Shown: piece by piece, positions 1 through 64,000 of the stretch
How the letters are laid out: every line of letters starts with the position of its first letter
How positions within the stretch are numbered: position 1 is the first letter of the stretch
Assembly (NCBI RefSeq): GCF_002355375.1
Contig: NZ_AP017312.1
Span: 737,501 to 801,500, forward strand
Origin: Aneurinibacillus soli
GTDB lineage: Bacteria; Bacillota; Bacilli; Aneurinibacillales; Aneurinibacillaceae
Direction of reading: 5' to 3'
DNA: 64,000 bases
Made by a program: the position numbers and the translations under genes
Notes under the pieces: model-generated
What the model was told of the DNA's origin: nothing
The model's database searches: none
Seen by the model: the letters and a program-made list of their open reading frames with translations, nothing else

Positions 1-23
1 CAACCAATTATCTTCTTAGATGC

Positions 24-100
<77 letters not shown>

Positions 101-129
101 TTATTTTTTTTTGAAATACATATTGATGT

Positions 130-205
<76 letters not shown>

Positions 206-212
206 CTAATAT

Positions 213-285
213 GCCGGTGTAGCTCAACTGGTAGAGCACCTGACTTGTAATCAGGGGGTTGAGGGTTCAAGTCCTTTCGCCGGCA
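213..285 (+). tRNA. tRNA-Thr (TGT)
   Basis: Acceptor GCCGGTG pairs with CGCCGGC (one G-T pair), with A as discriminator. Anticodon TGT lies at 246-248 in the loop CTTGTAA. The 3' CCA is not encoded and must be added after transcription, unlike most of its neighbours. Confidence 0.97.
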
Positions 286-297
286 TTTATATAATAT

Positions 298-382
298 GGA
301 GGGGTAGCGAAGTGGCTAAACGCGGCGGACTGTAAATCCGCTCCCTGTGGGTTCGGCGGTTCGAATCCGTCCCCCTCCACCA
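298..382 (+). tRNA. tRNA-Tyr (GTA)
   Basis: Class II tRNA with a long variable arm. Acceptor GGAGGGG pairs with CCCCTCC at 372-378, the anticodon GTA is at 332-334, and CCA is encoded. The length of 85 nt fits a bacterial tRNA-Tyr. Confidence 0.97.
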
Positions 383-389
383 GTTTTAT

Positions 390-464
390 TGGGGTATAGC
401 CAAGCGGTAAGGCAACGGACTTTGACTCCGTCACTCCCTGGTTCGAATCCAGGTACCCCAGCCA
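390..464 (+). tRNA. tRNA-Gln (TTG)
   Basis: Acceptor TGGGGTA pairs with TACCCCA at 454-460. Anticodon TTG at 422-424. The U-A first pair is typical of glutamine tRNAs. G discriminator and CCA are encoded. Confidence 0.97.
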
Positions 465-471
465 GTAGTAT

Positions 472-544
472 GAGCCATTAGCTCAGTTGGTAGAGCACCT
501 GACTTTTAATCAGGGTGTCACTGGTTCGAGTCCAGTATGGCTCA
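472..544 (+). tRNA. tRNA-Lys (TTT)
   Basis: Acceptor GAGCCAT pairs with ATGGCTC at 537-543, with A discriminator and no encoded CCA. Anticodon TTT at 505-507. Last tRNA of the cluster; its 3' end is repeated 123 bp downstream. Confidence 0.97.
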
Positions 545-650
545 GTATTTATTTTATTTGTAAGTCGGTGGACTCTCATCCGAGAGGAAGTTCTGCTAAA
601 AACAGGCACGTCCTGTGCCTAACACAGAACCTAGCACATCGTGTGCGTCG

Positions 651-695
651 GAGTCCAGTATGGCTCATCACTTATTATCATTGTAAGTTGGTGAA
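651..695 (+). repeat. second, imperfect copy of the tRNA-Lys 3' end
   Basis: GAGTCCAGTATGGCTCA, the 3' T-arm and acceptor strand of tRNA-Lys (first copy from 528), occurs again here. Similarity continues about 25 bp past the tRNA end (TATTTATTTTATTTGTAAGT against CACTTATTATCATTGTAAGT). No 5' tRNA half accompanies it. The 75 bp between the copies contains several short hairpins: CTCTC/GAGAG, GTTCTG/CAGAAC enclosing AGGCAC/GTGCCT, and GCACA/TGTGC. It is either a decayed tandem tRNA duplication or a remnant of integration at a tRNA 3' end. Confidence 0.7.
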
Positions 696-714
696 TTATC
701 ACGTAACATACACA

Positions 715-742
715 GCTGCTCCATATCGGAGTGGCTTTTTTA
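715..742 (+). terminator. terminator of the tRNA cluster
   Basis: GCTGCTCC pairs with GGAGTGGC (two G-T pairs) across an ATATC loop, followed by six T. It closes the tRNA transcript before the TPR gene. Confidence 0.75.
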
Positions 743-826
743 TATTGAGGAGTTGGCTCTTATCTAGAGAATGGCAAAGGCAGTATGCTATACTTAACAA
801 ATAAGCAAAAGAAAATGGAGGGGCAT

Positions 827-2527
827 ATGGCCAAGCAGCAATACGCGCCAGGAAAAGAAGGCAAGATTGTTCCCATTCGTATGGATGCAACATTTTACAA
901 TAATCGTGCGCTCAAATATCTCGATAAGCTTAACTTCCAGAAAGCGCTCCGTTATTTTCGGAAAGCCATTGAACTGGAACCGAACAATCCAGACTATTAC
1001 TGCAGCATGGCTGGCGTACTCGCCGAACTGGAAAAATACGATGAATCGAATCGTATACTCTGGCATGTACTTGAAGAAATTGATGATAAAATAAATGAAT
1101 GTTATTTTTATCTCGCCAGCAATTATGCGAATTTGCTGGAATTTGAGCTGGCTGAACAATACGTAGCAAAATATCTCGAACTATCTCCTGATTCTGTTTA
1201 TACAGAAGAAGCGGAAGACCTGCTTGATTATATCGATTTCCAGCTTCAATCGATGCCGCGAGAGCGTGAAACGGGAGAAGATCAGGAAGTTGCCCTTCTG
1301 CATGATCGAGCTCGCCGTCTGTTAGAAGAGGGACGCTTCTCCGAGGCATCCAAAATACTTACCCAAATTCATACAGAGCACCCCGATTTCATTGCTGCTC
1401 GTAATAATCTGGCGTTATGTTTCTATTATATGGGCCGCTTTGAAAAAGCAATGGATACGATCCTTTCTGTCCTGGAAGAGGAACCATATAACATTCATGC
1501 TCTCTGTAACCTTGCCGTATTTTACTCCCATCTGCGGGATAAAGAGAAACTTCTTGACCTGCTTACCCTGCTGAAAAAAATTGTACCGTATCATTTCGAC
1601 CAATCCTATAAACTCGCTACAACGCTTGGAATCTTAGGGGAGGATGAAGCGGCATATTTTCTGTTTAGTAAAATGATTGCGCAGACGGGACCGGGAGACG
1701 TACACTTGCTTCATTATGGCGCAGTAGCAGCTTACAATACGGGTCGCTTTGACGAGGCAGAAAGCCTCTGGAAAAAAGTCGAACGTCTCGATCCTGATGA
1801 GTCCATTGCGTCCTATTACTTGACTCAGGTAGAACAGAAGCGTAGCGGGCAGCTAGCCCTATCGGAAGCTTCGTATCATTACCAGATTGCGATCGCAGAT
1901 GATATTCTTCGTGTAGAAGCTGCGCGTGAACTGAGCGAGAAATTTAAGAAGGATCCGCTTATTCGTGCCTCGTTTCTTTGGGCGCTTCGTTTCGGAGATA
2001 AAGACACGAAGCTGCAGGTCATACAGGCGGCTGAATATCTGGAGGATGACGAGATTGAGGAAGCGCTTCGCCAATTTTTAGTGAATCCGGCAGAAGATGA
2101 TTATTTGAAAAAAGTTGTGATCTTTGTGCTTCGTAAGATGGGAGCGGCCGAGCCGTATCGTGATGTTATGGAAGATGGGGAACATCTTGTACAATTCACT
2201 CTCCCTGCTCATTCTCTTCCCGTATGGCATGATAAATGGCAGCAGGTTATCGATTGTCTCGAATATCATATGCAAGATCAGTATGATCTGCTAGAGCAGC
2301 AGGAAGCACGCGCGCTATGGCTTGACTATCTCGCGCAGGCCTATCCGAATGTTCCTGTGATCCGCAAACAGGAGACATGGGCGGCTTCGCTGGAATACGC
2401 AGTGGCACAATTGCATAATCGAAGTGTGACGAAGGAAGAAGTGGCAAGCCGATATGGAGTTTCGGCGGTCTCGCTTGCCAAAAATTATCGGCTTCTATGT
2501 GAAGCATGCAGCCCTTGTCAGGAATAA
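827..2527 (+). CDS. TPR-repeat protein with C-terminal helix-turn-helix-like tail
   Basis: Predicted 566-residue cytosolic protein. The start is set by GGAGGGG at 816-823 just before ATG 827; an upstream in-frame ATG at 785 lacks such a site. The N-terminal 250 residues hold tandem tetratricopeptide repeats (for example ALKYLDKLNFQKALRYFRKA and a second block near residues 160-260), which usually form a superhelical protein-binding surface. The middle is acidic and helical without a motif I recognise. The last 30 residues (VTKEEVASRYGVSAVSLAKN) read like a small helix-turn-helix. Such TPR proteins are common upstream of trxB in Bacillales genomes, but their partner is not known to me. Transcribed alone, with a hairpin downstream. 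Confidence 0.85.
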   Translation: MAKQQYAPGKEGKIVPIRMDATFYNNRALKYLDKLNFQKALRYFRKAIELEPNNPDYYCSMAGVLAELEKYDESNRILWHVLEEIDDKINECYFYLASNYANLLEFELAEQYVAKYLELSPDSVYTEEAEDLLDYIDFQLQSMPRERETGEDQEVALLHDRARRLLEEGRFSEASKILTQIHTEHPDFIAARNNLALCFYYMGRFEKAMDTILSVLEEEPYNIHALCNLAVFYSHLRDKEKLLDLLTLLKKIVPYHFDQSYKLATTLGILGEDEAAYFLFSKMIAQTGPGDVHLLHYGAVAAYNTGRFDEAESLWKKVERLDPDESIASYYLTQVEQKRSGQLALSEASYHYQIAIADDILRVEAARELSEKFKKDPLIRASFLWALRFGDKDTKLQVIQAAEYLEDDEIEEALRQFLVNPAEDDYLKKVVIFVLRKMGAAEPYRDVMEDGEHLVQFTLPAHSLPVWHDKWQQVIDCLEYHMQDQYDLLEQQEARALWLDYLAQAYPNVPVIRKQETWAASLEYAVAQLHNRSVTKEEVASRYGVSAVSLAKNYRLLCEACSPCQE

Positions 2528-2561
2528 GGATAGAATCAACAAAAAACGAAGCATACACCTG

Positions 2562-2582
2562 CACCCCGGTACATACCGGGGT
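2562..2582. terminator. perfect GC hairpin after the TPR gene
   Basis: ACCCCGGT and ACCGGGGT form an 8-bp perfect stem with an ACAT loop 35 bp after the TPR stop codon. There is no T run directly after it, so it is either a weak terminator or an mRNA 3' stabiliser. Confidence 0.4.
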
Positions 2583-2614
2583 ATATGTTTGTAGAGAAGC
2601 ATAGATAGTAGTAG

Positions 2615-3682
<1,068 letters not shown>

Positions 3683-3780
3683 AAGGATTACAATTCCTTC
3701 ATAAAACCGTAATCGTAACGTAACATAGAAGCGGTATAGTAAGAGATAAGTAATTGACCCCTTTATACTCATTCTCTTGG

Positions 3781-3811
3781 ACGCAGACACATATAGTCTG
3801 CGTTCTTTTTT
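3781..3811 (+). terminator. rho-independent terminator after trxB
   Basis: ACGCAGAC pairs perfectly with GTCTGCGT across a 7-nt loop, followed by TCTTTTTT. It ends the trxB transcript about 100 bp after the stop. Confidence 0.9.
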
Positions 3812-3904
3812 GTATTGTACGTGCGGATGTGTTTTAATGAATGAAGGAAAGGACAGCACGGCTGGACGGGGTTTGACTAACTTTTTGTACGGGAAGTGAA
3901 TACA

Positions 3905-4786
3905 ATGAAAGAAAAGCAAATAAATGAGATTAATTTGTTGATTATTACAGGTATGTCTGGAGCGGGAAAAACGGTCGCCGTACAGAAACTCGAAGATCTG
4001 GGTTTTTTCTGTGTTGATAATCTGCCGCCGGTATTAATCCCGAAGTTTGCGGAGTTGATTGATCAGTCAGGAGGGCGCATTGAGAAAGTGGCGCTTGTGA
4101 TCGATCTGCGGGGACGAGAGTTTTTTGATTCACTTTCCGAATCGTTAGAACGCATTCATGATATGGAAAATATTTCGTATCAGATTATATTTTTGGACGC
4201 GAGTGATGAGACGCTCGTGCAGCGTTACAAAGAAACACGCCGCAATCATCCGTTGGCACAGCATGGCTTGCCGCTTGAGGGGATTCGTGCGGAACGAAAG
4301 TTGTTAGAAGAGTTCAAAGGTCTGGCAAATTTAATTATTGATACCTCGCATCTAAAGCCTGTATCATTGAAGGAAAAAATTAGTGGTATATTTGGTCAGA
4401 TGACGCACAGTCTTACCGTGAACATCCAGTCATTCGGTTTTAAATATGGGGTTCCGATTGACGCTGACCTGGTGTTTGATGTTCGGTTTCTGCCGAACCC
4501 ACACTATGTAGATACGCTACGCCCAAAAACGGGTAAAGATACAGAAGTATCGGAGTATGTGTTTAAATGGGATGTAACACAGGAGTTTTTACAAAAATTG
4601 ACCGATTTTCTTGACTTTACGCTTCCGCATTACCAGCAAGAGGGAAAAAGCCAGCTGGTAATTGGAATCGGATGCACCGGTGGCAAGCACCGATCAGTAG
4701 CGATTACGGAATATTTGGCAGCACGATATGAGGATGAGTACAATGTCCGTGTAACGCATCGGGAAATGGAGAGAGGTCTCACATAG
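3905..4786 (+). CDS. rapZ: RNase adapter / nucleotide-binding protein RapZ (YvcJ)
   Basis: P-loop nucleotide-binding protein of 293 residues. The Walker A motif GMSGAGKT is at residues 16-23 and the family signature FFCVDNLPP follows. The C-terminal half contains [14 protein letters not shown], the conserved RapZ C-terminal block. In E. coli RapZ is an adaptor for sRNA decay; in B. subtilis YvcJ hydrolyses GTP and affects competence, and the target in this organism is unknown. ATG 3905 is preferred over GTG 3896 because GGGAAG at 3891-3896 is well spaced only for the former. It lies 9 bp upstream of yvcK, so the two are cotranscribed. Confidence 0.93.
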
Positions 4787-4795
4787 AGGTGTAGA

Positions 4796-5758
4796 ATGAA
4801 GACGACGTCGTATAAACCCCGTGTGGTCGTAATAGGGGGGGGAACGGGGCTTTCGGTCCTGCTTCGGGGCTTGAAAAAGCAGCCGATTGATATTACAGCC
4901 ATTGTGACCGTAGCGGATGATGGGGGGAGCTCAGGCAGGCTTCGGTGTGAACTGCAAATGCCGCCTCCGGGTGATATCCGTAACGTGCTCGTAGCACTCG
5001 CGGATACTGAACCGCTGCTTGAGAAATTACTGCAACATCGCTTTGTGAATGGGAACGGCATTGCCGGACATTCCATTGGCAATCTGCTTCTTGCCGGCAT
5101 GACTGAGATCAGTGATGGTGACTTCGTGCTGGCAATTGAACAATTAAGCCATGTTCTTGCTGTACGTGGTCGTGTGCTGCCAGCGGCAAGACATTCAATT
5201 GTTCTGCATGCGGAGATGGAAGATGGAACGATTGTGTCAGGGGAATCCGTCATTCCGAAGTCAGGTAAGCGAATTAAGCGTGTGTTTATTGACAAGGAGA
5301 ATGTGAAAGCGCTTGATGATGCGGTAGAGGCACTCCGGGAAGCGGATGCCATTCTACTCGGTCCTGGCAGCCTGTATACGAGTGTGCTACCGAATTTACT
5401 CGTTCCGGGCATTGTAGATGCGATTCGTGAAAGCCGGGCTGTAAAAGCATATATTTGTAATGTGATGACGCAGCCAGGGGAAACAGATAATTACACGATG
5501 GAAGATCATGTGCGAGCCATCTCGGATCATGTAGGTGACTCGCTTTTTCAATATGTCATTGTAAACAACGGGCATATCTCCGATGAAGTCAAAGCTCTGT
5601 ACGCTGAGAAAGGAGCACAGCCTGTGGTATGTAAGGGCGAGCAGGCGGCAGGGTATCATATTATTGCCGATAACCTGCTCGTTTATGATAAGGCTTTGCG
5701 CCATGATGCCGCTCGGCTTAGCCAGATTATCATCGGGTTACTTGGTGCCAAAGTGTGA
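4796..5758 (+). CDS. yvcK: gluconeogenesis factor YvcK (CofD/UPF0052 family)
   Basis: 320-residue member of the YvcK/CofD-like family. It begins with a Rossmann-type VVVIGGGTGLSVLLRGLK, followed by VADDGGSSGRLR and PPPGDIRNVLVALAD, signatures of the group. In B. subtilis YvcK binds UDP-sugars, is needed for growth on gluconeogenic substrates and influences cell shape and PBP1 localisation. It lies between rapZ (9-bp gap) and whiA (9-bp gap), the conserved three-gene unit of Firmicutes and Actinobacteria. No anomalies seen. Confidence 0.94.
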   Translation: MKTTSYKPRVVVIGGGTGLSVLLRGLKKQPIDITAIVTVADDGGSSGRLRCELQMPPPGDIRNVLVALADTEPLLEKLLQHRFVNGNGIAGHSIGNLLLAGMTEISDGDFVLAIEQLSHVLAVRGRVLPAARHSIVLHAEMEDGTIVSGESVIPKSGKRIKRVFIDKENVKALDDAVEALREADAILLGPGSLYTSVLPNLLVPGIVDAIRESRAVKAYICNVMTQPGETDNYTMEDHVRAISDHVGDSLFQYVIVNNGHISDEVKALYAEKGAQPVVCKGEQAAGYHIIADNLLVYDKALRHDAARLSQIIIGLLGAKV

Positions 5759-5767
5759 GGTGATTGT

Positions 5768-6715
5768 ATGTCGTTTGCTGCGCAGACAAAAAAAGAACTG
5801 ACCCAACTTGAGACATCAGGCTGCTGCGATAAAGCAGAGCTAACCGCATTGATCCGGATGAACGGTTCGCTTCAGTTTGGTGGAAAGCGGTTTGTACTTG
5901 ATGTAATGACGGAGAATGCGGCCATTGCACGCCGCATTTATTCGCTTGTCAAAAAAATTTTTCAGATTAATGCTGAGCTTCTTGTCCGAAGGAAGATGCG
6001 CTTAAAAAAGAACAATGTATACATTGTGCGCATTCCGCAGCAAGCACGTGAGATTCTGGAAGATCTTGGTATTATGATTGAAGGAACGTTTTATTATGGG
6101 ATATCGGATAGTATTATTGTCAATGGATGCTGCAAACGTGCGTATTTACGGGGAGCATTCCTGGCAGGAGGTTCCGTTAATCATCCGGAAGCATCAAGCT
6201 ATCACCTGGAGATTTTCTCGTCCCATCAGGAGCACTGCGAGAAGCTGGTGGAGCTGGCAAACTATTTTGACTTGAATGCCCGTTGTATTGAGCGCAAAAA
6301 AGGGCACATTATGTATATTAAAGAAGGCGAAAAAATTGCCGAATTCCTGCGGATTATTGAAGCTCACCAAGCATTATTTTTCTTTGAAGATGTCCGTATC
6401 GTTAAAGAAATGAAAAACTCGGCAAATCGTCTGAACAATTGTGACATGGCAAATCTGAACAAAACGGTGGCGGCTGCCATACAGCAGATCGAAAATATTA
6501 TGCTGATTGATCGCTATATGGGACTCTCTAATCTGCCGGACAGACTGCGGGAAGTAGCGGAGTTGCGCCTCCAGCATCGCGACATGAATTTGGCGGAACT
6601 AGGAGAGATGGTGCCAAGCGGCAAGGTTAGCAAGTCCGGAATTAACCACCGTTTGCGAAAAATTAACGAAATCGCCTCGAAATTACGCGCTAATGAGGTA
6701 AAATCGCAAGAATAA
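5768..6715 (+). CDS. whiA: DNA-binding protein WhiA
   Basis: 315 residues. The N-terminal part is the degenerate LAGLIDADG homing-endonuclease fold typical of WhiA ([20 protein letters not shown] near residues 125-145). The C-terminal part carries the helix-turn-helix ([20 protein letters not shown]). In Streptomyces WhiA controls sporulation; in B. subtilis it affects cell division and chromosome segregation. The ribosome site GAGGTGATT overlaps the yvcK stop, pointing to translational coupling. The coding sequence is complete. Confidence 0.95.
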
Positions 6716-6775
6716 TACGTATAATCATGTTATAATTGAAAAAAACTTTAGCCTAGTTAGGGTAGGAGGCGTATC

Positions 6776-7036
6776 ATGCACGCGCAGGAAAGCGTTACAG
6801 TAAGATTAAAAACAGGACTGCAAGCTCGTCCGGCGGCTTTTTTCGTTCAGGAAGCAAACCGCTATGCGGCAGAAGTCTTTATCGAAAAAGACAACAAGAA
6901 AGTAAATGCTAAAAGCATTATGGGCGTAATGAGCCTTGCTGTCAGCACCGGAACGGACATTATTATCAGTGCGGACGGTTCGGATGCGGAAGATGCCGTG
7001 AAGAGTCTTACGCAGATGGTACAGAAGGAAGAATAG
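6776..7036 (+). CDS. crh: catabolite-repression HPr-like protein Crh
   Basis: 86-residue HPr paralogue. In HPr the phosphoryl-accepting histidine sits in a GLHARPA motif; here it is GLQARPA (Gln16), the hallmark of Crh, so it cannot take part in PTS phosphotransfer. The regulatory serine is kept at Ser47 in NAKSIMGVMSL, the site for HPr kinase, so the phosphoprotein can act as a CcpA co-repressor. The ribosome site TAGGAGG precedes ATG 6776. It ends the rapZ-yvcK-whiA-crh unit, as in B. subtilis, before a strong terminator. Confidence 0.95.
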   Translation: MHAQESVTVRLKTGLQARPAAFFVQEANRYAAEVFIEKDNKKVNAKSIMGVMSLAVSTGTDIIISADGSDAEDAVKSLTQMVQKEE

Positions 7037-7060
7037 ATCGTACACATCATATAGAAATCA

Positions 7061-7097
7061 AAAACCCGATAGCACATATGTGCTATCGGGTTTTTTG
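7061..7097. terminator. perfect palindromic bidirectional terminator (crh / clpP)
   Basis: A 34-bp perfect palindrome (arms AAAACCCGATAGCACAT) lies between the convergent crh and clpP genes, with a T run on both strands. It can end both transcripts. Confidence 0.93.
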
Positions 7098-7104
7098 ATA
7101 GAAA

Positions 7105-7710
7105 TTACAATACGTTTGGATCTTTTTTGCCCAGGCTGTCAATCACCTTATCAACGAGACCGTATTCTTTCGCTTCTTGTGCGCTCATGAAGTAGTCGCG
7201 GTCTGTATCTTTCTCCACTCGCTCAAGTGGTTGACCAGAACGATCCGCAATAATACGGTTCAGACTGTCACGCATTTTGAGAATGCGGTTAGCAGCAATC
7301 TGAATGTCAGATGCTTGACCCTGTGCACCACCAAGCGGCTGGTGAATCATCACTTCGCTGTTTGGAAGCGCATAGCGCTTGCCTGGTGCGCCTGCTGTCA
7401 GCAGGAAGGCTCCCATGGAAGCCGCCATCCCCACGCAAATCGTAGATACATCCGGTTTGATAAACTGCATCGTATCATAAATCGCCATTCCTGCGGTAAT
7501 GGAACCACCTGGACTGTTGATGTATATGCTGATATCTTTCTCCGGATCTTCTGCTGTAAGGAACAGAAGCTGCGCCACAACGCTATTTGCGACCTGGTCA
7601 TTAATGCCTGTACCCAGGAAGATAATCCGGTCTTTCAAAAGGCGGGAGTAGATGTCGTAGGCGCGTTCGCCACGATTGGTTTGTTCGATAACTGTAGGAA
7701 TCAAATTCAC
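7105..7710 (-). CDS. clpP: ATP-dependent Clp protease proteolytic subunit
   Basis: Serine protease that forms the tetradecameric ClpP barrel and degrades unfolded and regulated proteins with Clp ATPases. I place the start at GTG (7708-7710) behind GAGGAGGAAG, giving 201 residues starting [20 protein letters not shown] as in B. subtilis; the longer reading frame adds 16 unlikely residues. The catalytic triad is intact: Ser98 in GMAASMGAF, His123 in MIHQPLGG and Asp172 in DTDRDYF. A CtsR operator covers its promoter, so heat and protein stress should induce it. Monocistronic, convergent with crh. Confidence 0.97.
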
Positions 7711-7739
7711 TGATACTTCCTCCTCTCGTATATATGTAT

Positions 7740-7768
7740 ATAGTACAACGATGGTCAAAAAAGGTCAA
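7740..7768 (-). promoter_or_regulatory. sigma-A promoter of clpP
   Basis: On the minus strand TTGACC (7763-7768) and TACTAT (7740-7745) are 17 bp apart. The start point would lie about 20 bp upstream of the ribosome site. The -35 is inside the CtsR operator. Confidence 0.7.
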
Positions 7769-7769
7769 A
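7753..7769 (+). promoter_or_regulatory. CtsR operator
   Basis: GGTCAAA-AAA-GGTCAAA is an exact match to the tandem heptamer recognised by the class III heat-shock repressor CtsR of Firmicutes. It overlaps the clpP -35 hexamer, so binding should block the promoter. The ctsR gene itself is not in this window. Confidence 0.93.
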
Positions 7770-7959
7770 TAAAAACACGTACTATACTATACTAGTTATA
7801 TGCTTTTTTTTCGATTTTTAATCGTGATAAACGCATGTCGACTTATTGTATATTGGGAGAACCTTTGTCGAAAGTGCAGAATACTCTAAAAAAATATGTA
7901 TAATTAACGGCAGGACGAATATAGATATCGTTATGGAACGGCGAAAGGGGCGTATAAAC

Positions 7960-8202
7960 ATGATGAAGTATGATGAATATATCGGAAAAATGGTAGAATT
8001 AACGTATAGCGATTTGGATGGAGAAACGGTGTGCGCCATAGGCCGCATTCTTTATACACTAAAAGAGCGAGCGTTTGTGTTTGAAACAGTAGACGTGGGA
8101 AGACAGATGATCGTATATAATCGCCATGTGCAAGAGTGTAAAGAGATGCCGCTGACACCCCCGAATTTTCCTTCTAGTATCGCGCCGGATTACTTTGCGT
8201 AA
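7960..8202 (+). CDS. small orphan protein, 80 residues
   Basis: I do not recognise this family. ATG 7960 follows AAAGGGG (7944-7950). The predicted 80-residue product begins MMKYDEYIGKMVELTYSD, is mixed alpha/beta with many hydrophobic and charged alternations, and has neither signal peptide nor membrane segment. The short spacing to the next hydrolase gene (30 bp) suggests cotranscription. The pattern (one small beta-rich domain with a conserved-looking GKMVELTYSDL start) would fit a regulatory or ligand-binding mini-domain, but that is only a guess. Confidence 0.6.
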   Translation: MMKYDEYIGKMVELTYSDLDGETVCAIGRILYTLKERAFVFETVDVGRQMIVYNRHVQECKEMPLTPPNFPSSIAPDYFA

Positions 8203-8232
8203 CTGTGCAAACTAGCGAGGAGGAAGCAAACA

Positions 8233-9078
8233 TTGAAGCAATCATTTCAATTGTGGCGGACAGAAGAGCTGAGCATTCGCGGTGACGTATTTGTTGCCAG
8301 GGAAGCGGATCGGGCAGGGAGATATCCTGTTATTGTAATCTGCCATGGATTCAAAGGATTCAAAGACTGGGGGATGTTTCCGCGCATTGGTGACTATCTC
8401 GCAGCGCATGGATTTGTGGCTATTACCTTTAACTTCTCAGGAAATGGTGTCGGGGATGATCCGGAAACATTCGGTGGGTTGGCGAAGTTTGGTCGTAATA
8501 CGTATCGGCAGGAGCTCGATGATCTCGCGTTTTTGATCGCCGCGATCAAGGCGGGGGAACTGCCGCTTGCTTCGTATATGGATACTGAGCGCATTGGGCT
8601 TATGGGACATAGCAAGGGTGGAGGCGATACCATCCTGTATGCGGCCTCGCATCCAGGACAACTGGCTGCACTTTCCACATGGAATGGAATTTCACATGTA
8701 GATGTATTTGGTGCAGACGTACGCCGCCAGATTGCGGAAGGTGGCACAGGTTATATTATGAATGGACGCACGAAGCAGAACATGCCGATTGAAAAAGTTG
8801 TACTGGATGATATTGACCAAAATGCGGCAGCTTATGATATTCCGGCACGTGCAGCGGAAATCGCGACTCCTCTTCTAATTGTGCAGGGCCGAGCCGATTT
8901 TGCCCGTCTGGTAAAAGGCGCGCCGGTCATTGCGGAGCGAGCACAGAATGCTGTGTTGCACTGGATAGAAGACGCTGGTCACACTTTTAATACGGTTCAC
9001 CCGTATCAGGGGGATACACCGGAATTGCAGGAAGCACTTGAAGTGACCACGGAGTTCTTTACAAAACATTTGATGTAA
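8233..9078 (+). CDS. alpha/beta hydrolase (dienelactone-hydrolase-like)
   Basis: 281 residues starting at TTG 8233, which has a strong GAGGAGGAAG site 8 bases upstream. It is a cytosolic alpha/beta-hydrolase: the oxyanion segment VICHGFKGFKDWG lies near residue 36, the nucleophile elbow GHSKGGG near residue 125, the probable acid D in IVQGRADF and the histidine in EDAGHTFN near the end. No signal peptide. The substrate is unknown; close families act on esters and acyl conjugates. It probably forms an operon with the small gene upstream and is closed by a bidirectional terminator. Confidence 0.85.
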   Translation: MKQSFQLWRTEELSIRGDVFVAREADRAGRYPVIVICHGFKGFKDWGMFPRIGDYLAAHGFVAITFNFSGNGVGDDPETFGGLAKFGRNTYRQELDDLAFLIAAIKAGELPLASYMDTERIGLMGHSKGGGDTILYAASHPGQLAALSTWNGISHVDVFGADVRRQIAEGGTGYIMNGRTKQNMPIEKVVLDDIDQNAAAYDIPARAAEIATPLLIVQGRADFARLVKGAPVIAERAQNAVLHWIEDAGHTFNTVHPYQGDTPELQEALEVTTEFFTKHLM

Positions 9079-9080
9079 AT

Positions 9081-9131
9081 AAAAACGAGTGCGGCTTTTC
9101 TCTGCGTGAGAGGGCTCGCACTCGTTTTTTT
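9081..9131. terminator. bidirectional terminator
   Basis: AAAACGAGTGCG pairs with CGCACTCGTTTT around a 23-nt apical region with its own small stem, with T runs on both strands. It lies between the hydrolase gene and the convergent lipoprotein gene. Confidence 0.9.
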
Positions 9132-9798
9132 ATTTCTGAATCAGTGGCTTATGGTCGTCTGTCCAAACCCACTCTTCCAAAATTTTATCTGCTCGAACGC
9201 CAAGTCCTTCAGCTGCTTCTACAGGCATATAGACGGTGACGATAAAGTAGTGGCCATTGTGTTCGCCAATTAATGCACTACCGCCGTACGCTGTGCCATT
9301 TTTGGTGCTGTCGATGTTAAACTCTTTTTTTGTCCAGGTATGGTTTTTTTCAGCTGCTTCTTCGGTTACATCTTTATTTTTCTTGATCCGAGCCACGGCT
9401 GCCTGCTCAGAAGAAAGGTCAGCTGGGAATTCGACTTTGATAAACATGTCATCATTGCGCGTACCGGCAAAATTAGCAGTGAATTGAACCCCATCTCCCT
9501 TTTTTTCTGCAATCATATCTTGCGGATAGTACGTGTGGAACGGAAGAGGCATACTTGCGTCATATCGTTTCAGTGTTATCGGTTGTGCCGAACCTTCGAT
9601 TGTGAGCGTTGATTGTTTGGTCTGTGGAGCATCGGGTGCTGCAGCGGCAGCGGGCGGTTTGGAAGTTGTGTCTGTCTGCGCCGGAGCCTGCTGTGTTGGT
9701 GATTTGTTCGGTTCTGCTGTATTAGATGAACAGCCTGCGAGCATACAGCTTGCGAGAAGCAAAGCACTCATACTCCCGATCCATTTTTTGTGCATCAT
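9130..9798 (-). CDS. secreted lipoprotein of unknown function
   Basis: Predicted 222-residue lipoprotein. The start at 9798 (two adjacent ATG codons) follows GGAGGG; a longer reading frame upstream has no such support. The lipobox LAGC sits about 25 residues in, after MHKKWIGSMSALLLASCM. A Pro/Thr/Ala-rich linker of about 45 residues (TQQAPAQTDTTSKPPAAAAA) separates the lipid anchor from a C-terminal domain of about 130 residues with YYPQDMIAEKKGDGVQF and YGGSALIGEHNGHYFIVTVY, which I do not recognise. It should face outward, tethered to the membrane. Divergent from the Fur-box-controlled DUF2325 gene, so it may share iron control. Confidence 0.8.
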   Translation of the reverse strand: MMHKKWIGSMSALLLASCMLAGCSSNTAEPNKSPTQQAPAQTDTTSKPPAAAAAPDAPQTKQSTLTIEGSAQPITLKRYDASMPLPFHTYYPQDMIAEKKGDGVQFTANFAGTRNDDMFIKVEFPADLSSEQAAVARIKKNKDVTEEAAEKNHTWTKKEFNIDSTKNGTAYGGSALIGEHNGHYFIVTVYMPVEAAEGLGVRADKILEEWVWTDDHKPLIQK

Positions 9799-9883
9799 CG
9801 TACATAATCCCTCCATATGAATTGTCGCGGTATTCATTGTATCATGTTTCCGCAAAACTCCTGTAAAAAAATAATAAACGAAA

Positions 9884-9912
9884 TTGATAATCCTTATCAT
9901 TAGTAGTATGAT
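9884..9912 (+). promoter_or_regulatory. promoter of the DUF2325 gene
   Basis: TTGATA (9884-9889) and TATGAT (9907-9912) with exactly 17 bp between them. The -35 hexamer overlaps the Fur box. Confidence 0.7.
9885..9899. promoter_or_regulatory. Fur box
   Basis: TGATAATCCTTATCA differs at one position from the 7-1-7 Fur consensus TGATAATNATTATCA. It overlaps the -35 of the DUF2325 promoter and lies 87 bp from the divergent lipoprotein start, so one or both genes should be derepressed under iron limitation. Confidence 0.85.
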
Positions 9913-9949
9913 ACAAGTAATCACATACAAGATCAGGGAGGGAAACGAG

Positions 9950-10279
9950 ATGTCATACGTAGTTATTGGTGCGGATCGATTGGGTAATATCATAGACATG
10001 TTGGAAGAGAAACTGGACGGTAAACTTATCCATGTGTCGGGCCGCAAAAAGAAGGACCAGGCCTATGCACTGCCACAGATGGTCAAGGGGGTTATTGTAT
10101 TTACAGATTTTATTAATCACAATCTGGCAAAGCGAGTGAAAGCAGATGCGAAAAAGCGAAATGTGCCCATTGTATTCGCCAAGCGCTCCGTACGTCATCT
10201 CGAATGCACGCTTGAACAAATGATGAACTGTACGAATGTGGAGTGCGACCGCGCCTGTGCTCGAAAAGACTCGTTTTAA
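9950..10279 (+). CDS. DUF2325-type small protein, iron-controlled
   Basis: 109 residues from ATG 9950 behind AGGGAGGG. It begins YVVIGADRLGNIIDML, a Rossmann-like half, followed by a conserved-looking middle (HVSGRKKKDQAYALPQMVKG) and a C-terminal cysteine cluster, CTNVECDRAC. I assign DUF2325 from this layout; function unknown. The three cysteines in eleven residues could hold a metal. A near-perfect Fur box over its promoter points to a role in iron limitation. No neighbour in the same operon. Confidence 0.75.
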   Translation: MSYVVIGADRLGNIIDMLEEKLDGKLIHVSGRKKKDQAYALPQMVKGVIVFTDFINHNLAKRVKADAKKRNVPIVFAKRSVRHLECTLEQMMNCTNVECDRACARKDSF

Positions 10280-10326
10280 TAGGCTTCGGAGCTAACTATT
10301 CCAAGTCACAAAGCGTTTCCTCTCTC

Positions 10327-10343
10327 TTGGCAAGATTTTTGCT
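10327..10343 (+). promoter_or_regulatory. sigma-54-like -24/-12 site upstream of rpoN
   Basis: TTGGCAA-N5-TTGCT keeps the GG and GC doublets at the correct spacing; only the last base of TGGCAC differs. A TATAAT lies further down at about 10368, so a housekeeping promoter may also exist. The site lies 153 bp before rpoN. Confidence 0.5.
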
Positions 10344-10495
10344 ATAGAAACTAATGAGAATTGTTGTATAATATAAAAAATAGAACAAGAGAGCAGGAGG
10401 CTAGAAGATTTTAGCCAGTTCTGCTACGTGTGGGATAAAAAAGAGAGAGATAGAGACAAAGACAGGATAGCTTTGTGGAAAGAAGGTGATGCCCG

Positions 10496-11881
10496 ATGCA
10501 AATGGGATTCGGTTTGTATCAGCAGCAGACATTAAAACTTGTAATGACACCTGAGTTGCGGCAGGCAATAACCATTCTCCAATACTCTGCAGTGGACCTG
10601 GTTGACTTTTTACAACAGCAGGCAAACGAAAATCCGGTACTTGATATTGATCGTCCGCAGGAGGCGCCAGCACCATCGGCTAACGACACCCCAACAGACA
10701 TTGATTGGCGCGAATATATGCGGGCCAATGCAACGGGAGATGACACGTACTATACACGAAGCGGAGCCGGTAATCCGGATTATGATCCGTTTAACTTCAT
10801 CTCGGGAGAAGTGATGACACTAGAGCGCCATCTGATGGAGCAGGTGTCCATGCTACGCAATCTAACCGCGCTTGAACGTCGTATTCTTCATTTTCTTATC
10901 GGAAACGTAAATGAAAACGGTTACTTACTTGTTTCTGAAATGGAGGCTTCTTCACTTCTTGGAACAGAGCCGGAAAAAGTAGAGGAAATGATCTGGGTTC
11001 TCCAAAGTCTGGAGCCGACTGGAGTCGGTGCCCGATCGCTTGCGGAATGCTTATTGCTTCAACTCAAAGATGAGCCGGAAGAAAATGTACTGGCCTCTGC
11101 AATTGTGGAACATCATTTAGAAGACCTGGCGGAAAAACGCTACCAGAAGATTGCGCAGTCCTTGCAAGTAACACCGCAGGAAGTGCAGCAGGCCGCTGAC
11201 TATTTGCGTACATTGAATCCGCGCCCGGCTTCGGAGTTCGCACACGGAACGCCACGCTATATTGTCGCGGATGTTACGATCGAAAAAGTGGCGGGAGAAT
11301 ATGTAGTCATGGTGAATGAAGGCGGATTGCCGAATTTGACAATTAACCGTTTTTATCAGCAGATGCTGCAAAAAAATGAGCCCGACCCGGCACAGCGCTA
11401 CATTCAGGATAAATTGAACTCTGCACTCTGGCTTATTCGTAGCATTGAACAGCGCCGTATGACGTTATTTAGAGTAACGCAGGCGATTGCAGAAGAGCAG
11501 CAAGGTTTTTTTGAAAAAGGCATTTCCGGCTTGAAGCCGATGACATTGCGGGATATAGCAGAAAAAGTAGGATTGCATGAATCAACCATTAGCCGTGCGA
11601 CCAGTAACAAGTATGTGCAGACACCACGGGGATTGTTTGAACTGAAATATTTTTTTACAACCGGACTCAAGAGTTCAGATGGAGGAGAGGCGTCTTCCGT
11701 TATCACGATTAAAGAAAAACTCAAGGCGATGGTGGAGGCGGAAGATAAGAAAAAGCCGCTTTCTGATCAGAAGATTACCGATATGCTTGTAGCAGAAGGC
11801 GTTGAAATTTCCCGACGCACGGTTGCAAAATACCGGGAAGAGCTGAATATCGACTCGTCATCTAAACGGAAGCGTTTCTAA
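10496..11881 (+). CDS. rpoN: RNA polymerase sigma-54 factor
   Basis: 461 residues, the standard length (SigL in Bacillus). The N-terminal activator-binding region is Gln-rich (QQQTLKLVMTPELRQAITIL), the core-binding part is central, then comes a helix-turn-helix (LRDIAEKVGLHESTISRATS). The RpoN box at the C-terminus, SRRTVAKYREELNI, differs only slightly from ARRTVAKYRE. It directs transcription from -24/-12 promoters with the help of AAA+ activators. One such activator and a clear -24/-12 promoter are found 26-34 kb away in this window. The gene stands alone, followed by the cggR operon. Confidence 0.96.
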   Translation: MQMGFGLYQQQTLKLVMTPELRQAITILQYSAVDLVDFLQQQANENPVLDIDRPQEAPAPSANDTPTDIDWREYMRANATGDDTYYTRSGAGNPDYDPFNFISGEVMTLERHLMEQVSMLRNLTALERRILHFLIGNVNENGYLLVSEMEASSLLGTEPEKVEEMIWVLQSLEPTGVGARSLAECLLLQLKDEPEENVLASAIVEHHLEDLAEKRYQKIAQSLQVTPQEVQQAADYLRTLNPRPASEFAHGTPRYIVADVTIEKVAGEYVVMVNEGGLPNLTINRFYQQMLQKNEPDPAQRYIQDKLNSALWLIRSIEQRRMTLFRVTQAIAEEQQGFFEKGISGLKPMTLRDIAEKVGLHESTISRATSNKYVQTPRGLFELKYFFTTGLKSSDGGEASSVITIKEKLKAMVEAEDKKKPLSDQKITDMLVAEGVEISRRTVAKYREELNIDSSSKRKRF

Positions 11882-11951
11882 CGGGAAGAAGAAGACGGTC
11901 ATAGGGAGAGTCGACCGAATCTGTTCGGTACAGGTGTATATGAGAGCAAGT

Positions 11952-11980
11952 TTGAAGAATTTTCTTGGTTCTGTTAGAAT
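11952..11980 (+). promoter_or_regulatory. promoter of the cggR-gapA operon
   Basis: TTGAAG (11952-11957) and TAGAAT (11975-11980) are 17 bp apart. The start point would be about 45 bp before the CggR operator, so repression would act by roadblock as in B. subtilis. Confidence 0.7.
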
Positions 11981-11991
11981 GAAGGTAAGAA

Positions 11992-12020
11992 AAATGCCTG
12001 TATATATACAGGTCTTTTTC
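11992..12020 (+). terminator. hairpin with T run between rpoN and cggR
   Basis: CCTGTATA and TATACAGG form a perfect 16-bp palindrome, with A-rich sequence before it and TCTTTTTC after. It probably ends rpoN transcription. It lies just past the predicted cggR start point, so it might also attenuate the glycolytic operon. Confidence 0.55.
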
Positions 12021-12030
12021 TTCATACTAA

Positions 12031-12066
12031 TGGGACATATTTTATCTATGTGGGACTTTTTATGTC
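12031..12066 (+). promoter_or_regulatory. CggR operator
   Basis: TGGGAC-N6-TATC-N4-TGGGAC-N6-TGTC fits the tandem CggR site known from B. subtilis (CGGGAC-N6-TGTC-N4 repeated) in both words and spacing. It ends 20 bp before the cggR start codon, so the operon is self-regulated and released by fructose-1,6-bisphosphate. Confidence 0.88.
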
Positions 12067-12085
12067 CTGTGGAAGGTTGAAGAAT

Positions 12086-14150
<2,065 letters not shown>

Positions 14151-14174
14151 AAGATAAAATAGAAAAAGCTACGT

Positions 14175-14209
14175 AAAAGGAGAGAAAAAAGATGTTCTCT
14201 CCTTTTTTT
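14175..14209 (+). terminator. attenuator-like terminator between gapA and pgk
   Basis: A 12-bp stem AAAAGGAGAGAA / TTCTCTCCTTTT with an 8-nt loop and seven T. Because pgk-tpiA-gpmI-eno follow with no obvious new promoter, it likely reduces rather than stops readthrough and sets gapA mRNA in excess. Confidence 0.75.
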
Positions 14210-14235
14210 CTGTATGGTAAGGAGGAAATATTCGT

Positions 14236-15417
14236 ATGAATAAGAAATCTGTACGCGATGTAGAAGTACAAGGAAAGCGAGTATTCTGCCGCTTTGACTT
14301 TAACGTGCCGATGGAAAACGGCCATATTACAGACGATACACGCATTCGTGCCACGTTGCCGACAATCGAATACTTGGTGCAGAATGGTGCACGCGTCATC
14401 ATGGCAAGCCACTCTGGCCGCCCAAAAGGACAAGTTGTAGAAGAGATGCGCTTGAACGCTGTGGCAGAACGTTTGTCACAATTGCTGGGTCAGAACGTGA
14501 TTAAAGTAGATGACGTATATAGTGAAGCTGTACGCGAGACAGCAGAAAAGCTAAAGGATGGCGACGTGATGCTGCTTGAGAACGTGCGCTTCCATCCAGG
14601 TGAAGAGAAAAACGATGAGGAATTGTCTAAACAATTCGCCTCGCTGGCGGACTTGTTCGTAAATGATGCATTCGGAACGGCTCACCGGGCCCATGCTTCC
14701 ACTGCCGGTGTGGCGCGCTATGTGGAAGGTGTGGCAGGTTTCCTGATGGAAAAAGAAATTGAATTCCTTGGCAAAGCACTGTCCCAACCAGAGAGACCGT
14801 TTACGGCTATCATTGGCGGAGCAAAAGTAAAAGATAAAATCGGTGTGATTGAGAATCTGCTGGAAAAAGTGGATACGTTAATCGTAGGCGGTGGTCTGTC
14901 TAATACATTTGTTAAAGCACAGGGCCACGATGTAGGCAGTTCTCTGTTAGAAGAAGAAAAAGTGGAACTGGCAAAGTCTTTCATGGATAAAGCGACTGAA
15001 AAAGGCGTGAAGTTCCTTATTCCGGTCGATGTAGTAGTAGCGGACCGTTTTGCCAATGATGCCGAAACAAAAATTGTAGACACAGATGCAATTCCGGCTG
15101 GTTGGCAGGCTCTTGATATTGGTCCGAAAACCATTGAGTTGTACAAGTCTGCTATCCTTGAATCCAAAACCGTCATCTGGAACGGGCCGATGGGTGTGTT
15201 TGAAATGGATTCATTTGCGGAAGGAACAAATACAGTGGCACGCACGCTCAAGGAAGTGAATGGGATCACAATCATCGGCGGCGGCGATTCGGTTGCGGCG
15301 GTAGAAAAAGCAGGCGTGGCAGAAGCCATGACACATATCTCGACAGGTGGCGGCGCTTCGCTTGAGTTCATGGAAGGCAAGGAACTTCCGGGGATCGCGG
15401 TGCTCGCTGACAAGTAA
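14236..15417 (+). CDS. pgk: phosphoglycerate kinase
   Basis: 393 residues, the usual length. It forms ATP and 3-phosphoglycerate from 1,3-bisphosphoglycerate. [15 protein letters not shown] at the N-terminus, the substrate-binding [10 protein letters not shown], and the nucleotide-binding [12 protein letters not shown] and [13 protein letters not shown] are all present. ATG 14236 has AAGGAGG eleven bases upstream. Second enzyme of the operon; tpiA follows after 12 bp. Confidence 0.97.
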
Positions 15418-15429
15418 GGAGCGAAATGT

Positions 15430-16194
15430 ATGAATCGAACACCGATTATTGCAGGAAACTGGAAGATGTACAAAACAGTAGGCGAAGCCCGGGAATTTGC
15501 CGGTGTGATTCGCAATCATAAGCTAGAAGGTGCGGTGGAGATGGTCGTATGTGCACCGTTCACGGCACTGTCCGCGCTCGCGGAAGAACTGAAAGGTTCA
15601 GATGTGAAAGTGGGTGCACAGAACATGCATTATGAAGCGTCTGGGGCATATACGGGTGAGATTAGTCCGGGAATGCTGACAGACTTAGGCATGAGCTATG
15701 TGATCATCGGCCACTCGGAGCGCCGGGAGTATTTTGCGGAAACGGATGAAACGGTGAACAAAAAGGCGAAAGCAGCTTTTGCGAACGGACTTTTGCCGAT
15801 CGTATGTGTAGGAGAAAATCTTGAACAGCGCGAAAGCGGCCAGACGAAAGAGAATGTTCGTGAACAGGTGATTCGTGCGGTGGAAGGACTATCAAGCGAG
15901 CAGGCAAAGCAGCTCGTCATCGCCTACGAGCCGATCTGGGCAATTGGAACCGGCAAATCGTCTTCTGCAGAGGACGCGCAGGATGTGATTGGATTCATCC
16001 GCAGTACGGTAGAAGATGCATTTGACAGCCAGGTGGCCATGCAGGTACGCATTCAATATGGCGGCTCTGTAAATCCGCAGAATATTGCTTCATATATGGG
16101 ACAGCCCGATATTGACGGAGCGCTGGTCGGGGGCGCAAGCCTAGCGGCAGATTCCTATCTGCAGCTAGTACAAGGAGTAGTAGGAGGTAAGTGA
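15430..16194 (+). CDS. tpiA: triosephosphate isomerase
   Basis: 254-residue TIM barrel. AGNWKMYKT carries the substrate-binding Asn and Lys, the catalytic His is in IIGHSERRE, and the catalytic Glu in VIAYEPIWAIGTG. The C-terminal phosphate loop is YGGSVNPQN and GALVGGAS. Four-base spacing to gpmI makes coupling likely. It interconverts dihydroxyacetone phosphate and glyceraldehyde-3-phosphate. Confidence 0.97.
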   Translation: MNRTPIIAGNWKMYKTVGEAREFAGVIRNHKLEGAVEMVVCAPFTALSALAEELKGSDVKVGAQNMHYEASGAYTGEISPGMLTDLGMSYVIIGHSERREYFAETDETVNKKAKAAFANGLLPIVCVGENLEQRESGQTKENVREQVIRAVEGLSSEQAKQLVIAYEPIWAIGTGKSSSAEDAQDVIGFIRSTVEDAFDSQVAMQVRIQYGGSVNPQNIASYMGQPDIDGALVGGASLAADSYLQLVQGVVGGK

Positions 16195-16197
16195 ATC

Positions 16198-17730
16198 ATG
16201 AATCGACCGAAGCCAGTGGCTTTGATTATTATGGATGGATTCGGTTGCCGGGACGAAGTGTACGGCAACGCGATTAAACAGGCGAAAAAGCCGAATTTTG
16301 ATAAATATTGGTCGCAATTCCCACATACTACACTCGGTGCAAGTGGGCATTCTGTCGGTCTGCCGGATGGTCAGATGGGAAATTCTGAAGTCGGGCATCT
16401 TAATCTTGGCGCAGGTCGAGTTGTGTATCAGGATTTGACTCGGATTACGAAGGCAATCCAGGAGGGTGACTTTTTTGAGAACGATGTGCTGGTGAACGCC
16501 GTTCGCCACGCGAAAGAAAAGGGTACAGCACTGCATCTGTATGGATTACTGTCAGATGGTGGTGTACATAGTCACAATCAGCATCTGTACGCATTGCTGC
16601 GTCTGGCCAAAAAAGAAGGGTTGGACCGCGTCTATATTCATGGTTTCCTCGATGGACGCGACGTGGCACCAGATAGTGCAGTTGGCTATATTGAAGAACT
16701 ACAGGGAAAAATCAATGAGTATGGCGTGGGTCGCATTGCAACGGTACAGGGTCGCTACTATGCGATGGACCGTGACAAACGCTGGGAACGTACGGAGAAG
16801 TCCTACCGTGCGATGGTATATGCAGACGGTCCGGAATTCACAAACGCAGTCGAAGCAGTGCGCGAATCGTATGAGCGCAGCGTATATGATGAGTTCGTGA
16901 TGCCAACAGTAATTACGAACGAAGATGGTTCTCCGGTGGCGACGATTCAAGATAACGATGCGGTTATCTTCTTTAACTTCCGCCCGGACCGTGCGATTCA
17001 GCTGTCCCAGGTATTCACGAATGAAGACTTCCGTGGATTTGACCGTGGTGAGAAGTGTCCGAAGAACTTGTTCTACGTCTGCCTGACGAAGTTCAGTGAA
17101 TCGGTAGATGGGTATGTGGCATACAAACCCGCGAATCTTGATAATACGCTCGGTGAAGTATTGGCACAAAACAACTTACGCCAGTTGCGTATTGCCGAAA
17201 CGGAGAAATATCCGCATGTGACCTTCTTCTTTAGCGGTGGACGCGAAGCAGAATTCCCAGGTGAGAAGCGTATTCTGATTAATTCGCCGAAGGTTGCTAC
17301 ATACGATTTGCAGCCTGAGATGAGCATTTATGAAGTAACAGATGCTCTGCTTGCAGAGATTGAGCAGGATGCGCAAGATGTCATCATCTTAAACTTCGCA
17401 AACTGTGACATGGTTGGTCACTCCGGCATGATGGAGCCAACGATTAAAGCGGTGGAGGTAGTTGATGAATGCATGGGCAAAGTCGTGGAAGCGATTCTTG
17501 CTAAAGGTGGCGCAGCACTTGTGACAGCTGACCATGGCAATGCAGATCTGATGCTCGGTGAGAACGGCAACCCAATCACATCACATAGCACATACCCGGT
17601 ACCATTTATTTTGACAAAGGATGGCATCGAGCTGCGTGAGGGTGGTGTATTAGCGGATATCTCGCCGACCATTCTCAAGCTGCTTGGCGTCCAACAGCCG
17701 ACTGAGATGACAGGTGTTCCGCTGTTCTAA
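16198..17730 (+). CDS. gpmI: phosphoglycerate mutase, cofactor-independent
   Basis: 510 residues, alkaline-phosphatase superfamily, manganese-dependent. The metal/serine site [20 protein letters not shown] holds the phosphorylated serine. [19 protein letters not shown] and the metal ligands in NCDMVGHSG and TADHGNAD are all there. It converts 3- to 2-phosphoglycerate. The 2,3-bisphosphoglycerate-independent form is what Bacillus uses, also during sporulation. The ribosome site GGAGG is inside the end of tpiA. Confidence 0.97.
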
Positions 17731-17791
17731 TGATTGATAAGAAAGCGGCGCGTTCCGTGCTGCTTTTCTATACATATTTTTGAAGAAATAA

Positions 17792-19093
<1,302 letters not shown>

Positions 19094-19116
19094 ATCAGAC
19101 ACTAGTGTTTAGGGAG

Positions 19117-19147
19117 GAGTCCAGCTCTATAGGCTGGGCTCTTTTTT
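19117..19147 (+). terminator. terminator of the glycolytic operon
   Basis: GAGTCCAGC pairs with GCTGGGCTC (one G-T pair), followed by TTTTTT. It lies 24 bp after the eno stop. Confidence 0.9.
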
Positions 19148-19171
19148 GATGATAAAAGAGAGCTAGTGGAG

Positions 19172-19366
19172 GCGGGAATGAAGAAAAATATTTGTCTAGT
19201 TTCTTTCTGGCACTGAAGCTGAACTGTCCGCTCCATAAGCAAACGGCTGGCTCTGCCAAACATCTGGGCAGTTCAAAGATGGAGACAGTGGCAGAGCTTA
19301 TTCAGCCGTTTGCTTATGGAGCTGGGTATAGAAAGAAAAGGTCTGCATATTTTTCTTCATTCCCGC
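19172..19366. repeat. long-hairpin structured repeat, copy A
   Basis: A 195-bp element that folds on itself. The outer 20 bp (GCGGGAATGAAGAAAAATAT) are a perfect inverted repeat with 19347-19366. A second 19-bp perfect stem (CTCCATAAGCAAACGGCTG at 19231-19249 with 19303-19321) and a third, CTCTGCCA/TGGCAGAG, follow inside. The 30-nt apical loop (19259-19288) begins AACATCTGGGC and ends GGAGACAG. The block CTGTCCGCTCC (19224-19234) is bulged on the 5' arm only. No open reading frame of note. Together with copy B it fills most of the 620-bp gap between eno and the Fur-family gene. Confidence 0.85.
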
Positions 19367-19503
19367 TTACCCGCTTCTTTTTACAATCAAAAAGATCTGG
19401 AATATAGCGCGTATCCAACAAGTGGATACCTATACTATGATTATCAGATAGTACCTACGTTGTAGTCTGCGTCTTTGAGTATTCTTTTCATCAGTAGCAT
19501 CGG

Positions 19504-19697
19504 GGGTGCGTGCGGTAAAACTTCTGGCCTTTTCTTTCTGCACTTAGCGGAGCAGGTGGCGGGTCGAAAAAGAGCAGTCATTGTCTCCCGCATTGAATGA
19601 GCCCGGATGTTTGACTGCTTCGACCCGTCGCATGCGGAGCGGACAGCCTCCGCTTCCGCGCTAGAAAGAAACAGCCAAAGTTTTACCGCATGCACCC
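19504..19697. repeat. long-hairpin structured repeat, copy B (reverse orientation)
   Basis: A 194-bp element with the same plan as copy A, read on the minus strand. The outer arms (GGGTGCGTGCGGTAAAACTT with the reverse complement at 19678-19697) match at 19 of 20 bases. The internal stem is GCAGTCA/TGACTGC. The apical loop, in minus-strand reading, begins AACATCCGGGC and ends GGAGACAA, matching copy A. CTGTCCGCTCC (minus strand, 19636-19646) again lies on one arm only. The arms themselves are unrelated to those of copy A except for TTTCTTTCT. Confidence 0.85.
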
Positions 19698-19767
19698 TAA
19701 CTATTTGGAATGATTTTTAACAGAAAGTATATTATAATTAGGAGAAAGGTATAAGGAGGCTTGCTCG

Positions 19768-20202
19768 ATGAGGCAAAACATCATTGACATCGTAATTGCC
19801 CGGATTAAAGAGCGGGGTGGCCGGGTGACTGTGCAGCGTCTAGCAATCATTAATGTGCTACTGCGGCTTGACCATCCAACGGCCGAAGAGATTTACCAGT
19901 TTATGCAGGATGATTTTCCAACGCTGTCGTTTACGACCGTATATAATACACTCAAATCGCTGAAAGAACTCGATGTTGTTCATGAACATTACCAGGATGA
20001 GCGCTCCCGTTTTGAGATTACGGAAGAAGCGCATCATCACTTTCACTGCTTGCGCTGCGATAAGCTCATTGATATTCCAGGCGACCAAGTATCCGTTAAG
20101 ACTGCCTCAGACATTGAGGAGCAGTATGGTGTACTTGAGACCAGGGTAATGCTCGAAGGAACTTGTCCGACCTGCCTGGTGAAGGAGACGGACAAGCCTT
20201 GA
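19768..20202 (+). CDS. Fur-family metal-dependent repressor
   Basis: 144 residues. The N-terminal winged helix contains TVQRLAIINVLLRLDHPTAEEIY and FTTVYNTLKSLKELDVV. The C-terminal part has the His-rich metal site HHHFHCLRCDKLIDI and a second CPTC, together giving the four-cysteine structural zinc site of the family. The residue at the PerR-specific aspartate position is glutamate (SRFEI), which argues for iron or zinc sensing rather than peroxide sensing, though I cannot separate Fur, Zur and PerR firmly from sequence alone. ATG 19768 follows AAGGAGG. A TATAAT lies at about 19733. Confidence 0.88.
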   Translation: MRQNIIDIVIARIKERGGRVTVQRLAIINVLLRLDHPTAEEIYQFMQDDFPTLSFTTVYNTLKSLKELDVVHEHYQDERSRFEITEEAHHHFHCLRCDKLIDIPGDQVSVKTASDIEEQYGVLETRVMLEGTCPTCLVKETDKP

Positions 20203-20281
20203 AGACCGGAATTTTTTGTGATACAGTAATGGTGGCATAGCATAAGCTTGTGTAGCACTCCGTAGTGGGGAGGACAGAATA

Positions 20282-20512
20282 ATGGCAGTAGCATTAAAAA
20301 TTGTACTTGTGATTATTTGTATTGCGTTGATCGGGATCGTACTGCTTCAGTCTGGTAAAAGTGCAGGACTTGGTTCGATTAGCGGGGGCGCGGAACAGAT
20401 CATGGGTAAAGCGAAAGCGCGCGGTATCGATGCCGTTTTAAATAAAGTCACAATCGTACTGGCCGCGCTGTTTATTGTATTATCGATTACTGTTGCTTAC
20501 ATCGTTAAATAG
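20282..20512 (+). CDS. secG: preprotein translocase subunit SecG
   Basis: 76 residues with two membrane segments (residues 5-21 and 55-74). The characteristic LLQSGKSAGLGSISGGAEQIMG loop lies between them. Non-essential partner of SecYE in protein export. Position upstream of an esterase, rnr, smpB and ssrA matches the order secG-yvaK-rnr-smpB-ssrA of B. subtilis. The gene has its own terminator. Confidence 0.95.
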   Translation: MAVALKIVLVIICIALIGIVLLQSGKSAGLGSISGGAEQIMGKAKARGIDAVLNKVTIVLAALFIVLSITVAYIVK

Positions 20513-20524
20513 GTACGAAAGCGG

Positions 20525-20557
20525 AAAACAGCAAGTGTGATGACTTGCTGTTTTTGT
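20525..20557 (+). terminator. terminator after secG
   Basis: AAAACAGCAAGT pairs with ACTTGCTGTTTT around a 6-nt loop, followed by more T. Confidence 0.88.
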
Positions 20558-20591
20558 TTAGCTACAAAAGCTCTCGAAAGGAGCATTCTAT

Positions 20592-21311
20592 ATGATAGGA
20601 TGTTTGCTGATCCATGGATTTACTGGGAGTCCGTATGAGGTGGAGCCGCTCGCGAGCCACTTATCTAGGCGAGGCTGGCGTATCGAGACACCGGTATTAG
20701 CTGGTCATGATGGAGATTCACGTAGCCTTCGTGATGTGACCTGGCATGATTGGGTGCGCTCTGCCGAAGAGGTGCTACAGGATATGTTGTTAACTTGCCA
20801 AAAGGTGTATGTCATTGGCTTTTCGATGGGGGGCATGATTGCAACCTATCTGGCGACCCGCTATAACATTGACCGTCTTGTGCTTTTGAATGCCAGTATA
20901 TTCTATATCAATCCACGCCAGCTGTTCCGCGATGCGGCAGCCATCATCAAGAAACACTTCACTTCAGAAACGGATACACGAGAAGCATACCGTCGCTATC
21001 TAAAAAAGGCAGCCACTACTCCGCCACGTGCTGTTATTCATTTTCGCCATCTTGTGAAAGTGCTCAGGCAGGAATTGCCACGTATTACGGTGCCGACTCT
21101 GATCGTTCAGGGAGGACAGGATGACCTGGTAGAGCCACGTAGCGCTTCCTATATTTACAACCAGATTCGTTCCGCGGAGAAATATGTGCATATTCTCCCG
21201 GAATCCAAACATATGATTTGTCATGATTGTGAGCAGGCGCAGCTTTTTGTCTTGGTTGATCAGTTTCTATCAGATTGTTCTGCGACAACGAGAAGGAGCG
21301 ATGCAGATTGA
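20592..21311 (+). CDS. carboxylesterase, first of two paralogues
   Basis: 239-residue alpha/beta hydrolase. [17 protein letters not shown] carries the oxyanion region, GFSMGGMIA the nucleophile serine, LIVQGGQDDLVEP the acid, and ESKHMICHD the histidine. It resembles the small monoacylglycerol-lipase-like carboxylesterase (Est30/YvaK group) found next to rnr in Bacilli. ATG 20592 has AAAGGAG upstream. Its stop overlaps the TTG start of the next gene, which encodes a related enzyme; the pair looks like a tandem duplication. Confidence 0.9.
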   Translation: MIGCLLIHGFTGSPYEVEPLASHLSRRGWRIETPVLAGHDGDSRSLRDVTWHDWVRSAEEVLQDMLLTCQKVYVIGFSMGGMIATYLATRYNIDRLVLLNASIFYINPRQLFRDAAAIIKKHFTSETDTREAYRRYLKKAATTPPRAVIHFRHLVKVLRQELPRITVPTLIVQGGQDDLVEPRSASYIYNQIRSAEKYVHILPESKHMICHDCEQAQLFVLVDQFLSDCSATTRRSDAD

Positions 21312-22063
21312 AAAGCAAACGGCGATCCCCGGAAGCATTCACCTATGAAGGCGGAGAAAAAGGGATATTGCTTATTCATGGATTTACTGGAAGCACTGCC
21401 GAACTACAGCCGATGGGCCACTATTTCCAGCGACTTGGCTATACCGTTCATGCGCCGCTTCTCGCCGGGCACGGGACGTCTCCAGAAGAGATGGCGAAGA
21501 CACGCTGGCCGGACTGGTGGCGAAGTGTGCAGGAAGGATATGAGAGTCTGAAGCAGGCAGGGTGCAGCACAATTGCGATTGCGGGCCTGTCGATGGGTGG
21601 ACTCCTGGCACTGCGCGTCGCCCATCAGTATCCGGTCGTAGCTGCTATTGCGATGAACGCTCCGATTGAAGTTCGGGATAAGCGCATCCGCTGGGCGCGG
21701 TATGCTCGATATGTCAAACCGTATATTCCACGCCGGGGCAAGAAGCCGGACCATATCGAATCAGGGATGATTCCGTATGATCGTGATCCGGTTGTCTGCA
21801 TTGCCAGTCTGTGGGATTTTATTAGCACAGTCAAAAAAGAACTTTCTTACATAACTGTACCGACGCTTGTGATGCAGTCCGAGCAGGATGAGACGATCGA
21901 GCCTGCAAGTGCGGATTATATTTATGAGCAGATTCGTTCAGACTATAAAGAAATACAGCGCTACGCAAAATCCGGTCATATTATCACGCTGGATAAAGAG
22001 CGGGAGCATGTGTTTTCGGATGCAGCGGCGTTTTTGGACCGGATTCAAGGAAAAGAAGCATAA
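21308..22063 (+). CDS. carboxylesterase, second paralogue
   Basis: 251 residues if the TTG at 21308 is the start. That codon overlaps the stop of the upstream esterase (TTGA), and GAAGGAG sits 9 bases before it. [45 protein letters not shown] and KSGHIITLD give the full catalytic set. The plan and motif spacing equal those of the first paralogue, but it is closer to the Est30-type carboxylesterase. The 20-30 bp spacing to rnr suggests one transcript. Confidence 0.9.
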
Positions 22064-22098
22064 AGCTGCAAACTATTAAGAAAATGAGGAGGGCTCGC

Positions 22099-24423
22099 AT
22101 GCCAACAGAAACAGATATTTTAACCTTTATGCGAGAACAAGTATATCGCCCGATGACTGTCAAGGAGCTCGAAGAAGCTTTTGGTGTTGACTCAGCGAGC
22201 TCGTTTAAGGACTTCGTGAAGATATTGAATCATCTTGAGGATACAGGACAGATTATTCGGACACGGGCGAACCTTTATGGTGTGCCGGAAAAAATGAATT
22301 TAATTCGCGGCCGCCTGCAGGGGCACGCCAAAGGATTTGGATTCGTCATTCCGGAAGAAAAAGGGCAGCAGGATGTGTATGTAAGCGCCGATGATATGCA
22401 CGGGGCGTTAAATGGAGATACCGTACTGGTACGTTTGAATCCGAACGCGCGTGGTCCGCGCCTTGAAGGAGAAATTGTGCGTGTTGTGAATCGCGGCAAT
22501 GCGATGATCGTTGGTACATACCAGGATGAGAAGCATTACGGATTTGTCATAACGGATGACAAGCGGATCTCGAAAGATATTTTCATTCCAAAAGGGCAGT
22601 CGATGGGTGCTGTTGATGGTCATAAAGTGGTGGTCGAAATCATACGCTATCCAGAGACAGGCCGGGGAAATCCGGAAGGCTCGGTGGTGGAAATTCTCGG
22701 CCACAAAAACGATCCGGGTGTTGACATTCTGTCGATTATTCGCAAGTACAGTTTGCCAGAGAGCTTCCCGGATGATGTCATGAAAGAAGCAGAAGCTGTG
22801 CCGGAGACAATCAGTGAAGACGAGATACAGGGCCGTCGTGACCTGCGTGATCGTGTGATGGTGACGATTGACGGTGCGGATGCTAAAGACCTCGATGATG
22901 CGGTATCAATTGAAACGCTACCGAACGGCCATTACCGTCTCGGTGTACATATTGCAGACGTCAGCTACTATGTAAAGGAAGGCTCCGTACTTGATACGGA
23001 AGCTTTTAATCGCGGGACAAGTGTGTATCTCGTCGACCGCGTAATCCCAATGCTTCCACATCGTTTGTCGAATGGGATTTGTAGCTTGAATCCAAAGGTA
23101 GACCGACTGACACTGTCATGCGACATGGAAATTGATTCCGAAGGCAATGTGGTCAACCATGACATTTATGAAAGTGTCATTCGGACGAATGAGCGGATGA
23201 CATATTCGGATGTATATAAAATTTTGGAAGAAAATGATCAGGAACTTATTGCACGCTATGGCGAACTGGTGGATCATTTCCGCGCGATGAAAGAACTGGC
23301 GCTTACGCTGCGTCACTTCCGGATGGAGCGTGGAGCGATTGACTTTGACTTCGGCGAAGCGAAGATTCTGGTAGACCGGGAAGGGAATCCGACAGAAGTG
23401 CGGATGCGCGAGCGAACAATTGCCGAGCGTTTGATCGAAGAGTTCATGCTGAAGGCGAATGAAACAGTAGCCGAGCATTTCAACACGATGCGCGTGCCGT
23501 TCATCTATCGAATTCACGAAGACCCGGACAGCGACCGCTTGCAGACGTTCCTGGAGTTTGTAACGAACTTCGGTTATTTCGTCCGGGGCAATTCGACCGA
23601 TATTCACCCGCGCACATTGCAGACGTTGCTTGAGCAGGCAAAAGATACGCCGGAGGAGACTGTGATCTCGAAGGTTATGCTGCGCTCGATGAAACAGGCG
23701 AAGTACGATGCGGAAAACCATGGTCACTTCGGTCTGGCGGCCGAGTTCTATACGCACTTTACGTCGCCGATTCGTCGTTATCCAGACTTAATTGTACATC
23801 GTATGATTCGTGAATCGCTCAAGTCGGGCGGATTCACACCAGAGCGCATCCAGGAGTGGACATTAAAAATGCCGGAGGTTGCCAAACAGTCATCCGAGCG
23901 GGAGCGCAATGCGGTGGATGCGGAGCGCGAGACAGATGATCTAAAAAAATCAGAATTCATGCTGCGTCATATGAATGAAGAATTCGATGGAATTATCAGC
24001 AGTGTAGCGGCCTTCGGGATGTTTATCGAGCTGCCGAATACGATTGAAGGTATGGTTCATATTAGCAACCTGACAGACGATTATTACGACTTCCATGAGA
24101 AGCAATACGCGCTTGTCGGTCAGCGCACCGGACGCATTTTCCGCATCGGGGATGAAGTAAAAGTGCGTGTAGTGAATGTGGATGTGGACGAGCATACGAT
24201 TGATTTTGAAGTCGTGGGTCTGCCAAAAAGCAAGCGTACATCACGTGATGGTGGAGTACGCAAAGCAAAAGTCATCCAGGCGACGACATCCGAACGCAAG
24301 CATCGGGGCAAAGGAAAACCGACGCAAGGCAAGGATAATCCGTTCTGGAAAGAAGCAATTGATAAGAAGAAAAGCAAGAAAACTGGCGGCGCGAAGTCAT
24401 CGAAGAAAAAGAAGAAAAAATGA
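22099..24423 (+). CDS. rnr: ribonuclease R
   Basis: 774 residues; ATG 22099 is preferred because GAGGAGGG lies 8 bases upstream (an earlier ATG at 22084 contains that site). 3'-5' exoribonuclease active on structured RNA. Order: N-terminal winged helix, cold-shock/OB domains ([15 protein letters not shown]), the RNB catalytic domain with [15 protein letters not shown], then S1 ([26 protein letters not shown]), and a very basic tail of Lys/Ser runs that in RNase R binds RNA and ribosomes or tmRNA. Immediately upstream of smpB and ssrA, with which it cooperates in trans-translation quality control. Confidence 0.97.
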
Positions 24424-24432
24424 GCATAGCCT

Positions 24433-24464
24433 GGGGGGCGCTTCTGCTGCGCTCCCTTTTTTTT
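24433..24464 (+). terminator. terminator after rnr
   Basis: GGGGGCGC pairs with GCGCTCCC (one G-T) around TTCTGCT, followed by eight T. It means smpB must use its own promoter. Confidence 0.88.
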
Positions 24465-24492
24465 ATGTGTATTTTTGTAGAATCCGAAGCCT

Positions 24493-24736
24493 GGTGGTGG
24501 GAGGAAAGAAGAGAGAAGCCGTTCGCTTCGGTACGCTTGGCAGAGAAGTGTCAACTGTCCGCTCCAGAAAGCCCGGTGAACTCGCCTGCAAAAGAGGACC
24601 CACGATGTTTGTTCAGGAAGGGTTGCAGGCAAAGGCCCGTTCACCGTTCTTCTTCCGCTAGGGAATCGCGGACAGTCCATGCTTCCCTGCAAGGCGTACC
24701 AAGTGACAGGTGTCTTCCTTCTCTGCTCCTTCACTA
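24493..24736. repeat. long-hairpin structured repeat, copy C
   Basis: About 244 bp between rnr and smpB. The arms pair imperfectly over their whole length (GAAGCCGTTCGCTTCGGTAC region with GTACCAAGTGACAGG region). The internal stem is GCCTGCAA/TTGCAGGC (24584-24591 with 24623-24630). On the minus strand the 31-nt loop contains AACATCGTGGGTCC. CTGTCCGCTCC is on the 5' arm (24555-24565), and a related copy in reverse complement (GCGGACAG) lies on the 3' arm at 24668. It is about 80 percent identical to copy E in the opposite direction. Confidence 0.85.
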
Positions 24737-24861
24737 CATGTTGATAAAATCCAAACTCATCACGTTCATTTTTGATGTGTTGTACTTTCCTTGCAGCTTT
24801 TTTGCCGATATGGTTTTGTGGTACTATGTAAAGATAGATCAAAGGAAGAAGGAGACCGCCT

Positions 24862-25326
24862 ATGGGTAAGGAAGGGATTAAAGTTGTCGCGCAGAACAAA
24901 AAGGCGCGTCATGATTACTTTATTGAAGAAACAATGGAGGCAGGCATCGTCCTGACGGGAACGGAGATCAAGTCCATTCGCCGGGGACGGGTGAATCTGA
25001 AGGATAGCTACGCCCGAATTCGTGACGGGGAAGCATTCGTGCTGAACATGCATATTAGTGAGTACGAGCAGGGGAACCGTTATAACCATGATCCGCTGCG
25101 GGAGCGTAAGCTGCTGCTCCATCGCGCAGAGATTCATCGCCTGATTGGGCAGACGAAGATTCACGGGTTAACACTCGTGCCACTGCGTTTGTATCTGAAG
25201 GGTGGCTTCTGCAAGATCGAGATCGGCATAGCCAAGGGTAAGAAAAACTATGACAAGCGCGAGTCGCTCAAGCAGAAGGATGCGAAGCGAGAAGTGGAGC
25301 GCGCACTGCGGGAGCGGAACCGCTAA
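24862..25326 (+). CDS. smpB: SsrA-binding protein SmpB
   Basis: 154 residues, the normal size. An OB-fold protein that binds tmRNA and delivers it to stalled ribosomes. [29 protein letters not shown] opens the fold, [24 protein letters not shown] is the tmRNA-binding part, and the C-terminal basic tail ([21 protein letters not shown]), which reads the empty mRNA channel, is complete. ATG 24862 follows AAGGAG. The tmRNA gene lies 131 bp downstream. Confidence 0.97.
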
Positions 25327-25457
25327 TTGCCTGGTAACATACCCAGCATCAGGAAGCACGGTGTTTATTGCACCGTATAGCAAGGTGTGATATACTACGA
25401 ATACAGCCTGATACGTCAGGCAATGTGCTCTCACATTTCCCGGGAGCTTCCCATTGC

Positions 25458-25819
25458 GGGGGCGTTCTGGATTCGACGGGGATGGTTCGAGCATGAGTAG
25501 CGAGCCGGTGGGTTGCGATTCCGTTAACAACGCAAGCGTAAATACAAACGCTAAAACACAAAACAACTTCGCTTTAGCTGCCTAATAAGCAGTAGCGGTC
25601 TTATCTCTCCATCGTCCATGTGGCGGGAATAAGACTCACCCTTTAGTGGACTACGCCTAACGCTTCCGTCTGGAGCCGAGGGAAGAGATCAATCAGACTA
25701 GCCTATCAGGTAGTGGGTTACCTGGCAGCCCGGTAGGCGAATCAACCACAGGCAACTGCGCTCGGAGAAGCTTATGTCATCGGAGTCTTCGGACGTGGGT
25801 TCGATTCCCACCGCCTCCA
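25458..25819 (+). ncRNA. ssrA: transfer-messenger RNA (tmRNA)
   Basis: The tRNA-like ends pair: GGGGGCG (25458-25464) with CGCCTCC (25812-25818), discriminator A, CCA not encoded. The T arm GTGGGTTCGATTCCCACC is clear. The reading frame is at 25541-25582 by alignment with Bacillus: NTNAKTQNNFALAA (14 residues), followed by TAATAA. The ALAA end is the usual ClpXP signal. The resume codon would then be AAT (Asn); most Bacilli use Ala or Gly there, so the exact resume point is uncertain. Pseudoknot-forming repeats follow the frame. Works with SmpB and RNase R encoded next door. Confidence 0.96.
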
Positions 25820-25860
25820 TCATACATATAGATGGAGAGAATACGAATATAAAATAAAGT

Positions 25861-25890
25861 AGATCAGCTAACGGTATGGCTGATCTTTTT
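25861..25890 (+). terminator. terminator after ssrA
   Basis: AGATCAGC pairs with GCTGATCT around a 10-nt loop, followed by TTTT. Confidence 0.88.
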
Positions 25891-25941
25891 ACTCCCTTGT
25901 TTTTGAAGAACTGAATAAAAGCTAAAAGGGGAGGGATAGCA

Positions 25942-26226
25942 GTGGAAGAATGGTTCCTGTTATTGTCAGCAGATGATATCGATACACTGCTAGCTTTTGT
26001 CTCAGCTTGTATTGCTGCTGTTCTTTTATTTAGGTATGGTAGTAACAGCTGCAAAGTATCTAAAACTAATACAAACTTCAATAAAACGCCGAAGCTTGTT
26101 AAAGCGAATATCAATCCAAACGTAATCGAGACGTATCCGGTTCAGCCAATGAACAACATTTTGCATACACGCTGTATTTCTATAAGAAGCGGTGATGAAG
26201 AACCGCTTATCTCTTTTCCTGTGTAA
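25942..26226 (+). CDS. small single-pass membrane protein, unknown
   Basis: GTG start behind GGGGAGGG; 94 residues. One hydrophobic segment at residues 14-31 (IDTLLAFVSACIAAVLLF) is followed by a polar Asn/Lys-rich tail. I do not recognise it. It is followed 34 bp later by a 43-residue hydrophobic protein with an equally strong ribosome site, and the pair shares one terminator, so both are probably made together as a small two-protein unit. Confidence 0.6.
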   Translation: MEEWFLLLSADDIDTLLAFVSACIAAVLLFRYGSNSCKVSKTNTNFNKTPKLVKANINPNVIETYPVQPMNNILHTRCISIRSGDEEPLISFPV

Positions 26227-26260
26227 CCTTATCAAATAATTTTCACAGGAGGAGAGCGCT

Positions 26261-26392
26261 ATGCTACATTTAATTGGGGAAGGACTTTTGTATTTTGTTG
26301 GATTACCTTTGTTTGCTTTTCAAACGTTTGGAGGTCTGCAATCGTTAGTTCAACTTTTTGCAGATGTTTCTCAATATACGAATCATTATTAA
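26261..26392 (+). CDS. 43-residue hydrophobic microprotein
   Basis: Begins MLHLIGEGLLYFVGLPLF, hydrophobic for its first 20 residues, and ends VSQYTNHY. Very strong AGGAGGAG 6 bases before ATG 26261; stop TAA at 26390, with terminator immediately after. Not recognised. The strong site, the proper spacing and the terminator support translation. Could be a membrane toxin-like, regulatory or peptide-signal protein; nothing in the sequence decides. Confidence 0.6.
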   Translation: MLHLIGEGLLYFVGLPLFAFQTFGGLQSLVQLFADVSQYTNHY

Positions 26393-26401
26393 TGAGCAAG
26401 A

Positions 26402-26435
26402 AACCCTTTAGGAGAAATCCTGAAGGGCTTTTTTA
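26402..26435 (+). terminator. terminator after the two small genes
   Basis: CCCTTTAGGA pairs with TCCTGAAGGG around GAAA (one T-G pair), followed by CTTTTTTAT. Confidence 0.88.
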
Positions 26436-26513
26436 TATTAAAAAGTTTAGTTGCTAAGTTTAGCGTGTAATGCAAAGAGAGCAGCCTTGTAGGTTGCTCT
26501 TTCTACATCCATT

Positions 26514-27545
26514 TTATAGTGAGGAGAGTGGCTCGGGTTCGGGTTTGCCAAAATAATATCCCTGGAACATCTCGTAGCCAATGCTGCTCAAAAACAAAAA
26601 ATCTTCCTCCGTTTCAATTCCTTCCGCAAGTGGTACGGCCCCCATGTCAGTAGCCATCTGGGCGACCGAGCGAGCGACACGCTGTTTCCCGGCATCATGA
26701 CTTACACCTCTCGCGAATTCAAGGGCGAGCTTCACGATGTCCGGTTCCAGTTCAGATAATACCCGCAGGCTGTTATAACCTGTCCCTACATCATCAAGTG
26801 CATACTTGAAGCCATGTTCCCGATAGGATTGGAGGATGGATTTAAGGTGTTCCATATTTTTGATTTCTTCACTTTCGACTACTTCAAAGATGATGTTCTC
26901 CGGTTTTGCTCCGGTCTGCTGCACCAATTCGAACGTAGAGGATAGGCAGTGATCCGGTCGATAAATCGCAGAGGGTAAAAAGTTGATAAATAAAAGTTTA
27001 TCTGTAATCATGCGACTATTTTTAACAGCTTCCAGGCGGCAAAGTTGGTCGAGGGCAAACAATTTATCACGTGTACGAGCGGCTTCGAACATTTGAGCGG
27101 GTGGGATAATGTCCCCCTTAATGTCGACACCACGTGACAGCAGTTCATAGCCAATAATATCTACAGTACCTTCCGTTTGACGGTGTACAATCGGTTGATA
27201 AAACGTACGAATGGCCCGATTCATGATTACTGTATCAATCCATTCCGCTTGTCGTTCAGCATGGAAACTCGCAATCGGCTGAAGACTTTCAAGCCCGAAT
27301 AGAGGGTCGGATGCATCGGAGAAAAAGGCATGTACGGTAGACGGATCAGTCTGGGTAAAGAAATAGTCAAGCAGGGTGCAAAAAATAGATTCTTTCATCC
27401 AATACATGCGGTCGTTGAGTTGTTTCCATGAATCGGTTCCATAAATGGAAAGGTAGGGAGTAAGCGTCTTGAGAAGTTTTTTGTCTGCGAAATATACCGT
27501 ATATCCCTGGGAAGTTAGGTAGCATGCATCACAAAATATGGACAT
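26514..27545 (-). CDS. EAL-domain cyclic-di-GMP phosphodiesterase, Fur-controlled
   Basis: 343 residues, start ATG behind AAGGAGAT. The first 110 residues are an N-terminal region without recognised motif. From residue 115 a full EAL domain follows: YELLSR (the EAL-motif glutamate kept, alanine replaced), FINFLPSAI, IFEVVESEEI, YALDDVGTGYNSL, PDIVKL, and AEGIETEED, containing the metal ligands and general base, so activity on c-di-GMP is expected. No membrane segment. A Fur box sits right at its predicted start of transcription (27574-27588), linking second-messenger breakdown to iron. Confidence 0.88.
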   Translation of the reverse strand: MSIFCDACYLTSQGYTVYFADKKLLKTLTPYLSIYGTDSWKQLNDRMYWMKESIFCTLLDYFFTQTDPSTVHAFFSDASDPLFGLESLQPIASFHAERQAEWIDTVIMNRAIRTFYQPIVHRQTEGTVDIIGYELLSRGVDIKGDIIPPAQMFEAARTRDKLFALDQLCRLEAVKNSRMITDKLLFINFLPSAIYRPDHCLSSTFELVQQTGAKPENIIFEVVESEEIKNMEHLKSILQSYREHGFKYALDDVGTGYNSLRVLSELEPDIVKLALEFARGVSHDAGKQRVARSVAQMATDMGAVPLAEGIETEEDFLFLSSIGYEMFQGYYFGKPEPEPLSSL

Positions 27546-27573
27546 GTCAATCTCCTTGTGTAAAATATGGTAA

Positions 27574-27588
27574 TGATTTCAATTATCA
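27574..27588. promoter_or_regulatory. Fur box at the EAL gene promoter
   Basis: TGATTTCAATTATCA matches the 7-1-7 Fur consensus at 13 of 15 positions (two mismatches in one half). On the minus strand a TATAAT (27588-27593) borders it, so the box covers the start point. Confidence 0.65.
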
Positions 27589-27673
27589 TTATACTATATA
27601 TGTCTTATGTCATGGGTATTTATATAAATGTAAATAAAGAATTTGGGTAAAGCTAGAAGCAGGAGGGAGTCTG

Positions 27674-28558
27674 GTGGAATACATAAAAGTACAAACGAAG
27701 AAGCATAAGAAGCTCACGAAAGCTAAAATTATTCGCCGAACGTTGTTTATTTTTCTTGGAGCGGCTCTTGTTTCGATTGGTCTGGAAATCTTTCTCGTCC
27801 CTAATAACATTATTGATGGGGGAATCGTGGGTATCTCGATTATTCTCTCCCATCTTACCGGGCTTACGCTCGGGCTGTTTCTCTTCCTGTTGAATCTTCC
27901 TTTTCTCATTATTGGATATAAACAGATTGGCAAGACGTTTGCGATTTCTACATTGTTTGGGGTTACGGTGATGTCGATTGGTACTTCACTCCTGCATCCT
28001 GTTTCGAGCATGACAGAAGACCCGCTGTTAGCGGCTGTATTTGGAGGCATTATTCTTGGGATTGGCGTCGGGCTGGTGATCCGATACGGAGGGTCGCTGG
28101 ATGGAACGGAGATTGTGGCGATTCTCTTCAACAAGAAGCTTCCCTTCTCAGTTGGGGAAACGGTTATGTTCTTTAACATCTTTATTCTCGGCAGTGCAGG
28201 CTTTGTATTTGGCTGGGATCGGGCGATGTATTCACTGATTGCTTATTTTATCGCATTCAAAATGATTGATGTGACGATTCTTGGTCTGGATGAATCGCGT
28301 TCAGTCTGGATTATTAGTGACAAAGATGAAGAGATTGGAGATGCACTTCTTAGGCGCCTTGGACGTGGTGTGACGTATTTAAGCGGAGAAGGGGCATATA
28401 CGGGTGAGCGAAAGAAGGTTGTGTTTTGTGTCATCAGTCGCTTGGAGGAAGCGAAGCTGAAGACAATTATTGAAGATATTGATCCCGGGGCGTTTTTGGC
28501 TGTCGGGGCGATTAGTAATGTAAAAGGTGGAAACTTTAAGAAGAGAAGTATTCATTAG
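27674..28558 (+). CDS. YitT-family membrane protein
   Basis: 294 residues; GTG 27674 follows AGGAGGGAG. Five to six membrane segments in the first 205 residues, beginning RTLFIFLGAALVSIGLEIFLVP with the family signature NNIIDGGIVGISIILS, then a C-terminal soluble DUF2179 domain (RGVTYLSGEGAYTGERKKVVFCVISR). Many paralogues of this family occur in Bacilli; roles are largely unassigned. Transcribed away from the EAL gene. Confidence 0.9.
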   Translation: MEYIKVQTKKHKKLTKAKIIRRTLFIFLGAALVSIGLEIFLVPNNIIDGGIVGISIILSHLTGLTLGLFLFLLNLPFLIIGYKQIGKTFAISTLFGVTVMSIGTSLLHPVSSMTEDPLLAAVFGGIILGIGVGLVIRYGGSLDGTEIVAILFNKKLPFSVGETVMFFNIFILGSAGFVFGWDRAMYSLIAYFIAFKMIDVTILGLDESRSVWIISDKDEEIGDALLRRLGRGVTYLSGEGAYTGERKKVVFCVISRLEEAKLKTIIEDIDPGAFLAVGAISNVKGGNFKKRSIH

Positions 28559-28661
28559 GAAAGAGTAGAGGATGAAAGTAGCTTGTCATAATCAAGAGCG
28601 GGAAGGTAGATAAGTCTAAAAATTTCCTCTATACTAATTCATAGTAGCGGAGGTGGATAAA

Positions 28662-29558
28662 TTGGGACAAACATCTAACAAACAAACAATCGGTTTTATC
28701 GGTACAGGCGTCATGGGCAAAAGCATGGCAGGACACCTCATGGCAGGTGGTCATCCGGTACTTGTCTACACACGTACGAAAGAAAAAGCAGCGGATCTGC
28801 TGGAGAAGGGTGCCATCTGGAAAGATACCGTAGCAGAACTGGCAGCTGAGGCGGACGTTGTCATCACAATGATTGGATACCCGAAAGATGTAGAAGAAGT
28901 ATATCTTGGCGAAGGCGGCATTTTCGCACATGCGAAGCCTGGTACATATGCGATTGATATGACAACATCAAGCCCAATTCTGGCGCGGCGGATTTATGAA
29001 GCCGCTCAGGAAAAAGGCATTCATGTATTGGATGCTCCGGTATCCGGTGGTGATGTGGGAGCACAGAACGCTCGTCTGTCGATTATGGTTGGCGGGAATA
29101 AAGAGGACTTTGACGCGATGGTTCCGATTTTTGAGAAGATGGGAACGAACATCGTGTATCAAGGAAAAGCAGGGGCGGGTCAGCATACGAAAATGTGCAA
29201 CCAGATCGCGATTGCATCCGGTATGATTGGGGTATGTGAAGCGATGATTTATGCGAAGAATGCGGGGCTTGATCAGCGAACCGTGCTCAAAAGCATTGAA
29301 ACAGGAGCGGCAGGTAGCTTCTCTCTCAGTAATCTCGCACCACGCATGATCGACGGCAACTTTGATCCAGGCTTTTATGTGAAGCATTTCATCAAGGATA
29401 TGGGCATTGCGCTTGAATCGGCGAAAGAAATGGGCCTATGGACACCGGGGCTTGAATTGACGAAGAAGCTGTATGAGGAACTTGCGGCTAAAGGCGAAGA
29501 AAATAGCGGCACACACGCTCTGTATAAGCTACTTGATACCCAAAAACATGCAGAATAA
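28662..29558 (+). CDS. ykwC: beta-hydroxyacid dehydrogenase of the YkwC type
   Basis: 298 residues from TTG 28662 (GGAGGT eight bases before it; a GTG at 28653 would overlap that site). NAD(P)-dependent: GFIGTGVMGKSMAGHLMAGG binds the dinucleotide, DAPVSGGDVGAQN is the substrate loop and GQHTKMCNQIAIA contains the catalytic lysine. The sequence follows B. subtilis YkwC closely (GYPKDVEEVYLG, KEKAADLLEKGAIWKDTV). The natural substrate is uncertain; relatives act on 3-hydroxyisobutyrate, tartronate semialdehyde or succinic semialdehyde. Confidence 0.9.
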   Translation: MGQTSNKQTIGFIGTGVMGKSMAGHLMAGGHPVLVYTRTKEKAADLLEKGAIWKDTVAELAAEADVVITMIGYPKDVEEVYLGEGGIFAHAKPGTYAIDMTTSSPILARRIYEAAQEKGIHVLDAPVSGGDVGAQNARLSIMVGGNKEDFDAMVPIFEKMGTNIVYQGKAGAGQHTKMCNQIAIASGMIGVCEAMIYAKNAGLDQRTVLKSIETGAAGSFSLSNLAPRMIDGNFDPGFYVKHFIKDMGIALESAKEMGLWTPGLELTKKLYEELAAKGEENSGTHALYKLLDTQKHAE

Positions 29559-29572
29559 TGAATAGGCATATG

Positions 29573-29604
29573 GAAACAGCTTACCAAATGGTAGGCTGTT
29601 TTCG
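29573..29604 (+). terminator. terminator after the ykwC-like gene
   Basis: GAAACAGCTTACCA pairs with TGGTAGGCTGTTTTC around AA, with T after the stem. Confidence 0.85.
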
Positions 29605-29705
29605 TTATAAATAAAGGAATTATGTCCATCTGTCTCCTAGTGTTTGAACTAAACTTTTCCGGTAAAGTAAGGAACGTAGACAAACAAGCAGAAAATTCTA
29701 CAGTT

Positions 29706-29733
29706 AGGTGGGAACAGGTGGAACTCCCACTCC
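29706..29733 (+). promoter_or_regulatory. leader hairpin before the NlpC/P60 gene
   Basis: AGG-TGGGA and TCCCACTCCT form an imperfect stem in the 5' leader about 30 bp before the start codon of the hydrolase. NlpC/P60 genes of Bacilli are often under riboswitch control, but I see neither the c-di-AMP nor the c-di-GMP core motifs here. Confidence 0.35.
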
Positions 29734-29762
29734 TTACACACAAAGGGAGGAGACGGTTCAAC

Positions 29763-30296
29763 ATGAAGAAAAGATGGGCATCGATTGTACTTACAGGAAT
29801 GGTGGCAGTCAGTGCGTTTGCAGGTACGGTATCTACTGCATCAACGGCATCTGCTGCAAGCATTTCTGTGACCGCACAAAAAGGATCAGCTGTAAATATC
29901 GCCAATGAGCAAAAGGTTATTAATAACATAATTCAAACAGGGAAAAATCTGATTGGACAGGCTCGGTATAACCATACATATAATGCGCCGTATACTATGG
30001 ATTGTTCGGGATTCACGTATTATATTTTCAAGAAGAATGGCATTGACTTAAAGACGCGGGACGATGATAAGCAAGTTTCCTATGGCAAATATGTTCCGAA
30101 GAGTCAGATAAAGCCCGGAGATCTGATATTCTATAATGCGAACAAACCGAGCAAAGATGTTACGCATGTGGGTGTATACATTGGTGACGGAAAAGTACTG
30201 CACATGGCAAACTCAACATCAAATGTAACGATTAGCAAATTAAGTGGAAGCTGGCATACGGCTAACTATTTGACAGCACGTCGTGTAATTGAATAG
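29763..30296 (+). CDS. secreted NlpC/P60 cell-wall peptidase
   Basis: 177 residues; ATG 29763 behind GGGAGGAG. Signal peptide MKKRWASIVLTGMVAVSAFAG with an AXA cleavage site near residue 32 (STASAAS). The catalytic cysteine is in YTMDCSGFTYYIF, the histidine in VTHVGVYIGDGKVLHM, and a second polar residue in STSNV. It should cut peptidoglycan stem peptides (gamma-D-glutamyl-diamino acid bond). A minimal enzyme without cell-wall-binding repeats, so it is probably free or weakly attached. Confidence 0.9.
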   Translation: MKKRWASIVLTGMVAVSAFAGTVSTASTASAASISVTAQKGSAVNIANEQKVINNIIQTGKNLIGQARYNHTYNAPYTMDCSGFTYYIFKKNGIDLKTRDDDKQVSYGKYVPKSQIKPGDLIFYNANKPSKDVTHVGVYIGDGKVLHMANSTSNVTISKLSGSWHTANYLTARRVIE

Positions 30297-30318
30297 AGGA
30301 GCCAAAAGATCTCCAAGC

Positions 30319-30362
30319 AAAAATGCAGCCTATCTCTTAGTGAAGAGAAGGCTGCATTTTTT
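30319..30362. terminator. bidirectional terminator, near-copy of 31908-31951
   Basis: AAAAATGCAGCC / GGCTGCATTTTT with an extended inner stem (ATCTCTT, AAGAGA). Lies between two convergent genes. A nearly identical hairpin lies on the other side of the minus-strand gene. Confidence 0.9.
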
Positions 30363-30368
30363 AAGAGT

Positions 30369-31793
30369 TTATTTCATTTTTGCAGCAGCTGTGTCTAACA
30401 AGCTTACTACTTGCTTGTAAAGTTCTTCTGCTGTAGCTTTCTCATCTTTCTTTACAGCTTCCAGCAGTTTTTGCTCCAAATCAGTTAGGCGTGCATATTC
30501 CGCTTCACCCAACTGTTTTTTAACTTCTCCTTCAACCATATTTACAAATAAGTTTCCTTCTAATGTGACAATTTTTGCTTTATCTTGCCCCCAGCTCTTT
30601 TCAGAGAATGCTCCCGCGTACTCATCTTTAGCTACTTCAACAAAGCCGCGGACTAATGCTGCATGAATTGCGTCAGCGGATATTTTTTTCGGATCTGTTG
30701 TAAGTGCAAACTGTTGATTAATAAAATCAGCGTCTTCCTTCGCACTGCCTTTTAGATAACCATAAAGAGACTGATACAGAGCCCAGGCTTCTGCTTGTTC
30801 AGCTTTTACAGTTGGGCTGTCTTCTTTTGCAAGCTTCTCAACTTTATATGCATATCCATCCGTTTTTAAATAGAAGGCTTTCATGATGGCTTTATCGGCA
30901 GCTTGCTTGCTTAATTGGAAATGTAAGCTATCTCCTTTTTCTAAGGCACTATTCATATCCGTAAAAGCCCCATCGATTTGCGGTACAAATGCAGTTTTAA
31001 ATTTCTCGTCTGCTTTAGTGATAGTCGGCTTTAAGCCCGCATAAAACTCGGTTGCCCGGAGGAAGGCCGCTTTGGCTTTGTCCTTATCTGTCGTAAAGTA
31101 TGTCCCTACTTCCTTAAATTCATAGCGTACAGATGCAAATAACTCTTTATACAATAATTTCTCAAAAAGTTCAGCAACAGCCCCCGCTTCTAGCTTGCCT
31201 TCCTTTCCATCTTTTAACGCTTGAGTAAGTGTTTCATCGATATGCTCGGATAAATTGGCGTCAAGCTCTTGTACCATACTTTGTAATTTTGTTTTATAGA
31301 TTTGGCCTACCTTATCATAATTGAGTTCTTTCTCGCTTATTACTTGCTGTAGCTCAGCAAAAGTAGCCACAACTTCTTTTGGATTAGTAGCTGCAGTATT
31401 TGTAGCTTTAATTGCAGTTGAATCGGTTACTTCTACTGCATTTTTTGCAGAAATCCATGCAACTTCTTTTCCAGTCGCCGCTCCTAATGCCCGGATATGA
31501 GCGAATACCGTACCATCCATTACATGAGCAGGAATGGTTTTATTATTGATTGTAATGGTTTGACCTACTTTATCATATGTGTAGGAAGTTCCAATGGTTT
31601 TAGCATATGTATCAATGTCCACATAAACTTTATCATTTTCCATATGGATTTTAGCTGTTGTTAAAAAATTTCCATTGATTTTAATCAATGGGTTTGTTCC
31701 TTTTTGAAACTCATGTGCAAATGCTGCAGATGGTGAAAGAAGTGAGCTAACCAGCGCGATACCTCCAAATATTTTGACTACCTTTAATTTCAC
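30369..31793 (-). CDS. secreted protein with copper-amine-oxidase-like stalk domain
   Basis: 474 residues; GTG start behind GGGGGAA. Signal peptide to about residue 26 (KIFGGIALVSSLLSPSAAFA). Residues 35-125 form the copper amine oxidase N-terminal-like stalk domain common in Paenibacillaceae surface proteins (LIKINGNFLTTAKIHMENDK, VDIDTYAKTIGTSYTYDKVG). The rest, about 340 residues, is Lys/Glu/Ala-rich and almost all helical (FAELQQVISEKELNYDKVGQ, AEFYAGLKPTITKADEK-like blocks), reminiscent of helical domains in secreted iron-uptake partners, but I cannot place it. A weak Fur box lies 31 bp upstream of the start. Confidence 0.8.
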   Translation of the reverse strand: MKLKVVKIFGGIALVSSLLSPSAAFAHEFQKGTNPLIKINGNFLTTAKIHMENDKVYVDIDTYAKTIGTSYTYDKVGQTITINNKTIPAHVMDGTVFAHIRALGAATGKEVAWISAKNAVEVTDSTAIKATNTAATNPKEVVATFAELQQVISEKELNYDKVGQIYKTKLQSMVQELDANLSEHIDETLTQALKDGKEGKLEAGAVAELFEKLLYKELFASVRYEFKEVGTYFTTDKDKAKAAFLRATEFYAGLKPTITKADEKFKTAFVPQIDGAFTDMNSALEKGDSLHFQLSKQAADKAIMKAFYLKTDGYAYKVEKLAKEDSPTVKAEQAEAWALYQSLYGYLKGSAKEDADFINQQFALTTDPKKISADAIHAALVRGFVEVAKDEYAGAFSEKSWGQDKAKIVTLEGNLFVNMVEGEVKKQLGEAEYARLTDLEQKLLEAVKKDEKATAEELYKQVVSLLDTAAAKMK

Positions 31794-31823
31794 TGTAAAT
31801 TCCCCCTGTATATTTATTGAATA

Positions 31824-31838
31824 TGATAATTGATATCA
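31824..31838. promoter_or_regulatory. possible Fur box
   Basis: TGATAATTGATATCA has one perfect half-site and two mismatches in the other half against TGATAATNATTATCA. It lies 31 bp upstream of the stalk-domain gene. Weaker than the two other boxes in this window. Confidence 0.45.
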
Positions 31839-31907
31839 GTTACAAAAATGATCTTACAATACATACTAAATCTTTTGCAAGAGTTTTTTGAGAATATAAC
31901 CAAAGAA

Positions 31908-31951
31908 AAAATGCAGCCGATCTCTTGAGTAAAGAGAGGCTGCATTTTTGG
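31908..31951. terminator. bidirectional terminator, near-copy of 30319-30362
   Basis: AAAAAATGCAGCC with GGCTGCATTTTT, inner stem ATCTCTT/AAGAGA. It serves the minus-strand deacetylase gene and is the twin of the hairpin on the other side of the stalk-domain gene. Confidence 0.88.
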
Positions 31952-31961
31952 GGGAATTTAC

Positions 31962-33098
31962 TTATTCAAAAGCTTTTTTTGTTAAGTAGCCGCTTAAAAC
32001 TCGAATGGCCACTTCAATGGCATCCTCGCTCGGCTCGATCTTCGAATGATGCAGACCATATGGTGTATTCACACCAAGCCAAAACAGAAAGCCTGGAGTT
32101 TGCTCGAGGAAATAACCGAAGTCCTCACCTGTCATCGCGGTCGGGCATTCAATGAGCTCGGCTGTACCACTTTCACGTACCCAGTCCATAAAATTAAGGG
32201 TAATGTCTTCGTTGTTATACACCTGGCAGTAATTTGCGCCGTAATCAATTGATCCCTGACACTCAAATCCTGCTTCAATGCCATGCACAAGTGCTTCGAT
32301 GCGAGATTTTACTTTGTGCATCGATTCCATCGATAGCGTACGGATGGTGCCTTCTAAGCGTGCATGCTCAGCAATAATGTTCTGCTTTGTGCCACCTTCG
32401 ATTTTGCCAACTGTGACGACGGCTGAATCAAGTGGATCAATGTTGCGTGCCACAACGCTTTGCAGCTGTGTCGCCAAATGGGCAGCTGCGACGACCATAT
32501 CGTTTGCTGTATGCGGAAATGCCGCATGACCGCCTTTTCCGTGCAGATCAATGAACAATTCAGACGTATTGGCAAATAGAATGCCTGGCTTTAAGGCTAC
32601 AGAGCCGACTGGATGCTCCGGTGCGATATGCAGGGCGAAGATGCAATCCGGACGCCAAGCAGCAAATTCTTCACTTTCAAGCATCGGCTGAGCACCGCCT
32701 GGACCTTCTTCCGCTGGCTGAAAAATAAACACAAGATCATCTCGGACAGGATGATGGACAAAATGCGTGAGTACACCGAGTCCGATGGCCATATGCATAT
32801 CATGACCGCATGCATGCATGTAGCCGGGATGTTCCGACTTAAAGTCATACGAGGTATCTTCTGTAATCGGTAACCCGTCCATATCAGCTCGGTAGCCGAT
32901 ACGTTTGGTAGGGTTTGTCCCTTTAACCAGTACGAGAATGCCAGTACGCCATGTCTTATGCTCCATACGCTCCTGCGGTAGGGTTGCCAGATAATCAAGC
33001 AGATACTTTTGCGTCTTAAACTCCGCGAATCCTGGCTCGGGAATGCGATGCAGGTGGCGGCGGATGGAAACGAATGGTTGTGCGTTTACGGTAGTCAT
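31962..33098 (-). CDS. ykuR: N-acetyldiaminopimelate deacetylase
   Basis: 378-residue M20-family metal hydrolase. Metal and catalytic residues are in [21 protein letters not shown], and [11 protein letters not shown]; the dimerisation loop has [10 protein letters not shown]. Removes the acetyl group from N-acetyl-LL-diaminopimelate in the acetylase route to lysine and peptidoglycan. The start lies 15 bp after dapH on the same strand, the order known from B. subtilis (ykuQ-ykuR), so it is cotranscribed and coupled with it. Confidence 0.94.
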
Positions 33099-33113
33099 CG
33101 GATGCGTCCCCTA

Positions 33114-33824
33114 CTACAGCTGGCGCAGTTCCTGTTTGATTTCCGTTTTGGATTTTGTTTTTTCATCGATCTGTTTAATCACGCGAGCTGGTGTGCCAGC
33201 TACAACTGTGTACGGTGGTACGTCTTCGATTACAACTGCACCAGCTGCGACAACTGCACCTTTTCCTACACGGCAGCCTTCGAGTACAACGGCATTTGCA
33301 CCGATGACAACATCATCTTCTACAACAACTGGCTGCGCTGATGGCGGTTCGATAACGCCTGCGATAACAGTACCAGCACCGATGTGGCAGTTCTTGCCGA
33401 TTGTGCCGCGACCACCGACAACAACGTTCATGTCGATCATAGTGCCTTCTCCGATTACCGCGCCGATGTTGATGGAAGCGCCCATCATGATAACGGCGTT
33501 GTTACCGATTTCAACTTGATCACGGATGATTGCACCTGGCTCAATGCGAGCGTGGATGTTTTTCATGTCGAGAAGCGGAATCGCAGAGTTACGACGATCG
33601 TTTTCTACTACATAATCTTCGATGCGGCCTTTGTTTGCTTCGAGTACAGGTTGAACTTCTTTCCAGTCGCCGAACAGAACGCCTGTATTGCCTGTGATGA
33701 AGCTTTTTGTGTCAGCGCCGAAATCGATGCCTGCAAGATCACCTTTTACATATACTTTCACTGGTGTTTTCTTTTCGCTTTTTTGAATAAATTCGATAAT
33801 TTGTTGTGCGTTCATTTCTTGCAT
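33114..33824 (-). CDS. dapH: 2,3,4,5-tetrahydropyridine-2,6-dicarboxylate N-acetyltransferase
   Basis: 236 residues. Left-handed beta-helix acyltransferase: N-terminal alpha/beta domain ([20 protein letters not shown]), then hexapeptide repeats ([60 protein letters not shown]). Transfers acetyl from acetyl-CoA to tetrahydrodipicolinate in the acetylated DAP branch. The start at 33824 has GAAGGGAG upstream. A strong inverted repeat lies 42 bp upstream of it. Confidence 0.95.
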
Positions 33825-33865
33825 GATTTAGTATCTCCCTTCATAACTGTCCAGCTTATAAAAAT

Positions 33866-33892
33866 ACAATGAGGATGCATAATCCTCATTGT
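33866..33892. promoter_or_regulatory. perfect inverted repeat upstream of dapH
   Basis: ACAATGAGGAT and ATCCTCATTGT, 11-bp perfect arms with a 5-nt spacer. It is an operator or a leader hairpin; there is no T run on either strand. The lysine riboswitch consensus is absent. Confidence 0.55.
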
Positions 33893-34054
33893 GATTATTA
33901 GCATTATAACATTCCCGGTCAACCAGAGAAACCAGTAAAGGTAAAAAGCTCAGCACATGGTGTATGCTTTTTCGATTTTATTTCATATTAAATAATGCGG
34001 AGCGTATAAGGATGGAAAGCGTGAATAGCAGTAAAGACCGGGGAGGGAATTTTA

Positions 34055-35491
34055 ATGAAGCCGTTTACATCTATGGGCACGAGCATCATTGTGCGTCTTG
34101 AAGTGGATGTCAAGCAAGTAAGTTTTATTGATATTGCTACTGCCGTTAGCAAGGCGCAGGGTGATATTGTGGCAATGGACGTTGTTCAATCTTCAAATGA
34201 AGAGACAGTAAAAGACTTTACCATTAATACGAAAAACCGGGCACAGATTGATGAAGTTGTGCAAAATCTGGAGAGTCTTTCGGGCGTTAAAATTGTAACG
34301 GTATCGGACCGCACCTTCCTCAGCCATATTGGCGGAAAAATTGAAATGAAGCCGAAGCGTCCGATTCAGAACCGGGAAGATTTATCCCGCGTATATACAC
34401 CAGGTGTAGCTGCAGTATGTGAAGCGATCGCACAGGACCCGTACAAAGCGTACAAGCTGACGATTAAGCGCAATACAGTAGCGATTGTAAGTGATGGAAC
34501 AGCGGTGCTTGGACTTGGTGACATTGGACCGTACGCGGCTATGCCCGTTATGGAGGGAAAAGCGATGTTGTTTAAACAGCTTGCCGGAGTGGATGGCTTC
34601 CCGATCTGCCTCGATACAAAAGATACAGATGAAATTATTGAAACGATTGTTCGGATGGCTCCTGCATTCGGAGGCATTAATCTAGAAGATATTGCGGCTC
34701 CGCGCTGCTTTGAAATCGAGCGGGCTCTCCGTGAGCGTCTTGATATCCCGGTTTTCCATGATGATCAACACGGTACAGCCGTTGTCATTCTGGCGGGGCT
34801 TCTGAATGCGCTTAAGATTGTCGGCAAGAAAATTGAAGACTGCAAAATTGTCGTAACTGGCATGGGAGCGGCAGGGGTGGCTTGCACGAAGATTATTTTG
34901 AGCGCTGGTGCGAAAAATGTGATCGGTGTTGACCGTGATGGCATTCTATCCCGTTCCGTTACCTACGAAAATCCGGTCTGGGAAGAAGTATCCAACATGA
35001 CCAACCCGCATGACATTCAGGGGCAGTTGGCTGATGCGCTTGTTGATGCCGATGTGTTCATCGGTGTGTCGCGTGGTGGCATCCTGAAGCGTGAAATGGT
35101 GCAGACAATGGCGAAAGATCCGATTGTATTTGCGATGGCGAATCCGCAGCCAGAGATTGATCCGGAAGAAGCGGAAGGTTTGGTGCGTGTCCTGGCAACG
35201 GGCCGTTCTGATTATCCGAACCAGATCAACAATGTTCTCTGCTTCCCAGGTATGTTCCGAGGCGCGTTTGACTGCCGGGCAACTGATATTACAGAAGAGA
35301 TGAAAGTAGCGACTGCACACGCGATTGCTTCCATCATTACAGACGCAGAACTGAATGAGCAGTATATCATTCCGAGTGTATTCAATGATAAAGTGGTAAA
35401 ACGTGTTCGTGATGCAGTAGTCGACGCTGCCATTGCTTCTGGTGTAGCCCGCAAAATCCCGCGTGATAAACGTAAAAAAGAAACAGTATAG
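34055..35491 (+). CDS. NAD-dependent malic enzyme with N-terminal ACT domain
   Basis: 478 residues; ATG 34055 behind GGGGAGGG. Residues 8-80 form an ACT domain (IIVRLEVDVKQVSFIDIATA), unlike the shorter YtsJ-type enzymes. The malic enzyme part contains DLSRVYTPGVAAVCEAI, the catalytic KLTIKRNTVAIVSDG, the metal residues in PICLDTKDTDEIIE and FHDDQHGTA, and the dinucleotide fold VVTGMGAAGVACTKI. Decarboxylates malate to pyruvate with NAD or NADP; the ACT domain may sense an amino acid. Monocistronic with a terminator shared with the PilZ gene. Confidence 0.93.
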   Translation: MKPFTSMGTSIIVRLEVDVKQVSFIDIATAVSKAQGDIVAMDVVQSSNEETVKDFTINTKNRAQIDEVVQNLESLSGVKIVTVSDRTFLSHIGGKIEMKPKRPIQNREDLSRVYTPGVAAVCEAIAQDPYKAYKLTIKRNTVAIVSDGTAVLGLGDIGPYAAMPVMEGKAMLFKQLAGVDGFPICLDTKDTDEIIETIVRMAPAFGGINLEDIAAPRCFEIERALRERLDIPVFHDDQHGTAVVILAGLLNALKIVGKKIEDCKIVVTGMGAAGVACTKIILSAGAKNVIGVDRDGILSRSVTYENPVWEEVSNMTNPHDIQGQLADALVDADVFIGVSRGGILKREMVQTMAKDPIVFAMANPQPEIDPEEAEGLVRVLATGRSDYPNQINNVLCFPGMFRGAFDCRATDITEEMKVATAHAIASIITDAELNEQYIIPSVFNDKVVKRVRDAVVDAAIASGVARKIPRDKRKKETV

Positions 35492-35496
35492 TAAAG

Positions 35497-35534
35497 AAAA
35501 AAGCGCTTCGTCACTAAGACGGAGCGCTTTTTTA
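35497..35534. terminator. bidirectional terminator (malic enzyme / PilZ gene)
   Basis: AAAAAAGCGCTTCGTC pairs with GACGGAGCGCTTTTTT around ACTAA (one T-G). The stop codon of the PilZ gene lies at its right edge. Confidence 0.92.
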
Positions 35535-35996
35535 GTGGTGCTCGATTTTGTGTTTGCTCGGATAGAGCGGACAAGTTTCTTTGGTGCAGAAACGGCAGCC
35601 TGGAACGAACGAGCTGCTTTTAAGCCAGATTCCCATATCATTAAATAATTTCGTAAACATAGCACTCGAAAATTCATCATGATGCAGTTGAATGCCATAC
35701 TCGTATATGCCAGGAGCCTGAGGGTCATTTTTTCGCCAGGCGATGTTGCCGTCAAGATTGATTACATTATCCATGATTCGAGTTTGAAATCGCAGGATGA
35801 AATTAGAATTAATAGGAAAACGAAGGGGGGAGATACAGCGCAGACCATGGATGGAAATGTCTTTGATACACGCTTCCATACTTCCGCATAAAACCTCCTG
35901 CTGGTGTATGGAGCCGATTGTTACATCCGAGCAGAGCGGAATATATAGAATTCGTCGCTCTTCTTTTCTTCGCTCATCCATAATATAAATCACCAA
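35532..35996 (-). CDS. PilZ-domain protein with cysteine-rich tail
   Basis: 154 residues with a GTG start; an ATG at 35981 is an alternative. The c-di-GMP-binding RxxxR is in ERRKEERRIL and the second motif in KDISIHGLR, so the domain should bind cyclic di-GMP. The last 25 residues hold a cysteine cluster, CRFCTKETCPLYP, unusual for PilZ proteins and possibly a metal site. Output unknown. One of three c-di-GMP-type genes in the window with the EAL and HD-GYP-like proteins. Confidence 0.85.
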   Translation of the reverse strand: MVIYIMDERRKEERRILYIPLCSDVTIGSIHQQEVLCGSMEACIKDISIHGLRCISPLRFPINSNFILRFQTRIMDNVINLDGNIAWRKNDPQAPGIYEYGIQLHHDEFSSAMFTKLFNDMGIWLKSSSFVPGCRFCTKETCPLYPSKHKIEHH

Positions 35997-36143
35997 ATTC
36001 TTCCTTTAATGTGAGTTATGAACTATTTCCAATACTTATAATATATACATTCTGTTAAAAAGAAAACAAGTAATACGGATATTGTGACTTAAAATATGAT
36101 TTTATAGGTCTTTTTTCACTGTATCGTTAATGAGACATACAAA

Positions 36144-36183
36144 CTTTCAAAAATGAAAGCTAACTTTTGATTTTGAAAGCTTA
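36144..36183. promoter_or_regulatory. candidate activator-binding sites upstream of hyuA
   Basis: CTTTCA-AAAA-TGAAAG (36144-36159) is a palindrome, and TTTTGAAAGCT (36171-36182) repeats its right half. They lie about 70-110 bp upstream of the -24/-12 promoter, the usual place for enhancer-type binding sites of a sigma-54 activator. The rest of the 330-bp gap between 35997 and 36325 is AT-rich and contains no gene. Confidence 0.5.
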
Positions 36184-36250
36184 TAGAGCCAAATAACAGC
36201 ATTAAATAAACGGAATTATATATTTATTTATATTTTGTATATTTTAAAAA

Positions 36251-36267
36251 TTGGCACCTTTATTGCT
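36251..36267 (+). promoter_or_regulatory. sigma-54 promoter of the hyuAB operon
   Basis: TTGGCAC-N5-TTGCT is a full match to the -24/-12 consensus with correct spacing. Start of transcription is expected at about 36278, 48 bp before hyuA. No housekeeping promoter of comparable quality is nearby. Confidence 0.9.
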
Positions 36268-36325
36268 TCGTATAAAAGCAAACCAGCAACTATGCCGGTT
36301 ATACAGTTAAAGGAGGACATCGAGA

Positions 36326-38374
36326 ATGGGGAAGTACAATGTAGCCGTAGATGTTGGCGGAACTTTTACCGACGTATTTGTTTTTGATGAAGAAACAGGA
36401 AAGATTGCTGTGACAAAGGTTTCCTCAACACCTGATAACCCGGCACGGGGCATTTTGCAAGGGATTCATGATTCGGCTGTACCACCTTCAGAAATTGCCC
36501 TGTTTTCACATGGGACAACGGTTGGAACGAATGCACTGATTACGCGCCGTCTGCCAAAGACTGTCTTTATTGCAACGAAAGGGTTTCGGGATGTTCCAGA
36601 GATTCGCCGTGGTACGAAACTCGAATTGTGGGATGCCTATGAAGATGTTGCACCGCCATACATACGCCGCCGTGACCGTTTTGAGGTAACGGAGCGTGTT
36701 GATTATAACGGAGAGATTGTAACGCCGCTCGATGAACAGGAAGCGCGGATGCTTGCCCGGAAACTGAAGAAACGCGGCGTAGAATCAATCGCAATCGGAT
36801 TTATGAACGCGTATGTGAATGGGCTGCATGAGCAGCGAATGAAGGAGATTCTTCAGGAAGAACTGCCGGGTGTATATATTTGTACCTCAAGCGAAACTCT
36901 TCCGGAAATTTTTGAACACGAAAGAATTAGTACCACCATCGTCAATGCAGTGCTTGGCCCGATCGTTAGCACGTATATTCAGGAATTGTCAGCTTCCTTA
37001 CACGAAGGTGGATATAAAGGAGATGTGCTTGTCCTTCACTCTGGGGGCGGGGTTATGACAGCGGAAACGGTTCCGCGCTATGCGGCACGTCTGGCAAGTT
37101 CGGGTATTGCGGCCGGGGCGATCGCCAGTGCGCATATCGCCAAACTGTGTGGTTTCCAAAATGCAATCGGTCTGGACATGGGGGGGACGAGTACAGATAT
37201 TTCTCTCATGTACAACGGAGACCTACGTGTAACGAATGACTGGTATATCGAATACGGCTATCCGATCGGATTTCCAAGCATTGAGATTCTCACCATTGGG
37301 GCAGGCGGCGGGAGTCTTGCCTGGGTAGATGAGGGTGGATCGTTGCGCAATGGTCCGCAGAGTGCCGGGGCTACGCCAGGACCTGCTTGCTATCAGCGTG
37401 GGGGTATGGAGCCGACAAACAGCGACGCTAACGTCTTGCTTGGACGACTGGGAACTGAACTGTTAGATGGGCAGATGACACTGGATAAAGAAAAAGCACA
37501 CGAAGTTGTCAAAAAAATTGCCGAGCCTTTTGGATATACAGAAGCCGAAGCAGCCGATGCGATTATCAAAGTAGCGAATGCCAATATGTGTGATGCGTTG
37601 CGGTTGATTTCCGTACGCCGTGGCTATGATCCGCGTGATTTCGCGCTTGTTGTATTCGGGGGAGCGGGTGCGTTGCACGGTGCACATCTAGCAAAAGAAC
37701 TGGAGATTCCAACGGTCATTGTACCGCCGCATCCAGGCATTACATCAGCGATGGGTTGCCTGCTTGTAGATGTGCGTCATGATATTTCTAAAACGTATGT
37801 GGTCAACATTCAGGATGCATCGCTTACGGAGCTGGAAAAAGAATTCACGCGCATGGAGACGGAGGCAGCACAGCTTCTGGAAGAGGAAGGTGTGGAGCTT
37901 GCGAATACACAGCTTATTCGTTATCTGGATATGCGGTACATGGGACAATGGCGTTCTATCTCTGTAGTGGCTTCACGTCCGATTCATTCATTGGAACAAG
38001 CGCTGGAACAGTTCCATCTGGAACATGAACGTGAATTTGCCTTTTCAGATCGGGAGCAGGGCGTTGAGATTTATGGCCTGCGGGTAGCAGCAATTGGCAC
38101 AGTGCCAAAGCCGGATTTACCAATGGAAGAACCAAAAGGTAGTCTAGCGGGTGCGATTCGCGGAACGCGTGAGGTTTATTTTGAAGAAAGCGGTGGATTT
38201 GTAGAAGCGACCGTTTATTATCGCCCGCTTATTCCGGTTGGCTCAGTGTTCCATGGTCCGGCGATTATTGAACAGCTCGACTCTACTACCGTTGTACCGC
38301 CTGGATTCAGAGCGGAAGTAGATGCTTATAAAAACCTGTTATTACATTATAAAGATGCGGAGGAGAAAGCATGA
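36326..38374 (+). CDS. hyuA: hydantoinase/oxoprolinase family protein, subunit A
   Basis: 682 residues; ATG 36326 behind AAAGGAGGA. ATP-binding actin-like fold: VAVDVGGTFTDVFVFDEETG at the N-terminus, HGTTVGTNALITRR, and GLDMGGTSTDISLMYNGD in the centre, as in ATP-dependent N-methylhydantoinase, 5-oxoprolinase and acetone/acetophenone carboxylases. Works with subunit B (next gene, 4-bp ATGA overlap). The exact substrate cannot be read from the sequence. Under a sigma-54 promoter. Confidence 0.9.
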   Translation: MGKYNVAVDVGGTFTDVFVFDEETGKIAVTKVSSTPDNPARGILQGIHDSAVPPSEIALFSHGTTVGTNALITRRLPKTVFIATKGFRDVPEIRRGTKLELWDAYEDVAPPYIRRRDRFEVTERVDYNGEIVTPLDEQEARMLARKLKKRGVESIAIGFMNAYVNGLHEQRMKEILQEELPGVYICTSSETLPEIFEHERISTTIVNAVLGPIVSTYIQELSASLHEGGYKGDVLVLHSGGGVMTAETVPRYAARLASSGIAAGAIASAHIAKLCGFQNAIGLDMGGTSTDISLMYNGDLRVTNDWYIEYGYPIGFPSIEILTIGAGGGSLAWVDEGGSLRNGPQSAGATPGPACYQRGGMEPTNSDANVLLGRLGTELLDGQMTLDKEKAHEVVKKIAEPFGYTEAEAADAIIKVANANMCDALRLISVRRGYDPRDFALVVFGGAGALHGAHLAKELEIPTVIVPPHPGITSAMGCLLVDVRHDISKTYVVNIQDASLTELEKEFTRMETEAAQLLEEEGVELANTQLIRYLDMRYMGQWRSISVVASRPIHSLEQALEQFHLEHEREFAFSDREQGVEIYGLRVAAIGTVPKPDLPMEEPKGSLAGAIRGTREVYFEESGGFVEATVYYRPLIPVGSVFHGPAIIEQLDSTTVVPPGFRAEVDAYKNLLLHYKDAEEKA

Positions 38375-40341
38375 ATCACACACAGGTAGCGACTAACAAC
38401 CGTCTGGACCCGGTCACATTTGAAGTATTAAAGAATGCGTTTGTCAATCTCGTCGACCAGATGTCCGAGCAAATTTTGCGTACGTGCTATTCATTCGTTA
38501 TTTATAGCCGCGATTTTAGTTCCGCCATTTGCGATGGGGAAGGCAATACCATTATGCAGGGAACACAAGATATCTCCGTGCACGTAGGGACGCTTCATCT
38601 GACAGCTAAAGCAGTTCTGGAGGACTTTGGGGATGATATTCATCCAGGGGACGTATTCCTGATTAACGATCCGTATCGGGGCGGTACACACTTCTGCGAC
38701 GTACGGGTTGTACGTCCGGTCTTTTATGATGGGAAGCTTATTTCCTTCATGCAGTCGAATGGACACTGGGCTGATGTCGGCGGAACGGTGCCGGGCTCCT
38801 TTAATGTTCGCTCAAAAGATCATTATGGCGAAGGAATGCGTATTCCACCTGTTCGAATCTGGAGTAAGGGACAGTATTTGACGGATGTAGCCAATCTGCT
38901 TGTGTCGAATATGAGGATTCCAGAAGAACGATTAGGCGATTTGCGTGCACAGGCGGAGGCAACAAAAGTAGGGGAAGTACAGCTTGTTCGCTTGATCGAA
39001 AAGTACAGTCTAGATACGGTATTGACCGCTTTTGAAGAAGTGCAGAACTACGTGGAGCGGCTTGGTCGATCCCGTGTTGCTGCGCTACCGGACGGGACGT
39101 GGGAAACAACGGATTATATTGATATGGACCCGGAGATTGGGGATCAACTGATTCCGATCCAGGTGAAGATGACGATCAAGGATGATGAGATTTATTATGA
39201 TCTTTCTGGTTCTCATCCGTATATTAGCTGCTTCCTCAATGCTGGATTTGGGGCTTCGTTCTCGGCCGTTGTATCTGGAACGAAAACATTCTTCCCTGAT
39301 ATTCCGTTGAACTCTGGATTTTATCGACTCCTGCATGTGAATCTGCCGGAGAATTCAGTAGTAAATGCTCCGTGGCCAGCGGCTGTTACGGGATTCTGCT
39401 CCGGGGCGTATGAAAAAATCATGAATGCGATTTTTGAGCTCTGGTCGGAGATTATGCCGGAGCGAGCACTTGCCTGCTCATTCAATCTGGAATACTTGCT
39501 GATTGGAGGATGGGATCGCCGTCCGGGATATGATAGTTACTTTATGTGGTATGACTGGATGGCTGGTGGACATGGTGGCCGTTCGTATAAAGATGGAGCG
39601 AATGCAATGTCCCCAGTATTCGGTGTAGGGTTAAGCATTCAACCATGTGAAGGTCAGGAGCGGCTGTCGCCTGTTCTTACTACACATCATGAGATCGTAA
39701 CGGATTCAGCGGGACCTGGTAAGTTTCGTGGAGGTACAGGCATACGTAAGGGTGGTGTACTGACAACAGCTGAGAATACGATTATGTCCTACTGCTGCGA
39801 CCGTTCCCGTTCGATTACATGGGGCATTCAGGGTGGCCTTCCTTCCATGCCGCATGGTGCCTGGCTGAATCCGGAAACAGATAACGAACGTTTCTTAGGC
39901 ACGATTTTTTCAAATGTGGAGCTGAAGCAGGGCGATTCATTTGACCGTCCGGCCGCAGGTGGTGGTGGATTGGGTGATCCGCTGGAACGCAGTCCGCAGT
40001 TAGTGCTTGAAGATGTGATTGATGAGTATGTTTCGATTGAGCGTGCCCGTCGAGATTACGGGGTTATTATCAAGGAGATTGATCGGGATCTTGACCTGTT
40101 TGAAATTGATGAGGAAGCAACCAAACAGGAGCGTGCAAGCATTCGTGCCGAGCGTCAGGGCTGGCTTGAAGAAGATATATACGTTGTAGAAGAGAAGTTC
40201 AAAAACGGAGAAATTGACGAGTTAGATGTGATTCGTCGCTATGGTGTCATCATGGATTATACAGTGGGAGCAGTACTGCCGAACTCGACAGCACAGTATC
40301 GGGAGATGATGTACAAACGTACGCTGGCTCACTGGGCATAG
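38371..40341 (+). CDS. hyuB: hydantoinase/oxoprolinase family protein, subunit B
   Basis: 656 residues, larger than many HyuB proteins (about 520-590). DPVTFEVLKNAFVNLVDQMS and SRDFSSAICDGEGNTIMQG open the domain; HPGDVFLINDPYRGGTHFCD and the terminal GGGGLGDPLERSPQ are signatures. After the glycine-rich segment a helical tail of about 120 residues rich in Glu/Arg follows (ERASIRAERQGWLEEDIYVV), as in acetophenone-carboxylase-like members. Starts inside hyuA, so translation is coupled. Confidence 0.9.
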   Translation: MNHTQVATNNRLDPVTFEVLKNAFVNLVDQMSEQILRTCYSFVIYSRDFSSAICDGEGNTIMQGTQDISVHVGTLHLTAKAVLEDFGDDIHPGDVFLINDPYRGGTHFCDVRVVRPVFYDGKLISFMQSNGHWADVGGTVPGSFNVRSKDHYGEGMRIPPVRIWSKGQYLTDVANLLVSNMRIPEERLGDLRAQAEATKVGEVQLVRLIEKYSLDTVLTAFEEVQNYVERLGRSRVAALPDGTWETTDYIDMDPEIGDQLIPIQVKMTIKDDEIYYDLSGSHPYISCFLNAGFGASFSAVVSGTKTFFPDIPLNSGFYRLLHVNLPENSVVNAPWPAAVTGFCSGAYEKIMNAIFELWSEIMPERALACSFNLEYLLIGGWDRRPGYDSYFMWYDWMAGGHGGRSYKDGANAMSPVFGVGLSIQPCEGQERLSPVLTTHHEIVTDSAGPGKFRGGTGIRKGGVLTTAENTIMSYCCDRSRSITWGIQGGLPSMPHGAWLNPETDNERFLGTIFSNVELKQGDSFDRPAAGGGGLGDPLERSPQLVLEDVIDEYVSIERARRDYGVIIKEIDRDLDLFEIDEEATKQERASIRAERQGWLEEDIYVVEEKFKNGEIDELDVIRRYGVIMDYTVGAVLPNSTAQYREMMYKRTLAHWA

Positions 40342-40352
40342 GAAATCTATCG

Positions 40353-40376
40353 AAGGGGCGGCTTTTCGCCCCTTTG
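40353..40376 (+). terminator. hairpin between hyuB and the transporter gene
   Basis: AAGGGGCG pairs with CGCCCCTT around GCTTTT. Few T follow, so it probably acts as partial terminator or mRNA stabiliser within the operon. Confidence 0.5.
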
Positions 40377-40406
40377 TTGATCTCAAATGGAAAGGAGATG
40401 GAATAG

Positions 40407-41978
40407 ATGGCGGAAATACTAACGGCAAATCAGGAAGAAAAAAATGAACAAAAGGAGGATTACGCACTGCAACGTGTGCCAAAGCATTCACGCTTACGCT
40501 GGCCGGGACTCATGAATGTGGCGGTAGGAATTGCGACGGCTATGTTATTTATGCAGATGGGAAGCTTGATGGCTGTTCAATTTGGAAGTGTGAATGCATT
40601 GCTGGCTGAGCTATATGCGACGCTGGTTACGGGATTCCTTGGGGTTACGATTGCGTACTTTGCAGCGAAAAATGGATTGAATGTGAATCTGATGTCACGC
40701 GGCGCTGGATTTGGATTCATTGGGGCTTCTATCACTTCATTTATTTACGCCATCAATTTCATTATGTACTGTGCCATTGAAGGGTCTATTATGGCACTCG
40801 CCGTACATGAGTATATGAAAGCGCTTCCCATTTGGGCGCTTATGATCTTTTTTGGTCTGGCTGTCATTCCGTTGAACTGGTACGGGGTTAAGCAGTTGCA
40901 GATGTTTCAGAAATATTCGCTTCCGCTTTATCTGGTTTTGCTTTGCGCAGGTATTTATATAACGACAACGAAAGAGTTCCCGAATGCAGACCGCTGGCTA
41001 ACGTTCCTTCCAGAAGGCGTACACGTAGGCGGTATCGGACTCATTACTTGTATCGGGATTATGAATGGTCTCGTCGGAATTATGGCGCTTCTCATTTCCG
41101 ACTACGCCAGGTTCATCAAACAGGAGGAGTTTAAAATCGGTGTGTTCGCGGTCGGGTTTATCCCGCAGCTCATCTGTTTCTTCTTATCTGGTGTTCTCGG
41201 GATCTGGTTTGGTGTTCGCTATATGGCTGATAATCCAGGTGTGTATTTTGTAACGGCAATGGGAGTCTGGGGTGCCCTATTTGCCATCTTGACACAGCTT
41301 CGTATTAATGTGACCAATCTGTATAGCGGTTCGATGTCGCTGGCTAACTTTTTTGCACGGGTGTTCCACTTTACGCCGGGGCGGGTCTTCTGGGTTGTGA
41401 CGACAGCAGTGCTGGCAATTGGCTGCATGCTATTCGGAATTCTTGATTATATCGGACCGATGCTAACATTCCAGGGTGTATTCCTGTTTGCCTGGGGCTC
41501 GATTCTTGTAACGGATATGATTATTATTAAGAAGTGGCTTAAATTAGGGCAGCTTCATGTCGAGCATCGCCGTGGATTTCTTCCAGAGTGGAATCCGGTT
41601 GGGGTTGTTTCGGTTGTGATTGCAAGTGCAGTGGGCACGGTGCTTGCTTCTGGTTCATACGGGCCGGTACTTGCTGGATTCGCGGCCTTGCTTGCGGGGG
41701 TACTGGCCAGTGCGATCAGTATCATCATTGCAGTCGTGACCAAGGGAAAGACATATTTCACTGGCCGAATCGCAGAGAATCCGTCAACTGCTGCCCATCC
41801 AAATAAGTATGGAGAAAGTGTGCATACTTGCGGTACATGCGCGGGTGAGTTCATCAGTGAAGATATGCTATACTGTCCGTTCCATACGGGAAATATATGC
41901 TCCCAGTGTTGTGCGGCAGAATCACATTGCCATGCCGTATGCAAAAGTGAAAGCGTATCCACAGAAATTACAGCATAG
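40407..41978 (+). CDS. NCS1-type nucleobase/hydantoin permease with cysteine-rich C-terminal tail
   Basis: 523 residues. About twelve membrane segments from residue 35 to 450. The order PGLMNVAVGIATAMLFMQMG, a long ANFFARVFHF segment and GAGFGFIGASITSF fit the purine-cytosine permease (NCS1) family, which includes hydantoin and allantoin carriers. The last 65 residues are a separate cysteine/histidine-rich domain (HTCGTCAGEF, YCPFHTGNICSQCC, SHCHAVC), a zinc-finger-like pattern not usual for this transporter family. Encoded after hyuB, so it probably imports the operon's substrate. Confidence 0.87.
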   Translation: MAEILTANQEEKNEQKEDYALQRVPKHSRLRWPGLMNVAVGIATAMLFMQMGSLMAVQFGSVNALLAELYATLVTGFLGVTIAYFAAKNGLNVNLMSRGAGFGFIGASITSFIYAINFIMYCAIEGSIMALAVHEYMKALPIWALMIFFGLAVIPLNWYGVKQLQMFQKYSLPLYLVLLCAGIYITTTKEFPNADRWLTFLPEGVHVGGIGLITCIGIMNGLVGIMALLISDYARFIKQEEFKIGVFAVGFIPQLICFFLSGVLGIWFGVRYMADNPGVYFVTAMGVWGALFAILTQLRINVTNLYSGSMSLANFFARVFHFTPGRVFWVVTTAVLAIGCMLFGILDYIGPMLTFQGVFLFAWGSILVTDMIIIKKWLKLGQLHVEHRRGFLPEWNPVGVVSVVIASAVGTVLASGSYGPVLAGFAALLAGVLASAISIIIAVVTKGKTYFTGRIAENPSTAAHPNKYGESVHTCGTCAGEFISEDMLYCPFHTGNICSQCCAAESHCHAVCKSESVSTEITA

Positions 41979-41996
41979 ATGTGAAGAAGTACGAAG

Positions 41997-42044
41997 AAGG
42001 GCTATCCCATGTGACAATGGGATAGCTCTTCTTGACTTTTTTTC
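41997..42044 (+). terminator. terminator after the transporter gene
   Basis: AAGGGCTATCCCAT pairs with ATGGGATAGCTCTT, then a T-rich stretch. It separates the sigma-54 operon from the activator gene. Confidence 0.8.
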
Positions 42045-42058
42045 TGAATTATTATAAT
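42032..42058 (+). promoter_or_regulatory. probable housekeeping promoter of the activator gene
   Basis: TTGACT (42032-42037) and TATAAT (42053-42058), 15 bp apart; TAATTA two bases downstream gives 17. It allows the regulator to be made independently of its own target promoter. Confidence 0.45.
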
Positions 42059-42110
42059 TATTATTAAAATAATAAAATAAAGAATTTTATAACATATAAA
42101 GGTGGTCCGC

Positions 42111-44159
42111 ATGGTGAAATGGAAAGAGATTTTGCATCCTATTCCGATTCTTGCTGCAAGGGATTGTACCATTCGCCAGGCGATTCAGCGCTGTCAGCAT
42201 GCCCAGGAGAAAATTTTATTCATTGGTGATGGACAAACAATCGTGGGATATGTGGATGAGAGCTACTTGCTAAGGCAGGCTGCAGATGCGTCTTCTTTAG
42301 ATGACCCTGTTGTGTACTGTGAGAACATTCTTGTCGTCGAAGAAGAGGCAGTGGTTGAGTTTTATCACAATATTTCGGTCGTGCTCGGTAAGGATCTCTC
42401 AGGAAGATATATAGGGTTTACGACGATTGAACGGGCCAGGCATGAAGCGACCGGCTTAAAGCTGAACCAGCTGGAACAAATTTTTGATGGAGCAGGAATT
42501 GGAATTGTCACAACAGACGAACAATCACGGATAACTTTTTTGAATGAGCAGGCAGCTGAGATATTTGGGATGCCTCAGGATGTATTGTTATATCGAAAGT
42601 ATGAGACGCTGCTATCTGCGGAAAAGCAAATGAACGCAGTTTTGTCGGGCAAGCAGCTTGTTAGTGTATCGAACTATTTTAATTCAAGACATATCATCGG
42701 CAACTTCTCTCCACTGTACCAGAGCGGTCAGGTTGTTGGTAGTGTTCATCTGTTTTATTTGCAGGAACACCTGGAAGAGGCTGTGCGTGAGTTAAAATTC
42801 GTGCGTAATTTGAATGAGGATTTGCAAGCGATTTACACGTCTGCTAATGAACAAATTGTGGTCGTGAATGAGCACGGTGTAGTGATTCGGTTATCCGGAA
42901 CGTTTTCGCGTGAATTCTGGCTTGTGCATGGACCGGAAGCCGTCATAGGTCAGTCCATATATGAATTGGGGCAACAGGGGATTTTTCCGACAGATATTGT
43001 GACGAACTGCTGCCGACAAAAGCAAAAAGTCATGCATGTGCAGACGATGAAGAGCGGGCGCAAAATCTGGGCGGTAGGGGTGCCGGTCTGGCAGCGGAAA
43101 CGGATTGAAAAAGTGGTCATTGTCCTGCGAGATATTACAGAATTAAATGAATATCAGATGGAACATGCCGATGATTTTGGACCAGAAAATGAAAAGCAAC
43201 CAATGAAGTCGTTGATCTATCGTTCAAAAGCGATGGAGACCATTGTGGATCAGGTGAAGATGATTGCGGAGGTAAACTCCACTGTCCTCTTGCTTGGAGA
43301 GTCCGGGGTCGGTAAAGAAGTATTTGCGCAGACCATTCATGATCACAGTTTGCGCCGGGACAAGCCATTTATTCGTGTGAACTGCGGGGCGATCCCAGAG
43401 AATTTGATTGAAAGCGAGTTTTTCGGATATGAAAGTGGAGCGTTTACTGGAGCTGATCGGAAGGGGCGAGCCGGTCTGTTTGAAGCAGCGCACGAAGGAA
43501 CGATTTTTCTCGATGAAGTAGCGGAGTTACCCATGAATTTGCAGGTGAAGCTGCTACGGGTGCTTCAGGAGAAAGAAGTGCGTCGTGTCGGTGGAACACA
43601 CAGTATTCCAGTCGACGTGCGAGTTATCGCTGCCACAAATAAAGACTTAAAGCAGAAAGTACGGGAGCAGACCTTTCGAGAGGATCTATATTATCGATTG
43701 CATGTAATTCCGGTGCGTATTCCGCCCTTGCGTGAGCGAGCGATTGATATTATTCCGCTATCGCTTTATTTTCTGGAACAGTTCAGTACGATGTATGGCA
43801 AGGAAAAGCAGTTGTCGCGGCAGGCGGTAGAAGTGCTAGAAACATACCAATGGCCGGGAAATGTACGAGAGTTGCAAAATGTAATCGAGCGTCTCGTTGT
43901 CACAACACGTGGCCTTTTCGTTGAAGAAAAAGATGCGCTTGCTACTTTGTACGGAGAAACCGATGAGGAGCAGACGATAGAACCGATGATCATGCATATT
44001 AGGCCATTAAAAGATGCGCTTGAACAGGTGGAAAATGAGCTGCTGTCCCTGGCGCTCCGAAAATATGAAACAGCATCCGATGCTGCACGGGTACTTGGGG
44101 TCAGTGAGGCCACGATGAGTCGTAAAATTAAAAAATATTTTCCATTTGGAAGGGAGTGA
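42111..44159 (+). CDS. sigma-54-dependent transcriptional activator (PAS, AAA+, Fis-type HTH)
   Basis: 682 residues. Residues 5-115 resemble a CBS pair (HPIPILAARDCTIRQAIQRC, IGDGQTIVGYVDESYLL). Two PAS-like domains follow (LEQIFDGAGIGIVTTDEQSR and IYTSANEQIVVVNEHGVV). The AAA+ domain has Walker A LLGESGVGKE near residue 395, the sigma-54-contacting GAFTGAD near 443, and Walker B GTIFLDEVAEL. The Fis-type HTH is ASDAARVLGVSEATMSRKIK. Most likely the activator of the -24/-12 promoter at 36251, responding to a ligand of the operon. pxpB-like starts 4 bp after its stop. Confidence 0.93.
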   Translation: MVKWKEILHPIPILAARDCTIRQAIQRCQHAQEKILFIGDGQTIVGYVDESYLLRQAADASSLDDPVVYCENILVVEEEAVVEFYHNISVVLGKDLSGRYIGFTTIERARHEATGLKLNQLEQIFDGAGIGIVTTDEQSRITFLNEQAAEIFGMPQDVLLYRKYETLLSAEKQMNAVLSGKQLVSVSNYFNSRHIIGNFSPLYQSGQVVGSVHLFYLQEHLEEAVRELKFVRNLNEDLQAIYTSANEQIVVVNEHGVVIRLSGTFSREFWLVHGPEAVIGQSIYELGQQGIFPTDIVTNCCRQKQKVMHVQTMKSGRKIWAVGVPVWQRKRIEKVVIVLRDITELNEYQMEHADDFGPENEKQPMKSLIYRSKAMETIVDQVKMIAEVNSTVLLLGESGVGKEVFAQTIHDHSLRRDKPFIRVNCGAIPENLIESEFFGYESGAFTGADRKGRAGLFEAAHEGTIFLDEVAELPMNLQVKLLRVLQEKEVRRVGGTHSIPVDVRVIAATNKDLKQKVREQTFREDLYYRLHVIPVRIPPLRERAIDIIPLSLYFLEQFSTMYGKEKQLSRQAVEVLETYQWPGNVRELQNVIERLVVTTRGLFVEEKDALATLYGETDEEQTIEPMIMHIRPLKDALEQVENELLSLALRKYETASDAARVLGVSEATMSRKIKKYFPFGRE

Positions 44160-44163
44160 GCGG

Positions 44164-45054
44164 ATGTTTGCACTGGCAGAGACGCGATTTTCATTTGTGG
44201 GGGACGAATATATATATGCAGAAATCTCGCGGGAGATGGATGTGGCAAGCGCATTTAAGGCGCTTGCTGTTGCGAGAGCTCTTCAGGAGAATAAAATTCC
44301 TGGTATTCTGGAGATTTGCCCTGCTAATGCATCGTATTTAGTCCGGTACAATCCAGATGTGATTGCTCCCTGGGAGTTGATGGATTATATAAAAGAGATT
44401 GATTTGAAAAACAACAAGCTACAGGAGATGATACTTCCAACTCGGATTCTGGAGATCCCAACATGGTATAACGATCCGATCACGAGAGAATACGCACAAC
44501 GCTTTCGTGAGCGTAATTTGAATGAATGTATTTCTGACTTTGATTTCGTAGTAGAGAAGACGCGCTCTGCGGATGGAGATGCCTTTATCGCGAGACATTG
44601 CAGTACCCCGTATTTAATTACGATGACGGGATATATCCTCGGAACAGCATGGGAATTTCCATTGACTGCGGAACCGGCATCGGTCATCGAAGTGCCGAAA
44701 TACGTAAGTCCGCGCACGACGACTCCGAAGCAAGCAGTAGGGATTGGTGGCGGGTTTACGGTTGTATATCCAGTGGAGAGCCCGGGCAGTTATCAGTTGA
44801 TCGGAATGACCCCGGTTCCGGTATATCATCCAGAACAGCAGCTAGCTGAGTTCGCAGATACGTTCTTTCTTGCTCGTGAGGGAGAGGTCTGGGTACACCG
44901 CGCCATAGATGAACGGGAATATGATCAGATTGCCCAAGAAGTAGCGGCAGGAACATACACATATCGAGGCAAGCAAATTGAGCTGTCTTTTCAGCAGTAT
45001 GCACAGGAAGGCAAGGCGTATATGGACTCGATTATGAAGGAGCTGTACGTATGA
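44164..45054 (+). CDS. PxpB-like protein (allophanate-hydrolase subunit 1 / KipI family), long form
   Basis: 296 residues, clearly longer than typical PxpB/KipI (about 240). Starts at ATG 44164 behind AAGGGAGTG. The middle has EIPTWYNDPITREYAQRF and the C-terminal half the family block YLITMTGYILGTAWEF... GGGFTVVYPVESPGSYQLIG. PxpB and PxpC together with PxpA form the ATP-dependent 5-oxoprolinase of bacteria. A PxpA-type gene is absent here. The gene follows the regulator gene with 4 bp between them and overlaps the next gene by 4 bp. Confidence 0.85.
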   Translation: MFALAETRFSFVGDEYIYAEISREMDVASAFKALAVARALQENKIPGILEICPANASYLVRYNPDVIAPWELMDYIKEIDLKNNKLQEMILPTRILEIPTWYNDPITREYAQRFRERNLNECISDFDFVVEKTRSADGDAFIARHCSTPYLITMTGYILGTAWEFPLTAEPASVIEVPKYVSPRTTTPKQAVGIGGGFTVVYPVESPGSYQLIGMTPVPVYHPEQQLAEFADTFFLAREGEVWVHRAIDEREYDQIAQEVAAGTYTYRGKQIELSFQQYAQEGKAYMDSIMKELYV

Positions 45055-46034
45055 TCGAGTTTATTACGTCGGGGGTGTATACGACTGTACAAGATTTGGG
45101 GAGGAGTGGATTTTATCATCTCGGGGTACCGCCTTCTGGAGCTGCGGACCGCTACTCTTTTCAGATTGGTAACATGCTTGTTGGCAATCCTGTGTCTTAT
45201 GCGGGGCTTGAATTTAGGATGCTTGGTCCTACGCTACTATTTCACAAGCGAGCGATCATCGCTATTGTCGGTGCGCCAGTCGATTGTTTTGTGAATGGGA
45301 TATCTGTTCCGATGTGGCAGAGCTTAGAAGTAAAAGCGGGTGATCAAGTATCGTTTTCGTTTGCACAGCAGGGAGTTTGTACGTATATGTGTATAGCAGG
45401 CGGAATCCAGCTATCAGAAACGCTTCATAGTCGATCAACGTATATGGTGAATAAAAATGAAAAGTTTGGTGGCTATAAGGCAGTAGCAGGTGGAACTTTA
45501 CAGTTTGGCGAGTCCGCAGAAGGACTGGGCTTTTATGTGGAGAAGAGCATTCCAGAGAAGTATTGGCCTTCTTTTGAGAAAGAACAGCACATTAATATGG
45601 TAATGGGCCTCGGTGTATATCGAATTAGTGATGAAGGAGTTCGGAACTTTCTAGATGCGGAATGGGAAGTGGGGACGGAATCAAGCCGTGTCGCCTATCG
45701 CTTGCAAGGGGGGCCTGTACCGTTTGAGGATAGTCCCCCTTCATTTGGAGCCGGGAGTCGATCATCTAATATTGTGGATATTGCATATCCGGTTGGGGTT
45801 ATTATTGTGCCGAATCCAGAGGAGATCATTATTATGATGAACGATGCAACAACAGGTGGCGGGTTTGTTACCATCGGTGCCGTAATCAGCTCGGACCTTG
45901 ATCTACTAAATCAATGTCGACCGCAGACGAAGGTACGGTTTTGTGCCGTAACGTTGGAGCAATCGCTTATGCTTCGGCGCGAGAAGCAGCAGCGATTGGC
46001 TGCGGTAGCAAAGTATCTGGAAGTAGTCATATAA
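45051..46034 (+). CDS. PxpC-like protein (allophanate-hydrolase subunit 2 / KipA family)
   Basis: 327 residues. ITSGVYTTVQDLGRSGFYHLG and VPPSGAADRYSF open the protein, both family signatures; GAGSRSSNIVDIAYPVGVIIV and GGGFVTIGAVISSDLDLL follow. Partner of the preceding PxpB-like protein (ATGA overlap). Together they would supply a biotin-carboxyltransferase-like or lactamase-type activity acting on a substrate of the neighbouring hydantoinase-family pair; this link is inferred only from gene neighbourhood. Confidence 0.88.
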   Translation: MIEFITSGVYTTVQDLGRSGFYHLGVPPSGAADRYSFQIGNMLVGNPVSYAGLEFRMLGPTLLFHKRAIIAIVGAPVDCFVNGISVPMWQSLEVKAGDQVSFSFAQQGVCTYMCIAGGIQLSETLHSRSTYMVNKNEKFGGYKAVAGGTLQFGESAEGLGFYVEKSIPEKYWPSFEKEQHINMVMGLGVYRISDEGVRNFLDAEWEVGTESSRVAYRLQGGPVPFEDSPPSFGAGSRSSNIVDIAYPVGVIIVPNPEEIIIMMNDATTGGGFVTIGAVISSDLDLLNQCRPQTKVRFCAVTLEQSLMLRREKQQRLAAVAKYLEVVI

Positions 46035-46043
46035 CAAATGCCA

Positions 46044-46079
46044 AAAGCACAGGAGAAACACGATCCCTGTGCTTTTTCT
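46044..46079. terminator. bidirectional terminator
   Basis: AAAAGCACAGG pairs with CCTGTGCTTTT around a 12-nt loop, T-rich on both sides. Between the pxpC-like gene and the convergent oxidoreductase gene. Confidence 0.88.
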
Positions 46080-46093
46080 ATGAACTTTATGAA

Positions 46094-47071
46094 TTATGGC
46101 AGAGTTAAAATGATTTTTCCGGTATTTTTATTTTGTTCCATATGAGCGTGAGCTTCATTTACCTGTGTCCAGTCCCAGGTAGAATCAATCACCGGGACAA
46201 GACGTCCATCTTGAAAACGCGGCAGGGCAAACTCACAAAATTCTTGAGTGAGAGCGAGTTTTTTCTCCACGGGCTGGGAACGAAGCGCCGTTCCGATAAC
46301 CTGTAAGCGGCGGCTGAGAAGCAGACCAAGGTTGATTGCCCCCGCTTTTGCTCCACCCATCGTGCCGATGATCACAAGTCTGCCGTCTACGGCCAGTGAT
46401 TTAATGTTTTGCTCCCAATATGACGCGCCGATGAAGTCGAGAATGATGTTGACGCCTTTTCCATCGGTTGCTTCTTTTACGGCATCAAGGAAAGGACCGT
46501 CTTTATAATTGATCAGTGTCGAAGCGCCAAGTTTCCGGCAGGTAGCAAGCTTCTCTTCACTGCCTGCTGTTACGATTGCGGTTGCTCCTGCTTCGCGTAC
46601 AAGTTGAATGGCTGCTGTCCCGACACCGCTTGCCCCAGCGTGAATGAGTACATTGTATCCAGGCTGAAGTCCACCAAGCCAGAATAGATTCAGGTACGCG
46701 GTCAGGAATACTTCCGGGATGGCTGCTGCTTCTGCAAAACTGAATGAATCGGGAATCGGAATTGCCATGCCTGCGGGAATCACTGTTTTTTCAGCGTATC
46801 CACCACCTGGCAGCAATGCGCAGACGCGATCACCTGGTTTATGGTTCACTACATTACGTCCGACTGCCTCGATCACCCCTGCCATCTCAAGGCCGATAAT
46901 CTCTGAGGCGCCTTTTGGCGGTGGATATAGACCGCGTTTTTGTAAGAGATCGGCTCGATTTAAGGCCGTTGCTTTGACTTGAACTAGAATTTCATCATCG
47001 CCTACTGTTGGATCGGGTGTTTCTCCAATGTACAGATGTCGGGTTTCTTTTTCTACAAGTATAGCTTTCAT
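46094..47071 (-). CDS. NAD(P)H-quinone oxidoreductase, zinc-free MDR family
   Basis: 325 residues, ATG behind AGGAGG. Medium-chain reductase of the quinone-oxidoreductase/PIG3 group: ALNRADLLQKRGLYPPPKGASEI, LEMAGVIEAVG, and the nucleotide-binding HAGASGVGTAAIQL. No zinc ligands. Reduces quinones or enones with NAD(P)H. Stand-alone; no link to the neighbouring catabolic island is visible. Confidence 0.92.
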   Translation of the reverse strand: MKAILVEKETRHLYIGETPDPTVGDDEILVQVKATALNRADLLQKRGLYPPPKGASEIIGLEMAGVIEAVGRNVVNHKPGDRVCALLPGGGYAEKTVIPAGMAIPIPDSFSFAEAAAIPEVFLTAYLNLFWLGGLQPGYNVLIHAGASGVGTAAIQLVREAGATAIVTAGSEEKLATCRKLGASTLINYKDGPFLDAVKEATDGKGVNIILDFIGASYWEQNIKSLAVDGRLVIIGTMGGAKAGAINLGLLLSRRLQVIGTALRSQPVEKKLALTQEFCEFALPRFQDGRLVPVIDSTWDWTQVNEAHAHMEQNKNTGKIILTLP

Positions 47072-47163
47072 GATAATCCTCCTAACGTGACAGATGAAAA
47101 ATTAGAAGCCTGTCTGTATATATGGTATCGTACATATATGATAAAAGGAAAGGACGAGAGTAT

Positions 47164-47649
47164 ATGAATCAATCAAAACAATCTTTAAGCAAGCAGACGG
47201 CCATCTCACATGAAGAAATGGAAGCACGGATGCAGGAAGTACAGGCATTAGACTCCAAAGAGCGTGAACGATACAGTATGGTGAAAGATACATACACGGG
47301 TGAACATTATGTGCGCTATATACAGCATCATCTTAACCTGATGGAGGGTGGGGTGGAGGAAGTGTACGATTATCTTCTGCCCGTTGATACGGATGATGTG
47401 CTGTCGATTGTGCTTGGGGAACAGGAATATGATTATCCGAAGCAGTGGGAGCGCTCGTATTTGCGTGGCAGTCATATAGATGCGTATATCTGGTTCGATC
47501 CATCTACACTTGAAAGAGAGGAAGATGAGGAACAGGTGGCGCAGGAGTTGAGTGATATGCTGGATGGATTCCGTGTGCAGGGGAAGTTCGATGATGATGC
47601 GATTCGGGAGCTGTTTAAGCGGATTGATGAGAGGTTGGATCATGAGTGA
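47164..47649 (+). CDS. acidic orphan protein, 161 residues
   Basis: ATG 47164 has AAGGAAAGGA upstream. 161 residues, strongly acidic, no membrane segment, no motif I recognise. The first 60 residues are helical and Gln/Glu-rich; the centre (YDYLLPVDTDDVLSIVLGEQ) and the end (DDAIRELFKRIDERLDHE) look like a compact soluble protein. It is followed directly by two structured repeats rather than a normal terminator. Confidence 0.6.
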   Translation: MNQSKQSLSKQTAISHEEMEARMQEVQALDSKERERYSMVKDTYTGEHYVRYIQHHLNLMEGGVEEVYDYLLPVDTDDVLSIVLGEQEYDYPKQWERSYLRGSHIDAYIWFDPSTLEREEDEEQVAQELSDMLDGFRVQGKFDDDAIRELFKRIDERLDHE

Positions 47650-47704
47650 GGACATGAGTAGCAAAAGATTTGTTTGATGGATGGATCTGTCCAAAGTGTA
47701 GTGG

Positions 47705-47908
47705 AGGAGCGGAGAAGGAAGCCGCCTGTCACTTCGGTACGCTTTGCAGGGAAGTGGATCAGGGCCGCTCCAGGGTTCAGGCACACTCGCCCATAAAAGG
47801 GCAGGATGTTAGGTCATGGAAGGATTATGGGCAAAAGCCCGTGCGCCCCAAACCCTTCCGCTAGGTAGCGCGTACAGGCGTTCCGTGGCGACTTCCTTCT
47901 CCGCTCCT
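47705..47908. repeat. long-hairpin structured repeat, copy D
   Basis: About 204 bp. The outer arms AGGAGCGGAGAAGGAAG (47705-) and the reverse complement at 47892-47908 match perfectly over 17 bp. The internal stem is GCCCATAA/TTATGGGC (47789-47796 with 47825-47832), where copies C and E have GCCTGCAA and GCCCGCAA, each with compensating partner. The minus-strand loop contains AACATCCTGCCC. The left arm resembles the right arm of copy C (GTCACTTCGGTACGC...GCAGGGAAG). Confidence 0.82.
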
Positions 47909-48000
47909 GCCCATACTTGGGCAGGTCGATGATCAAGCGCAATTCTTTTGTTGCTTCGCCCCGCTGATTGTTTTTATTTTTTGATCCAACTTTGTTTGGG

Positions 48001-48204
48001 AGGAGAGAAGAGAGAAGTAAGAGAGCGCCTGTACGCTTATCTCCCAGCGGAAGGAGAACGGCGAACGTGCCTTTGCCCGCAATACCTCAGTGAAGAAACA
48101 TCGTGGGTCCTCTTTTGCGGGCGAGTTCGCCGGGCTCCTGGAGCGGACAGTCTAGACTTCTCTGCCAAGCGTACCGAAGCGAACGGCTTCTCTCTTCTCT
48201 ACTT
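48001..48204. repeat. long-hairpin structured repeat, copy E
   Basis: About 204 bp, in tandem with copy D between the acidic orphan gene and acnA. Outer arms AGAGAAGAGAGAAG (48004-48017) pair perfectly with 48187-48200. Internal stem GCCCGCAA/TTGCGGGC (48075-48082 with 48115-48122). Loop with AACATCGTGGGTCC on the plus strand. GGAGCGGACAG (the CTGTCCGCTCC block on the minus strand) lies at 48140-48150. On the minus strand it runs parallel to copy C with roughly 80 percent identity. Confidence 0.83.
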
Positions 48205-48232
48205 CCATCACTAAGCCTTGTCGATTCCCAAA

Positions 48233-48270
48233 AAACAAAAAGAAGAGCGGTCCTGTGTCGGGACCGCTCT
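48233..48270 (-). terminator. terminator of acnA
   Basis: On the minus strand AGAGCGGTCC pairs with GGACCGCTCT, followed by TTCTTTTTGTTTTTT. Confidence 0.92.
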
Positions 48271-48303
48271 CTTTGCTGTGTGTATATGAGGATGGATTAA
48301 AAA

Positions 48304-51030
48304 TTAAACGTTAGCTTTTTCTTCTGTTGCGATTTGACGAAGTACAGTTTGCAGGATACCGCCGTTACGGTAGTATTCTACATCGACTACGCTGTCGAGA
48401 CGAACGATTGCGTCGAACTCGAAAGAAGTACCGTCTGTACGTGTTGCTGTAACTTTGAATGTTTGACCTGGTTTTACATCGTTGCTCAGGCCAAAGATAT
48501 CAAATGTTTCAGTACCTGTCAGGCCGAGTGATTCTGGGTTTGTGCCTTCAGCGAACTGAAGTGGAAGAACACCCATACCTACGAGGTTGCTGCGGTGGAT
48601 ACGCTCGAAGCTTTCAGCGATAACCGCTTTAACGCCAAGGAGGAATGTACCTTTTGCTGCCCAGTCACGTGAGCTACCAGTACCGTATTCTTTACCCGCG
48701 ATAACAACGAGGGAAGTGCCAGCTTCTTGATATTTCATAGAAGCATCGTAGATCGGCATAACTTCGCCAGTTGGCAGGTATGTTGTTACGCCGCCTTCTG
48801 TGCCCGGTGCCATTTTGTTGCGGATACGGATGTTTGCAAACGTACCGCGCATCATAACTTCATGGTTACCACGACGGGAACCGTATGAGTTGAAGTCTTT
48901 GCGTTCTACGCCATTCTCGCCAAGGTATACGCCTGCCGGGCTAGCCGGTGCGATGTTACCTGCTGGAGAGATGTGGTCAGTTGTAACGGAATCACCAAGG
49001 AATGCGAGAGCTTTCGCACCCACGATTTCTTCAATGCTGCCAGCTTCGTTGCCAAGGCCAGAGAAGAACGGTGGATGTTGGATGTAAGTAGACTTGTCAT
49101 CCCACTCATACAGCTGTCCTTCTGGGAATTCGATTGCGTTCCAGCGTGGGTTCGCTGTGAATACGTTGCCGTACTCTTCTTCGAACATTTGCGCTTGAAC
49201 TGCTTGTGCAACAGCTTCTTTGATTTCTGCATTTGTTGGCCAGATGTCTTTGAGATATACTGGTTGACCATCTTTTCCTGTACCGATTGGGTCTTTGGAA
49301 AGATCGATGTCAACTGTACCTGCAAGTGCATATGCCACAACAAGCGGCGGAGAAGCCAGGTAGTTAGCTTTTACTTGTGCGTGTACACGGCCTTCGAAGT
49401 TACGGTTACCGGACAGTACAGATGCAACAGTCATATCGTTGTCTGCAATTGCCTGGCTAACTTCTTCTGGAAGCGGACCGCTGTTACCGATACAAGTTGC
49501 ACAACCGTAACCAGCGATATGGAAGCCAAGAGCTTCAAACGGCTGAATCAGACCTGCTTTTTCCAGGTATTGTTTTACAACACGGGAACCAGGAGTGAGG
49601 CTGGATTTTACGTATTCCGGTTTCACAAGGCCTTTTTCTACGGCTTTTTTCGCTACGAGACCTGCGCCCAGCATAACGCTCGGGTTGGAAGTGTTCGTAC
49701 AGCTAGTGATTGCCGCGATCACAACAGCACCTGTGCCGAGTTCGGATTTCTTACCGTTTTTATGAGAAAGTGCTACTTTCTGTGCGATTTGTTCGTCGCT
49801 CAGACCGAAGCCGCCTTTTTCGATTGGAGTGCGGATTGCATCGTTGAAGGCACCTTTCATTGCAGTCAGTTCGATACGGTCTTGTGGACGCTTCGGACCT
49901 GCAAGTGTTGGAACAACTGTGCTCATGTCGAGTTCAAGCGTTTCAGAGAATACTGGATCAACAGTATCATCTGTACGGAACAGACCTTGTTCTTGGTAGT
50001 ATGCTTCAACAAGAGCTACTTGCTCTTCGCTGCGACCTGTTGCACGCAGGAAGTTAAGAGTTTCTTCGTCAACTGGGAAGAAGCCCATTGTTGCGCCGTA
50101 TTCAGGAGCCATGTTGGCAACTGTTGCACGGTCTGCCAGAGTGATGTTGCCAAGGCCTGGGCCGTAGAACTCAACGAATTTACCAACAACGCCCTTCTTA
50201 CGGAGGATGTTAACGATTGTGAGTGCCAGGTCAGTTGCTGTAGCACCTTCTGCCAGTGTGCCAGTCAGTTTGAAACCAACAACTTCAGGAGTTACGAAGT
50301 AAAGCGGCTGTCCGAGCATACCTGCTTCTGCTTCGATACCACCAACGCCCCAGCCTACTACGCCAAGACCGTTGATCATTGTTGTATGAGAATCCGTACC
50401 TACGAGAGAATCCGGGAATACTTGTACTTCACCGTCTACTTCTTTTGTAGCTGCTACTGATGCAAGGTACTCAAGGTTAACTTGGTGAACGATACCTGTT
50501 GCTGGTGGAACAGCACGGAAGTTGTTGAATGCTGTTTGTGCCCAGCGCAGGAAGCGATAACGCTCAGCGTTGCGTTCAAATTCAAGTTTCATGTTGTTTT
50601 CAAGCGCATCCGGGTTACCGAAGTCGTCAACCATTACAGAGTGGTCGATTACGAGGTCAACCGGTACGAGCGGGTTGATACGCTCTGGGTTGCCGCCCAT
50701 TTCTTTCATTGCAAGACGCATAGCAGCGAGGTCAACAACCGCTGGTACACCAGTGAAGTCTTGCAGTACGATACGAGCAGGTGTGAAAGGAACTTCCTGA
50801 TTCGCATCGCGCTCTTCAGTCCATGTAGCGAGCTTTTTCACGTGATCTTCTGTAACAGCTACGCCATCGAATTGGCGAACTGCTGCTTCAAGCAATACTT
50901 TAATGGAGAAAGGCAGTTTAGAAATTGGACCAAGTCCTTTTTCTTCGAGAGCCTTAAGAGAATAGTACGCGTACGATTTGTCGCCGACTTGCAGCGTAGA
51001 ATGTACACCGTAAGTGTCTTGTTTAGCCAA
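48304..51030 (-). CDS. acnA: aconitate hydratase (aconitase A)
   Basis: 908 residues if the TTG at 51028-51030 is the start; GGGAGGG lies 8 bases before it and the N-terminus [15 protein letters not shown] then has the usual length. Interconverts citrate and isocitrate; in Bacilli also an iron-responsive RNA-binding protein in its apo form. The cluster cysteines are in [13 protein letters not shown] and [14 protein letters not shown]. Substrate arginines are in [13 protein letters not shown] and [12 protein letters not shown]. Divergent from an IclR-family regulator with matching palindromic operators on both sides. Confidence 0.96.
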
Positions 51031-51057
51031 GTAAATTCCCTCCCGTACAAATGTATT

Positions 51058-51076
51058 AGTTTCATTGGATGAAACT
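51058..51076. promoter_or_regulatory. palindromic operator on the acnA side
   Basis: AGTTTCAT-TGG-ATGAAACT is a perfect 8-bp inverted repeat. It lies about 22 bp downstream of the acnA -10 (TATAAT on the minus strand, 51098-51103). It is a close relative of the palindrome at 51208. Confidence 0.75.
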
Positions 51077-51097
51077 CTGTTTCTGTTTCCACAACAC

Positions 51098-51126
51098 ATT
51101 ATACTGCTTTTTTACCCGTACGTACA
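51098..51126 (-). promoter_or_regulatory. promoter of acnA
   Basis: Perfect TATAAT on the minus strand (51098-51103). The -35 region at 17 bp (TGTACG) is poor, which would suit regulated expression. Confidence 0.5.
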
Positions 51127-51161
51127 CTAGTAAAATCAATTTTTTTTGGTGAGGGTATCAT

Positions 51162-51190
51162 TTACGGATGAATCTCACATAAGGTATAAT
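51162..51190 (+). promoter_or_regulatory. promoter of the IclR-family gene
   Basis: Perfect TATAAT at 51185-51190 with TTACGG 17 bp upstream. Confidence 0.55.
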
Positions 51191-51206
51191 GAACAATACT
51201 GCAACA

Positions 51207-51226
51207 GGGTTTCGTTCTGCGAAACT
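51207..51226. promoter_or_regulatory. palindromic operator on the IclR side
   Basis: GTTTCG-TTCTG-CGAAAC, perfect 6-bp arms within GGGTTTCGTTCTGCGAAACT. It lies about 18 bp downstream of the -10 and 26 bp before the start codon. Same geometry as the palindrome on the acnA side. Confidence 0.75.
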
Positions 51227-51251
51227 CTATTCAACCAGGAAGGTGAGCGGG

Positions 51252-52001
51252 ATGGAAACAACAGATGCGAAGATGACCGTGCGTGCCGTAGACCGTGCGC
51301 TTGATATTCTTCTTTGTTTTATTGATGAACAGGAACTGACGCTGACAGAGATTGCACAGCGGGTCAGTCTGAATAAAAGTACCGTATATCGCCTGCTTGG
51401 ATCGCTTGAAGGTCGGGGATTTCTAACACGTGATACAGTGACGGAGAAATACCATCTCGGCTTCCGTGTTTGGCAGCTGTCCGCGAATTATCCGCAGCAG
51501 GGAGACATTGGGACGGTACTACTTCCGGAGATGACACGTCTGCGCGATGAGATCGGGGAGACGATCAGCTTATATGTACGCAATGAGCAGGAGCGGGTAC
51601 GTATTCAGGCTGTGGAGAGCCGAGAGACGATCCGTCGTGTTGCGCCGATCGGGGCGCATATGCCACTTGCGGTGGGTGCATCAAGCAAAGTATTGGTTGC
51701 TTATGCGCCGCCGGATGCCCAGTTGCGCGTATTGAATGATCCGGCCTGGCCAAAGGCGGTCGATAAAGGCAGCTATATGGATCAGCTTCAGGAAATTCGC
51801 CGCAATGGTTATGCGACCAGTTCGGAGGAGCGGGAAGAGGGAGCGGCGGCTGTATCCGTCCCGCTGTTTAATGTGCGCGGTGAGATGGTGGCAGCCCTAT
51901 CGGTATCCGGGCCTTCGAATCGGCTTACATCAGAGAAGATGAAGCAGAATGCCCCTCTTGTAATGGAAGCAGCCCAGCGGATGGGAAACATGTTACAATA
52001 G
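51252..52001 (+). CDS. IclR-family transcriptional regulator
   Basis: 249 residues, ATG 51252 behind AAGGTGAGCGGG. N-terminal winged helix VRAVDRALDILLCFIDEQ and LTEIAQRVSLNKSTVYRLLG, then the IclR effector-binding domain (GETISLYVRNEQERVRIQ, GAHMPLAVGASSKVLVA, VSVPLFNVRGEMVAALSVSG). The effector is unknown; such regulators sense small organic acids. The paired palindromes suggest that it controls itself and aconitase. The transporter gene 35 bp downstream may be in the same transcript. Confidence 0.9.
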   Translation: METTDAKMTVRAVDRALDILLCFIDEQELTLTEIAQRVSLNKSTVYRLLGSLEGRGFLTRDTVTEKYHLGFRVWQLSANYPQQGDIGTVLLPEMTRLRDEIGETISLYVRNEQERVRIQAVESRETIRRVAPIGAHMPLAVGASSKVLVAYAPPDAQLRVLNDPAWPKAVDKGSYMDQLQEIRRNGYATSSEEREEGAAAVSVPLFNVRGEMVAALSVSGPSNRLTSEKMKQNAPLVMEAAQRMGNMLQ

Positions 52002-52035
52002 AAAAAAAAGCAGAAAGAGAGATGGGAAGAACATC

Positions 52036-52866
52036 ATGTGGCTTGCAGCAGCGATGACAACTGCGTTTTGCTTTGGGGCAAATAACACGATTTTTAAGTG
52101 GAGCACATTGCGGCGGCTATCGAAAGTAAACATCCAGTTTTTCTTTTATTTTGTCGCGTTTTTGCTGACACTGGCGTATGGTTTGCGTGAGGGAGCGTTT
52201 CATACGAATTGGCTTTCCGTTATATTGGGTACGCTGATCGGTATTCTGAATGCTAATGGGAATATTCAAATGGCGCGTGCTTTTGAGAAAGGACCAGCTA
52301 GCCTGACATCGCCGATTATTGCAGCCAATGCGATTCTGCCGGTTCTGGCAGCGGGACTGATCTTTAATGAACAGATTCCTTTTCTGCACTGGCTCGGGGT
52401 TTTTTGCATGATGGGTTCTGTGATCGTTATTCAGTACACACCGGGAAACAAAGGAGGTACACAATACGGTCCATGGATTGTCCGGATTTTACTGGCATTT
52501 GTGTCCTTTGGCTTGCTTGGAATTCTTATGAAAGGCTCATCTTCATTACACATTCACTCGTTGGACATGCTCGTATCGATGTACGGAGGAGGAAGTGTAT
52601 TCCTGCTTTTCTTGCTCGGGCGTGAAAAGATTCAGCGCAAAGAGGTGCAAATAGGAGCGGTTGTTGGAGTTCTAAGTGTAATCGGGTATAGCTGTTACTT
52701 TTATGCCTTGCAGACTGGAACGGCTAGTATTGTGTTTCCTGTAGTAAGTCTGAACTGCCTGGTCGTCATTTTGACGGGCTGTTATTTGTTCAAAGAACGC
52801 CTTAAGTTATATCAAATATGCGGCATATGTACTGCTTTGTTAGGACTTGTCCTAACGAAAATATAG
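52036..52866 (+). CDS. EamA/DMT-type membrane transporter
   Basis: 276 residues with about ten membrane segments in two repeated halves, as in EamA (drug/metabolite) transporters. Begins AAAMTTAFCFGANNTIFKWS; the second half starts near YGPWIVRILLAFVSFGLLG. The substrate is not determinable. Located directly behind the IclR regulator gene; a poor hairpin follows. Confidence 0.85.
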   Translation: MWLAAAMTTAFCFGANNTIFKWSTLRRLSKVNIQFFFYFVAFLLTLAYGLREGAFHTNWLSVILGTLIGILNANGNIQMARAFEKGPASLTSPIIAANAILPVLAAGLIFNEQIPFLHWLGVFCMMGSVIVIQYTPGNKGGTQYGPWIVRILLAFVSFGLLGILMKGSSSLHIHSLDMLVSMYGGGSVFLLFLLGREKIQRKEVQIGAVVGVLSVIGYSCYFYALQTGTASIVFPVVSLNCLVVILTGCYLFKERLKLYQICGICTALLGLVLTKI

Positions 52867-52985
52867 GAAAAAACGGCCTCTCTTTATAAAAAAAAGGGTG
52901 GCTTTTATTTTACAAGGGATAGTAATTTTGTGTTACAATTTGGGAGGAGAAGAGTAAAGGAAGAAATCAAAAGGTGGTTTTGGAC

Positions 52986-54068
52986 GTGAAAAAACTGCAT
53001 ATCAGCTCGGTTAAACCGGGGGATAAGATTGCAAAAACGATTTATTCTGAAACCGGACATGTACTGCTCGGTGCTGGTCTGGAATTAACCGACCGTTACA
53101 TTAACCGCCTTGAGCAAATGGGAATTGATACCGTATACATAGAAGATAAACATACAACCGATATCATTCCAGAGGATATCATTAGTGATACGACACGACG
53201 TCAAGCTATTCAGACTGTTCATAAAACGATGACTAGTCTGCTTGATCAGCCGCAGGTGAAAGGTCGAATGAGTGTCCCGGATATGGGGAAAACCTTTCGG
53301 GACGTATTCGGGAGCATTATGGGGGATTTAAGCGGTCGCAAGGATGTTCTCGTCAATCTAGCAAACCTCCATACATTAGACGCTTATTTGTTCCACCATT
53401 CTGTTAACGTAGCCGTTCTTGCTGGGATTATCGGTCTAGCTAAAGGATATAATCAGAACCAGATGCTAGATCTCGGGGTAGGAGCCCTTCTGTTCGATAT
53501 TGGAATGTCGCAGCTTCCAAAAGAGCTGTGGAACAAGCGAGGGGCACTGACAGACGAAGAGCGTTCCAGAATTGAAAATCATACAGAAGATGGATTTAAT
53601 ATTTTACGTTATCAGTACGATGTATCCTTGCTGTCTGCTCACTGTGCATTGCAGCATCATGAACGCTATAACGGATCAGGGTATCCACGCCAGCTTCGGG
53701 AGCAACAAATTCACGAATACGCACAAATTGTTGGGATTGCCGATGTGTATGACGCACTCACATCGCACCGTTCCTATCGCCAGCACTACACGCCGAATGA
53801 AGCAACGGAATATTTGTTTGCGGCAGGGAATTCATTGTTTGATATCGAACTGGTAAAGCTGTTTGTCAAGCATATTGCCGTTTACCCGATTGCATCGGTT
53901 GTTGTATTGAATACAGGGCAGGTCGGGGTCGTATCCAGCGTAGATCCGCGTTCGGTTCATCGTCCCGTTGTTCGGATTACGAAGGAGCGGGATGGTAGCG
54001 AGGTTGCATCGCCATATGAGATTGACCTGCGCAATGAGACGAATCTTGTGATAACCCGCACGTTATAA
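52986..54068 (+). CDS. HD-GYP-domain-like protein with altered HD site
   Basis: 360 residues from GTG 52986 (AAAGGTGG 8 bases before it); GTG 52974 is an alternative. The N-terminal 100 residues have the beta-rich form common before HD-GYP in Bacilli (SSVKPGDKIAKTIYSETGHV). The HD-GYP domain then shows HHSVNVAVLAGIIG, NHTEDGFNIL, CALQHHERYNGSGYP and VGIADVYDALTSHRSYR. However, the central motif, normally HDIGK, reads FDIGM (Phe170-Asp171), so the key metal-binding histidine and the lysine are lost. The protein may be an inactive sensor of c-di-GMP or use a changed metal site. Confidence 0.85.
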   Translation: MKKLHISSVKPGDKIAKTIYSETGHVLLGAGLELTDRYINRLEQMGIDTVYIEDKHTTDIIPEDIISDTTRRQAIQTVHKTMTSLLDQPQVKGRMSVPDMGKTFRDVFGSIMGDLSGRKDVLVNLANLHTLDAYLFHHSVNVAVLAGIIGLAKGYNQNQMLDLGVGALLFDIGMSQLPKELWNKRGALTDEERSRIENHTEDGFNILRYQYDVSLLSAHCALQHHERYNGSGYPRQLREQQIHEYAQIVGIADVYDALTSHRSYRQHYTPNEATEYLFAAGNSLFDIELVKLFVKHIAVYPIASVVVLNTGQVGVVSSVDPRSVHRPVVRITKERDGSEVASPYEIDLRNETNLVITRTL

Positions 54069-54127
54069 TTTGGTGGTTGACTGTTTTTTGATAATGATTA
54101 ATAATTAGAAAAAATAAAAAGAAAAGC

Positions 54128-54233
54128 TTCTTATCAAGAGAAGGCTGAGGGACTGGCCCAATGACGCCCGGCAACCGGTATAGATATACACGGTGCCAAA
54201 TCCAGCAGGAATATAATTCCTGGGAGATAAGGA
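54128..54233 (+). ncRNA. S-box (SAM-I) riboswitch
   Basis: The conserved core is clear: CTTATC-AAGAG, GGCTGAGGGACTGGCCC, GATGCCCGGCAACC-like (ACGCCCGGCAACC), GGTGCCAAATCC, and GGGAGATAAG. P1 pairs CTTATC (54130-54135) with GATAAG (54226-54231). A terminator follows at 54261. Binding of S-adenosylmethionine ends transcription before metH. Confidence 0.97.
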
Positions 54234-54260
54234 ATGCGATTGCCTTGTATGTATAGAGAC

Positions 54261-54297
54261 AAAAAGCCTTCCTTTGCCGAGGAGGCTTTTTTTATTT
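54261..54297 (+). terminator. expression-platform terminator of the S-box
   Basis: AAAGCCT-(T)CCT pairs with AGG-(A)GGCTTT around TTGCCG, followed by seven T and ATTTG. It lies 24 bp before metH. Confidence 0.9.
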
Positions 54298-54320
54298 GCC
54301 GAAAAAAGGGGATGAGACGG

Positions 54321-57300
54321 ATGAAAGAAACAACCACGCCAGCCAAGCTGGCATTAGAAGCAAGACTTGCCGAGAAAATTCTGGTCATTGATGGAGCGAT
54401 GGGTACGATGCTCCAGCAGGCAAATCTCGGTCCGGATGACTTCGGAGGCGAAGCGTATGATGGATGTAATGAACTGCTGAACGTAACCCGCCCGGATGTG
54501 ATTCGTTCCATCCATGAGAAGTATCTCGAAGCGGGTGCAGATATTATTGAGACGAATACGTTCGGTGGCGCATCTGTTGTGCTGGCCGAATATGAGGTGC
54601 AGGACCGCGCCCGTGAGATTAACCTGGCCGCCGCTCGCCTGGCAAAAGAAGCAGTAGATGCATATTCGACACCAGACTGGCCGCGTTATGTGGCTGGAGC
54701 GATCGGTCCCACGACGAAAACATTGTCTGTAACAGGCGGCATTACATTTGAAGAACTGATCGATTCTTACTACGAACAGGTGCTGGCGCTTATTGAAGGG
54801 GGCGTCGATGTTCTGTTGCTGGAAACGGCGCAGGATACATTAAATGTAAAAGCAGGTGGGGTTGCCATTCAGAAAGCGTTTGACACACTAGATCGTCGCC
54901 TTCCGGTGATGATTTCTGGAACAATTGAGCCGATGGGGACTACGCTTGCTGGTCAGAATATTGAGGCGTTTTATATTTCACTTACCCATTTGAAGCCGAT
55001 TTCGGTCGGTCTAAACTGTGCGACAGGCCCGGAATTCATGCGCGATCATATTCGTACGTTGTCTGGCATGGCTGACTGTACGGTGAGTTGTTATCCGAAT
55101 GCAGGGCTACCGGATGAAGACGGTAATTATCATGAATCACCACAGACACTCGCTACGAAGCTGGCTGGATTTGCGGAGCAAGGCTGGATTAACGTTACTG
55201 GCGGTTGTTGTGGTACGACACCGGATCACATTCGGGCGATTGCGGATGTAATGAAGCAGTATGAACCACGTAAGCCGGGTGGAATCGACACGCATGTAGT
55301 ATCCGGTATTGAACCTGTATATCTGGACCCGGATAGCCGCCCGCTGTTTGTCGGAGAGCGGACGAATGTTATCGGGTCCAAAAAGTTCCGTGATCTGATC
55401 AAAGAAGGCAAATATGAGGAAGCATCGGAAATCGCCCGTGCCCAGGTAAAGCGAGGGGCGCATGTGATTGACATTTGTCTGGCGGACCCGGACCGTGATG
55501 AAGCAAGTGATATGGAGGCGTTTCTTCAGTTTGTCGTCCGCAAGGTCAAGGTGCCATTGATGATCGATTCTACAGATCCGAATGTCATTGCGCTGGCCCT
55601 GAAGTATTCGCAGGGCAAGGCGATCATTAACTCGATTAATCTTGAGGATGGTGAAGAGCGGTTCGATGAAGTGGCGCCGCTGTTGACGAAGTTCGGTGGT
55701 GCAGTTGTAGTCGGAACGATTGATGAAGAAGGAATGGCGGTAACACGGGAGCGCAAGCTGGAAGTGGCTGCGCGGTCGTATGATCTGCTTGTAAATAAAT
55801 ACGGATTGAATCCGCGTGATTTAATTTTTGATCCGCTTGTATTCCCGGTTGGCACCGGAGATGAGGCGTATATTGGATCGGCGAAAGAAACAGTAGAAGG
55901 CATTCGACTCATTAAAGAAAAATTCCCGGAATGCCAGACGATTCTCGGTGTCAGCAACGTGTCATTCGGTCTGCCACCAGCGGGTCGGGAAGTGCTAAAT
56001 GCAGTGTATTTGTATCACTGCACAAAAGCAGGGCTCGATTACGCCATCGTTAATACCGAGAAGTTACAGCGTTTCGCTTCGATTTCGGACGAGGAGCGCA
56101 CGATGGCAGAAGAGTTGCTGTTTGACACAACCGATGAGACGCTGGCGTCATTCACAGCCTTCTATCGTGAGAAGAAAGTAGAGGCGAATGTTGAAGTATC
56201 TAATCTGACGTTAGAAGAGCGTCTGGCCCGTTATGTTGTAGAAGGAACAAAAGAGGGGTTAGTTCCAGACTTAGAAGAAGCACGCAACAAGTATAAGCCG
56301 CTCGAAATTATTAACGGGCCACTCATGACGGGCATGGACGAAGTAGGTCGCCTGTTCAACGATAACCAGTTGATTGTAGCCGAAGTATTGCAGAGTGCAG
56401 AAGTCATGAAGGCGGCGGTGGCGCATCTCGAACCTTATATGGAAAAAACAGAATCCGCCGCGAAAGGTACCGTCATGCTGGCAACGGTGAAAGGTGATGT
56501 ACATGATATCGGCAAAAACCTTGTCGAGATCATTCTGGGCAACAATGGCTATGACATCATTAACTTGGGCATCAAAGTTACACCGGAACAGATTATCCAG
56601 GCGTGCCGTGAATCGAAGCCAGATATGATCGGCCTGTCCGGTTTGCTTGTCAAATCAGCTCAGCAGATGGTTACAACCGCTCAGGACTTAAAAGAAGCAG
56701 GCATTGATGCCCCGATTCTTGTCGGGGGTGCGGCGCTGACCCGCAAGTTCACAGATACCCGCATTGCACCGCAGTATGATGGGCTTGTACTATATGCGAA
56801 GGACGCGATGTATGGGCTTGATCTAGCTAATAAATTGGCCAATCCAAAAGAACGTGCTGCTCTAGAAGCAGCACATGAGGAAGCGCTGGCTGCTTGGGCT
56901 GTACCAGAAAATGCAGCGGTAGAAGTAAAAGCAGCCGAGTTTGTGCCGACTCGTTCGAATGTAGGTTCATCAACGCCGGTCTATTTGGCACCGGATACGG
57001 ACCGTCATGTTTTGCGTGACTACCCGCTTACACATCTGCAGCCGTATATCAACTGGCGTATGCTAATTGGCAAGCATCTTGGTGTGCGTGGCAATGTCGA
57101 CAAGCTGCTCGAAGAAGGGGACCCGAAAACAACGGAGCTGAAAGCAGTGCTTGATGAGCTGTTGGCAGAAGCAAAACAGACCGGACTTCTTAAAGTGCAG
57201 GCGATGTATCGTTTCTTCCCAGCTCAGGGGGATGGCAATAAAGTGTATGTCTATGATCCAGCTGACCACAGCCGCATCATTCAGACATTTGAATTCCCGC

Positions 57301-57776
57301 GCCAGACGAAAGATCCATACCTTTGCCTGGCTGATTTCTTGAAGCCCGTTGAAAGCGGGGAGATGGATTATGTGGCATTCCTTGTCGTAACAGCGGGCGA
57401 AGGTGTGCGTGAGAAAGCGGAAGAATGGAAAGAAAAAGGCGATTATTTGCGTTCCCATGCCTTGCAGGCGCTGGCATTAGAGTTGGCGGAGGCATTTGCT
57501 GAGCGTGCGCATCATATTATTCGTGATACATGGGGCTTTCCAGACCGGGCGGAGATGACCATGCTTGAACGTTTTGGTGCACGCTATCAGGGGATTCGCG
57601 TCTCATTCGGCTACCCAGCTTGCCCGGATTTAGAAGACCAGAAGAAACTGTTTGCACTTATGCACCCGGAAGATATCGGGGTTATTCTGACAGAAGGGTG
57701 CATGATGGAGCCGGAAGCATCTGTATCAGCGATGGTATTCTCTCATCCAGAAGCACGCTATTTCAATGCGGAGTAG
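54321..57776 (+). CDS. metH: cobalamin-dependent methionine synthase
   Basis: 1151 residues, a complete four-module enzyme. Start ATG 54321 with AAGGGG 9 bases before it; the preceding 29 codons lie inside the riboswitch leader. Homocysteine domain with zinc cysteines (SVGLNCATGP and GGCCGTTPDH), pterin domain (IGSKKFRDLIKEGKYEEASE, MIDSTDPNVI), cap and B12 domain with the cobalt-ligand motif DVHDIGKN and GLSGLLVKSAQQM, and the SAM-binding reactivation domain (NWRMLIGKHL, GIRVSFGYPACPDLEDQ). Cotranscribed with the MTHFR fusion gene 21 bp downstream. Confidence 0.97.
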   Translation: MKETTTPAKLALEARLAEKILVIDGAMGTMLQQANLGPDDFGGEAYDGCNELLNVTRPDVIRSIHEKYLEAGADIIETNTFGGASVVLAEYEVQDRAREINLAAARLAKEAVDAYSTPDWPRYVAGAIGPTTKTLSVTGGITFEELIDSYYEQVLALIEGGVDVLLLETAQDTLNVKAGGVAIQKAFDTLDRRLPVMISGTIEPMGTTLAGQNIEAFYISLTHLKPISVGLNCATGPEFMRDHIRTLSGMADCTVSCYPNAGLPDEDGNYHESPQTLATKLAGFAEQGWINVTGGCCGTTPDHIRAIADVMKQYEPRKPGGIDTHVVSGIEPVYLDPDSRPLFVGERTNVIGSKKFRDLIKEGKYEEASEIARAQVKRGAHVIDICLADPDRDEASDMEAFLQFVVRKVKVPLMIDSTDPNVIALALKYSQGKAIINSINLEDGEERFDEVAPLLTKFGGAVVVGTIDEEGMAVTRERKLEVAARSYDLLVNKYGLNPRDLIFDPLVFPVGTGDEAYIGSAKETVEGIRLIKEKFPECQTILGVSNVSFGLPPAGREVLNAVYLYHCTKAGLDYAIVNTEKLQRFASISDEERTMAEELLFDTTDETLASFTAFYREKKVEANVEVSNLTLEERLARYVVEGTKEGLVPDLEEARNKYKPLEIINGPLMTGMDEVGRLFNDNQLIVAEVLQSAEVMKAAVAHLEPYMEKTESAAKGTVMLATVKGDVHDIGKNLVEIILGNNGYDIINLGIKVTPEQIIQACRESKPDMIGLSGLLVKSAQQMVTTAQDLKEAGIDAPILVGGAALTRKFTDTRIAPQYDGLVLYAKDAMYGLDLANKLANPKERAALEAAHEEALAAWAVPENAAVEVKAAEFVPTRSNVGSSTPVYLAPDTDRHVLRDYPLTHLQPYINWRMLIGKHLGVRGNVDKLLEEGDPKTTELKAVLDELLAEAKQTGLLKVQAMYRFFPAQGDGNKVYVYDPADHSRIIQTFEFPRQTKDPYLCLADFLKPVESGEMDYVAFLVVTAGEGVREKAEEWKEKGDYLRSHALQALALELAEAFAERAHHIIRDTWGFPDRAEMTMLERFGARYQGIRVSFGYPACPDLEDQKKLFALMHPEDIGVILTEGCMMEPEASVSAMVFSHPEARYFNAE

Positions 57777-57797
57777 CAGGGGAAAGGAGATAGAGAA

Positions 57798-59648
57798 ATG
57801 GCAAAAGAGAACCTCAAACAATATCTGCAAGACCATCTACTGATTGGAGACGGAGCCATGGCCACATGGCTCTACCGTCTTGGCGTGCCGATAGGAGTCT
57901 GTTATGAAGAACTGACGCTGTCTAATCCAGAGTTGATTGGAAGTGTGCACCGTTCGTATTATGACGCCGGCGCACGGTTTATTCAGACAAACACATACGG
58001 CGCACACCGTGATTCGCTTGCCCGCCATGGGCTTGGGCATAAGGTGACCCGTATTAATCGTAAGGCGGCACAGTTAGCACGGGAATCTGTGGGAGAGGAT
58101 GCGTACATCGCGGGTGGCATTGGCTCCATCAATGGGGGCCGCGTGCGTGATACGAATATTCAGCCGTATGCCGAGCAGTTCGAGGAACAGACAGAGGCGC
58201 TCCTGCTTGGTGGGGTTGACGCAATTCTACTGGAGACGTTCCTTGACCTGGATGAGCTGCTGCTGGCACTGAATGTAATCCGCCCGATGACGGACCTGCC
58301 GATTATTGCTCAGCTTGCCACAATTGAAGTAGGCCGCACGCGTGATGGTTTTACATTGAGCCAGGCATTTGCCGAGATGAAAAAGGCGGGAGCCGATATC
58401 GTCGGTCTGAATTGCCGTCTCGGTCCGGCAGAAGCGCTCCGATCGATTGAGCAGACGATTATCCCGGATGATACGCCGTTTTCCGTGTTTCCGAATGCGG
58501 GTCGTCTGGCCATCTCGGATGGGGAATATTCATACGCATCTGTGCCGCAGTACTTCGGAGATAGTGCGCTTCGCTTCCGTACGCAGGGTGCACGCCTGAT
58601 CGGTGGCTGCTGTGGAACGACACCGGAGCATATCCGTATGATGGCACAAGTACTGGCAGAGCGTGAGCCACTGCCGCGTGTCAATCCAGTGCGTGAGGCA
58701 GAGGAAGCATTCGTTCCGATTGAGATCGGATCGCCGTCGGTTCGTCCACCGAGCATTGTGGATACGGTAAAGGAACGTCATACGATTATTGTCGAATTAG
58801 ACCCGCCACGTGATCTCGATACAGAGCGGTTCTTAGCCGGAACCGCTGCCTTGCAGGATGCGGGTGCGGATGCGGTCACATTGGCAGATAATTCGCTGGC
58901 GACGACGCGCATGAGTAATCTGGCGCTCGGGGCCATGATGAAATCGAAGCTCGGGGCGGAGCCGTTGCTGCACATCGCCTGCCGTGACCGTAATCTGATC
59001 GGCCAGCAGTCGCACTTGATGGGCATGCATGCGCTCGGCATTCACCAGGCACTCGTTATTACGGGCGACCCGGCTCGTTTCGGTGATTTGCCAGGGGCAA
59101 GTTCCGTGTTTGACGTTTCTTCGTTTGACTTGATCCGCATGATCAAGCAGTTGAATGAAGGATTTACGTTCTCCGGTAAGCCGCTGAAGCAGCGGGCAAA
59201 CTTCGTCGTGGGGGCTGCATTCAACCCGCATGTGCGCCAGTTCGATGCGGCGCTGCGTCGTTTGGAGAAGAAAATCGAAGCGGGTGCGGATTATATTATG
59301 ACGCAGCCGGTGTATGATGTGGAGATGATTGAGCGGATTCATGAGGGGGCAAAGCATCTTGATGTGCCGATTTTTATCGGCATTATGCCGCTCACCGGAT
59401 CACGCAACGCCGAGTTCTTGCATAATGAGGTACCGGGTATTCGGTTGTCTGACGAGGCACGGGAGCGGATGCGGAAGTTTGAATCAGGTCCAGAGGCACG
59501 CGCAGAAGGTGTGGCGATTGCACGGGAGTTGACGGATGCGGCGATGGCGTATTTCAATGGTATTTATTTGATTACGCCGTTCTTCTATTATGAGATGACG
59601 GCGGAGTTGACACGGTATATTCGCCAGAAGTCATCGGTTGTCTTGTAA
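57798..59648 (+). CDS. yitJ: bifunctional homocysteine S-methyltransferase / 5,10-methylene-THF reductase
   Basis: 616 residues. Residues 1-300 form a homocysteine S-methyltransferase (LLIGDGAMATWLYRLGVPIG, DIVGLNCRLGP, LIGGCCGTTPEH with zinc cysteines). Residues 320-610 form a MetF-type reductase (IVELDPPRDLDTERFL, DAVTLADNSLATTRMSN, and the flavin region LVITGDPARFGDLPGAS). B. subtilis YitJ has this same fusion and also an S-box. It supplies 5-methyl-THF for MetH. GGGGAAAGGAG precedes ATG 57798. Confidence 0.95.
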   Translation: MAKENLKQYLQDHLLIGDGAMATWLYRLGVPIGVCYEELTLSNPELIGSVHRSYYDAGARFIQTNTYGAHRDSLARHGLGHKVTRINRKAAQLARESVGEDAYIAGGIGSINGGRVRDTNIQPYAEQFEEQTEALLLGGVDAILLETFLDLDELLLALNVIRPMTDLPIIAQLATIEVGRTRDGFTLSQAFAEMKKAGADIVGLNCRLGPAEALRSIEQTIIPDDTPFSVFPNAGRLAISDGEYSYASVPQYFGDSALRFRTQGARLIGGCCGTTPEHIRMMAQVLAEREPLPRVNPVREAEEAFVPIEIGSPSVRPPSIVDTVKERHTIIVELDPPRDLDTERFLAGTAALQDAGADAVTLADNSLATTRMSNLALGAMMKSKLGAEPLLHIACRDRNLIGQQSHLMGMHALGIHQALVITGDPARFGDLPGASSVFDVSSFDLIRMIKQLNEGFTFSGKPLKQRANFVVGAAFNPHVRQFDAALRRLEKKIEAGADYIMTQPVYDVEMIERIHEGAKHLDVPIFIGIMPLTGSRNAEFLHNEVPGIRLSDEARERMRKFESGPEARAEGVAIARELTDAAMAYFNGIYLITPFFYYEMTAELTRYIRQKSSVVL

Positions 59649-59667
59649 AGCATAGGTAAAGGGTATG

Positions 59668-59695
59668 GACCGTCTTGGGAGAGGCGGTCTTTTTT
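59668..59695 (+). terminator. terminator of the metH operon
   Basis: GACCGTC pairs with GGCGGTC (one G-T) around TTGGGAGA, followed by TTTTTT. Confidence 0.88.
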
Positions 59696-59757
59696 GATCC
59701 AGTTCTTTACAGGATTTGAGAAGTTGATAGTTTATTTATAGACCGAACGTTCAGTTT

Positions 59758-59798
59758 AGACGAGAATCCAGCCTCTACATGAAGCTGGATTCTCGTCT
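59758..59798. terminator. 15-bp perfect hairpin next to the dipeptidase gene
   Basis: AGACGAGAATCCAGC and GCTGGATTCTCGTCT form a perfect 15-bp stem with an 11-nt loop. It lies 13 bp after the stop of the minus-strand dipeptidase gene; the T run is weak, but the stability suggests transcription termination. Confidence 0.65.
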
Positions 59799-59810
59799 AC
59801 TATATGGGGA

Positions 59811-61190
59811 TTAGTTCCACTCTGTATGCGCTAGCTCTTTCAGATAGGCGCAGATCGTCAGTAGCCCTTTATCAAAATTCTCAAGATGGAAATGCTCGTT
59901 CGGCGCATGGAAGTTCTCACCCGGCAGACCGAAACCCATCAGGACGACCGGAACAGCAAGTAGACGACCAAAGCCTTCCACAATGGGAATCGAGCCACCC
60001 ATCCGGGTCAGGGCGGGCTTGACTTCATACGCTTTCTCATACGCGGTCATCGCCGCCTGAATCACCGGATGATCGTACGGCATCTGGAATGGGCGGCCTT
60101 TATCCGTCCGGGTTACCGTGACGCGAACGCCTGGCGGTGTATGGGCGTGAATGTGCGCTTCCACAGCATTAAGAATGTCATCCGGTTCCTGGTCGGCAAC
60201 CAGTCGGCAGGAAAGCTTGGCGTGTGCTTCAGCGGGTAGGACGGTTTTAGTGCCTTCACCTTGGAAGCCACCATACAACCCATTTATTTCAAGGGTCGGG
60301 CGTGTCCATGTACGCTCAAGGAAGCTATAGCCTGCTTCACCGTACAGTTCGGATACGTTCAGCTCCTGCTTAACGGCTCCCTCATCATAATTCAGTTCCC
60401 GATACGCCTGACGTTCTTCCTCAGTCAGCGGTACGACCTTATCATAAAATCCGTCGACTGCTACCCGTCCGTCCGCATTGTGCAGAGAAGCGAGAATAGA
60501 GGAGAGGGCGTGCAGTGGATTGGCCACACCCCCACCGTAAATGCCGGAATGCAGGTCGCCCTTTGCGCCATACACATCAATCTGCATCGCGCATAATCCA
60601 CGCAGACCGTAGCAAATCGCAGGCTTGCCTCGCTCTAGCATCGGGGTATCCGAGATGACCAGCACATCGGCGGCAAGCAGGTCTTTATTTTCTGCTACAA
60701 ATGGCTCAAGTGTCGGACTGCCCACTTCTTCTTCGCCTTCGATGCAGAACTTGATGTTGACCGGAAGTTTTCCTTCTGTCTGAAGAAGCGCTTCTACAGC
60801 TTTAATATGCATGAACACTTGCCCTTTATCATCGGATGCGCCACGCGCGTAAATTTTTTCGTCCCGAATATCCGGCTCAAAAGGTGGGGTTTGCCATAGA
60901 TGCAGAGGATCGACCGGCTGTACGTCATAGTGCCCGTATACAAGTACGGTTTTATCGCTGTCGGCGTGCAGCCAGTCGGCATATACAATTGGATTACTCG
61001 CCGTTGGCATCAGTTTCACATTCTCCAGTCCTGCTGCTTTCAGGGAATCGACTAGCCACTCTGCTGCTCGCTTCATGTCTTCTTTATGCTCAGAGAGCGC
61101 ACTCACACTTGGGATGCGCAGAAAAGTCTTCATTTCTTCTAGGTGTTCAGCTCGGTGTTCTTTTAGAAATCCTTCATATTTCTCTGTCAT
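59811..61190 (-). CDS. M20-family dipeptidase
   Basis: 459 residues. Zinc and catalytic residues: VLVYGHYDVQPVDP, ARGASDDKGQVFMH, and CIEGEEEVGSPTL. The lid domain has GVRVTVTRTDKGRPF and DLHSGIYGGGVANP. Cytosolic; it splits dipeptides, probably with broad preference, like other PepV/CNDP-type enzymes. Single gene, ATG behind AAGGAG. Confidence 0.93.
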   Translation of the reverse strand: MTEKYEGFLKEHRAEHLEEMKTFLRIPSVSALSEHKEDMKRAAEWLVDSLKAAGLENVKLMPTASNPIVYADWLHADSDKTVLVYGHYDVQPVDPLHLWQTPPFEPDIRDEKIYARGASDDKGQVFMHIKAVEALLQTEGKLPVNIKFCIEGEEEVGSPTLEPFVAENKDLLAADVLVISDTPMLERGKPAICYGLRGLCAMQIDVYGAKGDLHSGIYGGGVANPLHALSSILASLHNADGRVAVDGFYDKVVPLTEEERQAYRELNYDEGAVKQELNVSELYGEAGYSFLERTWTRPTLEINGLYGGFQGEGTKTVLPAEAHAKLSCRLVADQEPDDILNAVEAHIHAHTPPGVRVTVTRTDKGRPFQMPYDHPVIQAAMTAYEKAYEVKPALTRMGGSIPIVEGFGRLLAVPVVLMGFGLPGENFHAPNEHFHLENFDKGLLTICAYLKELAHTEWN

Positions 61191-61517
61191 GTTATCTAGT
61201 CTCCTTTATTTAGGAAATAAGGTTTAGCATTACCTTTGCCAACAATAATAAAACAAGCTCTTTTCTTAATATAGAAGAAACTTTTTTTACATAATGAGGG
61301 TTATTATTCTTAATTATCTTTATATGTTAAAATAGGGGAATATCGATATACAAATTTTCATAGGATTTTTTGATGATTTCTCATCAATCTTTAATGTCTA
61401 TCTTATTTCCAGTGATTATTATAAGAAATAGAGCTCATTGTCAGCTTGATGGACAGGGTTATTCAATAAATCTAAAGAGAGAAAAACTCCAGCATTTGCA
61501 AGGAGCGAGGAAAAAAT
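61191..61517. other. AT-rich gap without a gene
   Basis: 327 bp between the divergent dipeptidase and deacetylase genes. Only a short inverted repeat (TTGATGA/TCATCAA, 61368-61385) and AT-rich promoter-like sequence are visible. I see no RNA or reading frame. Confidence 0.6.
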
Positions 61518-62429
61518 ATGAAAAAAATGGGGCTAGTATTATCTGTTTTACTTATCGTATATATGCTTTCTGCTTGTAGTACATTCGATAAGGATGTAGC
61601 TGGAACACAGGAAAATTCCGGGGCCCAGAAAAAACATAAGCACCAGCATGAAAATCCGTTTATTCCATCTCATACGTATGAGAAAGGGGACATAGATGCA
61701 TCTGTTCCTGGGGTTCCTGTTCTTATGTATCATCACATACTAAAGGCAAGTGAAAATAAAAAATTTCGTAAGAATCCAGCTGTAATTACACCTGAAGCTT
61801 TTGCTGTCCAAATGAAAATTCTGCATGATAATGGGTACAAGACGATTCAGCTTGATACACTTGAACAATATGTGGATAAAAAAATTAAGCTGCCCGCAAA
61901 AACAGTGGTTTTAACCTTTGATGATGGTTATTTGACAAATTTTATGTACGCTTATCCGATACTTAAGCGTTATCAGTATAAAGCAACCATGTTCGTAATC
62001 ACAGGGTCTATGCAGCAAGATCCGGAAAAGTTCAATCCAGATATGTTAAACCGCGTAAGCTGGTCTGAATTACCTAAGTACAGTGATGTATTTACGTATG
62101 AGCCCCATGCGCATCACTTCCACCGTGTACTCGGTAAGGAAAGTTTTATGTTGGCACAGCCACGTGTAGCAGTTAAAAATGATATCCATACCGTTAGCGA
62201 ATTATTACATGCTCATCACTTTGGTAACCGTTACTTTGCGTATCCATACGGTCAGTATAACCAAAACACGATTAAAATTTTAAAACAAGAAGGCATCCAT
62301 ATGGCCTTTACAACTAGAAAAGGAAGGGTATATCCAGGCAGTCCAAAATTTGAATTGAATCGCATCGGTGTGTTTCCGTATACAAGTCTTAAAGAATTTA
62401 AAAAGAGCATCGGTTTAAATGCTTTGTGA
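61518..62429 (+). CDS. polysaccharide deacetylase lipoprotein
   Basis: 303 residues. Lipoprotein signal peptide with lipobox LSAC (MKKMGLVLSVLLIVYMLSAC), followed by a short Lys/His-rich linker. The NodB domain has the metal/catalytic motifs VVLTFDDGYLTNF and HAHHFHR and the end motif RYFAYPYGQYN. Predicted to remove acetyl groups from cell-wall glycan or a surface polysaccharide on the outer face of the membrane. GCAAGGAGCGAGG precedes ATG. Confidence 0.93.
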   Translation: MKKMGLVLSVLLIVYMLSACSTFDKDVAGTQENSGAQKKHKHQHENPFIPSHTYEKGDIDASVPGVPVLMYHHILKASENKKFRKNPAVITPEAFAVQMKILHDNGYKTIQLDTLEQYVDKKIKLPAKTVVLTFDDGYLTNFMYAYPILKRYQYKATMFVITGSMQQDPEKFNPDMLNRVSWSELPKYSDVFTYEPHAHHFHRVLGKESFMLAQPRVAVKNDIHTVSELLHAHHFGNRYFAYPYGQYNQNTIKILKQEGIHMAFTTRKGRVYPGSPKFELNRIGVFPYTSLKEFKKSIGLNAL

Positions 62430-62456
62430 AATAGCTGCTCAAATAAAAAAGAAAAC

Positions 62457-62485
62457 AAGTCATCTTAAGTTAGGTGGCTTTTTTC
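62457..62485 (+). terminator. terminator after the deacetylase gene
   Basis: AAGTCATCT pairs with AGGTGGCTT (two G-T pairs) around TAAGTT, followed by TTTTTT. Confidence 0.7.
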
Positions 62486-62497
62486 TGTTACCTGTTA

Positions 62498-62513
62498 TAT
62501 AAGTTGAATTAAA
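62498..62513. repeat. left terminal inverted repeat of the IS630 element
   Basis: TATAAGTTGAATTAAA; identical on the opposite strand at 63624-63639. Preceded by TA. Confidence 0.93.
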
Positions 62514-62517
62514 TAAT

Positions 62518-63006
62518 TTACATTTTTGTGCACAAGCGATTCACAATCCGACATAAATCTTGATTTATGTGCTGAATAAATGCCTGTACATTGGTACGAA
62601 TCTCTTTTACAGATTCATAAAACACATTTTCGATGATTGATTTTTTCAGCCATTTCCACAAGCCTTCGATAAGGTTAAGGTTTGGACTATACGGAGGCAA
62701 AAAGACAAGGGAGAGACGCTCCGCCTGTTCTTGTAAAAAGGGCTGAATCAATTTTGCATGATGAATACGTGCATTATCCAGAACCATGACAATTTTCCCT
62801 GTGGGATACTGTTCAAGTACAAGTTCTAAAAAGGAAAGAAATGTTTGGGCGTCGTACTGTTCACGTTCGATACAGAATACGTTTCCTGTTTCATAGTTCA
62901 AGGCTCCAATTAGCTTTACACCCTGATGCTTTCCATACGTTGGAATAAGGCGTTGCTTCCCCCGAAGAAACCAGGTAGAACTAACAGCCTGATAATCCCG
63001 GATCAT
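62518..63006 (-). CDS. IS630 transposase, catalytic part (second frame)
   Basis: Contains the DDE domain of the transposase: the first Asp lies before the listed start in LFQDEAMIRDYQA (in frame up to 63050), the second in VMVLDNARIHHAK, and the Glu in YSPNLNLIEGLWKWLKK. The frame is not likely to be translated from its own start (no ribosome site); it should be joined to the N-terminal frame at the A-run 63053-63060 by a +1 shift or loss of one A during transcription. Confidence 0.9.
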   Translation of the reverse strand: MIRDYQAVSSTWFLRGKQRLIPTYGKHQGVKLIGALNYETGNVFCIEREQYDAQTFLSFLELVLEQYPTGKIVMVLDNARIHHAKLIQPFLQEQAERLSLVFLPPYSPNLNLIEGLWKWLKKSIIENVFYESVKEIRTNVQAFIQHINQDLCRIVNRLCTKM

Positions 63007-63031
63007 CGCTTCATCTTGGAAAAGAACGTGG

Positions 63032-63556
63032 TCAATTTCTCCATTCAGAAGTTTTTTTTATCCCCGTAAAGGTTTCACGAAAAGCTTCCTGTTTTTCAGG
63101 ATCGGCTTTGGCAAGGGTATAAGAAGCTTTTGTATAGCTAAAACCGAGACGTTTCAAAAGTATGGTTACTCCTTTTAGTGTGTAAGAAACTCCATACTCT
63201 CGTTCGATCCATTTCCCAATTAGACCTGCGGTCCAGTTATACTCGACAGGGACATCAACATCAATCGGACGTTTCGTTGCGACTACCTCAGCCACCTGTT
63301 GTTCTTGTTCTTCCGTTAAACGTTTCGGTGCGCCAGGAGAATGTCTGAGTTCCAGACCAGCCAGCCCGTTTTTTCGATACAGTTTCAAATACGTGCAGAT
63401 GGTTTGGGGTGTACGCCCAAGAAGCTGTGCAATATCTTTATTTTTCTTTCCACAAAGATGAAGATACACGGTTTGATAGCGTTCGAACATCCGCTTATCC
63501 TTCGTGGTGTTCATCGCTTTCCTTGCTTCTTGTATGTCAATCTGCTTCTCATTCAT
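63032..63556 (-). CDS. IS630 transposase, DNA-binding part (first frame)
   Basis: 174 residues. The start at 63556 follows GGAGAGG. Helix-turn-helix: NKDIAQLLGRTPQTICTYLK, then a winged region (LIGKWIEREYGVSYTLKGVT). The frame ends soon after an A8 run (ATAAAAAAAACTTCTG), past which the catalytic frame is open in the next phase. IS630-type elements often use such slippery A runs to make full-length transposase. Confidence 0.9.
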   Translation of the reverse strand: MNEKQIDIQEARKAMNTTKDKRMFERYQTVYLHLCGKKNKDIAQLLGRTPQTICTYLKLYRKNGLAGLELRHSPGAPKRLTEEQEQQVAEVVATKRPIDVDVPVEYNWTAGLIGKWIEREYGVSYTLKGVTILLKRLGFSYTKASYTLAKADPEKQEAFRETFTGIKKTSEWRN

Positions 63557-63623
63557 CTTTTTGTCGCCTCTCCATCGTGAAAATCTTGATAGAGGTTTAT
63601 TTCCACACAAAACATAAAAAACC

Positions 63624-63639
63624 TTTAATTCAACTTATA
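63624..63639. repeat. right terminal inverted repeat of the IS630 element
   Basis: Reverse complement reads TATAAGTTGAATTAAA, as at 62498. Followed by TA. Confidence 0.93.
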
Positions 63640-63772
63640 TAGCTTGTTACACCGCAAACAATTTTCCAAAGGGTGTGAAGGGAGGAAGAAGGGTAACATA
63701 GAAGTAAACGGAAATACGGGGCAGAGGCATCAATGGTGGAGTGATTTGAGTTCATCCAGCGAAATCGTAGAA

Positions 63773-63801
63773 TTTACGGGCAGCGCAAATCGCCATATAA
63801 T
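63773..63801 (+). promoter_or_regulatory. promoter of the toprim gene
   Basis: TTTACG (63773-63778), 17 bp, TATAAT (63796-63801). About 45 bp before the start codon. Confidence 0.6.
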
Positions 63802-63848
63802 AGAAGAGAGGACAAATATGTTGGTATATTCACTGTGAGGTGAGCGTC

Positions 63849-64000
63849 ATGATTGTGAACAAAGTCATTATCGTGGAAGGCAAGACCGACAAGAAACGTC
63901 TGGAAAAAATTATTGCAGAACCAGTCGAGATTATCTGCACCAACGGCACATTAAGTAGCTATAAGCTTGAGGAGCTATACAGTGAGGCAGGGGATGCAGA
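63849..64000 (+). CDS. toprim-domain protein (YusF-like), cut by the window end
   Basis: Only the first 50 residues are in the window. The start at ATG 63849 follows GTGAGGTGAGCG. KVIIVEGKTDKKRLEKIIAE carries the toprim glutamate, and VEIICTNGTLSSYKLEEL follows, as in YusF/RNase M5-like toprim proteins of Bacilli. The conserved DxD part lies beyond the edge. A small RNA-processing or DNA-related role is likely, but not established. Confidence 0.82.
   Translation, partial: MIVNKVIIVEGKTDKKRLEKIIAEPVEIICTNGTLSSYKLEELYSEAGDA

Follow-up and report, generated by a model that had tools for sequence, protein, structure and literature searches.

Convergent hairpins with a constant loop and variable arms beside the enolase gene of Aneurinibacillus soli: candidate halves of a non-autonomous mobile element

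Several known systems combine foldable DNA with dispersal or with unusual evolution of the stems. REP/BIME elements, which go with Y1 (RAYT) transposases, are palindromic DNA of 20-40 bp, often paired in alternate orientation. Bacterial MITE-like repeats such as bcr1, NEMIS, RUP, ERIC and EFAR are said, in the available extract of PMC3733652, to keep terminal repeats of 15-30 bp. Group IIC introns, according to the available extract of PMC3898094, insert next to intrinsic terminators by reading a DNA hairpin. Finally, hairpins maintained by template switching have been described for RNA genes, where the arms undergo paired changes without wobble intermediates (available extract of PMC8794818). 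The hairpins described below share features with each of these; CC-licensed PMC texts yielded no literature on the hairpin family itself.

We analysed a window of 64,000 nucleotides from the 4.117-Mb genome of A. soli (G000), in which two long hairpins, A and B, lie downstream of a gene that we take from its sequence to be enolase (eno; Table 1). The outer arms of A (19172-19191 and 19347-19366) pair at 20 of 20 positions and those of B (19504-19523 and 19678-19697) at 19 of 20, and the 211 nt around each hairpin fold with z-scores of -10.7 for A and -7.8 for B, none of 200 shuffles being as good. A sequence-only reading of this stretch had proposed that A and B share an apical loop, a box and a T/A-rich block, that each arm pairs with its own partner, and that the near-equal lengths point to one architecture; the pairing counts confirm the second point, the lengths support the third, and an alignment of A with B confirms the first, with AAACATCYGGG, TTCAA and GGAGACA common to both loops and the block TTTCTTTCT/AGAAAGAAAAGG aligning between them. 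The same reading had described the box as bulged on the 5' arm, which holds for CTGTCC, mostly unpaired in A, and not for GCTCC, which in A pairs with GGAGC. Its statement that the ends vary and the inside is fixed likewise stands for loop, box and block; in aligned A-type copies the inner stems vary too, not just the outer arms, so that the constant part is the unpaired sequence together with the T/A-rich block. With up to one mismatch, the 11-mer box was found 5 times in the window, against 0.76 expected by chance.

Table 1 Features of the window discussed in the text (window positions; basis or remark in the last column)
Feature	Position	Strand	Basis or remark
Gene eno (presumed enolase)	17807-19093	+	Upstream of the block; same-locus homologues in 11/11 genomes searched
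Intrinsic terminator of eno	19117-19147	+	Coordinates by eye; T-tract ends one base before the block
A+B block	19149-19703		555 bp; missing at the syntenic G006 site, flanks adjacent
Hairpin A	19172-19366	+	195 nt; pairing and fold
Box CTGTCCGCTCC of A	19224-19234	+	Motif scan
Apical loop motif of A	19258-19287	+	Loop pattern match G000:C1:756758-756787
Hairpin B	19504-19697	-	194 nt, convergent with A; pairing and fold
Apical loop motif of B	19582-19612	-	Loop pattern match G000:C1:757082-757112
Box CTGTCCGCTCC of B	19636-19646	-	Motif scan
Copy C, related E type	24495-24735	+	After a terminator-like hairpin; G006 site not clean
Copy D	47700-47910	+	
Copy E	47990-48207	-	Convergent with D; terminator-like hairpin follows at 48235-48279

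Facing each other, A and B form the two halves of a single 555-bp block directly after the eno terminator. At the syntenic site of G006, a close relative with mostly 87-97% nucleotide identity to G000 over shared blocks, the terminator is kept and the block is missing exactly, both hairpins and the spacer included, with the flanks adjacent. This gap could alternatively be a precise deletion, although the loop was not found near eno in five other members of the genus either (G001 to G005; for G003 within 357 nt after eno only).

The loop pattern recurs in all 11 genomes of the window's family-level group, very likely Aneurinibacillus and kin, with 164 matches (8, 1, 2, 18, 5, 8, 5, 31, 55, 1 and 30 in G000 to G010, in this order) and in none of 10 genomes outside the group; read backwards it has no match in any genome scanned. 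A re-examination of the pattern covered the 11 group genomes and 4 of the 10 outside ones. A scan of contigs gave at least 120 stretches, and 78 of the 80 matches listed are from Aneurinibacillus; the other two, in unrelated MAGs, look like chance. A plasmid collection held no match to the hairpins, and the single match among viral contigs joins the same family. So far no member of the family has come from outside Aneurinibacillus and its closest relatives. The eight matches in G000 are of the A type; their hairpins measure 184-200 nt and match the box at 9 to 12 of 12 positions. All fall in five convergent pairs: A/B, those at 722 kb and 3436/3440 kb, and those of the 540-kb and 594-kb copies; the partners of these last two exist in G006 but are lost or without apex in G000. 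A second type, E/D, to which window copies C, D and E belong, has at least 39 further long matches in G000 at 81-91% identity and forms 12 convergent pairs whose spacers are shared in part; these copy numbers are lower bounds, as scoring covered 40 of 184 candidates. Those of G008 are underestimates as well, since assembly gaps (N) lie inside large hairpins on its scaffolds L278, L280, L284 and L296. Two Aneurinibacillus hairpins, L069 (sp. Ricciae_BoGa-3) and L171, carry a similar extra sequence of ~100 bp, located in both at the same position of the 3' arm, ~60-170 nt beyond the loop.

In kind, the hairpins are close to bacterial MITE-like repeats. Like these, as portrayed in the extract of PMC3733652, they are ~200 nt each, non-coding, intergenic, foldable, in high copy and without a transposase of their own; unlike them, as far as that extract goes, they have A-type outer arms that vary by copy or subfamily around a fixed loop and box, and they form convergent double-hairpin inserts on the terminator side for which no parent was found. 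Measured against what defines a MITE, they are small, dispersed and multi-copy, with precise presence/absence junctions at 3 of the 10 sites compared with G006, namely A/B and two E/D pairs; as to terminal inverted repeats, the A-type arms vary by copy, and E/D pairs have similar ends.

Further signs of mobility come from named Aneurinibacillus genomes, in which copies up to 100% identical have different flanks, and in which the left edge is sharp, mostly 84-91 nt before the loop, in unrelated flanks. One copy is nested inside another hairpin of the family, and its joined flanks resemble uninterrupted relatives; TGA flanks both edges, and no target duplication was seen in comparison with these relatives. 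Among seven E/D loci compared with G006, two are exact (inserts of 589 and 607 bp), one leaves 12 bp and four are not clean; the sites of window copies D/E and C are not clean. At the D/E site G006 keeps the spacer and the 3' arm of E, while D and most of E are missing, so that hairpins can also be gained or lost one at a time. The three exact sites differ in their direct repeats, with TGT (3 bp) at one, an ambiguous T run at another and none at A/B versus G006; a target duplication is not established.

One could also regard the hairpins as old, persisting palindromes, the gap in G006 then being the deletion of an unstable palindrome. Losses of this sort are seen elsewhere: G006 lacks a hairpin apex of ~100 bp with the outer arms intact (L275 ~18270-18300 versus G000 L003:1545-1645), a similar apex loss affects the G000 partner of the 594-kb copy, the partner of the 540-kb copy is likewise affected, the 722-kb copy has lost its apex or hairpin in G006, and the D/E site there is depleted as described. 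However, at the A/B site both hairpins are missing together with the spacer and the junction is exact, the loop is likewise missing near eno in the five other genus members, and there are near-identical dispersed copies, which leaves ancient persistence an unlikely explanation.

The mobile-element reading also draws on where the inserts lie. Each of the three exact inserts comes, as read by eye, after the T-tract of an intrinsic terminator. Across 46 mapped Aneurinibacillus copies (of 126 records, the others having failed the edge patterns, flank length or uniqueness filter), a terminator-like hairpin starts no more than 14 nt from the right edge in 36 and from the left edge in 4, compared with 0-4 for shuffled right flanks; only 13 of the 36 also have, on the same strand, a T tract past the stem. 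The first 8 bases of the right flank contain on average 5.8 A, versus 2.0 further out. It counts against the terminator-side count that the right edge in these 46 copies is a separate palindrome of ~52 bp, which is also found alone beside terminators. This perfect-looking palindrome (GGAAAGTATATGTTGC...GCAACATATACTTTCC; L136:6708-6767, G008) has 82 pattern matches in G008 and adjoins terminators, usually right beside a large hairpin. Among 29 G008 palindromes found in 30 loci, 11 lack the loop: by reading, six are cut by N or a contig end, three have just a 3' remnant and two are alone, and a third lone one lies in L136. A fixed target tetranucleotide, a trait of IS200/IS605 and REP/RAYT, was not found in the 46 left flanks, which have only a mild preference for A.

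In adjoining intrinsic terminators the inserts resemble group IIC introns, as far as the extract of PMC3898094 describes these; they are not such introns, having neither intron structure nor reverse transcriptase. The shared type of target (same extract) could nevertheless suggest a retro-element, in which a reverse transcriptase like that of group IIC introns, supplied in trans, would insert the hairpins downstream of terminators from an RNA copy. Group II intron domain V (RF00029) was, however, not found in G000, G002 or G006, and Rfam searches of A and B, at gathering thresholds and at E<=10, gave nothing meaningful and no group II match, so we hold such a retro-element to be very unlikely.

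The sequence-only reading had called the arms of A and B unrelated and had asked whether arms are copy-specific genome-wide. In the eight A-type copies of G000, aligned by loop, they are, each being paired with its own partner, whereas elsewhere arms are held in common, with 34 copies in related species grouped by one left-arm string. The 5' arms of A and B retain some similarity (alignment score of 6.0 versus a mean of -0.2 in 400 shuffles, p 0.005); among other partners the test gave p 0.002 at 722 kb and p 0.62 at 3436/3440 kb, and 8 of the 28 arm pairs among the eight copies reached p<0.05. These differences among copies are what one would expect if the arms were copy-specific guide or targeting segments, as that reading had suggested. 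Yet, with up to three mismatches, the 21-nt arm of A matches only its own two arms in the 4.1-Mb genome, and that of B its own two arms and a single 3-mismatch site; guide arms are therefore unsupported for A and B within this genome, and given also the residual homology between arms and the arm sets common to subfamilies in related species, we consider them wildly improbable. Nor can variable ends be held against a transposon, as had been argued, given that arm-sharing copies exist and that the A+B block is absent in G006. Genome-wide copies of A or B with common outer arms and flanking target duplications had been named as what would refute that argument; copies with common outer arms exist, and target duplications, as said, are not established.

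How the stems change bears on what maintains them. Comparing three hairpins orthologous between G000 and G006, with 148 Watson-Crick pairs in all, we counted 4 double changes that keep pairing, where ~0.13 would be expected if the two sides changed independently; 3 are transition pairs and 1 is a transversion pair, and the seven single changes comprise 2 G.T, 2 A.C and 3 others. The E/D copies (81 non-identical matches, two stems, with E and D pooled and descent ignored) contain 226 double changes, 145 transitions and 81 transversions, compared with a mean of 72 and a maximum of 92 in 200 shuffles. Their single changes are A.C in 139 cases, G.T in 58 and other in 142, and A.C exceeds G.T also in non-redundant counts (67 to 29, binomial p 0.0001) and in column events (28 to 13, p 0.03). 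An A.C excess on the box strand is a G.U excess on the complementary strand, and it is the finding that speaks most against reading the hairpins purely as DNA. In the A type, 29 cluster representatives (two chance matches included, and five with stems of fewer than 20 pairs) have G.T, A.C and other mismatches in the numbers 46, 45 and 190; all 140 sequences (121 distinct cores, two chance-like MAG sequences among the 140) give A.C 324 versus G.T 170, a count dominated by two clusters.

Covariation of this kind could mean that the hairpins are a structured non-coding RNA, either a small RNA or a 3'-UTR module, whose stems covary under selection for RNA pairing. The strong folds, an apical loop conserved across 11 genomes, E/D covariation above shuffles, the position next to gene 3' ends and the G.U-rich complement of the E/D box strand are all consistent with such an RNA. 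However, no meaningful Rfam family was found at the thresholds above, A-type mismatches among the representatives show no preference for wobble, transversion pairs are common among the E/D double changes, hairpins occur in both orientations within one insert, and the box strand folds better than its complement in only 12 of 29 cases, a weak control, passed by only 5 of 9 known RNAs in the window. On the box strand there is nothing in favour of a structured RNA, and the E/D copies lean to the other strand; overall, we consider an RNA function unlikely. Pairing kept without wobble preference on the box strand fits arm copying by template switching or selection for a DNA hairpin. Paired arm changes without wobble intermediates are also what the extract of PMC8794818 describes; there the hairpins belong to RNA genes, whereas here a mobile DNA hairpin would be concerned and the mechanism is our interpretation. 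Since paired stems change together while loops stay fixed, the stems probably serve as structure and not as address labels.

The hairpins are thus dispersed and multi-copy, occur as convergent pairs in G000, are present or absent with exact junctions, and combine a fixed loop and box with coordinated arms. We take A and B, with a probability of roughly two in three, to be the convergent hairpins of one non-autonomous mobile element, from an undescribed family read in trans via its box and loop. Such an element would be recognised in its folded DNA form, with sequence being read at the apical loop and the mostly unpaired box and the stems merely holding these in place, so that the stems would be free to drift as long as pairing holds. 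Pairing could be restored either by selection on the DNA hairpin or, through template switching during replication, by copying from arm to arm. That integration takes place beside another DNA hairpin, a terminator at its T-tract, suggests a recombinase that acts in trans and recognises DNA hairpins.

What counts against the mobile-element reading is that no mobilising gene was found and that 7 of the 10 sites compared with G006 are not exact. Neither a mobilising enzyme nor a parent transposon with the same ends was found in the loci examined, and the 14 listed clusters of ORF families near hairpins are, by reading, run-through ORFs or common paralogues, with no transposase. Y1 transposase genes occur in 6 of the 7 group genomes searched and in all 4 of the outside genomes; none of 29 Y1 loci carries the loop and one has a box-like match. 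The hairpins resemble REP/BIME in being palindromic DNA paired in opposed orientation, and differ from them in this lack of a loop-bearing Y1 locus and in a length of 195 nt. The convergent family hairpins at 3436907 and 3440777 in G000, 3.9 kb apart, were considered as the ends of an autonomous element; the gap is occupied by a 3.5-kb IS-like unit (L277:3065-6610) with a 659-aa ORF without Pfam match and two short ORFs, and because this unit has its own 27-bp inverted repeats we read it as a nested insertion and not as a parent element. One could further speculate about an element with mutable ends, in which a hairpin-tipped single-stranded DNA intermediate has one arm re-copied from the other by fold-back synthesis in each round, the ends being rewritten as a complementary pair, only the loop and box read by the recombinase being inherited, and terminator hairpins guiding integration; we regard this as a long shot.

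Small mobile elements usually have fixed ends and a free middle; in this family the rule is inverted. Its diverged and orthologous hairpins offer a natural experiment in which paired changes, transversions included, can be counted to weigh template switching against selection on RNA, and they warn that covariation by itself is no proof of a structured RNA. If there is indeed a recombinase that recognises DNA hairpins and integrates next to terminators, it would be a new kind of low-damage integrator. Outside the hairpins, the Rfam search of the window identified six tRNAs followed by a Bacillaceae-1 RNA (24-647), a tmRNA (25458-25822) and a SAM riboswitch (54128-54233).
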